Source: Stichopus chloronotus (lineage: Eukaryota; Echinodermata; Holothuroidea; Aspidochirotida; Stichopodidae). Taken from it: DNA of 64,000 bases. The stretch covers positions 15,207,444-15,271,443 of the forward strand of contig CM037848.1 of assembly GCA_021234535.1 (NCBI GenBank), in the 5' to 3' direction. The position numbers were made by a program, and so were the translations under genes. Positions 1 to 64,000 of the stretch are shown piece after piece; within the stretch, counting starts at the first letter, position 1, and the number at the start of each line of letters is the position of its first letter. Under the pieces are notes generated by a model, which did no database searches, was not told the DNA's origin, and saw nothing but the letters and a program-made list of their open reading frames with translations.

Positions 1-660
1 TGCAACTTCGGTACCATAATTCACAGAAACGTTTTTAAGGTTATCTGTAAAATACTATCTGCAATTGGTTAAAGCACAGCCTAACTCGGTGGTGGTCAGT
101 ATAGGCAACCTTTGCAAAGAAGGTGAATCTCTGTTAGAGATTTAGGTATCTTAGATGTCAGAACTACCAACTTTTTGTCTGAGTGCATTTTCTACATCTT
201 TGCATTTCAGGGTACATCAAGTTTCACACAACTGTGGTAACACATGTTTAATATCTGAGGCTCTCTGCGATACTTTGTTTGCATAACAATACATCACAGC
301 CCTTATAAAGAGAAAGTTTCTTGTTATCACTTTACACTGTAAGTCATTAATCACGAATGAAAATTGTTAATGCTCACTTCTATTAAACGTGTCGAACTTT
401 GAATCATTAAACTTTTTAAAGCATTTTGTGACCTACACCATTCTCATCAATTTATTCATGATCTTCACGTGAATATATTTCACATTTTATGTATTCGTCA
501 CACCTGAATAGCTCAAAATCCACATCTCTGTATTCCACAAAACATCTTCTAGTTCATCTTACAACCTCTTCCCATTGTCCGATAAATTATTCACGACTTC
601 TGGATGAATATTTGATGACATTTGCATGCTATTTGATGGATCAGGACATAACCCACTTCA

Positions 661-711
661 GAGCACACACAGACACAGGCACACACACGCACACATACAC
701 ACACACACAGA
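661..711. repeat. CA-rich microsatellite
   Basis: An imperfect (CA)n run of about 50 bases interrupted by G and T. It is followed at 750-763 by a short (TA)n run. Confidence 0.9.
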
Positions 712-3700
712 AAACACCCCACTGCAGGTGTGAAATGCTATGTACACTATATATATATATATACTTTGCAGGGCAATGCAAAATATGTCCCTAGTTATGC
801 AATCTAGGTTTTCGAATTTGCTATTTTTGAATCCTCTGGACAACTGGGAATATCTGCCTCCTCCCGACAGAAAAGGCAATCAAGAGTTGTCACCTTCCTG
901 CAGGTTCGTTCACCGTCTGCGTCTGCTTGTAACGATGTTCTTTATATTGTGATGCATAAATGTCACCATTTGAAGCATTAACAATTTTGAAAGATCAGTT
1001 GTAATTTTTTCTCTGGGACAGTAAACAGGCAATATAGTGAACTTTTCTGAGTTAAAAAGCTTCCAAGGAACAGTACCTGACATGACAGTTCCGTGGAGGA
1101 GTACTTGCATAATGGTACGATGTTACATGAGCAATGTTCATGCATACCTAGAATCCTCAACTCCTATTAGTCCACTGCAGTCGGGTGACTGTAGTTTATC
1201 CTTGGATAAATGCACGGTAATTTTAAGAGTAAAATCACGGCTGGACTACAAAACCTTAGATTGGCATTGTTTTGTCTTCTCCTATATTACGTCATTGTAT
1301 AAACAAAACAATGGCAGTACTTTTTCCAACGCAAAGGAACAGTTCCCATGTTGTTAATTGTGTTACCTGTTCTCAGGTTTCATTTTCAATAAAAACGTGA
1401 TTATTTACAAAATCAAATTTTCTGTCATTTTCTGTCTTTGTCCTTTTTTTTTTTGTCTTTTTCTTTTCCCTTTTTTTTTTCACCAAAACCTCGCTGTGAA
1501 TGAACGAGGTTAATCAACGCGGGACCTGTGCATTAATTGCAGGATAATGCACTCTCGGAGGGTCAACGGTATCGCTGGAAGCAATCAAGCTGCGCCCACA
1601 TGCATCGCTTGCATCGACACCTGATCCTACATCATACATTATCCTCTAGTTATTGCACAGCCCAGGGTAGATTAAACTTTAATGTTCTGACCAAGAATAT
1701 ATTAAACCATTTTATAACCTAGAACTGCCAGAACATATCTGATGGGAGTGTTCCCAGGAATGCAACTCACATAATTGTTCTTGAAGAAGAGCTGCAACAT
1801 ACCTGTTCCGGGGATCTCTACTGAGAAAGTACAAGATTTGTGGAAATACTTCTGACGTGTTTCCAAGGAACAGAGGTGATGCAATCGCTCCTAGCTCCTT
1901 GCCACTGTTTCTTAAAAACAGAACTGGCCCAAGTATCGATCCACATTCACACTGCTGTTTTGTTGAAGTTTACAACATTGACATTACTGTTCTTGTGACA
2001 AAATAAAGAGAAAGGAAGGGGAAGGGAAACAAAGTAGAGATATTTGAGGGGTCGTGAAAGGTGCAGGGGGGTGATCAAAAGATGTGAGTATACTGTCAGA
2101 AAATTATGTTTGCAAATTAAATATGCCAGTTTAATAATTTACAGTTGCATGCAGACTTCAGTTCTCAAAGCTGTTAAGAGATTACCATCCATCAATTACC
2201 ATCATCTGACAGCAATAATACCAATAAGCTGTTCGTTTATCGAGTGAATCCCAGAGAATCAAGATGGTGGTTCTATCGTACCGTGAAAATCTGGACAGTG
2301 AGTGCTTCTTCCTGAGCACAGTGTGAAAATCAACTCTGCAACGTACTATAAATTGCTATGTAATTTGTCTCTGCTATGACTTCCACCAATGGCATATCAA
2401 ACTTCTGCCTACTTTCTGCATTTTCGTCATGCAAAATTGACGAGTGTATTAAAATGATAGAGACCGATGTATAGTGTACACATGACAAACCCTTGCTGCA
2501 CCTACAGTCACATGTGTGGTATCAGTATAGGCGGCGTCTTTCTCATTACTTCTTCCATTGGTATGATTGTGAACTGTTACCTGTCAAACAACACTCACAT
2601 TAATTTTATCCATGTGACCTCAAATTGTCATCAGCAAGGAAGAAGAAGGATGTTGCTATAGCGATTTTCTTTTACTTAACTCGTCCTTGACAAACTGAAA
2701 CTCGATCACAGAATCTCCACTTTAACATCAAAATCACAGAAAAAACGACAATTTTTAATGGACTGCACTATTCTAACAACTACTGAAAATTTAAAATTCA
2801 TATCTATGACAACCGGCCACTGTGAGATTTGTCTAAGATTTGCCAGTAGACGATTTGTTAAATGTCTCGCTGTATAAAGGGTAGACATACGTGTAACTAA
2901 GGTTGAGAAATGTGCTCTTCCTCATAAAGGACAATCCAAGCAACTCTGGTAAATGTCAAGAATTTTCCATACTGTACCATTGAAGTATACTTCAATAATA
3001 GTTCAGTGCAAATGACCTTCAAAATTAACCTTCTAATAGTTAAAAGTTTGATTCCAAACACAGGCATACATCTGCCACTTTTTGCTAAATTTACCATCTA
3101 GTCACGGGGCTAAAATTAAGTGGATTTATCAACAGCTTGGTTTCTTTTCCCGAGTACAGTAGTTTCACATGAAATGCACCGAGTTGTAGGACCTTTAAAT
3201 CTACACTTTGAAGACTCTAAGTCAACTACTGTTGTGTTTTGGTACCAACCTCCTCCTCCTAATCTGCTACATACTTGTTTTTAAACCTGTGACATTTTAC
3301 AGAGTGTCTCTCCCTGCATATAATTAGTAAGTTTGGCATGCATCAATTTCATTTATTCAAAAAATATTTGAGACTCAAAAATAGAGAGAAAAAAAACAAA
3401 CAATGAACAAACCATATCATTATGAGGCTGATTACTTGTTAAATAAGAAACGGATTGTTGAAGGAGTTTTACACGCCCTCTTCTTGGAGGTTAAAACATA
3501 GTGAGTCAAAAACTTAGGCATATGTCTATGTTACTCTCAATATAAATAATAAATCGCAACTCATATACACACACAGACAGTAAAAGAAATTAACTCCTCC
3601 AGACTACAGTGGGGAGAAGTGGGTGAGCCTTTTTTTAGTTCCCAACACATGAAGGGCTCACAGAAAGACAAGATCACAAAGTGATAAGAGTTTTCAAAAT

Positions 3701-3729
3701 TAAGCAAATTAATACCACCCTATCTTGCA

Positions 3730-4078
3730 GGGAAATAGGGCATTTGTTTTAGAGAAAACATCCATATTTTTAAAACCAATGTTTGAGGACGTAGAATGAT
3801 AGATTATTCAACATAACGAAGAAGAGCAGCCTTCTTTTCAAGAAATAAGCTTCTCAGAAGAAGAAATTCAGTTTTCGTTGCTCAAAACTAATTTGTTCAC
3901 CCAAACTTTTCAAAATTCAAATGATGCATCTTCCATTTCTCATCACATGCATAATGTTTTAAGGAGATGAAGCTTTGGGGTAGATGTTTATTGATGAGAC
4001 TGAATGGTTTAAAAATGATTAAAGCAATTTTCTTTTGTATGTCACGTTGGTGTATTTTAAACGCCCTATTTTCCTTAA
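3730..4078 (+). mobile_element. TTAA short inverted-repeat element, family 1, copy a
   Basis: It begins with GGGAAATAGGGCATTTG near 3730, where the left TTAA is degraded. It ends with GCCCTATTTTCCTTAA at 4078. The body closely resembles the complete copy at 51199-51554 read in the opposite direction. There is no coding capacity. Confidence 0.7.
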
Positions 4079-4312
4079 CTCTAAACACATCACACTACAA
4101 ACAATGGCCAAACAGTCCTTGAGGAAAAGGTAAAGATGACAGAATAAGCAACAACGAACATCAAAACGATAATGAGTGTATGATGGGTATAAAAATCCAT
4201 CAAAAACCTCCCCACTCGAAGCAGTTTAATTGTGAGAGGAAGAAGCAAGCACCAGTCTCAAGAGCACTGGACCATGATGTTGTTATTGATGAGTAGAAGG
4301 GGGTGCTATTCC

Positions 4313-4600
4313 AGAATGTGTTCGACAGCAATTCCCGACAATGCTAACTGCTACAGTGTACTCCAGGCCAGTAGATGAATAAATGAGAATACGTCTATTG
4401 TGACGAAGCAGGCATGCTGTATACAAATGCTATTTAAACACAAGTTCAGCACTTTCTTTTTTCGTGAGGGGGTTGCTTTTTCTTTTTTTTTGCTACTCAA
4501 GAATGTGTTAGACAGCACTTCCGGACAATGTTAAATGCCAAAGTTTGCTCCGGGCCAGTAGATGAGTAAAATGAGAATGCATCTACTGTGACGAGGCAGG
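4313..4600. repeat. Two-copy local duplication, period about 187 bp
   Basis: A roughly 98-base segment starting agaatgtgtt and including gccagtagatga and tgtgacga-gcagg occurs at 4313-4410. It recurs with scattered substitutions at 4500-4600. Confidence 0.8.
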
Positions 4601-5327
4601 TAAGAAGAGTGATGTAAATCAATGTTGTTCCATCACAAGTCCTGATGGTCCTTTTTAAGTTGATTGATGGTGGGATCAACTCAATGAATACTACCCTGTA
4701 ATTTCTAACAGGTATAGTTGAATGTCAAATATCATGTGTGTGGACTAAATCAGGACCACAATATCTACAAATTTAATATAAAAATATTCCAGTCAAATAC
4801 TCCCTGTTTTTGTTTGTTTCTCTTCTGATGGTTTCCCTCTCAACATGTCTTGCATATCTAACGTAACAGAAGTTATGTGTACAAACATGCAACTGCCCAA
4901 AAGAGACTTAGAATTACAGTCAAGAACATACATACACAAAAAACAAAACTTACTAAAACAACACACAAACACCCCAAAAAATTAGGAAAAATCTCTTATT
5001 CAACATCCTGAGAGTGACATGGAAATAACAAGTATCTGTTGTCTAAGAAGACATGACACTGTTCCATCCTTCTGCATCAAAGACCGCCAGAGGCCTTTCA
5101 GCTAAATAAGATGTTGCCATGGTAACATCCATTTGATGTCACTGAATTGTTTTTCCTCCTCCTCGCCAAGATTAGCGAGCGAATTTGACTCACTGATTCC
5201 AGCGGAACTGTGTGGCGTCTACGTGAGATGTAGAGCCAATGCAGGATTTGAATCAAAGAACACGAGAATTGCCTCAGAGAAGTATTCCTGGTGATGAAGA
5301 TGAGCATTTGAAAAAGAAAGCACTTAC

Positions 5328-5406
5328 ATTCTCTAAAGTCTTCCTCACCCATCTCGGGTCCTTCATCGTCGCTGGGAACGGATGAAGTTGTGTCTTCCTC
5401 CTCTGC
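5328..5406 (-). CDS. OSBPL3/6/7-like: ORP coding exon 11: acidic tail before ORD
   Basis: The acceptor is ttcaactcag and the donor is GAAT/gtaagt. The exon encodes residues 430-455 plus one base: [20 protein letters not shown] then EEDFRE. The acidic stretch after the FFAT motif matches the family layout. The next exon, which should open the ORD, must start with two bases of a split codon and was not found in the 5.3 kb to the left. Confidence 0.82.
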
Positions 5407-8400
5407 CTGAGTTGAAATAAAATATGCAAATGACCATTGCTTCATGAATGCAATTGCACCATATTTACTAAAGAAATAATTGTCTTTACTTTTCAAGAGA
5501 GAGATAAACATCCTTATAGTGTCTCTCTTTTCTCTCTCTTACCAACATTGATGGCACAGAGCGACAAGTTTATATAGCCTATATAGCCTAAATGAAAATA
5601 AAAGCATTTGTTTTACAGCAACAAAATATTAAAAAAAAATATTCTTGAACACAGAATGATAGACTATTCAAAATAAGGCAGGACATGACTGCTTTTTTAA
5701 GAAACACATTTCCAATAGATAGAAATTCAGTTATTTGTTGCTTGAGAATAACTTGTTTGTGCAAAGGTAAAAAGTTCAAATGATGCTTCTTCCATAACTC
5801 ACCTTATGCATACTGTTTTGAAGAGCTGAAACTATTGCTCAGGTTTATTGGTGAAACTGAATAGTTTAACATCTATTACAACTATTTTTCCTTTTTATGC
5901 CCATGTTGGTGCACTGCAAATGCCCTATTTCTCTTTAATAATCAAAGGGGACGATGGCAGCAATCTAAGCTGTCCTACTTAACAGCAACATATCAATCTA
6001 ACAAGAAAATTGTGGAAATGTTCTTTAAATTGGTGAATTTTGTGGTTTTATAGAGACTTTACATTTCAGTTGATTAACTTAGATTTCAGGAATATTTCTG
6101 TTGAACTTACAAAGTGAGCTTTAATACCAGCACATTAAATTTAGCAGCATTGGAATTTAGTCTTAAGCTCTTGTGATTTCACACTGTACATTCTAGTTTG
6201 CTGACCATATAAGGGAAGGGGGCAAAGGATAGGCAAATTTGCTACTCAGATTTTTGGGTGTACATGTTAACAGACAAAAATTCACACAAAACTCATGTAA
6301 CATACATGCCTGTATATACAGTCCAATTGTAAGTACTTTCAAATTAGTTGCTCAGTTACTAATAAGCTTTCCACCTCAAAGATTTAATACAAAGTTTTTA
6401 TGACCTGAAACCAGCCTACACTGAATACTCACTTTCAAGGTCCATTGTTTAGGGGTAATTATTGACCTACATCTATGTCACAACTATCAGCGATATGTTG
6501 CCAGTTTTATCACTATTAAGGTAGTTTACTGCAATTTAACTTCTCAAAGCATGTCATTTTCATGGATGGATTTGCTTGATTTTGGGTTGTTGCATAAGTC
6601 AGTCATAAGTCATTGCATAACTTTGTTTTCTAGTTTGATGGTATCAAGATATTCAAAAAAAGTGTGAGTGTTCTCCACAGATTTTCAAAAGGTTCAACCT
6701 CACCTCAAGAAATTTTTGATAATTGAGATGCTGAAATGATGCAAAATAATGTCACCTTAAGACAATTCCTTGCTCTGCTTGAAACGGCAATCGAATATCT
6801 TCATTTTGCTATTGTCATTTTACCAAGTTCGAGGGTAGTTTTTGTAAGGGGGTGGGACTTTTTAGGGGGTGGCTGCTATTTCAGTGATGGTAATTTTCAC
6901 TATTGGGGACTACCCTCTTTACAGCCCCCATGAAGAACACTGTCAAACATTCAAATAATGCAAAGACAGTCAAAACGAAGAGAGAGATTTCAAGATATCT
7001 CAAATCAATGCATCAACACATCCTCGAGTTAAAACTTAATTTCAAGCTTTCAAGTGTACCCAGGCAAACAAAGTAGGATGAATGTCGGGTGATATTTTTC
7101 AGTATACGGGAGAAAAGCAGAATTATGCAGATCAAATGTAGGATAAGGGTAGGTGTTATTCAGGAATACAGGAGCAGTTTTCATCCATACCTACCACTTG
7201 GTACTTCTCATTATTCCATAATCACAAATTTAACCACCAATCCTCACTCAGCCCACTTTCTCTTGGATTTGATAATGATGTACACTTTTAAAGGGCATGT
7301 TTTACACTTGTTCTTCTTCACTCTCTGGAATTGCTGGCAAGTGAACATAAGTATGACAAATTATGATAATGGACACATTTCTAACGGAATATTAGAAATA
7401 GGAGGAAAGTCCAAAAAGTAGGAGACAGGAGGATAAATAGCAATCACTCGAAAGCCTGTAATCTACAAAACGAATTGCCATCATAAACGAGGATACCAAA
7501 ACGCACACTTGACAATGTGCAGACAGATACATTGCTAAACCTGCAAAGGCATGTTCCAAAAATACAACTTCTTATACTATGACACACAAATTGAAGAGTA
7601 AAAGCAAAAGTATATTCAAAGACAAAAAGAGACTTCTAACACATGTACATACAAACATACATACGAACAGATATTAAAATATGACACAATGAACATTGCA
7701 ATTTGCTTTTACCTCGTCCTCCGAAGACGACGACGCACTCGATGCTAAATATTCATGAGCATCGTAGAATTCCACCAAAGATTCAGATCTGGAGAGTGCT
7801 TCTTCATCTGACTTCTGCTTCTGGGGCATCAGTGGAAGATGCTGAAAATCAAGAGCAAAATAAAATTCCAAAGATCAAAGATAGTCGCTAAAGAACTGAG
7901 CGAATTTATTGGACAGTTACAAAGACTTTTTTGAAGTAAAATTCTCTTAAGATGCTGCGGATTCACCAATCTGCTGCTAGTGCGATCAATAATTAGGATG
8001 ACATGATACAGGTGTGCGTTACATCATACTGTGGTGTTCAGATGACAAAATTGTGAACCAGGGTAAAAACAATGAACAAGTTGATCCAGTCCATAAAAGG
8101 ATGACCATCCACATGTGGTATGGCAGGAAAAATAGCTACACAGTCAACTAACATATGCCAAGGTCTTCTCGCATAAGGGGAAAAAAAAGGTTAAGGAAAT
8201 AAGCATCATTACGTCAGGAATGTGACACCTTTTATTACTATTTGCCAACATACACTGGCACCCCTTACATCACACCATCTGTTGGTACTTTTTGGTATCA
8301 GCCATTCAATGGCAGGCAACTTGATGTTGGGAATGTGATGAAAATGTGCTGCAGTACAAATTTGCATTGACCCAATTGCTATAGAAAATATCAGGTGAAA

Positions 8401-11400
8401 ATTTTCAAAGTTTCAACATCAAAAATGTAGTTGCTAGACTAGAATGTCGGAGAGGCATTCCACCTACTACACATCTCCCTCAAACATCCAAACCTGGCAC
8501 TTAATTGTTACATTATTTCGAAAGCACCTTCTTTGCATCAGGCCCAAAATTTGGACCAGGTCCCCGCAGATCCAACGTCAGTCGGATATCCCAAAAATAT
8601 GACCTCTGTTATGCTTAGAGTTCACTGTCAAGTCAAAGTGCGACATTTGCTTCACAAGCTAATATAACACCATGTATCTAACATACACAGGTATGACAGT
8701 TTTGTCACATGTACAGTGTATGTTAGTGGAACTTTCGATCGCAGGTAGCTATTTCCGAACCAGGTGGCGATATCGTCGGCAGGATCACCCGATGCAAACG
8801 CTAACATTAAATAGCAATGTATTAAACACACAACGGGTTCCACGAGATTGTCTGACACTGACACGCGTTATCGGAGCCAATCTACGATCTGGTAATTCAG
8901 CGATGAATTCATGAGAAAGCTTTTGAAGTAGGACATTCGGAAGTAAGGAAGGGAACTAGATGTAGTACATACCACGGTGGAGGTGTCCAAATTAATGTTC
9001 GGAATTTGGGGAAAATCTGTCAAGTCTGCTTCTGAAAATATTCTGGCCAATTTGCCTCTCAGTTCCTCATTCTGCTGTTTGACCTGAAATTGAAAAATAA
9101 GATATAAGAATTTATTATCAATTTTATCACTTAAACACTAAATTCAATTAAAGAATAGTAAAATCCATCTCAGATGAAACCGATAGGTAAAGAATTAAAC
9201 TTTTAACAAAAAAAAACAAACCAAAAAAGCAAAGTAGTTGTTACATGTAATGATCTCAGGCAAACTTTATTGATCAAAATGTGACGACAAGAAAACTGCT
9301 AGTCAAACAAAATACAGGGTGAAGAAGTAATATAGTTGCCTACCTTGACAAATGAAAAAAAAGAAAAACAGAATTCTGAACTACAAGAAGAATTGTCAAA
9401 AAAAGGCAAACAGAGCCATACAATTCATTACACCATTTGTGCACCAAACTTCTTCCTCATTTCTTATTTCATCACAATTTACAACTGTTCCATTCAATGC
9501 CACACAATACATTGCAATACAATAAAATACATTAGAAAACAACACATTACAATACCATTCATTGCAATACAATATGTTACAATACAATGTATTACAATAC
9601 ATTACAGTACAATACAAAGGAACTCCTGAAAAAAGGGTATAATGACAAGAAAAAAAACCAGCAAAACTGAATGCTTGGCAGATCTGTAAACAGGTCTATC
9701 ACACTGAACATTGGCACAAACTTCATTGCAATCATAGGGATATATTCACTGCAACAGAAGTGAAATGTTAATATACAGGAGATTTTTCAAGTGGAGGAGA
9801 GGCAGATTTAACGATCATAGTCATAAACAAGGTACACTCTCGATACTCACTCTGTGATGCTTGCATTCTGACATCACATAAATCACAAAAACATCAAAAA
9901 CCCCAGAAGGTGTTTTGATATCTTGTTTCGACTCATGAACAACTTTAAAGTGGGGCATTGGAAACCAGAAAAAAAAACGTTATCAAGTTCACACTCTCTG
10001 CGTTGCTATACCAAGTGTAAAATGTTATAAACATGATACTGTTGACTGTTAAATGCAGAATCTGAGGGCAGCTTAATTTTCTCCTCATTTGAATATCAAG
10101 TGCTTCCTATCTTTTTCTGTAAGTGCAATGACCCTTGTCCTTTAAGATTCAGTTGAATATTCCTGTCTAGTTGTGATATGTTGTTGTGCTTGTGATATGA
10201 GACTCAAACAGGTCACTCCTGTTTGTCAGCACTTCATGTTTCTTATAATAGGTTACATACTGAGCTGGACTACACTGGGAAACTTGCTTCAGATAGTGTA
10301 GTTGACCAACCATGGCAGTAAAATTGACATCAGGTTAGATGAACAAGTCTGCAGAGTTGCCTCCTACAGGTGGTTCATTTTTTGTGCAAACAGCTTGGGA
10401 GATCATCGTGCCTGAGTAACATGCTATGTGGGCACCTTCAAGAGCAATGGTCATTGAAGGAGCACCTTAAGTTGTTTAGTGAAATTCACTAAATATTTTC
10501 CAAACCTGTCAAGTTCATTTCGCATACTTATGACGAATCAAAATGAGAGGATCTCCATTTGTCAAATACAAAGGAACATTAATAAATTATTATCTATTCA
10601 ATTTGCTTTTGCAAATGTGTGACCGGACGTATCGTCATATCGGTGTCAATGCATATGCACAAAGCCAGTACAGGGGTTGTGGGTAAAAAATTCAAAAATG
10701 TTGACAGGTTTTAATTATTTAAGTTAATTTTATTTATCAGTTAAGTTTCACATTCAATGGTTCTAAAAACCATTGGATGAAAAACTTAATTAATTAGGCT
10801 AATTATAAGCATCATCATTTGGTTGCACCCTCCAAAATCCTCACAAATCTGGAAGTAATGACTCAATATGACAATTAAAAGTGTTAACATTGGGAGAATT
10901 CAAAGCAGCCAGTGACAACATGAGAGATCCAACTTTACACTAACAAGTTTCATGTCGTGACTAACACAGCATATATATTTTACATTTGGACAACACTAGG
11001 GGCAAAAAGGAAGACAAACTTACTTGCATTAAGTTTTCCTGTAAGAGAACAACCTGTTTGGCTTTCTCCATTTGAGTTGTAGTGTTTTGAATTTCCACAA
11101 TCGCCTTGCATTTTTCAAACGCCTGACTCAAGGTGTGGAGTACGCTCTTCAGATTTCGATGAACTGGGGATGGGGGGAAAGCAAGAAGAAAATATTGAGT
11201 GTTACCGTTGAGATATTCTGGTCTTTAATTTGTAAGTGAGACTGGCGGCTCTCCCAGGTTAAGCAATTGAACCTCCTTGGCTGTAATATGATCCCTGAAT
11301 ACCACTCAGCCTGGGTTTGTGCAGCACACACTTTTTTAAGAGTAAGTGAAAGCATCATACTCAACACAGCAGACATTATGCAGGTCTATGGACAGGTCAA

Positions 11401-14400
11401 TTTCAGTCTTCCCAAACCCCTAATTCCCTCCTTCCCTTTCTCTAATCCTATGTGAAATTGATGAGCATTGGACTCTTTGCAGATGGCACAGATGGCACAA
11501 AGCGTCTCTGAAAATGACCCAAAGACAGCTTGTTTCCTTCAAAGCAATTACAAGGCCTGGAAATTACTTCCTGGTTGTTGATAGTCCCTAACATTAAACT
11601 TACACAAATGATATCGTCTTCCTTCACCAAAAGCATGCACATACATTAATGCTAGCCTATGCAATGTTCAAGTAGATTCCTATGTACATAAATGCTAGCC
11701 TATGCAATGGTCAGCTACATTCCTGTAACTTGCTGGAATATGAGTGATTCAACTCTGAGGTAGGCTACTGAACTATGAGGTGGCCAGTACATGACATAAC
11801 CATTCCATCAAGGACACTCACAGTGGATGAGCAAATCTTCACTTCTAGCAATGGCAGTCATCTGTTGGCACAGTCTGAATGAAACTCAAATGTTACTACA
11901 GTGTCGCCATGACGACTGGTGTACATTCCTCTTAAAGTTGCAACAACTCTTCTAATTATTGATTTCAGCTGATTCTTTACTCTTGGCTTTAAAAGCATAA
12001 TAGAATAAAGTGGCTGTCCATGATACCTATGTCTAAAGTACAGCAATTGAAATATCACAGGTTGGGTTCAGTCACCAATTACGTCTCATGTCTTGACATT
12101 GGCCTCACAAAGCATACGACTCAAGGTTTTATTTCCAAAATTTTTCTCTTTTGTATTTATCTTGCTTCTTTTCTTTTTTGACATTTCCATGAACTTTCAA
12201 AAACTGTCCTTTTGACTCTGTATTACTATTTTTTGTTGCTTGTACAAACTTTCACAGATGCCAAGCTATTACAGGAAACACTATCCTTTGCAACACACAA
12301 GGGCTGTCTGAAGACGTTTGCATACTTCCATTGGGGAAATGAGACACTGAAGCACCAATGATGCATGTCACTTGGGGATATGCAAGCATTACCATAGCAA
12401 CGGCACTGACGTTGGTAGAGCCACTAATTCAAGTGTATGTCTTGACTATCCTGATTATTTGTCATGAGAAAAACATGAATAAATAAAAACTGTGCCATTT
12501 GCACATCTGAGGAACGGGTGGATAACTGGACAATTATCTGACGTGAAACAGGTCACCATCTTTGTTGACTAGGTTTGGAAAGTGTTGGAATATATCTACC
12601 TTTCATTTGCTCTACAGTAATTATTCCCTGAGATAAGCTCTTAAGGAAACAGCAGGAACAAGGATCAATTATGTCAGTTACAGCAGCTGATAGTGAACGA
12701 CCACACAGTGTGCCAACTGGCAGAGACTGTTCTAGTTCGCTGTGTAGGAAAGCATCGGTGACTCCGTCTAGAACGGAAAGTCAATGAGAATGATTGCGAC
12801 TGAAAATTCATCTCACCGAGGCTGGCTTTGTCCATAAACTCCTCCCTGTTCTTCTGATCTTGTTGATTGAGGGACGAGAGGGAGACGTGCGAAACTGTCG
12901 ACCTCAGCGTCGAACCTTCTTCATCTACCACTACACCCGAGAGTCCCGGAATAGCGGTACCCTTCAAAAAAAAAACAAAGAAAAGCAAAATGGCAAACAT
13001 GCTTAAATTAAAAAGTCAGTAAAAACAAATTAAGACATGGGGAGAGTACGCAAGTAGTAACCTAAAGCAGTGGGTTTGGAAAATAACACTTCACAGCGTG
13101 CTCCAGAGGAGTGATGAGATTCTCCCCGCAGCACCAAACTAGTCATACCATCAAAGTGGTAGATACAGTACTATCAAAAGCTGGTCACACCAACAAACTG
13201 GTAGTACCATAAACATACTTTGCGTACTATAATTTCACACGAGGACATAAGCTTAATCATGCAGAAGACTGACTAATATTCATCATCCCAAAACTTTCTT
13301 GTTTTTTTTTGTTAGTAAGCATGAAGGGAAAGAGCAGGCATGAATATGAATGATACACAGAAGGTTATTCTGGTATACAGATTGGTGCACGGTAGATTAA
13401 AGTGCATTAGTAGTGAGAGACAGGTACGTGAGGAGTGAAGTAGGTACATTGAAATTGCTGGCTGGTGAACATTGGTGAGTCATAACTTGAAAACGAACAT
13501 GAAGGTGACGGGGGGGGGGGGGGAAATGACGAGAAATGTTTACCTGTTTTCCTTCAATCAGATGAGGATCGCTGACAGCTTTCTTGCTTGATCGAGACTT
13601 GTCCTTGCGTCTTTTTGACTTCTTGCTTGACGTTGAATCTTCACTCGGCTGCAGACGAGGAATAACGCTCATAAAAGTAAAATGCAGAACGTAGCATTGT
13701 ACGTCAAATATATGCATATTACACTTTAATACCACTCCTCGATACGCTACTTTTCACATTTCCACATTTGTTTTAAAATTTAGTTTCAAACAATTACTAC
13801 AGTTACTTCATCCAGATCATTCCATCAACTAGATTCGGTGAGGAGCGACACTGCTCACACTGAAAATATCTTATCTCAATTCCACCTGTGATAAAAATAA
13901 TGCCAAACAATGTCGAAAAGGCTGGTGTGAAGTCTAAAGTAACACGAAAACCAGAATCCAGTATACATATACCATATATTTACAGTACTTCATTCAAAAA
14001 TTGATTCTGTCTTGAATGCATACTTCTTCAAATGTTTGTCACAAAGGTGAAAACTGTTCCTTTTGTCATTTATAAATTAACTCCTATATTTGATCAAATG
14101 TTTAAGCATTCTCCAAAACTAAGTCCACATAGCACTTAATTGTTGTCAAAAGTTATTTGAAGGCAAGAGTGCTGCTATAGCAACATATTCAATGACACAT
14201 GCACATCTAAAATTGTCTCTTTCATTAGCTAGGTGCCATTTTCAAACCAAACCAGATTGTCTTAGTTTAATGCCATAATGGATACCAGCAATTATTATGT
14301 AGTTGAATGAACAACCCAGCTCCAGTTTACAGATTTGTCCAGGGTCTGGTAAACTGATACGAATTAAAACTGAAGACAATTACATCAACAAGGAAGTTAA

Positions 14401-17400
14401 ACAAAACTCTCAAAAGTGAAAAGCTTCCCAGTAGTGAAAGTGGAATAAAAATTTTCATTTTAACTCGCAGATGAATAATTCAACATAACCTCTCGAGGTT
14501 TGCAGACTGAGTGGGGTGTAAAGTGAAATACCCTCAAATTGCAGATTTAAAGCAGCAACTTTGGGATTTCCACAATTGTTGAGATTATAATTTGGATAAT
14601 TACAGAAGTTCTGATCGAATAAAAATTAACCAGGGAAGTATGCCAACAGAGGAATTTCACAACTTTGAGGGTCTCCTGTGTTTGCATATGATCAACAAGC
14701 TAAAGCTGTTAGAACTGAATCCTTTGATCCAGGCACGGCAGAACCAAAAACAAAATATGGGGGGAGGCCGAGAGCCGGCAGGACCATCTATGCGGACCAT
14801 TACACTACCATTGATCAACATGGAGAATACACAAAACTGTTGGCTTTAATAATAGGTTCCCCAGATGGCTGGAAATGGAATTTCACAAGTGTTCTAAGCA
14901 ATATTCACCCTGCCTTGATACAGGGATTTCAGGTTTGCAATCTGAATAATGCACACTCTTTTTATACTTATTCTTGGAGCAACTGGCAAATATCGGGAGT
15001 GGGGGCTAAGCATACCTTTAGCCCCCTTAATTTTTTCATTGGAGTGACTGAGTCTCCCCTAGGTCCCCCCTTTCAGTTCTGCTCCCATTGCTTTAATCCA
15101 TAGCTGTCAATGAATCACCATGGCACCATCTATAGCATCTAGAACTCAAAACTATGAATGATTTGACTTTATTCCACTCAATGGATCATCAACCAGAACG
15201 GCCATAGTCTACAGCGCACAGTTCATTGGATGATGGCTTCAGGCAGTGCCTCATTTACATCAAATTTAGCTGTAGTGACTTTATCCATTCTTCCTGGATT
15301 GCTTTCATTCGTAATTGTGGAGCAGCGCCATCATTATAATTACCACTTTGGAATTTCAGTCATTGTCATTTCTTATCAATTTGTACATTGACCATATGGC
15401 GATGATGTCCGAGCTAATGGAAAAAGAGTGATTAGCCTTTTGACCCTACATCGATCATATAAATGGTTAGAAATACTGGCTGTCAAGAAAGGGCTATTTT
15501 CCCACGTTGGACCTATTGAATCATTCTCATCTCGGATTTTGGAGATACAACAAGCACTACGGCAATATTAATCTTGTTGGAGTTCCGCTGTTAATTAAGT
15601 TAATTAGTCCGGGACTTACAATCGTCTTATATCTTGTCAGTGACTCATTGCACCGTCTCTACGTTATTCCTGAGGATCACGACCCATTTTATGATTCTAC
15701 GATTCGATGGGAACATTTGGTGTTATATTCGGAATATACTTCGCACTTATTATTATGACAGTTTATAGCATGCACTTGCGTAAGTTTATCGACGGGCACT
15801 AAATTGTAAACATTATTCGATATTACCGACTTGTGTTTATTCGTGCAGGAATTAAACATACACTTTATATTATTGTCATTATGATTGTGGAACCCGTTTC
15901 ATGATTTGATCGATGCTAACTCTGAAAGTTATTCGTTTGGAAATTGGAACTTGTGAATGGACTCTGATGAACGTCCCGTTCGGAACTATAAAAAAGGGTG
16001 AGTTGATATTCATTTATTAATTCAACCAAATTGGTGACCCCGACGTGATCTGATCTTTGGACGTGACACGTTCATTTCTTCCATTAGCTCGGACATCATC
16101 GCCATATGGTCAATGTACAAATTGATAAGAAATGACAATGACTGAAATTCCAAAGTGGTAATTATAATGATGGCGCTGCTCCACAATTACGAATGAAAGC
16201 AATCCAGGAAGAATGGATAAAGTCACTACATAGCCCCCTCCTCCATTAGCCTCATCATTATCTACAATTATATTATTCGAGCCCCAGTAGCATTATTTAC
16301 TGTGTTACTGTTGAATTACTCTAAAAAAAAACAATACAGAATACTCATAGCAGTGTTATCATCCTATTTGGATAGCCGCACGTATTATATTAGAAAGTTC
16401 ACCATAACTTATTAACATTATGTCTACCCAAAATGCTGCTACTACTCCCACGCTCGCTGCCGTCAGCGTAAAATTACCACCGTACTGGCCGAATGACCCC
16501 ACCATCTGGTTCGCACAGGTGGAGGCGCAGTTTGCCACGCGAGGTATAACGAGCGAGGAAACGAAATATCATTATGTTATCGGGTCATTACAACCCGACT
16601 TAGCACAGGAGGTTCGAGACATATTAATCGCTCCCCCAGCGGAAAATCCCTACAACACATTAAAGGCCGAGTTGATTAAGCGAACAACCGCCTCAGAGCA
16701 AAAACGTTTACATCGGTTGTTGAAAACGGAAGAGTTGGGCGACAATACGCCGTCACAACTCTTGAGAAAGATGTACCAATTATTAGGGGATAACAAACTG
16801 GAGCCCTCCATTCTTAAGCAACTATTTGTGCAGCGTTTACCCGCTAACATCCAACTGATCCTCGCGTCGGTCAGCGACACTACGGCAATCGAACAACTTG
16901 CACAAATGGAGATAATGGAGACCTCAAACACACAATACCTAGCGGCCATCAATCAAGCTAGTGCGTCTAACAGTAACACTGTCGTCACCGCGTCGGAAGT
17001 GCAGCAACTTCGCGATCAGATCAAGGAACTCACTTCCCAGTTAGCGGACCTTAAAACTGAAATGCGGGAAAGGAGTCGTAGCCGCGGCCGTTCTCAAAAA
17101 CGACAAAATAAATCAGATAACAAACGAGACTCCTCAACCTCTGGGTCTGATGACCTTTGCTGGTATCACAGGACCTATGGTGACAAGGCACTCAATTGCC
17201 GCAAGTCATGCAAGCTCTATGCCAAATATTTGGAAAACGCCAAGGCCAGCGAATAGTGGCGGCAACCGTTGGCCCAGATAACAGCCGCCTGTTTTATATT
17301 ATCGATAAGAACCATAACTTGAAATTGCTTGTTGACACAGGAGCCGCGGTCAGTGTAGTACCACCAACGAGCACTGACTTACGTAGTCGCGGAAATGGGC

Positions 17401-20400
17401 CCTCATTAAAAGCTATAAATGGTACTCCAATCACGACTTTCGGCTACAGGTCCTTAACACTAAATATAGGACTTCGGCGGCGTTTCCAGTGGATTTTTGT
17501 CGTAGCGGATGTACGCAAACCTATTTTAGGGTGTGACTTTTTAAGGCATTTTGCTCTTTTAGTAGACGTTAAGGGAAACCGTTTAGTCGATGCTCTTACT
17601 CACATCACTGTAACGGGGACTACTACTACTGAGAGAACATTGTCACCCACTTTCGCCACTTCAAACATTCACGCCGATTTTGACACACTTCTTAATGACT
17701 ACCCCTCCATTGCCATTCCTAACTTCAATGAGCTGCCTGTTAAACACAAGGTTACCCATCATATTACAACCAATGGACCTCCAGTAACAGCGCGTACGAG
17801 GCGTATGGCACCGGATAGACTTAAAGCCGCGCGGAATGCATTCGACCACATGTTGCAGCTTGGTATTATTAGACCCTCCGATAGCAATTGGGCATCACCG
17901 CTACACATGGTCCCAAAATCCTCTGGAGATTGGAGACCATGTGGAGATTATCGGGCCTTAAATAACATCACTGTACCGGATGCATATCCAATCCCGCACA
18001 TCCACGATTTTTCCGCGTCCCTTCATGGTGCCCGCATTTTCTCGAAGGTCGACCTTGTGCGGGCATATCATCAAATCCCGGTAGAGAAGTCCGATATTTG
18101 TAAAACAGCCGTAACTACGCCTTTCGGCCTATACGAGTTCATCCGAATGCCTTTCGGGCTCCGGAACTCAGCTCAGACGTTCCAAAGGTTCATGGATGAG
18201 GTGACGCGGGGCCTCCCATTCTGCTACGTTTATATTGATGATATTCTTATCGCCAGTGAGTCACACGATCAACACAAGCAACATATGAGGCAACTCTTCA
18301 GCAGATTACATGACTACGGTGTAGTCATAAATCCTGATAAATGCCTGTATGGCGTGACGTCGCTAGACTTTCTTGGACACAGAGTCGAACCGGGGGGCAT
18401 CCGACCCCTACCTGAAAAGGTACAAACAATCCACGACTTTCCAATACCAACTACTATACGCGGACTCCGTGAATACCTTGGACTGTTCAATTTTTATCGC
18501 CGGTTCATTCCACGTTGCTCCGAGTTGTTACAACCGTTGACTGATATTTTAGCAGGAAAGAAACCAAAATCAGCTCCAATTGTGCTGGACGAAATGGCGT
18601 CTCAGGCGTTTAATAACAGTAAAACAGAATTGGCGAACGCTACTCTCTTGGTTCATCCCGACCATACGAAACCACTCTCCCTGGTCGTCGATGCATCTGA
18701 TACCGGAGTAGGCGGGGCACTACAACAGTACCAAGATGGTTGCTGGCGTCCTATAGCATTCTTCTCCAAGAAACTTACTGACACTGAAAAGCGTTACAGT
18801 ACCTTCAGTCGTGAACTATTTGCAATGTATTTGTCCATACGTCATTTCAGACACTTGTTGGAGGGCCGTAAATTCCACATATGGACAGATCATAAACCGC
18901 TCACTTACGCCCTTAAGTCGGGTTCCGATCGCTATTCACCACGGGAAATCCGGCACTTGGATTTTGTGTCTCAATTTACGAATGACATTCGCCATATCAG
19001 CGGCAGGAACAATGCGGTGGCGGATGCCCTATCTCGTGCAGCGGTTAGCGGGATTGACTTGTCTGACACACCTGTTGATTTCGCGCAGATCGCCGCGGAA
19101 CAGCAGAACGACAGCGAACTTATGCGGTTATATGCCTCGTCGCCCGACAGATTCAAGGAAGTTCCACTCCCGTCTTCCGATGGAACTCTACTTTGTGATA
19201 TTACAAAGGGGCATCCCCGCCCGTTTGTACCGGAGAAGTTCCGACGACTTATTTTCGACAAACTTCATTCCATGTCACACCCAGGTATTCGTGCTACTCA
19301 GCGGTTAATCACAGACCGTTTTGTTTGGACCAGCATCAACAAAGATGTTAGGGACTGGGCAAAAACATGTCTTAAATGTCAGCGATCAAAAGTTCATCGT
19401 CACACTGTTGCTCCACTTGGAACATTCGCCAATCCGGATGCGCGTTTTGATCATGTCCATATTGACCTAGTGGGCCCGCTTCCTCCATCGAATGGCTCTA
19501 CATATCTTCTAACCATCATTGATCGGTTTACGAGATGGCCCGAAGCTATATGTTTACCAGACATAACAGCAGAGACCGTCGCCAAAGCTTTCCTTTCGCG
19601 ATGGATAGCGATGTTTGGGACACCTTCAATTATCACGACTGACCGGGGCACTCAGTTTGAATCAGATCTGTTCAAACAGCTCGCTATGCTCCTTGGCAGT
19701 ACTCGGGTGCGTACTACTTCGTATCATCCTATTGCGAACGGTCTTGTCGAACGTTTCCATCGCCAATTAAAACAGGCACTCAAAGCATCAAACGACTCTG
19801 CACGATGGTCCGAAGCTTTGCCCCTAATTCTTTTGAGTCTCAGAAACGCAATTAAGCCTGACATTGGTTGCACTGCCGCCGAATTAGTTTTTGGTGCCGC
19901 GCTTCGACTTCCCTGTGACATGATTTCACCCACTTCCAGTGATGCTTTGGACGACCCTACGCAGTATGTGGATCGCTTGCGGAAGCACATGTCTACCCTC
20001 CAACCGGCTACATCCAGACCGGCGACGAGAGATGAACATATACCTCCTGATTTACATACGTGCTCTCATGTTTGGGTTCGAGATGATCGGGTAAAACGTC
20101 CTCTACAACCTCCTTATCGTGGTCCTTACAAAATCGTCGATCGTAACGACAAATCATTTGCCCTCGAAATTAATGGTCGCACTGACTCGGTTTCTATTGA
20201 CCGGCTTAAAGTTGCTTATTTAGAAGATCCGCCGAAAACTCCTCAAATGAGTGACGCGCCTACCGCACCCACGGATTCGTCACAGTCCACTGAATTAACT
20301 CGCCCGTCAACCGTCGTTTCACGGTCCGGCAATGCCATACCTCGCACCATCACACGTTCTGGCAGGCATGTCCACTGGCCTGTGCGTTACCGCTAGAATA

Positions 20401-23400
20401 TTGTTGTGACCTTGTGTCAGTATCATTATCATTGTTTTCTTTTCCATGTGGCTTTCTCTTTCTGTCGATCACTCATTTATTTCGTGATCTAGGAGGGGGC
20501 TATGTAGTGACTTTATCCATTCTTCCTGGATTGCTTTCATTCGTAATTGTGGAGCAGCGCCATCATTATAATTACCACTTTGGAATTTCAGTCATTGTCA
20601 TTTCTTATCAATTTGTACATTGACCATATGGCGATGATGTCCGAGCTAATGGAAAAAGAGTGATTAGCCTTTTGACCCTACATCGATCACATAAATGGTT
20701 AGAAATACTGGCTGTCAAGAAAGGGCTATTTTCCCACGTTGGACCTATTGAATCATTCTCATCTCGGATTTTGGAGATACAACAAGCACTACGGCAATAT
20801 TAATCTTGTTGGAGTTCCGCTGTTAATTAAGTTAATTAGTCCGGGACTTACAATCGTCTTATATCTTGTCAGTGACTCATTGCACCGTCTCTACGTTATT
20901 CCTGAGGATCACGACCCATTTTATGATTCTACGATTCGATGGGAACATTTGGTGTTATATTCGGAATATACTTCGCACTTATTATTATGACAGTTTATAG
21001 TATGCACTTGCGTAAGTTTATCGACGGGCACTAAATTGTAAACATTATTCGATATTACCGACTTGTGTTTATTCGTGCAGGAATTAAACATACACTTTAT
21101 ATTATTGTCATTATGATTGTGGAACCCGTTTCATGATTTGATCGATGCTAACTCTGAAAGTTATTCGTTTGGAAATTGGAACTTGTGAATGGACTCTGAT
21201 GAACGTCCCGTTCGGAACTATAAAAAAGGGTGAGTTGATATTCATTTATTAATTCAACCAAATAGCTTTGAATTTGATCAAATTCATTAAAATTTATTTT
21301 TATTATTATATTATCAAATTTAATTTAGTTTGTAGTCAATGGTCTCATAATACCAACATTTGGTCATCTTGATCAACACTTTTTGAGTGGGTAGGTTTGT
21401 TGCATGAATGTCCGACAGCACAAATCTCATGTAGAATATATCAAAGTGAATAACCATTCACATTGTGATGTGATCATCTGGTAAATGATATTCACTGAGG
21501 TTGAGAATGCAAACTGAAATTAAGAACCGGACTAGCCTTTGATTTTGCAGACATCCATCAAAAATCGGGCATGCGATTTGACCCTCAGCTAGAACTTATT
21601 CATAGGTCTAGGCTAGATGGCCCTCTATACTACACAAAATTGAGAACCAAGTTACTGTCTTTGACGGCTAATTGGGGCATAAATGTTTTACATTGAAGAC
21701 AATGCCGATGAAAACACCAGCTACTCATCTGGAGGAACTCTGCCATCAGCCCCCTCCCCCCTCATCCAACTGCACTGACCAATCTTTTGATTATCTGCAA
21801 ATCACCAGAATATTTCTAAGTTTTCATCTGGTAACATTGTCTACAACAAAGCTCACCCCTTTCACAGGTGCTCTAAACTAAACTCTCTCAGTGGAAGGGT
21901 TGGCTCTTCTCATCGTCTCTTTGCCCATCCCCTAACCCCCATCCACCCCACCCCGTGCTGCCCCTCCACCCCAACCCCCATCTTTTCATCTGTAAGCGGC
22001 TCTTTTCAATTCATTAAAGCATATCCTCAATGGGCATACTTCATACTCGGAGAAATGGCATGCCATTGAAGAAAACAATCAGAAGAACTATACACCATTT
22101 TGCAGTAATAAAAGTTATCTTTCCTTGTATATCTCACCATTTACCACCATCCCACCCCTCCCCCACTCTGCAAATGTACAGACATTCCAAAACATAGAGT
22201 TATCCTTCTCCAGTACAAAACTTTTACTGTCATGCACTCACCTCGTAAGTGCCATCTGCGTAGGGAGGAAGTTCTTGGTTGAGAAGCTCCTGAATAATAT
22301 TTGATATCGTGACGATGCTATTTTCGGCGTCCGTTAAATCTGAATAAAGACAAGTCGTTGACATACAGAATATCAGTCAACAACAGACGATGTATGAAAA
22401 AAGCATCCGTTTGAACATACCCAAAGACGGAGGGGAGGTGCAAGGTTTGCAGCGATTTTCTTAAAGTGAAAATACGATGAGGAGCCCTTTGGGATGCCAA
22501 ACATTTGAGGCAGGATAGGTACTCCACTTGTGTAAATATATTCCTGTGAAATATTCCTACAAAAGAGCCATAAAGATGAAGACTTGCTGAGGTTAAGTAG
22601 AAAGTGACTCAACAGGGAAAAAAAAGAAGTTGGCAAAAGACATTCTTTGTTGACAGGATCCTGATTTTGAAATCAAATATAGTTGAACTATGTATCCCAC
22701 TCTGAAAGCCAACATTCAAATCTAGTACTATGTTTTCTGTAGGGTAAACACTTCTGCCATTGAGTCAGTTTCTATTCATGACCTTTGCATAATGCATATG
22801 CATATTGCATGTGTATATGCACATGTATATGCACATGAATGGATATTCATGAGGGCTGTATATGGCTTATTTAATTGAGAAAGTGCAATAAAAAGTATGG
22901 AGTATTATTTTTTTTTTCAAAAGTTCTCATAATCCTTTACAGGTTGCAGGTTTCAAATACAAACAATAAAAGGTTCCCTTGCAATGCCTAAGAACAGCCT
23001 ATAGTACTTTAAAGACTGTGGGTTTAAAGTGGAACGAATAAAAGGATCTTTTTAAAGCCTCAGATAATTAAAATCTCTCTCCCAGGTTCAATCATTGGCT
23101 CTCTTGTTCACTGTCTTCCAGACAAGGTTGGTACATAGTTTGTACAAATACGCACTGACTCTGTATACACTAATATAAACTGGACTTGCATGTTACTTAA
23201 CACAAGTGTAACATGATGACGCACATTTCCATTACAATGACAACTGCTTCAAAGAGGGGAGCAATGAATCCATGTATTGCCTTTGTTTAAATTTCATGTT
23301 TGTTTTTTTTCCCCAAATCGAATCCAAAACAACTAGGAAATTAAAAAAAAAACATTTTCTTTGTCTTGCAGCTACATTTTAAATAATATCCAAACATTCA

Positions 23401-26400
23401 CATTTCTGCAAATTTCAAATAGTACAAATCTTGACATGTCACAGAAAGAACGTCACGCTCTTTCAAAAGCCGCCCCTAAGGATGGAGATGATTTTTCGAT
23501 TCAGTGGCTTATCTTCCTTAATGCGGCGTACGGATGATCGACCAACTGGAGAGGAAACGCACGCTTAATTTCATCCCTGCGAGGAAGCGGGACGGCTTCG
23601 ATAGCTTCAGCAGGAGTTACTTTAAAGCCCATAGTGAGAGCTATTGAGGTTTCACTTGTGAGAAGGCAAAGTTCAAGTCTTTTCACAGACAAGTTCTTTT
23701 CTTGCTGGATTTTACTGATGTACAACTATACCATTTCAGAATGCAAAATATGGCTTTTCTGATGAAGGAATCTTTACAGAAAATACAGGAATACCGTAAA
23801 GTCGAGCATGTGACAATGAGGGAAACTAATTGATGCAATTCACTGGAACTTTCCTACTTAAATAAAAAAAAGATTAAAAAAAAAATATACCAGTAATAGA
23901 AACTTTAGACAAACAATCAACATTTTGAGGTGATATTTGAGATAATTTCAAAACTGCTTTGTCTTTTCCTCCCAATCTTGTTCCTCTATCTAGATCTTTC
24001 AGCATAATCTCAACCCCATAAGGGATGAAGATTGAAACTGATCTTGCAGGCACTGATCTGACTCAAAGTGGTCTGGTCGGAGAATTTTACTTTGAGATGA
24101 AGATGAGCCTAGATCTTTCACCATGAACTTAACCCCACCAGGAACAAAGATGGAAATTTACCTAGGAGACATTTATCCACTCCAACCTGCCACTGGTCTA
24201 TGGGAATTTCTGGGTGATGCAGGAGAAGCTAGATTATTTATCCCGACCCTTACCACACCAGAAATAAAGATGGAATCTCACCTTGGAGGCATGTATCTAA
24301 CCCAAAGTGGTCTGGTCTGAGAGTATTACTATGAGATGAAGATGGAGCTGGCAGTGTACCTCCCATCCTGTACCTGGAGTGTTGCTTCCTCAGGCTCTGC
24401 CGCCGCCTCTCGAGGGTCATGGCCCGAAGTGTGATGTCACTGGTCGGGGTAGACGTCAGGAGTTGACCGACCGCCGCCGGTTCCTCAAACGACACCCCTG
24501 GAGATTGCACGTTGACTTGGGCACGGTACTGTTTATGCATCTGTAGATGCTTCCTCCAGGCCTTGAATTCTTCATAGCAACTGGCCTAAGAGAGGGCAAA
24601 CAAACCAGGAATGTAAAATACTATTAAAGAATGAATTCATTATGAAGAACATAATGGTCCTTGAAGGACTGATTCCCTTGCTCCGGGGTAAAATGAGTTT
24701 GATGAATACCACTATGCTCGGGGTTGTGTAATGTGCTGAAGAGATAATGGCTCCCCTTAGCACATACAGTAGGGAAACCTTAGAATTCACTGGTACAGAA
24801 GAACGGGTATTATCTACTGATGGTACTTATACATGTATCTCTTCTGAACGATAACATTGGAGAAGAAATCTCTCTGGAGTTAGCAGGCAGAATTAAAAGT
24901 TACACAACGATGTAAATCAGCTAAAAATGGAAACAGGTTTGGAAACATGTTCTCCTTCTGAGTGGCAGGTCTCCGATGAAGAGGTACTGTACGGAATGGT
25001 GACCTATTCCATATATGTCACAGGCAAATTTTATGCAAATTTATTCCAATGATACATGGACAGAGTCAGAAAAGTTTGTTAATAGTGTAGAGATAAGACA
25101 GGCAGGGGTGAAGTAAATACAATTTGAGTTTTACCAACTGCAACGTCTCATCATCAATGGCTATTCCAGAAAGAAGTGGAAATGCATTATTCAACAGACA
25201 GTTATGACTTGAGAATAAAAGGAATGAAAGTCATTGCTATAAGTACTCTGAAATACTGAAATTAAACGGCAAAAAACATGCATTTTATGGGAACTTAAAA
25301 CAAACCAAGTCATCGATTTGATGGCTGATTGACAGCCTGAATTCCTCACAACTCACTAGTGTGGGATACATTCATGAGTGACTAAATGTTGGCGAGCCTA
25401 GGCTAGAGGGCTCAGTGTCAGAATAGATTTCGATTGCACTTTGAGTGAGATCAAACATCTTAATGCATGAGTGAGCAAGTGGTAAGTATATGTCTACGAT
25501 GTGAATGCAATCATGTCATCACATCAACTCAGGGAAGCCTCAAAAATCTAACCCTAGATCATCTAAGAGCAAGCTGTTGCTAACCATTGTAATGAGGATA
25601 GCAACCAGAGAGTAATGAGTCATGCTCCAAGGCACATATCTCCTGGCCTCACAGGGCTCAAGCACAGGCTGTGTGCACTCATGCATGTGGGATATGCAGG
25701 CTGCATAATGACAAGCAGCGTAAAGCTTGTGGACTTACGATGATCTAGGGTTAGATTTGTGAGGCTTTCCTCACTACTTTTCTAACATTTTATACATTTT
25801 GCAAATCTGATCAACTCAAAACACAAGTCAAGTAAGTATCTCTATTTGTATAACAAAAGCGTTTGAAAAATATCATCTAATTGAACAGATACTGAAGGCC
25901 ACAGTATTTGTTTTCATAGGCCAAGTCACTCTGGAAATTAATCACACTTTGTGAATTTTTTTTAAAAAAAAAGAGGGGGCACATTACAACACTAATTTGA
26001 AACACGTGATTGTAAACAGCACCAAATAAAAATAGATTATTTTGGTTTTGAAACAATTATGGGATCAGTGTAATATGGGATCTACAGACGTATAACATCT
26101 ATGAGAACATGTATCTTCTGGATCACCTTAATGTGGTATAAAAACTCCTCCGTGTCTACGTCCATTCTGCGGGCTTCTGGGTCATCCTGTCTCTCAGTAG
26201 TAATTACAGCTGTGACGATGTCAATCGTGCCATGAATCTTGCCCTTCTGCAGCTGTGAATGTGAAGTGTAAAGACTGACATAGTTTGATAATCACCTCAT
26301 TTTTTTTTATCTCTGCAGTATACAGTCTGTATCATTAGGGCCACTGTAAATGCATGGTAACTTCAGCATGTGTACATCCTCAATGCCGTATGGACTGACC

Positions 26401-29400
26401 ACTAGAATTTATCATATGTATTACTTTAACATGACACGGCCCATATCACCAGGATCACAATAACATATATACGAGTTTTCTGTCTGTATCACCAGGGCCT
26501 CTACAAGTCTGTGTCCTTCAAGTTCTCTCATACATAAAGTTGGTATTATCAGGGTCTCTGTAATATATGTCCAGTCTTTATCATCAGGCTCTCCATAACA
26601 TACAGTACATTTTATATTATCAGGGTCTCTATAACATATATGGCCCGTATTATCAGAGTCTCTGTATAACATACCATGTAAATTGTTTAATCTGGGTCTC
26701 TACTGTATAACATATATCTTGTATTATCAGGGCCTCTATAACATATATTTTGCATCAGGATCTTTTCTACATAACATTATACAGTATCTTGTATTATCAG
26801 GATAATATAACACATTTTGAATTATCATATCATTAACATATAACATATTTTCAATTATCAGGGACTTTATAACATATATTTTGTATCAGGATCTCTTCTA
26901 TATAACATATACAGTATCTTGTATTATCAGGGTCTCTATGACATACAGTCTTCATCATCAGGGTTTCTATAACAAAGAGTTTTCACAAGGTTCTCTACAA
27001 CACATAGTTTGTATCATCAGGATTTCTAAAACAGATACAGTAGTTTAAGAATTAGGGTCTCACTAACATAAAGTCCACATCATAAGGGTCCTTATAACAT
27101 GCAGCCTGGATATTTAGATATGGTTTAAAATGCACATACACTCTGTACTCACTGTATCATCCCTGCCGTTGCTTCCTCACAACTTCCTGGTGTGGGTATT
27201 CACGAGTATATACTTACCCCTTGCCTCACTTTAATGCATACATTCGACCCTACGCTCAAAATGTCCTCGAAACCAATTCTAGCACCGCGCCCTCTAAGGC
27301 CTTGCTCGCCCTCGTAGGACTGATGTCAAATGCATGCATTAGTGAGGCAGGAGGTAAGTATATGTGTACGATGTGAATTCATAGTTTTATATTGTGTATC
27401 AACCTCCTCAATCAATGTACCTGAATCAATGTACCTGCAACTCTATTGCAATGGCAACTACAACAATGTCTGTATCATTGCTGTCATCCCTACTGTCATT
27501 ACCATATACTGTTATGTCTGGAGGGCGCGGTGTCAAAATTGTTTTTGGGTGCATTTTTAACAAAGTCAAACTAATGCATGAGTAAGCAAGGGGAAAGTAC
27601 ATATGTCTACAGCAACAGTCACTAAGGTTACTACTGCATGCATCTTGACGTAATTTAACAGACAGTTACATGCTCTCTCCACGGTGCTTTTACCAAAAAC
27701 TGAAAGTAAAACACCCATCATTCAAACGGGAAGCAGTGCAAGGACCGTACCTCGTCGGGCTGAAAACGTGCCGCTTAACACGACGCCAAACAAATCAGGT
27801 AAGTTACACCTTCATGCAATACTTTACAAAATATGACCTCCAAAATATTGTAGGATAATAAACTATTACAGTGGGATACAGCTGAATATTCAGGCTATTG
27901 TAATAACCACAATATCAATGCATAAACGATTTGTCAAGATTCTTTCCTTTTTACTAGAGCAGTAGGTAAAAGGGTAAACCCTTTGAAACCAAAGTATTAA
28001 GTGCATTACGGTTACCTCTGCAGGAGATTTCCCATAGGTCAGCATTCCTTTTTCTAAGACGAAATACCTCTGCGGGGACAAACACAAAGGAAGTATGTTA
28101 GAGCATTTCACATACAGTAGACTCAGTACACTTAACAAAACATTATTCCATGGATATAAACAGACCTCAAATGCAGATGTTCGTAACAACTGAAGTCACA
28201 ATCTTGAACTTTCATTCAATTAAAAGAGTGGATGGAGACCATGCACACCTGAGTAAAATGTTTTTGTTTTTTTTTTTTGTCAAGACTTGTTTTTTGTATG
28301 TTTGTGTTTGTTTAGGATGAACTGTAATTGATGTTACTTTTTTGTTACACTTCTACAGTTCATGTGTATGGCCTTTAAGAAAGGCTCCAGCTCGCTTCAT
28401 CTTCTTTCAGGCAACTACCTTTCCTCCTACTGTATAAGAGTGTGACCTTTCCAAATACCATCCAAGCAAGCCTTCACAAGTAAGTGAAAGAGGCCCTCCC
28501 TTTGCGGCTGAAACTGGTCTCTCTCTCTTGATAGTAAGTAAAGCACTGTACCCTGTATGTACATTTGTATGGGATGATTTACACAGCAAACACAAACAGA
28601 GGCTCCTGAAATCTGAATACTTTGACTAAAATATGTGCTGTCTTTAATACTGCTGTTGATGGAAAAGGTAGGAAAAATTTAATTTACAAGTGTGTGCCCT
28701 ACTGTACCCTTGGGGAACAATGCAAGTTTTAAGTGTGTTTCTAGTGATTTGAAATAAGGGATTGAATAGCCAGAATATTTTGCTGTCAAGTCAATCGTCC
28801 ACACTGTGTACACAGTGGGAATGTAACACTGCTCTCTCACCTACTACAGTGTTCAGATGACTGGATTTGCCAAAGGTTGGCCTTCCTTCAATCCCCTACA
28901 AATCATTACATCCAAGGAACATAACATGAATTTGAGAGAGCAATTCCCTGCCCTGTCTTTTAGACAATACCTCTAAGGTTACTGGTTTTTGTCATCAATG
29001 TCAGTTTCTGTGTTCTAGCTGAGGAACGGTATTGCGGGAATCACGCGTTTATCTCCTGAATCACCGGCACAAAGGTAAATTTTTTGTGGGGAAAGTTATG
29101 TACATTTTTCCACAGCTGAGGTCACAGCTACAATTATACATACCACAATAAACTGAAATAGAATATTTACCAAGTGACAATTGAAAATTTTGATTTTGAA
29201 AATCTCTCCCAACATTTTTTTAGAGAGCTTTCCACTCCCAGGTTCCAATTCCTTAGCCTGAACACCGGTCAGTTTCTGTATTCTTGGCCAAATTTTAGGT
29301 TTCCTTCAGCAGTGGAGGAGTACAGTACAATTGTTTATTTTCATTTTCATTTGCATCGACCTAGAGTAAACTGTACTGTAAAACACTGCAAATTGTTAAT

Positions 29401-32400
29401 ACTTGCAGCAACCTGGATTTTACCCCTTAGGTTAGATTCTAATTCTTTTATTTAAAGGGGCCAATCCTGAGACATTTTGTAAAATTGGTTAACTTGTAAA
29501 TTTTCATGTTAGTCTCCTTTGGTTTGGTTGCTAACTTTTCAGTAAAGGAAAGCAAGATGTTGAGGATTTTTAATACATTGCACCTCAAGAATAACCCCAA
29601 TAGAAAAACTGGCAGTTTGTCACAAAATTAAAATCAGTTTTCTTTTTTCTTATTGGTTTGTGAGTACAATAATGAAGGGACTGTACAATGGAAGAAGTCT
29701 GAGATGACAATATTCAAGAAAACGTACTCAACACAATCCAAACAGATCAGAAAATTAATGAACTCATACAGTACGATTCATGAACAGCTTGAAACGGTAT
29801 GAAACGTTAGGATAGTTAGAATGAAGAGAGGTTCAATGACCAGACAGCATTGAGGGGGGTGCTAGAAAGTTACCACTAGGGTAATAGACATGGTAGAGAA
29901 AGAAACTGCTACAAAGGCTACCAAAAAGCAACACACATGGTGGATGGAGGGTACTGCTAGAAGATAACCAGAGGCCAACAGACATGGTAAAGCTCACTAC
30001 TAGAGGGTTACCAGAGGATAAAAGTATGGTAGATAGATGGCAATGCAAGGGAGTTACCAGGTAGACATGGAAAATAGAAGGCACTGCTAGAAAACTTCAG
30101 GGCAACAGGCATAGTAGATAAGAGGGGGCATTTTTAGAAGTTTATCAGAGAGCAACAGACATGGTAGAAAGAAGGCAATGCTAGAAGGTCACCAGAAGGC
30201 AACAGACATGGGGATAGAGGGCACTGCTAGAAGGTTACCAGAAAGCAATAGACATGACATATAGAGGGCACTGATAGAAGGTTACCAGAAAGCAACACAC
30301 ATGGTGGATGGAGGGCACTGCTAGAAGATTAACAGAGGCCAACAGACATTGTGTAAGGGGCACTACTAGAGGGTTACCAGAGGACAACAGATATGGTACA
30401 CAGTACAGGTAGATATTGTAAGAGGGCACATTTTTAGAAGTTTATCAGAGAGCAACAAACATGGTACAATGAAGGCAATGCTAGACGGTTACCAGAGAGC
30501 AACAGCCACGGTGAATACAGAGGAAATAAAATACACTCAGTTCTACTGTATCAGCTATGTATTTTCCACGTAAATTTGAAATGGTATGTGTTGTCATACT
30601 TTTGTTGACCTTCTTCTGTTCATATCTAAAGCAAAGTTGACTATGTGCACATCATTCGTTCATCAACGCTGATTTGATACTTAAAAACTGTTATCAAATC
30701 TTTCACTTTTATTATTAATTATTAAATTCATAGATGAGATTCCCCTTGCTGATTAAAAATGTCAAACAAGAATTTCACACAAAAGAATTGATGACACACA
30801 ATTGACACAAAGCCAGTGCAAACATCATCTAAGCACAACTCACTGGCTTCACAAACCAGATCTCCGAACATGCACGGATTAAAGGTACGTGTCCCATACA
30901 GCGTGAACCACGGGGTTCTGTTTAAAATGTATAGCAAATCATACATGTGTCATGCCACAGTAACACGAACAACGCGTTTCTTCGCAATGTTGATCTTCAA
31001 AAAGATCTTTACAACATCTTAGCAGTGCATCCAACTGCCATCCTTTCCAAACCATACATACCTCTAGTGTCTTGAGTACTACTCTACATTACTCAATGCA
31101 TTGAAACAGTCCTTGCCCAGTCTACCTTTATAGGGACTAATTGAGTTTCACTATTTTTTTTTTTTTTTCACCATTTTTTCCAAACATATCAAGTTTCTTT
31201 CACATACAATACTGATGACAAACAGTGAAAGACGATCACTGCGTACAGTATCACACACAATGGAACAAATACTGAGTGAGAAATTAATGATTTAATTTGA
31301 TTTTTGAAAATTTGTGACCAGACACTTTTTCACATTACTATAGCAACTACTGTGGTAAGTATGTACTGTACAAACAGAGTACAAGGCTGGGTCAAAAGTT
31401 AACAGTTTTCATAATTTTTGGATGTGGAATGAAAAGTACTCATTATTAGCAATTGACATGTGTTTGTATCCTTCAAAATCCTCTCAAATAAAGTCAATAT
31501 CAACTCAATCCTATATTAAAAAAAATTGAAAACAAGAAAGAATGCAGAAAATAGCATAACTGGTTGATTGAAGGAGCCTTCCTTGATATTATAGTTTTTC
31601 ATCCTAGTAGAATATCTGGCTGTACACAACCAAAATGTTGACTGAAATTTTCTGGCAGCTGACAGAATAGGCAAGAAAAATCTTTGAGAAACAGTATGTC
31701 CCAATTTAAGGAGAATTTCAAATTTGAGCTTGCTATGGTCTACTGTAGCAAAGATTTTGGAGATAATATTAGCTGTTAGCTCAGTCTCTACTCATCCATT
31801 TTTTTAATTCAGGTCAGAGAGGGCCTGCTGTAACTAGTGTTAGAACTTTATCAGAGGCACGTTGCAGCACTTGGTTAAACAATGCATTAGTATAAGCAAG
31901 GTATAATACTGTGTATGTCTACGATGTGAATTCTATTTGTACATTTTGCAGAATGCACACTGTACATGTTCCTTAAAGACCCATTCAGAGAGGACGAATA
32001 CACACACAGTGGCACTGTGTGAAGTATTTCTCACAGAACCTTCCTTTGAGGTATAAATTATGAATCCCTTGATGTAAAAGTTGATAACTCCTGGTGATCT
32101 ATCACCATAGCAACAATGTAGATGAAGACTGATGAAACTTACGGTATAGTGCACGTTACACCAGGGGGAAGCTTCGCTCACAACTTCATTTATCTTTTTG
32201 AGTTCTGACTCTTTCATTTAATTACTATATATCTGAATGGAACGTGAATTTATAGGTATGAACGGTAATGACAAATATGATGAGTGTTGTGTAACTAGAT
32301 ATGCCTTTCATGTAGACTGTTGTCAGTTAAATGAAAAAATTTTTCGCGAAATTAAAAGCCTCATATTTAAATGTCATTTGCAGGGAATTATTACTGTACA

Positions 32401-34324
32401 TTCTACATCATCCTTCCAAACAAAATTCCTCTCTTTGCTTTACATACTAAGATACCGTATCTGAACTTCACTTATGATTGGACTTTCCATTTTCTACAGT
32501 CACTGGAAAATTAAAAGGAAAAATTGAGGCTACAGTAAACTGGGAAGGAAAAAAAAACTCTCTAAATTATCACAATCAACTCATGTGCTTGCATTCCAGT
32601 CAGCACATCTTGTGGGAATTGTTCCGAGAAAAGTTACCACCACAGAATTGATGAAGAATTTGTACAAGGACACCAGAAATGACGGAGGCATTCTCTGGCC
32701 TTGACGGTTTTAAGTCCATCTCATATCGTAGTAAAAACAATATAATGTAACATTTATCCTAATTGTCAAGTTTATGATGATAGACTGGAATACACTTACA
32801 TATGAAAAGTGAAAGAAAAATACAACATGAAACTTGACTGGAACAAATTTTAGTTACAAGTGAAAAATGAAAGATAAATACAATCTCCCGTATTATGCAC
32901 AAAATGAGTGATATGTTATTGTTTTCATTATGTTTGACAAAATTTAGTGTTCATTGAACACTAGCTTTATGATATTTGGCTAAAATGTTGTTTTTACAAA
33001 CTGTGCTACAGTATATTGGCACAGCGTAGCTTCATCCAATTAAGTGGGTTTGTTTGTCTCTCAACACAATAAAAATGGACTGGAGATTGCTGTACATACT
33101 TATATAACACACTGAACAAATGTACATTTAGACCAAGTCACTGTTCAGTCAATGTTTCTTCCACAGAGCTGTCACTGAAAATTATGCAAAGCATACTGTC
33201 AGTCACAGTAACGACAGAGCCATCTTGAAATGCATGGTGCCAGTGTCAGAGAAGTTTCCACCGCGAGTTCAGTTGTTTCAGGGATGCGCTGTACATATTA
33301 ATGCAAAACCGAGGCATACAGTGCGGACCATGTTCATCACAATACAAGGCTGACAATGTGCAGCTGCCTACTTTGAATTTTGGTGAGCGGGGAGGGAGGT
33401 TATTGGGGCTGAGGTTCTTTTGAGGTGGGGCTATTTGGAGAGGTAGTATTTTCTTTGATTCTGTTAGAAAGCTGACACTCAATATAAAGGAGAGTGCGCC
33501 CACTTTGTCTGCATTCTGAAAAAACAACTAGGTACAAGAAAAAAAGGGAAAAAATTGAAGAGGAGAGAGAAAACAATAAAGTCAAAGGACTTGTGATGAT
33601 TCCTTGCCAATATTCATGAAGAACACAGTATGTACAACATGTAAGTGTGAATATCAATTTTGAAATTCACACACCTTATCAATCTAGAGAATGCATGCCA
33701 ACACTAATCTCTTTTGACCACAATATGTACTAAGCAGTTTTCTACGTTTTCACAATTTGACCTCTGGTGACCTCAAACGACCTTTGAACGCTACCAAAAA
33801 CAGTGGGAGTCATCTACTTAATATGACCAACCCACACCCGAATGTATGACATTAGCCATGGCTATACTTCTTGAGACAAAGTGTTTATATGGTGTTCACA
33901 AAGGTTTCACAATTTGACCTCTAGTGACCTCAACTGACCTTTGACCTCCACCTGAAACAATAGAGATCATCTACTCAGTATGACCAACCCACATACTAAA
34001 AATACACACATGCATACACGCATGCATGTGCAAACACACACACGCACAACATCACCATCAAATTGATTCCTTTTGCCTTCCGCAAGGAATCAACAAAAAG
34101 GTTGAATGTTCTGAGCAAATTAGGCCATGGACAGCTATGACATGTAAGTGTAGTACCTTTTGCCATCCTTTCATTGGCCGCTTTCTTCTTTTGAGGAGAA
34201 ATCCTTCAATTTTTCCCGGCTCTTGGTCCATCTTTTCCTCCATTTTCACCTCCAAAGGTTGCAGCTTTTGCATTTTGCTGCTGTCTGTTTCGTCCGGTCC
34301 TGAATCCATTGTGCCTGTTTTTCC
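5328..34324 (-). CDS. OSBPL3/6/7-like: Oxysterol-binding-protein-related gene (ORP subfamily III), 11 exons, 3' part missing
   Basis: This is the minus-strand spliced gene. Exons in transcription order are 34324-34157, 28069-28016, 26252-26127, 24585-24360, 22339-22242, 13648-13544, 12961-12817, 11163-11024, 9083-8973, 7841-7713 and 5406-5328. All have AG/GT borders and the phases agree throughout. From the ATG at 34309 they encode 455 residues plus one base. Residues ~34-130 form a PH domain containing [21 protein letters not shown] and [12 protein letters not shown], which closely follows the ORP3/6/7 pattern. A coiled coil lies at ~325-365 and a FFAT-like motif EFYDAHE at 410-416. Family members bind phosphoinositides through PH and VAP at the ER through FFAT, and transfer or sense lipids through a C-terminal ORD domain. 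The ORD is absent here and is inferred to lie left of the window. Vertebrate members are about 840-960 residues, so roughly half is present. An upstream start is possible because the first exon is open back to its acceptor. Confidence 0.9.
5407..7712. other. Intron 10 of the ORP gene
   Basis: Non-coding. It contains a family 1 TTAA element (about 5588-5938) and otherwise unremarkable AT-rich sequence. A small G-rich patch (6841-6876) is open on the plus strand but has no recognisable motif. Confidence 0.75.
5588..5938 (+). mobile_element. TTAA short inverted-repeat element, family 1, copy b
   Basis: It aligns along its length with 3730-4078. Shared blocks include agaatgatag-ctattca, gaaattcagtt, tcaaatgatgc and ctgaatagttta. 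The right end is GCCCTATTTCTCTTTAA at 5938. The left end is eroded around 5588 (aaaagcatttg). Confidence 0.65.
7713..7841 (-). CDS. OSBPL3/6/7-like: ORP coding exon 10: FFAT-like VAP-binding motif
   Basis: The acceptor is cttgattttcag and the donor is GAG/gtaaaa. The exon encodes residues 387-429. It contains [20 protein letters not shown] and an acidic Ser run SSSSEDE. EFYDAHE at residues 410-416 fits the FFAT consensus E-F-F-D-A-x-E with Tyr at position 3. ORP3/6 have EFFDAQE at this place. FFAT binds the MSP domain of VAP proteins at the ER, so the protein is expected at ER-plasma-membrane contact sites. Confidence 0.92.
7842..8972. other. Intron 9 of the ORP gene
   Basis: About 1.1 kb of non-coding sequence. 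I see no repeat or RNA gene that I can name. Confidence 0.7.
8973..9083 (-). CDS. OSBPL3/6/7-like: ORP coding exon 9: coiled coil end
   Basis: The acceptor is ttcaatttcag and the donor is GTG/gtatgt. The exon encodes residues 350-386. It starts [20 protein letters not shown], which extends the exon 8 coiled coil, then [16 protein letters not shown]. Phase 0 at both borders. Confidence 0.87.
9483..9617. repeat. Short-unit satellite based on ACAATACATT
   Basis: Degenerate tandem copies of a 5/10-base unit (acaatacatt, gcaatacaat, ttacaatac). It creates open frames on both strands rich in Tyr, Cys, Thr and Ile, which are artefacts of the repeat. Confidence 0.85.
10471..10868. repeat. Dispersed repeat, family 4, copy a
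   Basis: It shares ordered blocks with 31135-31516. These are ttcac-ta..ttttccaaac-t-tcaagtt, cata-tgatga, tttgtgacc-gac, and a final tccaaaatcct/tcaaaatcct followed by gactcaatat/aactcaatcc. No coding frame. Ends are uncertain. Confidence 0.5.
11024..11163 (-). CDS. OSBPL3/6/7-like: ORP coding exon 8: coiled-coil region
   Basis: The acceptor is catccccag and the donor is GCAA/gtaagt. The split codon G/TT gives V303, then residues 304-349. [20 protein letters not shown] is followed by heptad-like [18 protein letters not shown]. The helix continues into exon 9, which suggests a dimerising or structural coiled coil between the PH and FFAT parts. Confidence 0.85.
11164..12816. other. Intron 7 of the ORP gene
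   Basis: Non-coding. A two-copy tandem duplication (atgctagcctatgcaatg, period about 46) lies at 11649-11717. No other recognisable feature. Confidence 0.7.
12817..12961 (-). CDS. OSBPL3/6/7-like: ORP coding exon 7: linker
   Basis: The acceptor follows a T-rich tract (tttttgaag) and the donor is CTCG/gtgaga. The exon encodes residues 255-302 plus one base. It contains [20 protein letters not shown] and ends [13 protein letters not shown]. Low-complexity Ser and acidic content is typical of this region in ORP3/6. Phase 1 at the 3' end agrees with exon 8. Confidence 0.78.
12962..13543. other. Intron 6 of the ORP gene
   Basis: A 582-base intron with a 13-base G run (13511-13523) about 20 bases past the exon 6 donor. 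On the transcript this is a C run. Nothing else stands out. Confidence 0.75.
13544..13648 (-). CDS. OSBPL3/6/7-like: ORP coding exon 6: Ser/Lys-rich linker
   Basis: The acceptor is cgtctgcag and the donor is CAG/gtaaac. The exon encodes residues 220-254: [17 protein letters not shown], then [18 protein letters not shown]. The region is strongly basic and serine-rich, so it is a likely phosphorylated or nuclear-localisation-like linker. There is no family-diagnostic motif. Support comes from splice sites, phase 0 at both ends and order. Confidence 0.75.
15267..15270. repeat. Target-site duplication, left (TAGC)
   Basis: TAGC directly precedes the TGTAGTG start of the 5' LTR and is repeated at 21263-21266. 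Confidence 0.8.
15271..16030 (+). repeat. 5' LTR
   Basis: A 760-bp direct repeat of 20503-21262. It starts TGTAGTGACTTT and ends TTCAACCAAA. The two differences seen by eye are cgatcaT/Caaatgg in the first third and tatagC/Tatgcac in the second half. An 83-codon open frame inside it is shared by both LTRs and is probably fortuitous. Confidence 0.96.
15987..15996 (+). promoter_or_regulatory. TATA-like box in 5' LTR
   Basis: TATAAAAAAG lies only 34-43 bases before the LTR end. If used, transcription would start within the last 10-15 bases of the LTR and leave a very short R-U5. Confidence 0.5.
16032..16049 (+). other. Primer-binding site, tRNA-Trp type
   Basis: TGGTGACCCCGACGTGAT lies one base past the 5' LTR. 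It is complementary to the 3' end expected of metazoan tRNA-Trp (ATCACGTCGGGGTCACCA), the primer known for CsRn1-type elements. Confidence 0.85.
16079..16242 (-). repeat. Perfect inverted copy of polypurine tract plus LTR start
   Basis: Read on the minus strand, these 164 bases equal 20491-20654, which is the polypurine tract and the first 152 bases of the 3' LTR. I found no mismatch. The first 152 LTR bases also equal 15271-15422. An 8-base direct repeat CCATTAGC sits at the left end (16081-16088) and just past the right end (16243-16250), as expected from template switching at microhomology. Confidence 0.95.
16243..16419 (+). other. Remainder of retrotransposon leader
   Basis: AT-rich untranslated sequence between the inverted segment and the gag start codon, with an A9 run near 16323. 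No open frame or motif is recognised. Confidence 0.6.
16420..17256 (+). CDS. gag: gag polyprotein of the Ty3/gypsy element
   Basis: A 278-codon open frame starting ATG TCT ACC. The N-terminal half ([19 protein letters not shown] near residues 20-38, then LKAELIKRT) is the capsid-type gag region found in CsRn1-like elements. Residues ~190-215 form a coiled coil ([16 protein letters not shown]), followed by a basic Arg/Ser segment. The C-terminus has a zinc knuckle with C247, H250, C260 and C264 (CWYH...CRKSC), a C-X2-H-X9-C-X3-C arrangement in place of the usual CCHC. The stop is TAG at 17254. The pol frame overlaps in the -1 frame. There are no internal stops. Confidence 0.93.
17184..20396 (+). 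CDS. pol: pol polyprotein of the Ty3/gypsy element
   Basis: The open frame runs from the stop at 17181 to TAG at 20394, about 1,070 codons, in the -1 frame relative to gag with a 73-base overlap. No AUG start is needed if it is made by frameshift. Numbering from 17196: protease [12 protein letters not shown] with D47; reverse transcriptase with D286 (SKVDLVRAY) and YIDD at 346-349; RNase H with D499 ([11 protein letters not shown]) and TDHKPL; integrase zinc module with H691, H695 and CLKC; catalytic core [17 protein letters not shown] and GLVERFH; then a GPY/F-type module ([10 protein letters not shown]) near 970. All catalytic motifs are intact. No chromodomain is seen. Confidence 0.95.
20397..20490 (+). 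other. Non-coding spacer between pol and polypurine tract
   Basis: About 95 bases of T-rich sequence after the pol stop. No envelope-like frame is present. Confidence 0.7.
20491..20502 (+). other. Polypurine tract
   Basis: AGGAGGGGG followed by cta lies directly before the 3' LTR start. It is the plus-strand primer site and is also included in the inverted leader copy. Confidence 0.88.
20503..21262 (+). repeat. 3' LTR
   Basis: A 760-bp copy of the 5' LTR with two substitutions seen. It ends CAACCAAA at the right TAGC duplication. Confidence 0.96.
21263..21266. repeat. Target-site duplication, right (TAGC)
   Basis: TAGC directly follows the 3' LTR end CAACCAAA and matches 15267-15270. This fixes the LTR length at exactly 760 bp on both sides. 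Confidence 0.8.
21923..21979 (-). other. G-run cluster on the transcribed strand (possible G-quadruplex)
   Basis: The plus strand reads as repeated C4-C5 runs. The ORP pre-mRNA therefore carries GGGGG-TT-GGGG-TGGA-GGGG and further G4 runs about 260 bases past the exon 5 donor. A second, smaller cluster lies at 22141-22170. Confidence 0.55.
22242..22339 (-). CDS. OSBPL3/6/7-like: ORP coding exon 5: linker helix
   Basis: The acceptor is tctttattcag and the donor is GAG/gtgagt, a strong match. With the split codon G/AT it encodes residues 187-219 starting [20 protein letters not shown]. This resembles the helical segment after the PH domain in ORP3/6. Only the phase that continues exon 4 avoids a stop, which supports the join. 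It ends in phase 0. Confidence 0.85.
22789..22852. repeat. Alternating TATGCA/GCATAT low-complexity run
   Basis: A self-complementary purine-pyrimidine stretch (catatgcatattgcatgtgtatatgcacatg...) that could form hairpins. Confidence 0.75.
23501..23660 (-). other. GC-rich open segment of unknown origin
   Basis: The minus-strand reading contains [20 protein letters not shown] and ends ALRKISH before a stop at 23510. Its composition is richer in GC than the surrounding intron. No good donor site allows it to be an extra ORP exon. It may be an exapted or retro-inserted fragment. I do not recognise the protein. Confidence 0.3.
23990..24350. repeat. Three-unit tandem repeat, period about 120 bp
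   Basis: Units share tagatctttca-cat-a, ctcaacccca/cttaacccca, g-a-aaagatgga, and caaagtggtctggtc-gaga. The last unit abuts the exon 4 donor at 24359. Confidence 0.75.
24360..24585 (-). CDS. OSBPL3/6/7-like: ORP coding exon 4: end of PH domain and linker
   Basis: The acceptor is ctctcttag and the donor is GGGAG/gtacac. The exon encodes residues 112-186 plus the first base of codon 187. [21 protein letters not shown] is the C-terminal PH helix. A Ser/Thr-rich segment and a basic stretch [18 protein letters not shown] follow. An internal CAG/gtacag could serve as a shorter donor, but only the phase-1 donor chosen here keeps the next exon open. Confidence 0.88.
24586..26126. other. Intron 3 of the ORP gene
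   Basis: Non-coding. It contains one family 3 inverted-repeat element (about 25342-25506). Nothing else is recognised. Confidence 0.7.
25342..25506. mobile_element. Family 3 short inverted-repeat element, copy a
   Basis: The left part (cctcacaactcactagtgtggg) resembles the left flank of the 27198-27378 copy. The right end AATGCATGAGTGAGCAAG then GTAAGTATATGTCTACGATG matches its right terminal repeat. Confidence 0.6.
26127..26252 (-). CDS. OSBPL3/6/7-like: ORP coding exon 3: PH domain
   Basis: This 126-nt exon encodes residues 70-111. It opens [19 protein letters not shown] and closes with [15 protein letters not shown]. The vertebrate counterpart has KGK-HGSIDV and RRIDLDTEEHIYHLK, so the match is strong with a divergent loop (ERQDDPEA) between. 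The acceptor is attcacag. An alternative AG six bases downstream would drop only LQ. The donor is AAG/gtgatc. Phase 0 at both ends. Confidence 0.92.
26314..27110. repeat. Minisatellite based on GTATTATCAGGGTCTCTATAACATA
   Basis: Around two dozen degenerate units of about 31-36 bases. Each contains (T)ATCAGGG(T/C)CTCTATAACATA. It yields a repetitive minus-strand open frame (26421-26672) that is not a gene. Confidence 0.88.
27198..27378. mobile_element. Family 3 short inverted-repeat element, complete copy
   Basis: The left end ATTCACGAGTATATACTTAC..TTGCCTCACTTTAATGCAT is the reverse complement, with few mismatches, of the right end ATGCATTAGTGAGGCAGGAGG..TAAGTATATGTGTACGATGTGAAT. The terminal repeats are about 42-45 bases in a 181-base element, so it is MITE-like. 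The shared left flank ctcacaactt of other copies suggests the true left edge may be near 27174. Confidence 0.8.
27520..27610. mobile_element. Family 3 element, inverted half copy
   Basis: GAGGGCGCGGTG through aatgcatgagtaagcaagggg to gtctac matches the reverse complement of 27198-27292. Confidence 0.65.
27670..27800. other. GC-richer open patch inside intron 2
   Basis: The plus strand reads open through [20 protein letters not shown] and ends in a good-looking donor CAG/gtaagt, but no acceptor or family match is seen. The minus strand has cgttttcag/CCCGACGAG/gtacgg, which could be a 9-base phase-0 microexon adding PDE to the PH loop. Both readings are speculative. Confidence 0.25.
28016..28069 (-). 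CDS. OSBPL3/6/7-like: ORP coding exon 2: PH domain
   Basis: This 54-nt exon encodes residues 52-69, [18 protein letters not shown]. It is nearly the same as the vertebrate ORP3/6 PH segment that follows KGW-K. The acceptor is ccccgcag and the donor is GAG/gtaacc. Both borders are phase 0 and match exons 1 and 3. The exon/intron split at K/RYFV is what makes this small exon certain. Confidence 0.92.
29836..30510. repeat. Minisatellite, unit about 46-50 bp
   Basis: About 14 degenerate units of the form gagggcactgctagaaggttaccagag-gcaacagacatggtaga. Minus-strand open frames in it (29833-30084, 30235-30429) are repeat artefacts. Confidence 0.92.
31135..31516. repeat. Dispersed repeat, family 4, copy b
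   Basis: A diverged copy of 10471-10868. A T-rich run replaces part of its left end. Confidence 0.5.
31881..31931. mobile_element. Family 3 element, right-end fragment
   Basis: AATGCATTAGTATAAGCAAG then GTATGTCTACGATGTGAA matches the right terminal repeat of the copy at 27334-27378. Confidence 0.6.
33745..33994. repeat. Duplicated block with TGACCT half-site arrays
   Basis: A unit of about 157 bp occurs twice (ttcacaatttgacctct-gtgacctcaa... then gatcatctactcagtatgaccaaccca). In the first unit the half-sites start at 33758, 33768 and 33778 (the last CGACCT). In the second they start at 33915, 33925, 33935 and 33942. Spacing is 4, 4 and 4, 4, 1. On the host sense strand these are AGGTCA direct repeats of DR4 and DR1 type. 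Confidence 0.85.
34157..34324 (-). CDS. OSBPL3/6/7-like: ORP coding exon 1: start codon and first PH strand
   Basis: The acceptor is ctattttcag at 34325 and the donor is AAAG/gtacta below 34157. The first ATG of the exon is at 34309 with A at -3 and G at +4, a good Kozak context. It gives residues 1-51 beginning [12 protein letters not shown], then an acidic/basic stretch, then the PH start [20 protein letters not shown]. The 15 bases before the ATG are also open in frame, so an upstream exon could add residues. The exon ends in phase 0. Confidence 0.88.
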
Positions 34325-37300
34325 CTGAAAATAGTGAAATACATAACCAAAAAGATTATTCACCTTACTGTATCATTACCAGCTCAGAAATTAAAGGAAA
34401 TCAACCTCACATAAGGCATACATTAGGAAATGTTCTACAACATCAATTGTAGCTGTCATGTTAATTAAAATTTTGGCTTTCTACAGTAGATGTGACCTTT
34501 TAGATAAAATGATGCATGAAGAAGAGCAAAATGAAGAGAAAAGCATCCTCCTTAGAATAGAGGAACCTTGAGAAGATGAAAATAAATGAACTTGAAGACT
34601 TTCAAGGTAATGTAACTGGTAGTTACTCTGTGAAACCTTGGAGAGCTTTTTGTCACCATTCTAGGAGAGGCTCTTATTTTGACAACCAAACCTTTAGAGG
34701 CCAAAACAGTATGAGTGTTGAGTCATCCGAAATCTCGCTTTGCAGAGAATACCGTATGTATGTACCAAAACATTCAAGAAGTTTCATGGCGCACTTTATG
34801 ACCTAAAACTGGGTATATTGAAGTCTCATGAACACCCATTTGTACAATACTTGAGGATGTGGTGCTTATTGGGCTTGTACCAACAGATACAGCAGGATAG
34901 ACACTATTACAGGTTTAGCAGTGCAATAATTGCTACAGTATTACTGTACTATACATTACTGAAATTTAATCAGGGACTGTGTTCTACACAGGGAAGCTGG
35001 CTGGGTGCTTGAGTCCTCCTCCCCCTCCTCCCCCTCCCCCCCCCCCACAAAAAGAAATTGGCTAGCAGGCCAAAAAAAAATCAGCGATTTAAATAAACTA
35101 TCATTCACCTTTCATTTTTGTAAAAGTAAGCTTTTGAGACACAAGATCTCAAAATAAAGAAAGTCTGGACGTCTTCAGTGAGGCCCAAAAGCACCATTTT
35201 TAGCAAACTGGGAGGCTTTTGGAAAAAAATGTCTTGACACTATACGCCAACTGAAGGTGGTGCTCCGCGTTGACGGCAAAATGGGAATTAGTCACCCTGC
35301 CAACAAAAAAATGTGTCCCTAGAATAACTGCGCTCGATGTATACAGGTCACCATGCATACAGATCGAGATACAGTAGGAGGCGATGACTGACTGTAGTAT
35401 CAATCAGCACAGGAGGTAACTAACATGCTCTGGAAAGGGGAAACATGCTGAGGGGAGGGGAAAAAACTAACTCTATCTTAGACATTAAAGAAACAAGAAT
35501 AAAGTGTCCCACAAAAAAAAGAGCTTGGTAAATAATGATGAGGTAAAACATAAAATATGGTACAGGAGGGTGTGCAGAGATGTAGATGCTACGGTATACG
35601 GGTATGGTGTTTATTAAGTCAATAGTACATCAATAGGCCTATACAGCAAATTAGTGAAACAGGTCTCTCTCTCTTCAGACTATAGTACAGTAGTGAGTAT
35701 CACTGCATATATTCAGGTCATATTTATCTTTTCACTAACTCCAGACTCCAAATACCAATCAAACATATGTACACTGCTGCATATATGCAGAATCCCATAC
35801 CATCAACAATTAACCAATATACAGTTGGTCAATTTGCATGCAGCAAATTTGGTCCAAAAAGCCACACAAATGGTACTTCCATGAAGGGTCCTTATTAATT
35901 TAGTGTCAATGTGAAGTGAAATAATTACAGTCACTGTTGGGTTTCAATTTCAACAAAGGCTAAATAATGTATGACTGATCAGCTCACGATATATGAATAT
36001 GCATGACACATTGAAGATTGCTCCCAAGAAGCTGATTGGACACAAAGAGGAGAGGAAAGATGTGGTTCATGAATATGGACTTTTGGGAGCAGTTGGTGGG
36101 TATAAATAAATAGAAAATGATAAATAGAGAATGATTGCTACACTTGATAAAATAAGTAATGGGCATGTCTGGTTCTGTTGGGAGGGTAGAGGGTGATCAT
36201 TTACTGCCTACCCCCAAATTTCTAGAAAGGGGATATATCCTTTTTGACTAGAGAGGGCACTTGACATTACATGTTCATGAAGTAAGATCTTTTTACAGTT
36301 TTCATTTAGACCCGCGATTCTTAAATGGAGGACCAAAAAATATGAGACAAAATATGATTGTCCATCTTCACATCCATTTTCCGGGCAGAGCAGTTATTAA
36401 TGTGACAACCAACACAGGCCTTTCACTTATAACATTATTCACGTGTTTGATTTCCTCAAACTGTTAACCCATACGTCTCCTTTGATGTTTACAAATTAAT
36501 GTCATGCCGCTTTGTTTTTAGTTTGTTCGTCGAAGCAACCTTTTTGTCCATATACATGACCTGCAAAGTTATGATGTGCAGCGCCACCAGCCCACGATGA
36601 TCACTACTAAACCCTTACATGGCCCACTGGAGAAAGTAATACAGAAGCCCTGCTTTAGACATTTATCTCCCCCCTCTTCCTGACTGTGAGAGGGTTTTAG
36701 GTTTATTATATATACTGTGGATAAATAATTCTCCATTTTCTATGTTACATGTTTCAGATTTTTTCCTACAGCTACTGTACTTCACAGCAAGACACAAGTT
36801 GCAATGTACAACACTGTGAGTGAGACTTGCTACTTTCACCAAGTCCTTAAAGATATTCTACACATGCTGGATTATCGAGTCACAATATGATGAATGCATT
36901 ATTAGTGTGCATGAATTACTTCCTCTTTGGATATGAGCAATCGAAGAACGGCACTAGACAGATTCCTAGAGAAATTGCAATTCACTTCTCCTGTTGAATG
37001 CATTGTAATTAATAGCCTACATGTACAGTACAACGGTACCTCGAGGAGCCTATACCTGTACCTTGGTACACTAAGATAGGAAATAGAGAATGTGGAGTTA
37101 CCCAAACAGTGGAAGCACACAATCACGATGGTTGGAAAATTCTTCAACCAAGCATCCCTAAAGTTTCAGAGAATCTCAGCATGTATCAGGGACTGCAGCT
37201 AGTACGTGAGGGATAAATCAGTAGTGCTTCCAGAGATGGAGAGTGGGCCCTGGGGAGACAGAGAGAGTGTGGAGAGAAGACTAACAGACATTTTGACGAT

Positions 37301-37495
37301 ACAACTCTGTCATAAATTTTCATGTTCCAAAGGTGAACTCCTCCCTCCCTCCAAAATTAAAACAAGCCTACCCTTAGCCCTAGGTTGATAATTGGAGCAT
37401 TGGTTTTACAGGCATACAATGCTGAGAACTCAAATCAGCATAGTCATAGTGCAGGAATTCAAACATTGAGCAGACACTCCATGGTAAAATCCCCA

Positions 37496-37559
37496 CCGCC
37501 CTCAACCCCCACTGACTAGTTTTTCAGCCCCCCTCAACCCCCACTGACTAGTTTTTCAG
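37496..37559. repeat. Two-copy 31-bp tandem duplication
   Basis: The unit cctcaacccccactgactag plus tttttcag is repeated back to back. Confidence 0.9.
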
Positions 37560-37925
37560 GTAGCCAACTTGATCCCCAATTCTGAAGTGCATTGAAAATC
37601 CATAAATTGTTCTAACAGTATTTTTATTTTGCTAAGTAGGTCAAAAGCTTTCTTGTTATTTTCTTGAAAAGTTTTATTTTACTTCTCTGGCTCCCTCTGG
37701 TTCCAAACAGGATTTACTAAAGGTTACAGAAATTTCTGGCCATTTCTGCCAAACCGCTACCTACAGTAAATCTTTCCGCACATGAATGAAGGTATTTCAA
37801 CCATGCATTCTGTTCGATTGGTCTAATATCGCCAGGATCCCAGAAACGGGGGAAAAACACACTTTACAGTATTTCACAGCTTTCCCTTTATTTGTTGACA
37901 TTCTGCAGCACTTACAGTACTACTC

Positions 37926-38014
37926 CCCACAACTTACCAATATGGGTATTCACAGGTGTATTTGAGCGTGTATGACGATGCATAAGGTAAGTATATATGT
38001 CTACTTTAGGTGAA
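37926..38014. mobile_element. Family 3 element, short internally deleted copy
   Basis: The left end cccacaactt..gggtattcac and right end gcataaggtaagtatatatg then tctac...gtgaat resemble the family 3 termini. Only about 20 bases lie between them. Confidence 0.5.
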
Positions 38015-41000
38015 TGTTCTCTGATTGGCTGAAAAATATGCAAACCCACCAAAACACTCAGAGACAGTGAATTTGATTGGCCAAAATACACCATCTTTGT
38101 TAGTGAAAAAATGGGTTCACTTTCTCATTTTTCTCTGAAATATGCAACTCCTGCACATGGGAACAGCCAGATTTGTTGATGGTAAGAAACATTTCTGTGA
38201 TAAAGCTATGTCCACCTCTGAGGTGGGTCACAAAAGTAAAGATTTCAAGCATTTTTGAACACATGCCCCATGGTCATAGTGCAGCAAATTGTGATGTGGA
38301 CACTATATATACAATACAGTACATACAAGCACAAGCTACAACTCCCACTGTCTAACTTACTCTATGCAAATAAACTGATGCACAATATTGCACATGAACT
38401 TGTTCAATACTTACTAGTAAGGAACAGCTATCCCTTCACATTGCAAGGTGACCTTTCCCATTTCTCTATGGAGGTCTGCATCGATCAGCTCAAAATCATC
38501 CCTTCAATCATGTGCTTTATTATTGATATTAAAAGCCACAAACATCCCAGATACTTCCACTGTATCAAACCACTTAAAACCTACTGCAATATTACCGAAA
38601 CCAAAGACGACATCTCAACCCTGATGGTTATATTAAAAGGGCAGTGACAGTCAGCTTTTTATTTCAGAAAATGTACTATCACCACATGGCGAGGAGTTTC
38701 TAGTGAAGGAAGCATAGGTTTGGAATTAAATGAGTCCTGAAACTCTTTGGTAACCATTGATAGTTAAGTACTATAGAAAAATAACACAAATTGGACTACA
38801 CATTCAAATTAAAAATTACTCTAACATCACCACCAAATTAAAAATCCCCAAACTTACCTGGCTTGGATACTTGCTTCCTTCTCACCTACCTGTTCCACCC
38901 ACCATTTAACAACTGCACTTTTATCATTATCGTGTTAGAACCGACGAGTAACTTCAACATGTTCTGTCAGTAGAAAAGCCAACTAGTTTAACAAAAACAG
39001 TTACCATATGTGTTGCTTTTTCATATTTTTTGGCATGTTTGATTGGTTGGAAGATAATTTTACTAATCTGCAGTACCCAATATTTAAATACCAGATATTT
39101 AGTTCACTCCTAACTTACCTGCCTCAGCATAACAAATGCATCTACCATGACTAGAGTGTTGGTAACATTTAGCACCGCTTCTAGTGCCATCCTGTCCAAT
39201 ATCGGACTGTAGTGCCCTTAATTCCTTCATGCAAGCATATGATTCTACAGAATCTTAATAATCAAACTTCACTTTAAGTTTGTTTAATTAGGAGATTATA
39301 AAAGCCAAGCTTGCCGGCACACTTGGTATTGTGCCAGTAAATGGAAATGCAGCTCTTATGCTGAGACATGTAAGAAAAGGAAGGTACAGTAAGCGATAAA
39401 TCTACAATACATGAAAGAAGAGGCTTTAGTCTGCGAATCATTTGGCAAGTGATGCAATTTATCAGCCACCAAATGGAATTAATGGTGCTATTTTTTACAC
39501 AGGAACAGTATGTACTCATCTATCAAGCAACCAGCAATACAAATACATGCTGTTTGAAATAACCTGTATGGGTTCCCTTATCACACAATTTTTGTGGTTT
39601 AATTGTAATATTTCCCATGATTTCATTAGTGCCGGTGACACTATCTCATTGCGTAAAGACGCCCTCAGCTGCTCCTCTTCTGCCCACAGGTAATGAATGG
39701 ATAAAATTCCACTTAAAGTCTGACCTACTGGAAGTCAGCCATCCAACTCTTTATCACTGATATATGCAACAACCACATATCCACATCATGATAAAATAAC
39801 ATACACTGTAAAACCAACACTTAAAAGTGCATTGGCTGACATCCTACTGTAAGGCCATATGTACAGTACATGCATATGCAGGCTGACAGAAACTGCAGGG
39901 AAGCTGTAATTGAAGAGAAACCACCCCTGGGTATATAGTACTATTCATAGTTCCATGTGCACAGTAGCTGTGTGTACATCCAGTCAACAGAATGCATGTT
40001 GTACAGTAGTACAATGTAAACTTTCATGACAACTGAAGAGTGTTGGTACAGTAGATGTACAGTATGTACAGTAGACGATACCTGTAAAGTGTTTTAATAT
40101 ACATGCCATCGCATTGCCTTTTTTTTTTTTTCTGGGGCAGCACATGTAATAGCCGTTTGTGTATGACTAAATTTGCACGTTATGGCTTCAGTGTGTTTTA
40201 CTGTAGCTGAACATTCCTGTTGCATACTGTATATATAGGGAATCACCTACCCAGCTAATTGACTGAGCAATATAAAATCATATGTGTAAATTTGCAAACA
40301 GTATATCACTCTGATTTGACATAAGGGATTCTAAATTGTAATGAGACAAACATGACTTGATCAGCTACACTGCTAAAGTCACAAATATCTGCAGATGTGC
40401 ATGACACAGTTGTAACTGTTACAGTGACACAGTTACTGTTAGTCTTTGTCAAGGCTTTTCCATTGTTAATTATCCAAACCTTTTAATTTATTCACTCTTG
40501 AAACAACACAAGACGTCACACACATGATTCATGTTCCCTCTATTGATGCATTGGATGTGCCTATCCTCTGGTATCTGCTCCCCTCAAGGGTACACTGAGG
40601 GAGTGTAACAGCCAGAGTGTAGAGCGATTTCCTGGGGTGAAACAAAGCCAGTGGTGCAACTAAATTTATATATCGTCAGAAAGACTCAACAGAGGCTAAG
40701 TTAAGATTTCGAGTAACGGTGAGTGACTGCTATGATTTCTGGGGAAAGTCTGAATTTTGTAGGGTCAACAAGCGTGTTGAGACAATTTTCGTATTCAAGT
40801 ATCTGGAAGATGACTGCACCTCTTTCACACTTTCTGACAGATGATGTGTCCTCTACGTTATCTTCCCTGAAACACAAAAAGCAGCGATACTGTAGATGAC
40901 AAGGCCATAACCAGTACAACTCATATTCCAGCTTTAAACAGTTTGACGTATAAATCTCCTGAATGTATAAATCTCGGCAGAAAAATCTATGAACCTCCAA

Positions 41001-41423
41001 ACTCTCGGCACATCAGGATGGGAGGATGAGGGGGCGCTAGTACAGTATTAGACTGGACGGCTCTAAGGACGATGTGCTACACATTAGCAGTACAGTACTC
41101 TCGGCATGGTAGATGGGGGTGTATTTGTTGTGCTGAGGCAGATTATCTCTATCGGCCCCAAATGAAAATATAATAACGCCATATAAGCTATGAAGTTCTG
41201 TGATTATGTCATCAGACTGGTCATGGATGTTGTACATTTGGAAATAATTTGCAACAAACTGCCCTCTCCACACTTAAATACCACACTCAAATGTGTTTAT
41301 CTATACAACACAAGTTATATAAATTCTGTAGTAGAACACTGTTGCTGTTGTCAAGTACATAACTTGGTGGCACTTTCCCAAAGGCTGGGAGGGGTGAAGA
41401 ACCTGTACCGAGTTAAGATATAA

Positions 41424-41562
41424 CAAGCAACCTGAGGCAGACAAAAGGAACCTAAATAACCCCCTCAGCACCACTGTAAATTTAGTTTGAATCCAAAGAA
41501 ATTTTCCAAGTGATGCCTTCCTGATTTGATTCAGGGACCTAGTGATGGCAAGAGGGACACTC
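41424..41562 (+). repeat. Dispersed repeat shared with 62223-62399 (copy a)
   Basis: Ordered blocks caa-caacctga-gca-ac, aggaacc-aa-taaccccctca--accactg, tgaatcc, attt-ccaagt and cagg-a match 62223-62399. All frames are interrupted here. Confidence 0.55.
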
Positions 41563-44500
41563 TAACCGCCGAGTTAACTCTCCACCCAAATAAGGCCGCC
41601 AGATAAGTATTGGCGGCCTGAACACAGTAATGACTCACAAAGCTGCTCTTGACTTGATCCTACTTGGTATTGCTTCAATGGCATCATAAACTGCCACCTA
41701 AACTTATTTGCCTAAGATTACATTTTGAGCAGGACATATTGTAAAGACAATACCCCAAACAGTCTGAGTGGGTTAAAATAGTATAGGCCAGCCAATTTTG
41801 GGTTAAGTTACGTCCACAATTAAGCAACCACATTTCAATAACTGTACAGTATTCAATTGCACTACAGTATTCAGAGCCCAAGAGGGATTACAGAAATCCT
41901 GAAAGGGGGGATTACAGTAAGTAATTCGCGTGGACTTGAAGTACAAGTACAAAAGCATTCACACTGCTGTGCAAGAATGTATCGCCCTTGCAAAATTGAA
42001 GTACGCGTCAGTAAGTCTGAACAAGCTACTGTAGGTATTTTTAAGACACATCACAAAACAATATTACTGGTGTCAAATTAAAATGTAATGACAGTTAAAT
42101 CTATTCTTACCAAAGGTTACACATCTTACTTAATGAATACACGACCTCAAATGAAGTTTGACAGAATTTTTCTGGTTAAGGAGATTGATGCTGACCTTTT
42201 TCTTTTAACTTTGTTGCAAAAATTGTAATTCCACCAGAAAATTTCGGTGTTTGATGCATGGTGACAAGCATACGGTATTTCTTGATGTATTTTCCACGCA
42301 GTACAATAAAATGAAGATAAATGAAAGCGGTGAGCAACACGAGTAATTAGCACATTCTGTATACAAGTTTATACTCACCATGTTGAAGTGTACACAAATT
42401 CCACAAAAATAATTGGAAGCAAATTTAATTACAGAATATAATAGCTGGTAGAGATAAGAGGTTTCTACAGGTAAATGTGACAGTTGCACATTCAAGCGAT
42501 GGCAAAGGTCTTTCCAGGCCTTTCAATGGACTTTGACGTACATCAGTTCTGCAATAGTGTGCAAAGCTAGAACATTGCTGATATTTCTCAAAGGAACTAA
42601 TTACACAGCCATAAAAAAATCTACTACATGGCATAAAATGCATCACAAACTACTGTACTTTACGAAACTGGACCTGCTCAACGACAGAGCTTCAAGTATG
42701 CCTTGAACGTGTCTGGACTCTGCTGCTGACGAAACTGTCCACTGGTCAGCAAATTAAAAAAAAATTCCCAAAGAAATGAATACAAGCATCAGATCCCTTT
42801 TTGATTTTCACAGGGCGATCCAGAGCGATAATTTTTCCGACTGTAACTCGACCACTTCTCAGGGCATCAAAAAAACAAACTGTCCGACCGCTTGTGACAT
42901 GTGTACATTTGTGATTACTTTCCTGACATGTCACCAGTTACTACACATCAGTATGGTAGATACCATCAAGTTTTTAAAATCATACCACACACACAAGCAC
43001 ACAAACACACACTCTGTTCTATGAGTTCAAGCAACGGAACAGGGGGATAAAAGATACAGGGAAAGCAAGCTGCTCGTTGAAATACTGAAACACAATACAG
43101 CATCATCATCACTATACCATTAGCAATGAAGCAGGCCTGCTGGCAGATGTTCCGCAACAAACCGAGCCAATAATTCGGGAAATCAATCTTGCATGGCTTG
43201 CGTTAATAGCGGTGTTATACCATTTCAAATTCCACTTGGCCAGTTCCATGGTAATACAAGATCCCGGACTGGCGTATGTGCAGGACTTTCAATAACGAGA
43301 TTTGTTGGTTAAACACAATAACTCGTAGGTGCTGCAAGATATAAAAACCTTACAGTAACACTGTTGTACGTTTGTAAATGTCCAGTATGCACAACGCATA
43401 CAATAACAACATTAATACAGTAGTTGCGACAAGAATAGTAACAAGTGCAATTTAGTTTGCACTAGGTATACATACATGTAAGTACATGTACTGATATTTC
43501 TACTGAAATTACTAAATTTGTATTAGTTTTTCACTTAAAGATAAATTATCTATTTTAAATAACATTAAGGAGGTAATCATACTACAAAGTGACTAATGAC
43601 ACTTGAATACATTAAAAAGTCTCTCCTCCACCACTGAAAAATCTCTCACCACCCTCCCCCTTAAAAGAAAAAAGAGAGACATTTGACAGACAGTCGGCAG
43701 TTGTGTACAAAAAAGGTTGAAAGAGAAAATAAAAGATTTTCCTAACATATCTACTGTACATATTTTATTGTATATTCTGTCTAGCCGTGGTGAATAAAAA
43801 AACATTAAATTGTGACATACCACAAGTTTGAAATACTGCATGGTACCTACAGTACATGTTCGTTCGTAGTATAGATACAGTTATGTTCATCCACAGCACA
43901 GGTAGGTACTTCCCATGAGGCAACTTTGATATTACAATAAATTAGAACACAAAATGGTTGGGGCATATACTGAATCAATCCACCCTGCAAAAATCATAGA
44001 TTCAACCCTACAAACCACACCATACAGTGCATCAATTGCCAAATAAAACATCGTTAACAGATCTTCACAAATTTTCTAAAGAAGAATGATATAAGGGTAC
44101 TGTATAGAAATCAAAGATAGCTTTTCAACGAACCTTTAAAAATTATTCACTTCAATGCTGGTACACCATCAACATTTATTGACTATACTGTAACAAGCTG
44201 AAGTACTGTACATACTGAGTTTCGTTTGGGAAGTATACGCTCTCGTAGGTTTGGGGGTAAAATTGGAGAAGGGACAGAGAATATCGAGTTGCTACACGTT
44301 TAAAGATGTGGATTGATCGTTAAACATTTCTGGTCATTAGAGATGCACTGTATTGAAATGATACGGGCACATCCAGTAATTAAATAAGCAGAATTCAATT
44401 GTATTTAAGGTCATTTGATTAGGTCAGTGTGTGTGTCAACTGTTAATCACGTACAGTACATTTGTAATTTAATCACTTTTTTTTGGTTAACCTACAGCAA

Positions 44501-45567
44501 TTCACTGCCTCCGCAGAAAAAAATTTAATGTTAAAATTTTTAATTTTGAGAATTTTGAGGTCTTTGGGAAACCATGGGTGAAAATGCAAGGATTGTGCAC
44601 ACTGTACAAAACATTGATACATATTTTTTTTCATTTGTGTATTAGTTTTGCACTGTTTGTGTCATAACTTGAGAAATTATTACTTGCTATTTAAAGGGGG
44701 CTCATACTGTAGCATGCAATCCTTCAATGTGCTTGAATGCATGGACCAGGTAATTGCTTAATTAAATTTAAATCAGTGCTAATGGTACAGTTTGCAAATA
44801 ACCCTGTCCAGACAGTGTGATGATGTACACTAACCTCGTTTTTCAAACTTTGAATAAAGTACAATTTTAGTAGTAATTACCTAAAGTTTTGTGTTAATAC
44901 AGCAAACCAAAGGACATCTGTGGTTTTCTTTGAATGAAGTACTTTTATTGTCCATAATCTGTCCTCAGTGAGGTAAACTGACCAACAGGATGGCAATAAA
45001 AAGATAATGGTGGAGAAATCGTGACCATGGTACAGACCATCTAAAATCTTTGAACATTTAGCATTGTTAAAAGACACAACTGTATACATACAGAAGGCCT
45101 TTTCTTCTTTTATTCTATGATGTAACTATAGCTGTGCATTTTTTTTTAGCTAGAAAATAAAAGTTCAGTGCTAACCAAGTGTTGTTGAGGATTATTGTAG
45201 CGCTGAGGAAACTCTGGAACTGCAAATCCTATTCATGACATGATCATTTAAGCCTCTTGTTTCAACCCAGTTTAATAACAATTTAATATGAAACCATGAT
45301 TTCAGTACAATCAAGCCATAAAAACTCCTCAGAAACTGTTACTCACAAAGAGATGCCAATCAAGAAAGTTAATTAATGATTTTTGTTGAAGTCCTCACTA
45401 ACTGACAATATTGACAGGAACAGCACATATTGTACAACGCATGCAGTTTGCAAGGTTGACACACTGACTTGTTGTATGTACTATACAATATCACACTAAG
45501 TAGTCCATCACAGCCAGGTTGTTCGTAAAAACCAAGCTCTTAAGTCTTCCTTAATCAAAGCTCCCAG

Positions 45568-46154
45568 GTCTCAGATGCTCAAATATTCATAGGGACGCTC
45601 GGAGTTAAGTCTTCTGCATTTTGGAGAATCCACCAAATTAATCACTAAAAACATCGAAAATAGCCACAATTCTCAGGAAAATCCATCATGAACTGATCAT
45701 GCATTTTTGAAACAAACTTCTCTTTTATAACTGCGTCATGAATAACCGTAAGCCAAATATGCAAATTTGTGACATCCAGTTAGGGACTAGCCTGATATGC
45801 CTCATGGTATCCTTCGTTAACTTAATCTTTTTTAAATTTGATCACAATTGAGAATTTAATATGCACGGAGGTTTCTATTTTGGAAGCAAGTATTGTCTTC
45901 TAATTAATACTTACCAATATACTTGAGAGATAAAGTATAAAGCCCTAACAAAGGAAATACTGTATATTGACACTGTGCAACATTCTACAGCATCTGTATT
46001 GCATTTTCATCAAGCCTTGAAAAGCCATATTCTGTATCTCAATGGTACTGGATGTAAACACAATTACAACGAATTATCATTTGGCAGGGTTTCAATCTGC
46101 AACTTCCGAAGGAAGCTTAAGGTCTTTTCCAGAAGCATGTCACTTGGTCTTTAA
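45568..46154 (+). mobile_element. TTAA short inverted-repeat element, family 2, copy a
   Basis: The right half (ccttgaaaagccatattctg...acaattacaac...agcatgtcacttggtcTTTAA) aligns with the reverse complement of 55318-55888. The right TTAA is at 46151-46154. The left end is approximate. Confidence 0.6.
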
Positions 46155-46489
46155 AACGAGTCTTTTTATGAGGCAAAATGTACTGTAGGTTCTACAGAGT
46201 ACACCAGCTATCACAAGTAATGTAACAAATCCTTTACTTTTTTTTTTTCGTCCCCTCACATCTTCTGCGTATGCTTAACATTAGAATTAAATAACAAACC
46301 ATCATTCTGAAACAACCATGAGAAGAAGACAACTGCAGTGAAGCAAATTCTTTCTTAATTTCAGTTCCATAATATGATGAATCTGTAAGATTCATTCTTT
46401 TTTTATTCAATTTTTGTAAAATTTCTTAAAAGAACACAAAAATGACACTTTTAGGAGAATTACCACTGTATTACACCACATGCGCAACA

Positions 46490-46585
46490 AGTGGATGTTT
46501 ATTGATATGATTCTGAATGGTTTAACAATGATCAAAGCTATTACCTTCATTGCTGGAGCATTGAAAATGCCCTTTTCCCCTTTAA
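46490..46585 (+). mobile_element. TTAA short inverted-repeat element, family 1, right-end fragment
   Basis: gtggatgtttattgatatga then ttctgaatggtttaacaatg matches 3980-4010. It ends GCCCTTTTCCCCTTTAA at 46585. The left part is eroded and may reach about 46230. Confidence 0.6.
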
Positions 46586-49500
46586 GGTATACTTTTCCAT
46601 CAAATCATCACCTAGAGTAATTGTAGTAATCCTTGAACTACAAAAACTTTTTCCTTAAAAGGGACTAGACGGTATAATACTGATTTACGTACAGCTGCAA
46701 TGTTACCATAAATCTGTACAGCGCTGTAAATGATATGCGAATTCCACAGTGACCTACAGTATTACTACACTCTCACTTTCATTGTATGTCTACAGAGTCA
46801 TGGAAAACTGCTCACAAGATAAGTCTGAAGAGATTCAGGATTGAGCTATTAACAGATCAGGTATTCAAGGAGGCAAAACAATGTTCAGTGCTGTCTGTTA
46901 GATGATATGAATACTGTAATAGGGAGAAAGACTGAAAAGGTAAAATTTCCAAAATAGCATAAAATACACAAAATAGGAAACTTCAGCAACTACCACAATT
47001 GGGTGAAAGTTTAGGAACAAGCTGCTACTGTAGTCCACTTTGGGACTGGAGAAAGCTAGAGGCAGTGTTCAAGGACATCTGCTTCTGGTGTGCTTTAGTT
47101 GTGTGCAACAGGTAAGTGACAATAAAAAAAGTTATATACACTTTTTGGAATGTATTTTTTTCTTATACAGTAGAAATGATACAAGTGCACTGAGTGCCTT
47201 TTGCCAGTAGGCAAGCAAACTTCAATGAGATCTGCATGTACTATACCTAATGATGTCACACCTCAATCGTTCCATGATCCTCCATCATAAGCTAAGCTAC
47301 TGTCCGCCTTCAAATAATGAAAGACGCCTCCTTGACAACCACTCCATCTTGGTCTTGAATTATTTTGTACATAATTCAGGGAATAAGGTTAATGCATTGA
47401 TCAATATGGCTGCTAGGATCAAATTACTTTTTGCAATGGCCTTTTAAAGAGCTTTCTCACTGGATATATTTCAATAATTTCTCCTCCTCCTCCTCCTTTT
47501 TTCTTTTTTTTTTTTGTGTCGTATAGTCAGACACCAACATGTCAAATCTGGGTCAAGACGAGATGCAAACACTACTGCAACTTAATTTCGAGGAGTGTTG
47601 TCACTTCTTAAAACATAGCCTGTTCTGCATTACTGGTTTATATAAGTTAATAGGATACAGTACCATCCAGGGCAGCATGTATGTAAAATGAAACCATGGA
47701 GATACAAGAGTCAGTGGAAACCATGCACTAGCAATACTGGAAGATGAAACGTGACACATATAAATAGCTCAGCATGGTATCTTGAACAACAAAAACTCAA
47801 TCTTACCTCAAGACTGCACAGAGTTATTAGCTTATGTGAAGAAATGTGCAGGGGCTGTTATTTTAAGACAAGGACTTTATACTACTGTACATAGCCATAC
47901 TGATAAAGACTGTTAATAGGTGTTCCATAGGTAATATTCAGGAGCATGTCTTTTATGCCTCTTCCTACCTTTGTAGAATAAATGTTGTTGTTTGAAGGCC
48001 CTCAATGTTTACCTGCAAGAGTTAAGTTAAACACTGATTACCAAACATTCCATACAAGCGATGGGAAAGACATAAAAGCATAAGCTCATGAATATTATCC
48101 TATATGACATTCAATAGCACCATGAAAAGTACTTGAAAAATGGATAAAAGTGCACGACGTTGATGATTTTCCTATACAATGTAGGGTGTGACTACTTATT
48201 CCTTTTGAATATACATTACAGTAGAATAGTCAGGTATGACCTTGCATCCAATGTTTTCTCATTTTATGTACTTCTGTTTTCATCTGAGACTACTTCTAGT
48301 CATGATATTGATTTTTTTTCCTCTGTGTTGTAAAATGATAAAAGTCATTGGAGATCAACGCACATATCTAAATTCGATTACCCTTGTTCGTGCATACGAA
48401 ACAAGATTTTGATAAAAAAAAAAGATGTAAACAAAGAAAAACTGGATTTGTAAATAACTGGATTCTTCTTGAAAACAAACCCTGAGAAAATGTCAACAAT
48501 GTTGGTATGTAATAGATAAAATACCATCCTTCATTTGTGTAAGATGTAACAGACAACAAAACATGGTCAATCCATGTTTTTATTGTATTCATCTCCCTGT
48601 GATTCTACTCGACAGAAAAAACTGACCATGTATTAACCGTCAGATAATACACGGTCACCTGACTGAAATGGGCCAATAAGAGTTGAGCTTTTTCTCGAGT
48701 ATGAATGAACCATGTAGATACCACTGGGACAAAGTGTGCACTTGTCCTTCAAAACCAAACAAACAGGCACCATAGTGTACTGTACAACTGTCCTTCAAGG
48801 CCAAAGAGAGGTGAGATCACCCCAGCATTCTACAGTACATAACAGGGACCATTAGTGATGAATGCCTCAAAGGGACCATTAGTAGTAACTGTCTCAAAGA
48901 CAGTCTAGGCACTTTTCCATATCAGGACAGTGACTCCTTTAAATTGCTGATGGATTGTGTATAGGGCAAACATTTCTAAAAGGTTTTCAGAAATCATGTT
49001 TTCCCAACACAATCCATCGGGAATTTAAGTGATTTAGTAAAAACACAGTCACAAAACAGTTGCTCTTACTGAGCAAAGGTGACAAACATACAGTGCTGCA
49101 TGCACTATGCAGTGCCATACACTCAGCATAGCTTACTGTAGTTCATTTTGTGATGATGTACTGCAAGTGAATGTTTAATTTGCAATCATTAAATGATGCT
49201 CAACTTTGACAGAGTTTTTTATCCTACTGATGTGGCTTATCACGTGGTTCCAACGGTATCACTACAAATAATCTCTGAATATTTTGCTAGGGTTCAACTC
49301 CAAATGCATGCAGAACCACTGATTTCTGTGTAAAGCTATGATGTTGCACAATGATGACAATTAACCTTTGGTTCTATGCCTGTGAATTAACTGAACCACT
49401 AATTTATTTAACCCAAAGATGTCTCTTATTATCTGACTAGTATTGATACAGTCTTAACTTTAGAAGATCAATATTTAGATATCTAGACAGGAATATCATG

Positions 49501-51198
49501 CAAGACCTCACTGAATGAACACAGCATCAGTATTACGAGGAGTTGCCGAGCAATATTATGGCAATGGTGTAAAACCTATTGCAGTAAACAATATACAATT
49601 CTGATGCACGTAAATACTGACCGATTAGTCAAGTGAGGGGTGCCATTTTAGGGCCTTATGCTGTATATAAATGCTGTTTTCAGGACTTACATTTGCTATG
49701 GCAAAATGACCTTCCACTGTCAGTGATGGAAGTCTGAATTGTGACAGTGTAGTATTAAACATTTAGTGTGATGGTCAGATTGCTCTTACCTGTATATGCT
49801 GTAAAAAATTCAACAGACGGTGAATCTTCTTTCATCTCATTCTCCATTAATCTTTATTTTTCTGTTTATCTTTTTCTTTTTTCACTCTTTCCTTATATGA
49901 TCCTTCCCTTTCTGTGGCATCTTTCATCATAGCTCAGAACTATCTTTGTTGTTCTTTGGTGAATATTTTTGCCCAGCGGGGATACATGTTATATTTGCAT
50001 ATTTTTATTCCTGTTATGATCCCTTCTCCACCGCCCCTCCTCCTCCAACATACATAATGACGGTCAAACGATGAACACATCCATGAAACTTGCAAAGATC
50101 TAACTTCAGACGATAACCTTACTTCTCTCATGGTCTTCCATGAGGTACTACAGTATCAAAGATATATTTTCTGCAGCAATAGTAGAATTTTGGACACTTC
50201 AAACACATTTTTTGTTTTTTCAGCATCCTTGTGAGGCCTACAGTACTGTATATACTTCATGTTCTATGGGCTAAATGTCACACAATGCTTGTGATGTCCC
50301 AATATATAGCCTTACATGTGTCTTTTGATTCAAAACGAATTTTATTCCTTTCATGATGGTGCAAAATGATGAACAGTTTATGCACACTTTTTTCTCAGAA
50401 AATGAACTAAAAATATATGTTTCAAAAACGTAGAGTCATAGACTACCATGTGCAGATGATCTGTGAACTTCACTTCATAATACCTTCTTTATTTCACAAA
50501 TCTTCTTTTAGACAGCAATGGTGGATGCAATATGATCCTTTCAATGACTTTTCTGTCTTAAAAATCTGTAAAATGCACCAATTCTGCACCAAAATATATT
50601 AAAAAAAAGGAAAAAACAAACCGATCGGAGTGCTTCAGTTGATGTTGACTGAAGAGGCGATTCTGCAAACTGACAATGGAGTCAGGCATTCAAATATATT
50701 CAAAATCAATGTCAGCTTGATCGAATCCACTTTCCCCTACAGATACAGAGTGAATAATTGAACAGGAATGCAGCACATGTAGGTAAAAGCAGGGGAAGAC
50801 AATACCATCATGTACGTAAGGTACAAAATTGAAAACCTTGATACATCATGCATGTTATTATATTCATTATTCTCTCTTTCTGTGACTAAAACCATTGATC
50901 AATGTGATGAGTTTATAAAAAATTCTCTACAAACAGGTACAGTAGTTGACATACAGTACATTCCAAACAAACATCCGAATAGCAATGACTAGATACGTTT
51001 CTGATTATGTATAGATTTCACATTTTTTGAGGCTCACTGTGAGTTGTATACCTTACCTGCGCAATATGTTGACAATGATAATACATTAGCGTATGCTGTG
51101 CACAGAATTTTAAGGTCGACAAGCTTATGACGTCTTTGTCTTTCAGTAGATAGAGAATGAACTGCTGTACAGTGAGGTGTTGAAAATACATTAGCTAA
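46586..51198. other. Upstream region, no coding exon recognised (part 2)
   Basis: AT-rich non-coding sequence with simple runs (CTCCTC/T-rich at 47479-47514) and a 30-base tandem duplication (48843-48895, gggaccattagt). No gene recognised. Confidence 0.55.
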
Positions 51199-51554
51199 TT
51201 AAAGGGAAATAGGGCTTTTAGAGTACACCAACTTGGTATACAAAGAAAATAGCTTGAATCATTGTTAAACCATTCAATCTTATCAGTAAACATCTGCAAA
51301 AGTTTCATCTCCTCAGAACATTATACATGTGATAAGTAACGGAAGATGCATCATTTGAATTTGGAAAAGTTTGGGTGAACAAATTATTGTTGAGCAACAA
51401 ATGACTGAATTTCTATATGTGACAAACTTATTTCTTGAAAAGAAGGCTACTGTCCCTCCTTTTTATGAATAATCTATCATTCTGTGTCCACTAACATTGG
51501 TTTCAAAAATATGGTTATCTTCTGTGAAACAATTAACGCCCTATTTCCCTTTAA
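51199..51554 (-). mobile_element. TTAA short inverted-repeat element, family 1, complete copy
   Basis: The 356-bp element starts TTAAAGGGAAATAGGGC and ends with its exact reverse complement GCCCTATTTCCCTTTAA. The TTAA at both ends is consistent with the target-site duplication of piggyBac-type elements. The body is non-coding and matches 3730-4078 and 5588-5938 in inverse orientation. Confidence 0.85.
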
Positions 51555-54500
51555 GCTACAAATATGCATACATAGATACAGTGTACAGTATGCATACCTG
51601 CTTACACAAACATTTGTTAAATCAATGCAGAGGGACACCACTGCTGGAGAAAATTTGCTGGTTGGTTTATAGACCTGTCCAAAACTTACAAGTACCGGTA
51701 CTGTACATTGGGGGGACATTTTTGACACGAGTAAACATGACAATACCTCTCACAAGTGGGGGAATCATCTGCATTTATTCAAACTTAATTCTCTTTATTT
51801 TCACTTAACTTTCAGAGAATTAGCTCTGTTTCCGCCATTACGTTCATGCCTGCCAATCCATCTCCCCAGCTACAGTACTGCATAGCAGCATCTTTCTGTA
51901 TTATACTTACCACTGGGTGCACAACAGATGTACAGTAGGTATGTATTTCATATGTGCAACACTGTGAGCATTAAAAATTTACAATTACTTGAAGCCTTAC
52001 AGGTTTGGAGATGAATCGCTTCCATGTGATTTGCATTTGCAGTGTACAGTAGTACATACATGTGTACCATAGGCAATAAAGCACACAGTTTCAAATGTGG
52101 AATGGCACAAAATGTGTAGTAATTGAATTATTGTATTGAGTGCAGTGAGTCATAACATGTACAGCATGACCCTAGGTGGACAATAACTGATGTCCTTCTT
52201 ACTGTGCATTACAGTATTTTATGAGTATGAATGACACAAAGAAACCTTCAAGAACTCAAATCAAATTATGACATGTGTATATACTGTACAGTATTCATTC
52301 AAAATTTCACGAGAGAGGGAGAGGTATTAATCAAAGTACAAAACTGAGACGTGCGGCTCATCACCGAACCTGCACTTATGTGAATCACATGACTTACCTC
52401 GTATTTACGAGTGACAAACTTACCTGTCTCCTTAAAACCAATGCATCTGAGAGTCCAAACATGTGCAAGAATACCTGGCAACTTTTGAAATGTTCTGTAT
52501 GTTTCAAGTCCCCCCCCATCCCAAATGTAACCTTCACGCAGGTGTTGGTATGTACAGCTGTTTAATGTAGGCCTACAAGCCTAAACACCTGCGAACGCTT
52601 TATAGACATTTGTCTCAACTAACATCCAAGGTCTCTATGGGTCCTTTTTACTGTAACTTCTGATGATTGGCTCAAAAGAACATGAATAATCATAGCCTAA
52701 GGAAAAGAAGCATTGAGTGCCACTGAGTGTAATTGATCACTTCGGCGCACATGAATTTTTATGGCGTAGAGTCTGTGCGCACATTCAGTTGGAATCTAAG
52801 CTAAAGTTCGCAGACCTTGGTATTGAGCTGATGCATGAGTAATACACATCTGTTGTGCTGGCCATTCCAAATGCAGAATAGCACTTCCCTCACAAAATAC
52901 CATCCACTGCAAAGTTTTTTGCATGTTTATTAAGACTCTCCTATGGAGACAGGTAAGTTCAGACAGACGAAAAAATAATACTTCCATGTTCAGTCTATCA
53001 TCTGTCCCTCACACTGATGTAGTACTATTGGAATGTTTGGCTCCTCCCTTCTCCTCCCCCCCCCCCCTTTTTTTGCACTAATGCTAACCATTTTAATGCA
53101 TCCTTGTCTACACACAGAATACTAACCTTTCCCCACACCTACTTGCATTTTCACTGCTCCATATGTGTTCACATGTGCAATGCATTAATCAATGGCTGCA
53201 TTATTTGACCTGTGACAAATCCTTTGGGATTAAAATTATTGGAAATGTGTGATGATACATCAATGCTGAGTGAGAAGGTTTCAAAATTTAGAACCAATCT
53301 TTTTGGATTCAATTAAAGGAACATTAGGCTTGGAGGTACATCCCACAACCCTACAAAAAATCACATTTTGCTTTATTCCTCTTAAAAGGTGACTACACAA
53401 CCATACCAAGACAAATTAACTGCTAAAACTGTCAGTTGAGCACTGCACGTACGTTAAACAAATTAATGTTATGCACTGCAGCTTTCGGAGGCATGTTTCT
53501 TTCACTACCATCCAAAAGTTTTTTTTATAAATATATGAAAAGCTTTAAGTAATCCATACTGAAAGTGAATCCAGGCATGTGACATTCGCAGAAGCTACCT
53601 TGAAGTGGTATACCAGAATGGACAGTAAACACAGTACAGTCATGTGATTTATGTGCACAGTACACTGTAGCTAGTGGTAACTATGTTGTTCCGATGAAAC
53701 ACCTGTAGTCCTTCCATTCTTACAAAGAACAATCTCATAAATGTCAGAGACTAAAATAAAATAGAACACTCCAGTGCAAGATTTATTTAAATATACAGAA
53801 TATGCAGTCAAGTATAATCTCACAGCTTTTGAAATTTTTAGTTAAAAGAAAAAAAGTAACAAAAGTACAGTAGGGCATGGTTAAGCAAGCATAAGACAAA
53901 CAAGGTCACATAGAGTAGGTTTCTGTTGCAAGGCATAAATGTATATGTTGGAAGGCAGAAACCAACACATTGCAAAAAACAAGGCTTCAAAGTCTGCTGG
54001 AAGCCTTTGGAGAGTGTTGTTAGGATTAATGGATGTGAGTGAATATCTCCCAAAACAAGAAACTAAATTTGCAGGCAGAAATACTAAAGAGACCAACATC
54101 AAAGGCAAGAAACAAAGGCCCCATGCAGATATGCAAAAGATACATGTTAGGGCTTGTTTTACTGGTAACACAAGTACAGCATACGAGGAGCTTGGAATAA
54201 AAATCATTGTAGGGATGTAAACTGCATCAGCTAAAAGAATGATACACAGCCCAGTACCGTGCAGCAAAGGGGAACAAACAAATTAACGACATGACTTCGG
54301 CATTTAATTTGCAGAAGAGGATTTCTGAATGGGTGTGCTGGATACTTAAAGAAACGATTAACAGGGCTTGACTTTGAGCTTTAATATGGGATGGACAATT
54401 GAACTTGACACATGAAAATGAATGTAGCATATTCATGAAAGGCAAGAATGTAACGGAGGAATGTACGACACAAAGACACTGTTCCAAACGGAGTACTGTG

Positions 54501-55317
54501 CATGCAATTAAAGTCAGCGGCTCACGTATTTGAATTACAGCACATCTACTGTATGACTTCAAAACCATGCAAGGAATCGGTTGCCTGTGTTTCATTTCCA
54601 ACCTGAGTACAGTACATCATAATACTGAACTTGGATTATGAGGAGTCAAATAAAAGATTGTCACAATTGCTGCGAACTATACATCTTGTGAAAAAATGTA
54701 CTGTATTTACTAAAAATTGATAGTAAACATACAGCAGTGTTTATAATGAAATCAGCACACATGTAATGTACATTAGGAAATGATTCTAGACAAAAACATG
54801 GTAGTGAAATGACCAGGTTAATAGAGGTCAGCTGCTGTATTTGTAGTTGTTACCCTTATTGGCTACTATGATTTAAACATGATTGACTCATTCTGTGACA
54901 TCTAATGTTTCATTGACTCTTAAAACTCAGAATTGGGGAATTTTTTCTTCATAATCGTCGAGTACCCGCGTGCTCAACCAAAATGGCTGCTTTATTGTTC
55001 AGAATGGCATTTCCACAGTACCATACATCACATATTTGTGTGGAGTAATCTTACTGCTACACTGCAGCACATACAATACACTTGCCTACACCTTCTCATG
55101 AACAGGACCACCGACCTACAGTGCAGTATTTTCCTTGGGAAAAAGAAGAATTTTAACTCCATTTTGAGTCCTTTGCTGTGTCTGGTATGTGAAATTTGGC
55201 AATCTGAAACAATATGTTTGCACAGAGATTGTGCTGTTTTTAACTTTATGGAGAAATTTAGTAAAGTGATTTTGGATCCACTTTGTAAACCTTCAACAAA
55301 GATTGTGAAACTGAAAC
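51555..55317. other. Upstream region, no coding exon recognised (part 3)
   Basis: Non-coding, with a C12/T7 run (53056-53074). Open frames on both strands at 53838-54267 overlap each other and have no recognisable motif. Confidence 0.55.
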
Positions 55318-55888
55318 TTAAAAGGTCGGGTGACATGCTTCCAGAAAAGAGCTCCCTCCATGCAAACGTTACAAAGTAAAACCCTGAGTGAAAATCCGTT
55401 GGAATTTTGTTTGTATCTATTACCGTTTTTGAGATATGACTTTTCAAAGTTTGAAGAAAATGCAAAACAGATGACGTGGAGTGTTGCACAGTGTCACTTT
55501 TTCTTTTGTTAACCCTACATATTTTGCCTCTTAATTACTTAATTACTGAGTTTCACATTGGTAAGTGATATCGATATTTTTGAAGGAGAAAATACATGTT
55601 TCCAAAATAAAACCCTCTGGGCACATAAAATTATCAAATGACCTTGAAATAAAGGGTTACATAAACAAAGGATTAACATAAGACAAATCCTAGGAGTCTC
55701 TCCCATGACATCACAAATTTGCATATTTAGCCAATGTTTATTCATGACACAGCTGTGAGACACTAATTTGACTGTGAATTTGTCAATTTTTGACGGATTT
55801 TGACGCAATTTGAGGCTATTTTCAACATTTTGAATGCCTAATGCACCCAGTACCTCAAAATGTCATTTTCATGTCACCAGACCTTTAA
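55318..55888 (-). mobile_element. TTAA short inverted-repeat element, family 2, complete copy
   Basis: 571 bp bounded by TTAA at 55318-55321 and 55885-55888. The termini TTAAAAGGTCGGGTGACATG and CATGTCACCAGACCTTTAA are near-perfect inverted repeats. Diverged copies lie at about 45568-46154 and 61229-61785. Open frames at 55028-55489 partly fall inside it and are not genes. Confidence 0.82.
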
Positions 55889-58800
55889 GGTTAATTAATA
55901 TCTGAATACAATCCTACACATGACCATTCCAGGAAAAATCTCAAACTCTGACACTTATTCTTTAAATTTCATATTGTACATTTCTCCTTTGGTCTTGGCA
56001 AATGACTTTTAACCTCCACAAAGTGATACAGTGGTAACAATTTTTTAACTATTGCAGGAAAGCTACAGCATAAGCCTACTATAATATTAGACTTACCATC
56101 GATTCTTGGCAAATCTGTCATCTCAGGGTAATTATGTTTACAATACTGGATAGTCGAGGATTTGCATACCGTGACCTTTCTTGACATCAAATGGCCTTTG
56201 ACCTCTGCTTGACTAGAGACTTAATTTTCTCTGGGTTGATTAACACAATGCACACATGTAATAAAAGTACTTTTTTTTGAGCATCATGAATCCTGACACT
56301 GATTTTATAACTTTTATCCTTGTTCAGTCACAAGATAAAGATATCATTGTATAGCTAGGACTTCTTTGACATATTAACCTTTCACTATAAGTCGGTTAAA
56401 AATAATCAAAACCGGTATTAACCAATTTCTGTTCGGTTTGATTATTGAGTTGGAGAGAAACACAACATATTGGAGCAAATCAAAGATAATCATGAAACAT
56501 CAAGTGTAATTTTGAGATACTAAAAGTGATAGTGGAAATATTAGTCAAAATTGAAGAGAAATAAAGTTTGTGTGGTTAGAGTAGCACTTGTATACGTAAA
56601 ACCCTCAAGCATCTTGGGCATACAAATATAGGTCCTATGCAAACTTACTGTACCCAAAGAATGTCAGATTACAGAAGTATGCATCCAATATATACTGGTT
56701 TTCTTTTGTTTGAATACGATGAAAGCTTTATAAAACAGTACATGCTGGCCTCTTCGCAATAGAAGGCTGCTCCTTTCATTGATAATTTCAAAACACAAAC
56801 TAAAGCAACTCAAATTGTCAAAAGTTTTCTTGCCCTTACCCTGCGAACTGCATATTGTTTTGTGAATATTAAGTAATTCGCTTGAGGATGTTTTGATGTT
56901 CTTCAGCTTGACATAAAAAAAAACAAAAACAGATGCACCCAGGAGGAAAGAAATAAAAAAACTGAATAATGAGGAAGCAAACAATGCAGGACGAGCAAAC
57001 AAAAACGAGGAAAAAAATCACGACACGGATGGCAACTCTGACGAGTTGCGATCCAAAAATGAAGAGCATGCGACTGATATCCTTTGAGATGCGGTGGGTT
57101 TAAAGGAATGCTGTTAAGATCAAAAAGTCTACTTACAGTCAAAGTAGTTGGAGAACTAATAAGACTTAAAGCTATAAGTTTGGGTACAAAGAGGAGAAAA
57201 ATACAAAATTTTACATACATGGCTCGTCAGATTATAAAAAGCAAATATTCACCGGTCCCAGCAATTATTATTGTTGTCTTGCATTCATGTACAGTACCAT
57301 ACATTTATTTTTGTTACTAAATAGCGACATAAATCAGGCAAAGTTACACACAGAGGGGAAATAAAGCATGCAATGTAGGCCAGTTTAATGTATACATCAC
57401 AATCCAGGACCATATGTTTACAATATACAAAAATGCATTATTTGTTTTGCATTTCAATCACATCACCACCCCTGGATGAAAGATTTGCAGAATCGATTCC
57501 AATTATACTGTATCATCCCATTTTTTTAAACTTGTGGGAATGCCTACATGTACAGTATGTGCATCACAGAAAAGATTGCAAATATGGCAGCAAAATAGTC
57601 AGCACTGCCTGCCACTTGCTCTAGCATCTTTTTGGACACAAGCTGAGAGAGCACAGCATCGATGCAAGGTGTGTACCTAATACAGAACAGCATACACCGT
57701 TATCCGCTGATTAAGTTCCAACACGTCACGTTAAAGGCCAATTAAACGAGGCTCGAGATAAGACATTGCACATGTACCGTACTGTGCAAGTCTGGATACC
57801 TTTGGAACTAATGTAGTGTATGTCCATGAGTCATTTAATAGCACAAGCTGTGTTGTGTGTTGTTGATCCCTTTGAAGTGTTGAAACATTCATGTGACATT
57901 TCTTTCTCTTCATGCAAAGCAAACAAGTTTCACGACAACAGCCGTAAGAAAGGTTTGCTTAATCAAAGCACCAGGTTGTTGTTTTCCTTGTTTCATAGTA
58001 TTTTTTTCTGGGTTTTGAGGTTTTGTATTTCAAAACATCAGCTTCTTGTACTCTACGATAAGATGATCGACAAGCACCGAGCAGTGCGAGGCAGATCTGA
58101 GAATTCAACTGTTTGACTGTGTTACATTGTTCTATTGTGCAGTTCAGCATATACAACAAAACCGTCAAAACAGCTTCTACTTTACTGTGCAGGTTATTTC
58201 TCAGCATCTTCAATATGGTACATCACATGTTGGAGCATCTACTGTATGATTAACTGGATACTTCGGTTATTATGGCTTATTATATGATACCAGCAAATTG
58301 CAAATTTTTGATGCTATTGAAAACACTTTACAAGGTTCACACTGCAAAAGAGCGGACTGTGTAGACAACACTTTCAATGCTCAGTAGATACAGTAGATTA
58401 CAGTACTGATGACTGGACTGAAAACTGCTCAGGAAATTGTCTACTATGACGACAGCGTTTTTCAATGTACTGCAACTGGCTACCAAGTGAGCATCAATTA
58501 TGTACAGCAGGTCACATAGGTACCAGCGCATCATTGTGACAAACCAATAAGACTGGGTATGAAAATCTGTGGGAGCATGACCAATTTGCACAATTTCATA
58601 AAGTGGGCCATAGGGCCCAAATGGGACCTTGTACCAAAAATGTCTGTAAACCCAAATGGCCCACTACCTGAGAAACATTGTTAACAGGTTTCAAAATAGT
58701 TCAAGTAAGTGCAAGAAGAAGCTTTTTCATACTGTCGTGGAGAGATGGCTCTTGCATGAATCTGCTCCTAATATGACAACATCTGACATCATACAGAAAA

Positions 58801-61228
58801 AAAGACTTTTCAAAGGGGAGCTTCCTTCTGTGAAACTTAAAACTTTGATTGAATAACATTGAAAGATGTCCCAAGTAAACCAAAGGCAGTTTTGGATATC
58901 AATTTTTCCAAATAAACATGTTTCCATTGAGTTTTAGTCTATATGTCATGGCCTCTTTGAGTAACCTGAGTATGGTACAACACCAGGGTGATTGCACTGT
59001 TACTGTAATGTGGGTACATGATTACACACCAATGTGAGTCTACTGGAAAAGTATCATTGTAACCTCCAGTACTGTATGCATGGGCATGAAACCAGTGCGA
59101 TTCCACTGCTACTATAATCTGGGAATGATATGTACAACACCACCATGACTCAACTGTTACTACTGTACCATAAGGGAAGGACAAATATGCCACTTCTGTG
59201 TTGGATGGATGGATTCCTTTCTTAAGGTGCTCACTCGTACAGTAATTACATGTAAAGGATCAAAATCTACAAACAATTCTTCTTTGGAAATGAGCAATTT
59301 CCTCCTTTAGAGATTCCATTGACTGGGACAGTTAACAGTATATCTCACATTGAGGATTACCAGGAAACTTCATCAAACACCAATTACAAACAGGAGAATC
59401 AAAATTAACAGTATTATCTTCATGCTTAACATAGAATGATACTTCTGAATAAGGGTGATTCTTTAACTGGTCAATTTGTGACATTTTCTTTGTGCAAGTG
59501 CCAACTTGTTGGTGTTGCTGTTATAGAGTGTTTTCAGAATTAGAGCAAGTTTTATTACATAGTTCATTTCAAGAGCTACTGTACTATTGAATGTTGGAAT
59601 GTCGTGAAGAAAGAATCAAAATTTTTCCAACTTTGTAACAATCAACAATCTCATAAACTTGACACCCAATGACTTTGTTATTACAATAACAGAAATTTTT
59701 TACAAGAACAATCTATCTCTTTCAGTGATGACAGACCCCCTTCTCTCCCTACAAAACTTACTGTACTATCACACCTTTTGCATACATACTCTGTACTGTG
59801 CATCTTTGACATGGACTTGAATCATCAACCTTTTTAATCAAATTTAGAAGAGCCATGAAACAAAGAGAGCTTTCGTTCTGTTCACATCACATAGAAATAA
59901 CTTCAGCATTGTTGCTCTGAGTGAATACCTACAGCACTGTACATTAAACATGTTTGAAAATGTCAGAAAGAATTGCCATTGAATAGCACATTGCAAACAG
60001 AACCATGCTTATCTTTTTTTATCTATTCCGACTCTGAAAAACTGACCACAAATTTTAAGAGGTGCATCAATGAAATTGTGTGTGATCACAAGCAGCCTGT
60101 TAGCAATGAGAGATGTGACTTCTTCACACGCGGACACATGATTGCACCACTGTTGAGTACCACAGTGGAAACTGCATTGTAATCATACTGTACTACCTGT
60201 TTGTACACCAAGGTTAAATACACCATTTGATACCAGCGTTGTAGTGGAGGCCGAGGCCAGTCTCGACTACAACCCTGCTTGACACATACTGTATATTTTG
60301 CCTTTCTGCAGAGTTCATTTCATACAGTAAGATTGCAAAGGGGGGTGCTACAGAATCTTGAAGAAGTTCATAACTTTCCAAATGTTGATGAAGATAAAAC
60401 AATATTCAACAATTGTAATTTGAATAGATTATAAAGAGGATCCACTCATCACTGACATGAAATGCAGGAGAGAGTTACAGGAGGAGGGATAGACAGATGG
60501 CAGTCCTCTTGTGGACCTATCCTTTGAGTGGTTCACGTATTACTCACTTGGTATGAATGCTTGCCTGCTCAAAAGTTGATTGCTTGGGCACAAAGTGGAT
60601 AGACAGGTTACCCTAGTGTGCACTATTTGTTACTGACAAAAAAAAACAACAATAAACACCGAAGCAAAAGTCAACACTACAATATTTCATATCCAATGTC
60701 AATTCTTCCCCAAGTTCATGCATGTACAGGACATTCAATAATTGCTTTCAGCCAAGTCCTGCATAAGACTGCAAAGATCATTCATCTGTACGGCTTTCAA
60801 TTTTTAGAAGCGAGCATTAATCATTTCAACGGTCAATTAAGCCTTAAGTCATGTTTGCAAACTTCCACCTGATGAGGAGGTAGATCAGTAACTGCCATCT
60901 GATACACTTGATTGATCTGTTAAGCTGTTAGATGACTATTTACGGCATAAACTTACATTATGGATCACGGTTACCAGCTGTTTTTGTGTCAATCTTGCTC
61001 TCCTTTCTTTTGCGGATGGTTCATCCATAGTAAACTACTGTACACTCATCCTGAAATTTCTAAAAGTTCAGAAAGAAAAAAAGAGGTTCAGACGAGGGAT
61101 GACGAAAAAAAGGAATGGTCAATTCAGCGGGTAAACTGTAACACTGTGCTTCATTTATGGTATGCCTGATACCATGAGCTCATTCAGAGCAAACTTCACA
61201 CGTTGCACAGTTTTCACACACAGGTTCT
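55889..61228. other. Upstream region, no coding exon recognised (part 4)
   Basis: Non-coding sequence. A degenerate tandem repeat (58975-59175; unit containing gtacaacacca--gtga-t-cactgttactgtaat) is the only clear structure. Confidence 0.5.
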
Positions 61229-61785
61229 TTAACATGAAAATGACATTTTGGAAAAGTGGCTGCATTAATCACTAAAACTAAAAAGGTTGAAAGAAGCCAA
61301 AAATTGCATTAAAATCCACCAAACATTGACCATTTTAAGGGCTTCTTCCTGTCTAATACTTGGATCATCAATAAATATTGGCTAAGTATGCAAATGTATG
61401 ACATCCAGAGAGGGACTCACATGATCCTGTTTGTCTTATGTAATCTGTTGCTCAACCACTGATTCAAAGACAATTACTGTAGAATTTCAAATGCCCTGAT
61501 GATTTTGTTTTGGAAGGTTGTATTTTCTTGTTATAAATATTGGAATGTGAGACCCGGTCAAAAAGTAAGAGATATTATATATATATAGGCCTAACAACAG
61601 AAATACCAACAATAAGCAACACTCCATGTCATTATATTTGCATTTCATCAAACCTGGAAAAGCCATACATCTCAAAAACAGTAATAGATATAAAAACAAT
61701 TACAACAGATTTTCACACAGAGTTTCACTTTGCAACTTTGGAATAATGCCAGCTCTTTACTAGATGCATGTCACATGACCTGTAA
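61229..61785 (+). mobile_element. TTAA short inverted-repeat element, family 2, copy c
   Basis: It starts TTAACATGAAAATGACATTT and ends gcatgtcacatgacctgtaa. The interior aaaagccata-atctcaaaaa then cagtaatagata matches the reverse complement of the 55318-55888 copy. Confidence 0.72.
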
Positions 61786-62222
61786 TAAATTTATTGAAAG
61801 AACATTTCATCACTAAAAACCTGCTTGACAAATTCAGCACATGAAGCACATGCATGTCAGATTTGATCAATGTTGCACTGGGCACTGTACATATAACTAG
61901 CAACAACTTATGGAGTGAATTTGAAGGTTTAAGGATAAGGAAGCCCATAAGGGCTCATCAAGGACCCTGTACTATACTATGTTGATCATGGATGGACACC
62001 GGTGTGATTCGACCAAAGGATAATGTGTCCAAAAGATAATGAGGTGGACTGAAACCAGGAAAAAATCAAGATGAAAACCTAAAGTTGCTCCAGGGACTGA
62101 CATTTAATGTCCCCATCTGTCCATAGGTAGACAAGAGTGTATCCCTCAGTCTTTAGTCAAGCTTTGACACAGACTGGGATGGCATGGAGGATTTGTCGAA
62201 GACAGCAGCCCATCAGCAGTAC

Positions 62223-62399
62223 CAAACAACCTGAAGCAAACTACTGTAGACCTAAATTGGATGACAGGAACCAATTAACCCCCTCAAAACCACTGAAAAG
62301 AACTTTATTGAGCAAGCCAAATGTGAATCCCCAGAATATTTCCAAGTTGTTCTGCCAGGATTTGTTCCCAGGGCCCAAAGATCACAAGGAACACACTGT
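62223..62399 (+). repeat. Dispersed repeat shared with 41424-41562 (copy b), possible LINE end
   Basis: It lies within a 155-codon open frame (62137-62604). That frame later reads HPEWNCLPSAVRNAITLGIL, which recalls the WN-LP-xVxNA-TL segment seen near the C-terminus of many non-LTR reverse transcriptases. The similarity is from memory and weak. It is probably an old fragment, not a host gene. Confidence 0.4.
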
Positions 62400-62604
62400 A
62401 ATCACCAATGTAACCATTCACCCAGAGTGGAACTGTCTTCCATCAGCTGTTAGAAATGCCATCACTTTAGGAATTTTAAACCTTAACTCCAAGACAAAGA
62501 ATAACGTTAAACCATTGGGGAACTCCATTTCACAAACTAAGTGCTCTACTCCACATGCAACCTGCACAACACAACCACTTTATTATGTTGAGTGTATTCA
62601 GTAG

Positions 62605-64000
62605 TCTACCACTACTTTTTTTGATTTTATGATTTTTATCTGCATTTTACAAATGTCATTAAGCCATATACCATTTTTCCTACCAAGAGCAGTTTTAGAT
62701 TACCTGATGATTAGATACACTGTATGCTTTGTGGAGTTTCATTGTTTTGTTTTTTTTTCTATGAGCACATTGTCTTCCAGTTGAAATTGAGGAAAAAAAA
62801 AATTAGGATTCCTATATCATCCTACAGATGAACTGTTTACAGTAGTACATTGTTTAAACTGCTTTTCACAATGGTAAGGTATTACACACATGTACAAAAT
62901 AGACAATGCCCCACTTTATATACCATAGCTTAGGGTATCAATTGAGCCTGAAGCACTTCATTAATCAGGAAATGAACTGCCAGCTACAATGCATTCATAA
63001 AAAAAGTGACTTTGTTAGGCCACTGTAACTAAGTCTTGCTAACAGTTACAAGACTACAGGCTCATTTCTTAAAAAAAAAAATAACTCATTTATTCAAGTC
63101 GGGTTGTTACGGTTGACAGAAATGATAGGACTAATTGAGGTAGGTCTCAGCCTATTGAAAATGTACTGCAGGCCTAACTCATAGTTTGCTTGTGCTTTTG
63201 TTGACACTTACACTATGTACAATTAGTGAAGAGGTCATCCTAGTGTTTAGTATAAGTACACTTATTACATACCTCTAATATAAATAGTAAGACAAGGTAA
63301 GGCAGATTGCTAACCACTGCAGAGCTTTTGAGCAAACTGCTCATGATTTCTTGCCTTATTCGAAATTGAACCACTTTCAGTACCCAAGGATATTCTAATA
63401 GTCTTCCCTGATCAGTTGAATAGTAAGATGGCTTTCTTGAAACTTGATAGGGAGTATTGTAGAATACCCTTGCCACAAAGATACATCTCCAAATAACCGT
63501 GGATGTAGATGTAACCTTGTGATCAATCGCAGGTTATTAGGTTAGAAGATGACCAAGAAAACTTTTGCTGTAAATTATTTCAACAAAGGTCAACTTATTT
63601 GGAGTGGATTGGCAGACTTTCATGTTGAACTTGAAGCTGCTCCACTGCATGATATTAGACCTACATGTTCCCAAGTAGTGACTAATATTTTGGAGTGGAT
63701 TCACGGATGCGCAGATTCGGAGTGAGATACAGAGTGAAAGATGTCTATATTATTTAAGAGGGGCACATCATCTTAGGTCAAATATCTGTATATCCGTGGC
63801 TAATATTCTGGAATGGATTCACCAATAAGGTGCAAAAGGTTTGTAAATGTGTGCCTGCGACAGTAATTTGAGAATGACACATCACTGTATTCACCTGTGT
63901 GCCACCTGACTAAGCAGGTGGCTGACGGGGAAGGGAGTCAAAGACTCATATAATCCCCCATTAGTCTTCTTAAGTGGTCTTTAGTAAGGAAGGATTTGAA
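62605..64000. other. Right edge of the window, nothing recognised
   Basis: AT-rich sequence with short poly-A and poly-T runs. A short imperfect repeat, gacta/ggcta-atatt-tgga-tggattca, occurs at 63680-63706 and 63801-63826. No gene or RNA is recognised. Confidence 0.5.

Follow-up and report, generated by a model that had tools for sequence, protein, structure and literature searches.

An inverted copy of the polypurine tract and U3 start in the 5' leader of a CsRn1-like retrotransposon of Stichopus chloronotus, probably a reverse-transcription accident

Introduction

An LTR retrotransposon in the genome of the sea cucumber Stichopus chloronotus carries, in its own 5' leader, a perfect inverted copy of its polypurine tract (PPT) and of the start of its U3. 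How did this copy arise, and does it serve the element? A preliminary description of the locus had proposed a template switch during reverse transcription and had named a panhandle, double-stranded RNA or a second antisense PPT as possible outcomes. Here, we analyse the element in its window, the whole 64,000-nucleotide stretch of DNA under study, and compare it with its relatives in the same assembly.

Results

The host element

The element occupies positions 15271-21262 of the window and has 760-bp LTRs and open gag and pol frames (Table 1). A 4-bp duplication at the LTR borders is found in 17 of the 19 tabulated LTR-bearing loci of the family and is absent in C7 and s20.

Table 1. Features of the retrotransposon and of the inverted insert, in window coordinates
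Feature	Position	Strand	Basis
Target-site duplication TAGC, left	15267..15270	.	identical 4 bp at 21263-21266
5' LTR (TGT...AAA)	15271..16030	+	sequence
Primer-binding site TGGTGACCCCGACGTGAT, tRNA-Trp type; 3' limit putative	16032..16049	+	sequence; start fits CsRn1-clade motif (extracts of PMC2582038)
10-nt junction match TTCCATTAGC, common to natural leader and reverse complement of U3	16079..16088	+	
Inverted copy: PPT (12 nt) and first 152 nt of U3	16079..16242	-	sequence comparison
Second CCATTAGC, where the natural leader picks up again	16243..16250	+	
gag frame	16420..17256	+	Pfam DUF7041; CWYH...C...C motif by eye
pol frame: RT, RNase H, integrase (Pfam); overlaps gag in -1 frame	17184..20396	+	
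Polypurine tract AGGAGGGGGCTA	20491..20502	+	sequence
3' LTR, first 152 nt = insert source	20503..21262	+	sequence
Target-site duplication TAGC, right	21263..21266	.	

By feature match to descriptions in parts of PMC2582038, the element appears to be a CsRn1-like Ty3/gypsy retrotransposon. The clade's primer-binding motif for tRNA-Trp, given there as TGGTGAG/CCCCGT/A, is present as TGGTGACCCCGA at 16032, and the 4-bp target-site duplication of the clade is present as TAGC on both sides. The clade is also said to have a unique Gag motif (extracts of PMC2582038). In the window element, Pfam identifies DUF7041 in Gag, where a cysteine/histidine motif, CWYH...C...C, was spotted by eye. The clade's own motif is presumably the one called CHCC.

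Among the 120 gag protein matches listed of 863, most of those named by organism are from echinoderms and one is from a jellyfish; the best listed is from Apostichopus, at 61%. The 120 pol matches listed are 52-82% identical. They include an Apostichopus match with 82% identity across 81% of the query, and two Sparganum (tapeworm) proteins are within the top four listed. A search for pol relatives in viral contigs found none.

The insert and its junctions

All 164 positions of the segment 16079-16242 agree with the reverse complement of 20491-20654, and the identity ends at both borders. This match to the PPT and U3 is far beyond chance. The preliminary description had reported exactly this 164-base relation and had placed it in a retrotransposon leader; both statements hold, with an element open in gag and pol and an insert made of 12 nt of PPT and 152 nt of U3. 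The 5' LTR begins with the same 152 nt (15271-15422). Since the PPT adjoins the 3' LTR copy only, the PPT-U3 junction at the 3' end of the element is the source of the insert; the 5' LTR, which has no PPT upstream, was rejected as a source.

The insert starts 30 nt past the primer-binding site. Its right end coincides, within the 1 nt of ambiguity, with the 5' edge of the PPT purine run, and the sequence of the right junction is CCCCCTCCTCCATTAGCC. The octamer CCATTAGC is found at 16081-16088 and again at 16243-16250. Target duplication by integration was rejected as the origin of this repeat, because the native U3 already contains it and the target duplication of the element measures 4 bp. 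Autointegration was likewise rejected, since it would not copy just 152 nt of U3 and since the junction falls at the PPT, 12 nt beyond the LTR end.

Other copies carry an empty site

We searched the assembly (719 Mb, 267 contigs), in which counts of repeats are lower bounds. The 164-nt query has at least 29 matches, the leader 3' of the insert has at least three in the whole assembly, and a 1.2-kb pol piece has at least three close matches and one weak match. C14 and C7 are the other full-length copies, with both LTRs and a leader, and their gag and pol are 97-98% identical. The insert is missing in both (2/2), and they run through the site as ...CATTTCTTCCATTAGCCTCATC..., giving the window copy a net gain of 162 nt over the empty site. 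The right junction occurs once in the assembly with up to three mismatches permitted. Of 17 places with a single LTR match, 14 were examined; C6:18354018, C15:20161412 and C12:16099102 (71-85% identity) were left out. The search for the leader segment in other family copies, suggested in the preliminary description, thus locates the insert in the window copy only. Because C14 and C7 lack it, the insert is a gain of 162 nt by the window copy or its immediate sublineage.

We also took the 5' LTR and leader from 12 copies of a sister family, whose pol protein identity is 64-67%. L042 was left out of the count, lacking a primer-binding motif. None of the remaining 11 leaders contains an inverted U3 copy, and the same script detects the window control. 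Three of the 12 sister stretches (L036, L039, L041) have a short self-palindrome of 22-54 nt, none of which pairs leader with U3. Eight distant relatives (L043-L050) were not counted as leaders, having no recognisable primer-binding motif; one of them, L044, has a single inverted pair at 70%.

Long inverted repeats are prone to misassembly and a single assembly was examined, so an assembly or chimeric-read artefact has to be considered. We regard it as very improbable: the insert is base-perfect, has a simple microhomology junction in an otherwise collinear element, and lies within a 17.6-Mb contig. The rearrangement, judged by its sequence, is real, recent and of a known type, and was seen in the window copy only.

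Aberrant copies of the family

Several further loci of the family are unusual. In L014 (C13, G000:C13:5273500-5283400, 3587-4923), a rearranged close kin, U3 nt 210-432 are joined to the pol tail, followed by the PPT and a full 3' LTR. The U3-pol join has an overlap of about 4 nt and one extra base. GATT is found at both ends, 1 nt beyond the truncated 5' end on one side and immediately following the 3' LTR on the other, so a truncated cDNA may have integrated. L021 (s21, G000:C19:13816500-13819500, about 1689-1706) is a solo LTR that has its start twice (TGTAGTGACTTTATC, TA, TGTAGTGACTTTATC) within an intact CATC duplication; this 4-bp duplication sits at the outer border of the duplicated start. 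It looks as if a short plus strand starting at TA|TG had been copied twice. L030 (G000:C7:15965500-15968500, 1051-1885) is also a solo LTR; within an intact AAGT duplication, it repeats roughly LTR nt 29-104 in direct orientation. L015 (C8, G000:C8:8887300-8896200) has no insert; it combines LTRs and a PPT of the window family (LTR 89%) with gag/pol pieces of about 64-69% DNA identity, and appears from these identities to be a between-family recombinant.

Age of the insertion

The two LTRs of the window copy differ at 2 of 757 aligned sites, in line with the two differences reported in the preliminary description, compared with 7/754 in C14, 13/760 in C7 and 17/764 in C8. Among 23 LTR rows, of which six were left out of the position-wise comparison because of indels, zero differences to the 152 nt of the insert are found only in the two LTRs of the window copy, C13 and the solo LTR s16. 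The distance to the window 5' LTR is two sites and one gap position for s16 and four for C13; the next nearest is at 10. Since, among the rows compared, the 152-nt U3 is identical only to these LTRs, the insert was most likely made within the young sublineage of the window copy. The leader has been lost from C13, and s16 consists of a solo LTR, so neither bears on whether the insert has moved.

The preliminary description had concluded from the absence of differences that the insert was "recent or maintained". By our own arithmetic, the LTR rate predicts about 0.4 differences over 152 nt, so zero differences says little alone and that reasoning is weak. Recency stands nevertheless; maintenance is not supported, with two of two full-length copies and 11 of 11 sister leaders free of the insert and the right junction found once.

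Upstream AUGs and RNA structure

Between the primer-binding site and gag, C7 has no ATG, C14 has one, C8 two and the window copy eight. All eight lie within the insert, for which shuffling gives 2.6, and all open short frames of 6-18 codons. In all 11 sister leaders (L031-L041), the first ATG is found 114 or 132 nt past the primer-binding site and is apparently that of gag, the gag start having been read by eye in one.

Shuffled C7 and C14 leaders have a mean of about 3.6 ATGs, and about 2.5% have none. For single sister leaders, 9-15% of shuffles have zero ATGs, so that their lack of ATGs is not unusual, and the copies do not count as independent. Leaders free of AUGs are not the rule throughout the group: there are none before the apparent gag start in the L031-L041 sisters but two in C8.

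The 164-bp perfect duplex between leader and U3 was computed at -311 kcal/mol, and the arms alone at -24 and -34. When the leader RNA (16010-16425) is folded locally, it does no better than shuffles (z 0.11). A panhandle or double-stranded RNA, as the preliminary description had envisaged, is physically plausible from the computed duplex. Its third suggestion, a second antisense PPT, fails: in the sense RNA the inverted tract reads CCCCCUCCU, a pyrimidine tract, which cannot prime plus strands.

Discussion

Origin of the insert

We consider a one-off template-switch insertion during reverse transcription of the window copy, or of a very recent ancestor, to be the probable origin of the insert. 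In such an event, plus-strand DNA would pass the primer-binding site, copy about 40 nt of leader and end in TTCCATTAGC. This end would anneal to GCTAATGGAA in displaced plus-strand strong-stop DNA with the PPT RNA primer still attached. Extension would proceed through U3 and then the PPT to the 5' end of the displaced strand, where it would run off, and the nascent strand would rejoin the leader of the minus strand immediately ahead of CCATTAGC.

Two marks of a template switch are seen here: sibling copies have an empty site, and the junctions show microhomology, 10 nt on the left and about 1 nt on the right. The preliminary description had argued from an 8-base repeat at the borders; judged at the empty site, the CCATTAGC repeat grows to a 10-nt match. 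In C14 as in C7, TTCCATTAGC is the longest word that the natural leader has in common with the reverse-complemented PPT plus LTR. After shuffling of the leaders, the longest common word still reaches at least 10 nt in 24 of 100 and 25 of 100 trials, so a word of 10 nt is unremarkable in itself.

Among single templates, the simplest one to end where the insert ends on the right is a plus strand still joined to PPT RNA. According to extracts of PMC5371799, Ty3 re-primes from its PPT and dead-end plus strong-stop DNA accumulates. The ends of Ty3 RNA are reported to be bridged via a two-part primer-binding site. The end at the PPT edge, the re-priming and bridged RNA ends of Ty3, and the position of the insert 30 nt past the primer-binding site, the place at which plus-strand synthesis resumes, together make reverse transcription the best reading. 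The further aberrant copies of the family, C13 and s21, also speak for it. Against it, the event is single, so that the coincidence with the PPT edge cannot be checked for recurrence. The return junction matches over about 1 nt and is nearly devoid of homology, a type of jump reported to be rare: retroviral reverse transcriptase makes non-homologous switches at least 1000-fold less often than homologous ones (extracts of PMC3187697).

The same intermediates could be used along another path, in which an incomplete plus strong-stop DNA carrying PPT RNA anneals to the genomic RNA leader through its own 3' end (GCTAATGGAA) and is extended as minus-sense DNA, its 5' end being joined later to the main minus strand. 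Both junctions would come out the same. This path would require homology-free strand joining at the RNA 5' end, instead of run-off and return, and we find it improbable.

Host replication or break repair after integration (MMBIR, templated insertion) could also have led from the leader to the U3 of the other strand via TTCCATTAGC, with about 150 nt copied before the return. It would yield the same orientation, junction match and duplicated CCATTAGC, and templated inverted insertions are seen at yeast breaks (extracts of PMC11724301). The same extracts give sizes of about 5-34 bp for most of them, of 2 to about 150 bp for local foldbacks and, in an rtt105 mutant, a median of 150 bp for inverted pairs lying far apart. 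Most simple inverted insertions there are far shorter than the present one. With a donor-target distance of 4.4 kb and an end at the PPT edge that would be a coincidence, host repair seems rather unlikely, if clearly worth weighing.

Consequences for the element

A functional leader element, maintained in an active lineage through a panhandle, double-stranded RNA or end bridging, would fit the open gag and pol frames, the two LTR differences, the strong predicted duplex and the bridging described for Ty3. In so young a copy, however, open frames prove no function. The insert is missing in both other full copies and all 11 sister leaders, and it adds eight upstream ATGs to a leader that has none in C7, one in C14, two in C8 and none in the 11 sisters. 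We consider such a function most improbable. More specifically, the window copy could be an active master whose leader pairs with its 3' U3 over 164 bp, either bridging the RNA ends as in Ty3 or forming a hairpin as a source of small RNAs directed at the LTR family as a whole, with C13 and s16 as leader-less offspring; this, too, we regard as very doubtful.

There is no evidence that the insert benefits the element. With eight upstream AUGs and a predicted 164-bp duplex, it is probably harmful rather than maintained, as these features would be expected to impair the translation of Gag or to make the RNA a target of double-stranded RNA pathways.

As a reverse-transcription accident, the insert would be a small, clean fossil of plus-strand synthesis, both ends of which point to a PPT-primed template with the RNA primer attached. 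If such inserts recur in Ty3/gypsy leaders, they would show the dead-end plus strands of yeast Ty3 in natural genomes. The insert also illustrates a one-step route by which a natural double-stranded RNA trigger against a retrotransposon family could originate.

Comparison with known systems

Compared with descriptions in parts of PMC2582038, the element shares its tRNA-Trp primer-binding motif and 4-bp target duplication with the CsRn1 clade (CsRn1, PwRn1, AgCRs), its LTR ends TGT...AAA with some AgCR elements, and the gag/pol overlap by a -1 frame with some elements of the clade. It differs in the inverted PPT-U3 copy in its leader, which is absent from the other copies examined. The dead-end plus strong-stop DNA of Ty3 would provide the proposed template (extracts of PMC5371799); this re-priming is reported in yeast Ty3 and is putative in the CsRn1 clade.

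In the literature searched, with partial coverage, we found no comparable inverted PPT-U3 insert and no PPT retained at circle junctions. Intramolecular switches that yield insertions and duplications are reviewed in PMC3187697, and a tally of HIV-1 proviruses includes one inversion and one inversion with deletion, 1.3% each (PMC9278108; extracts of both). The insert resembles such template-switch rearrangements of proviruses in its microhomology junction and its intramolecular nature, and differs from them in being an inserted, inverted second copy that ends at the PPT edge.
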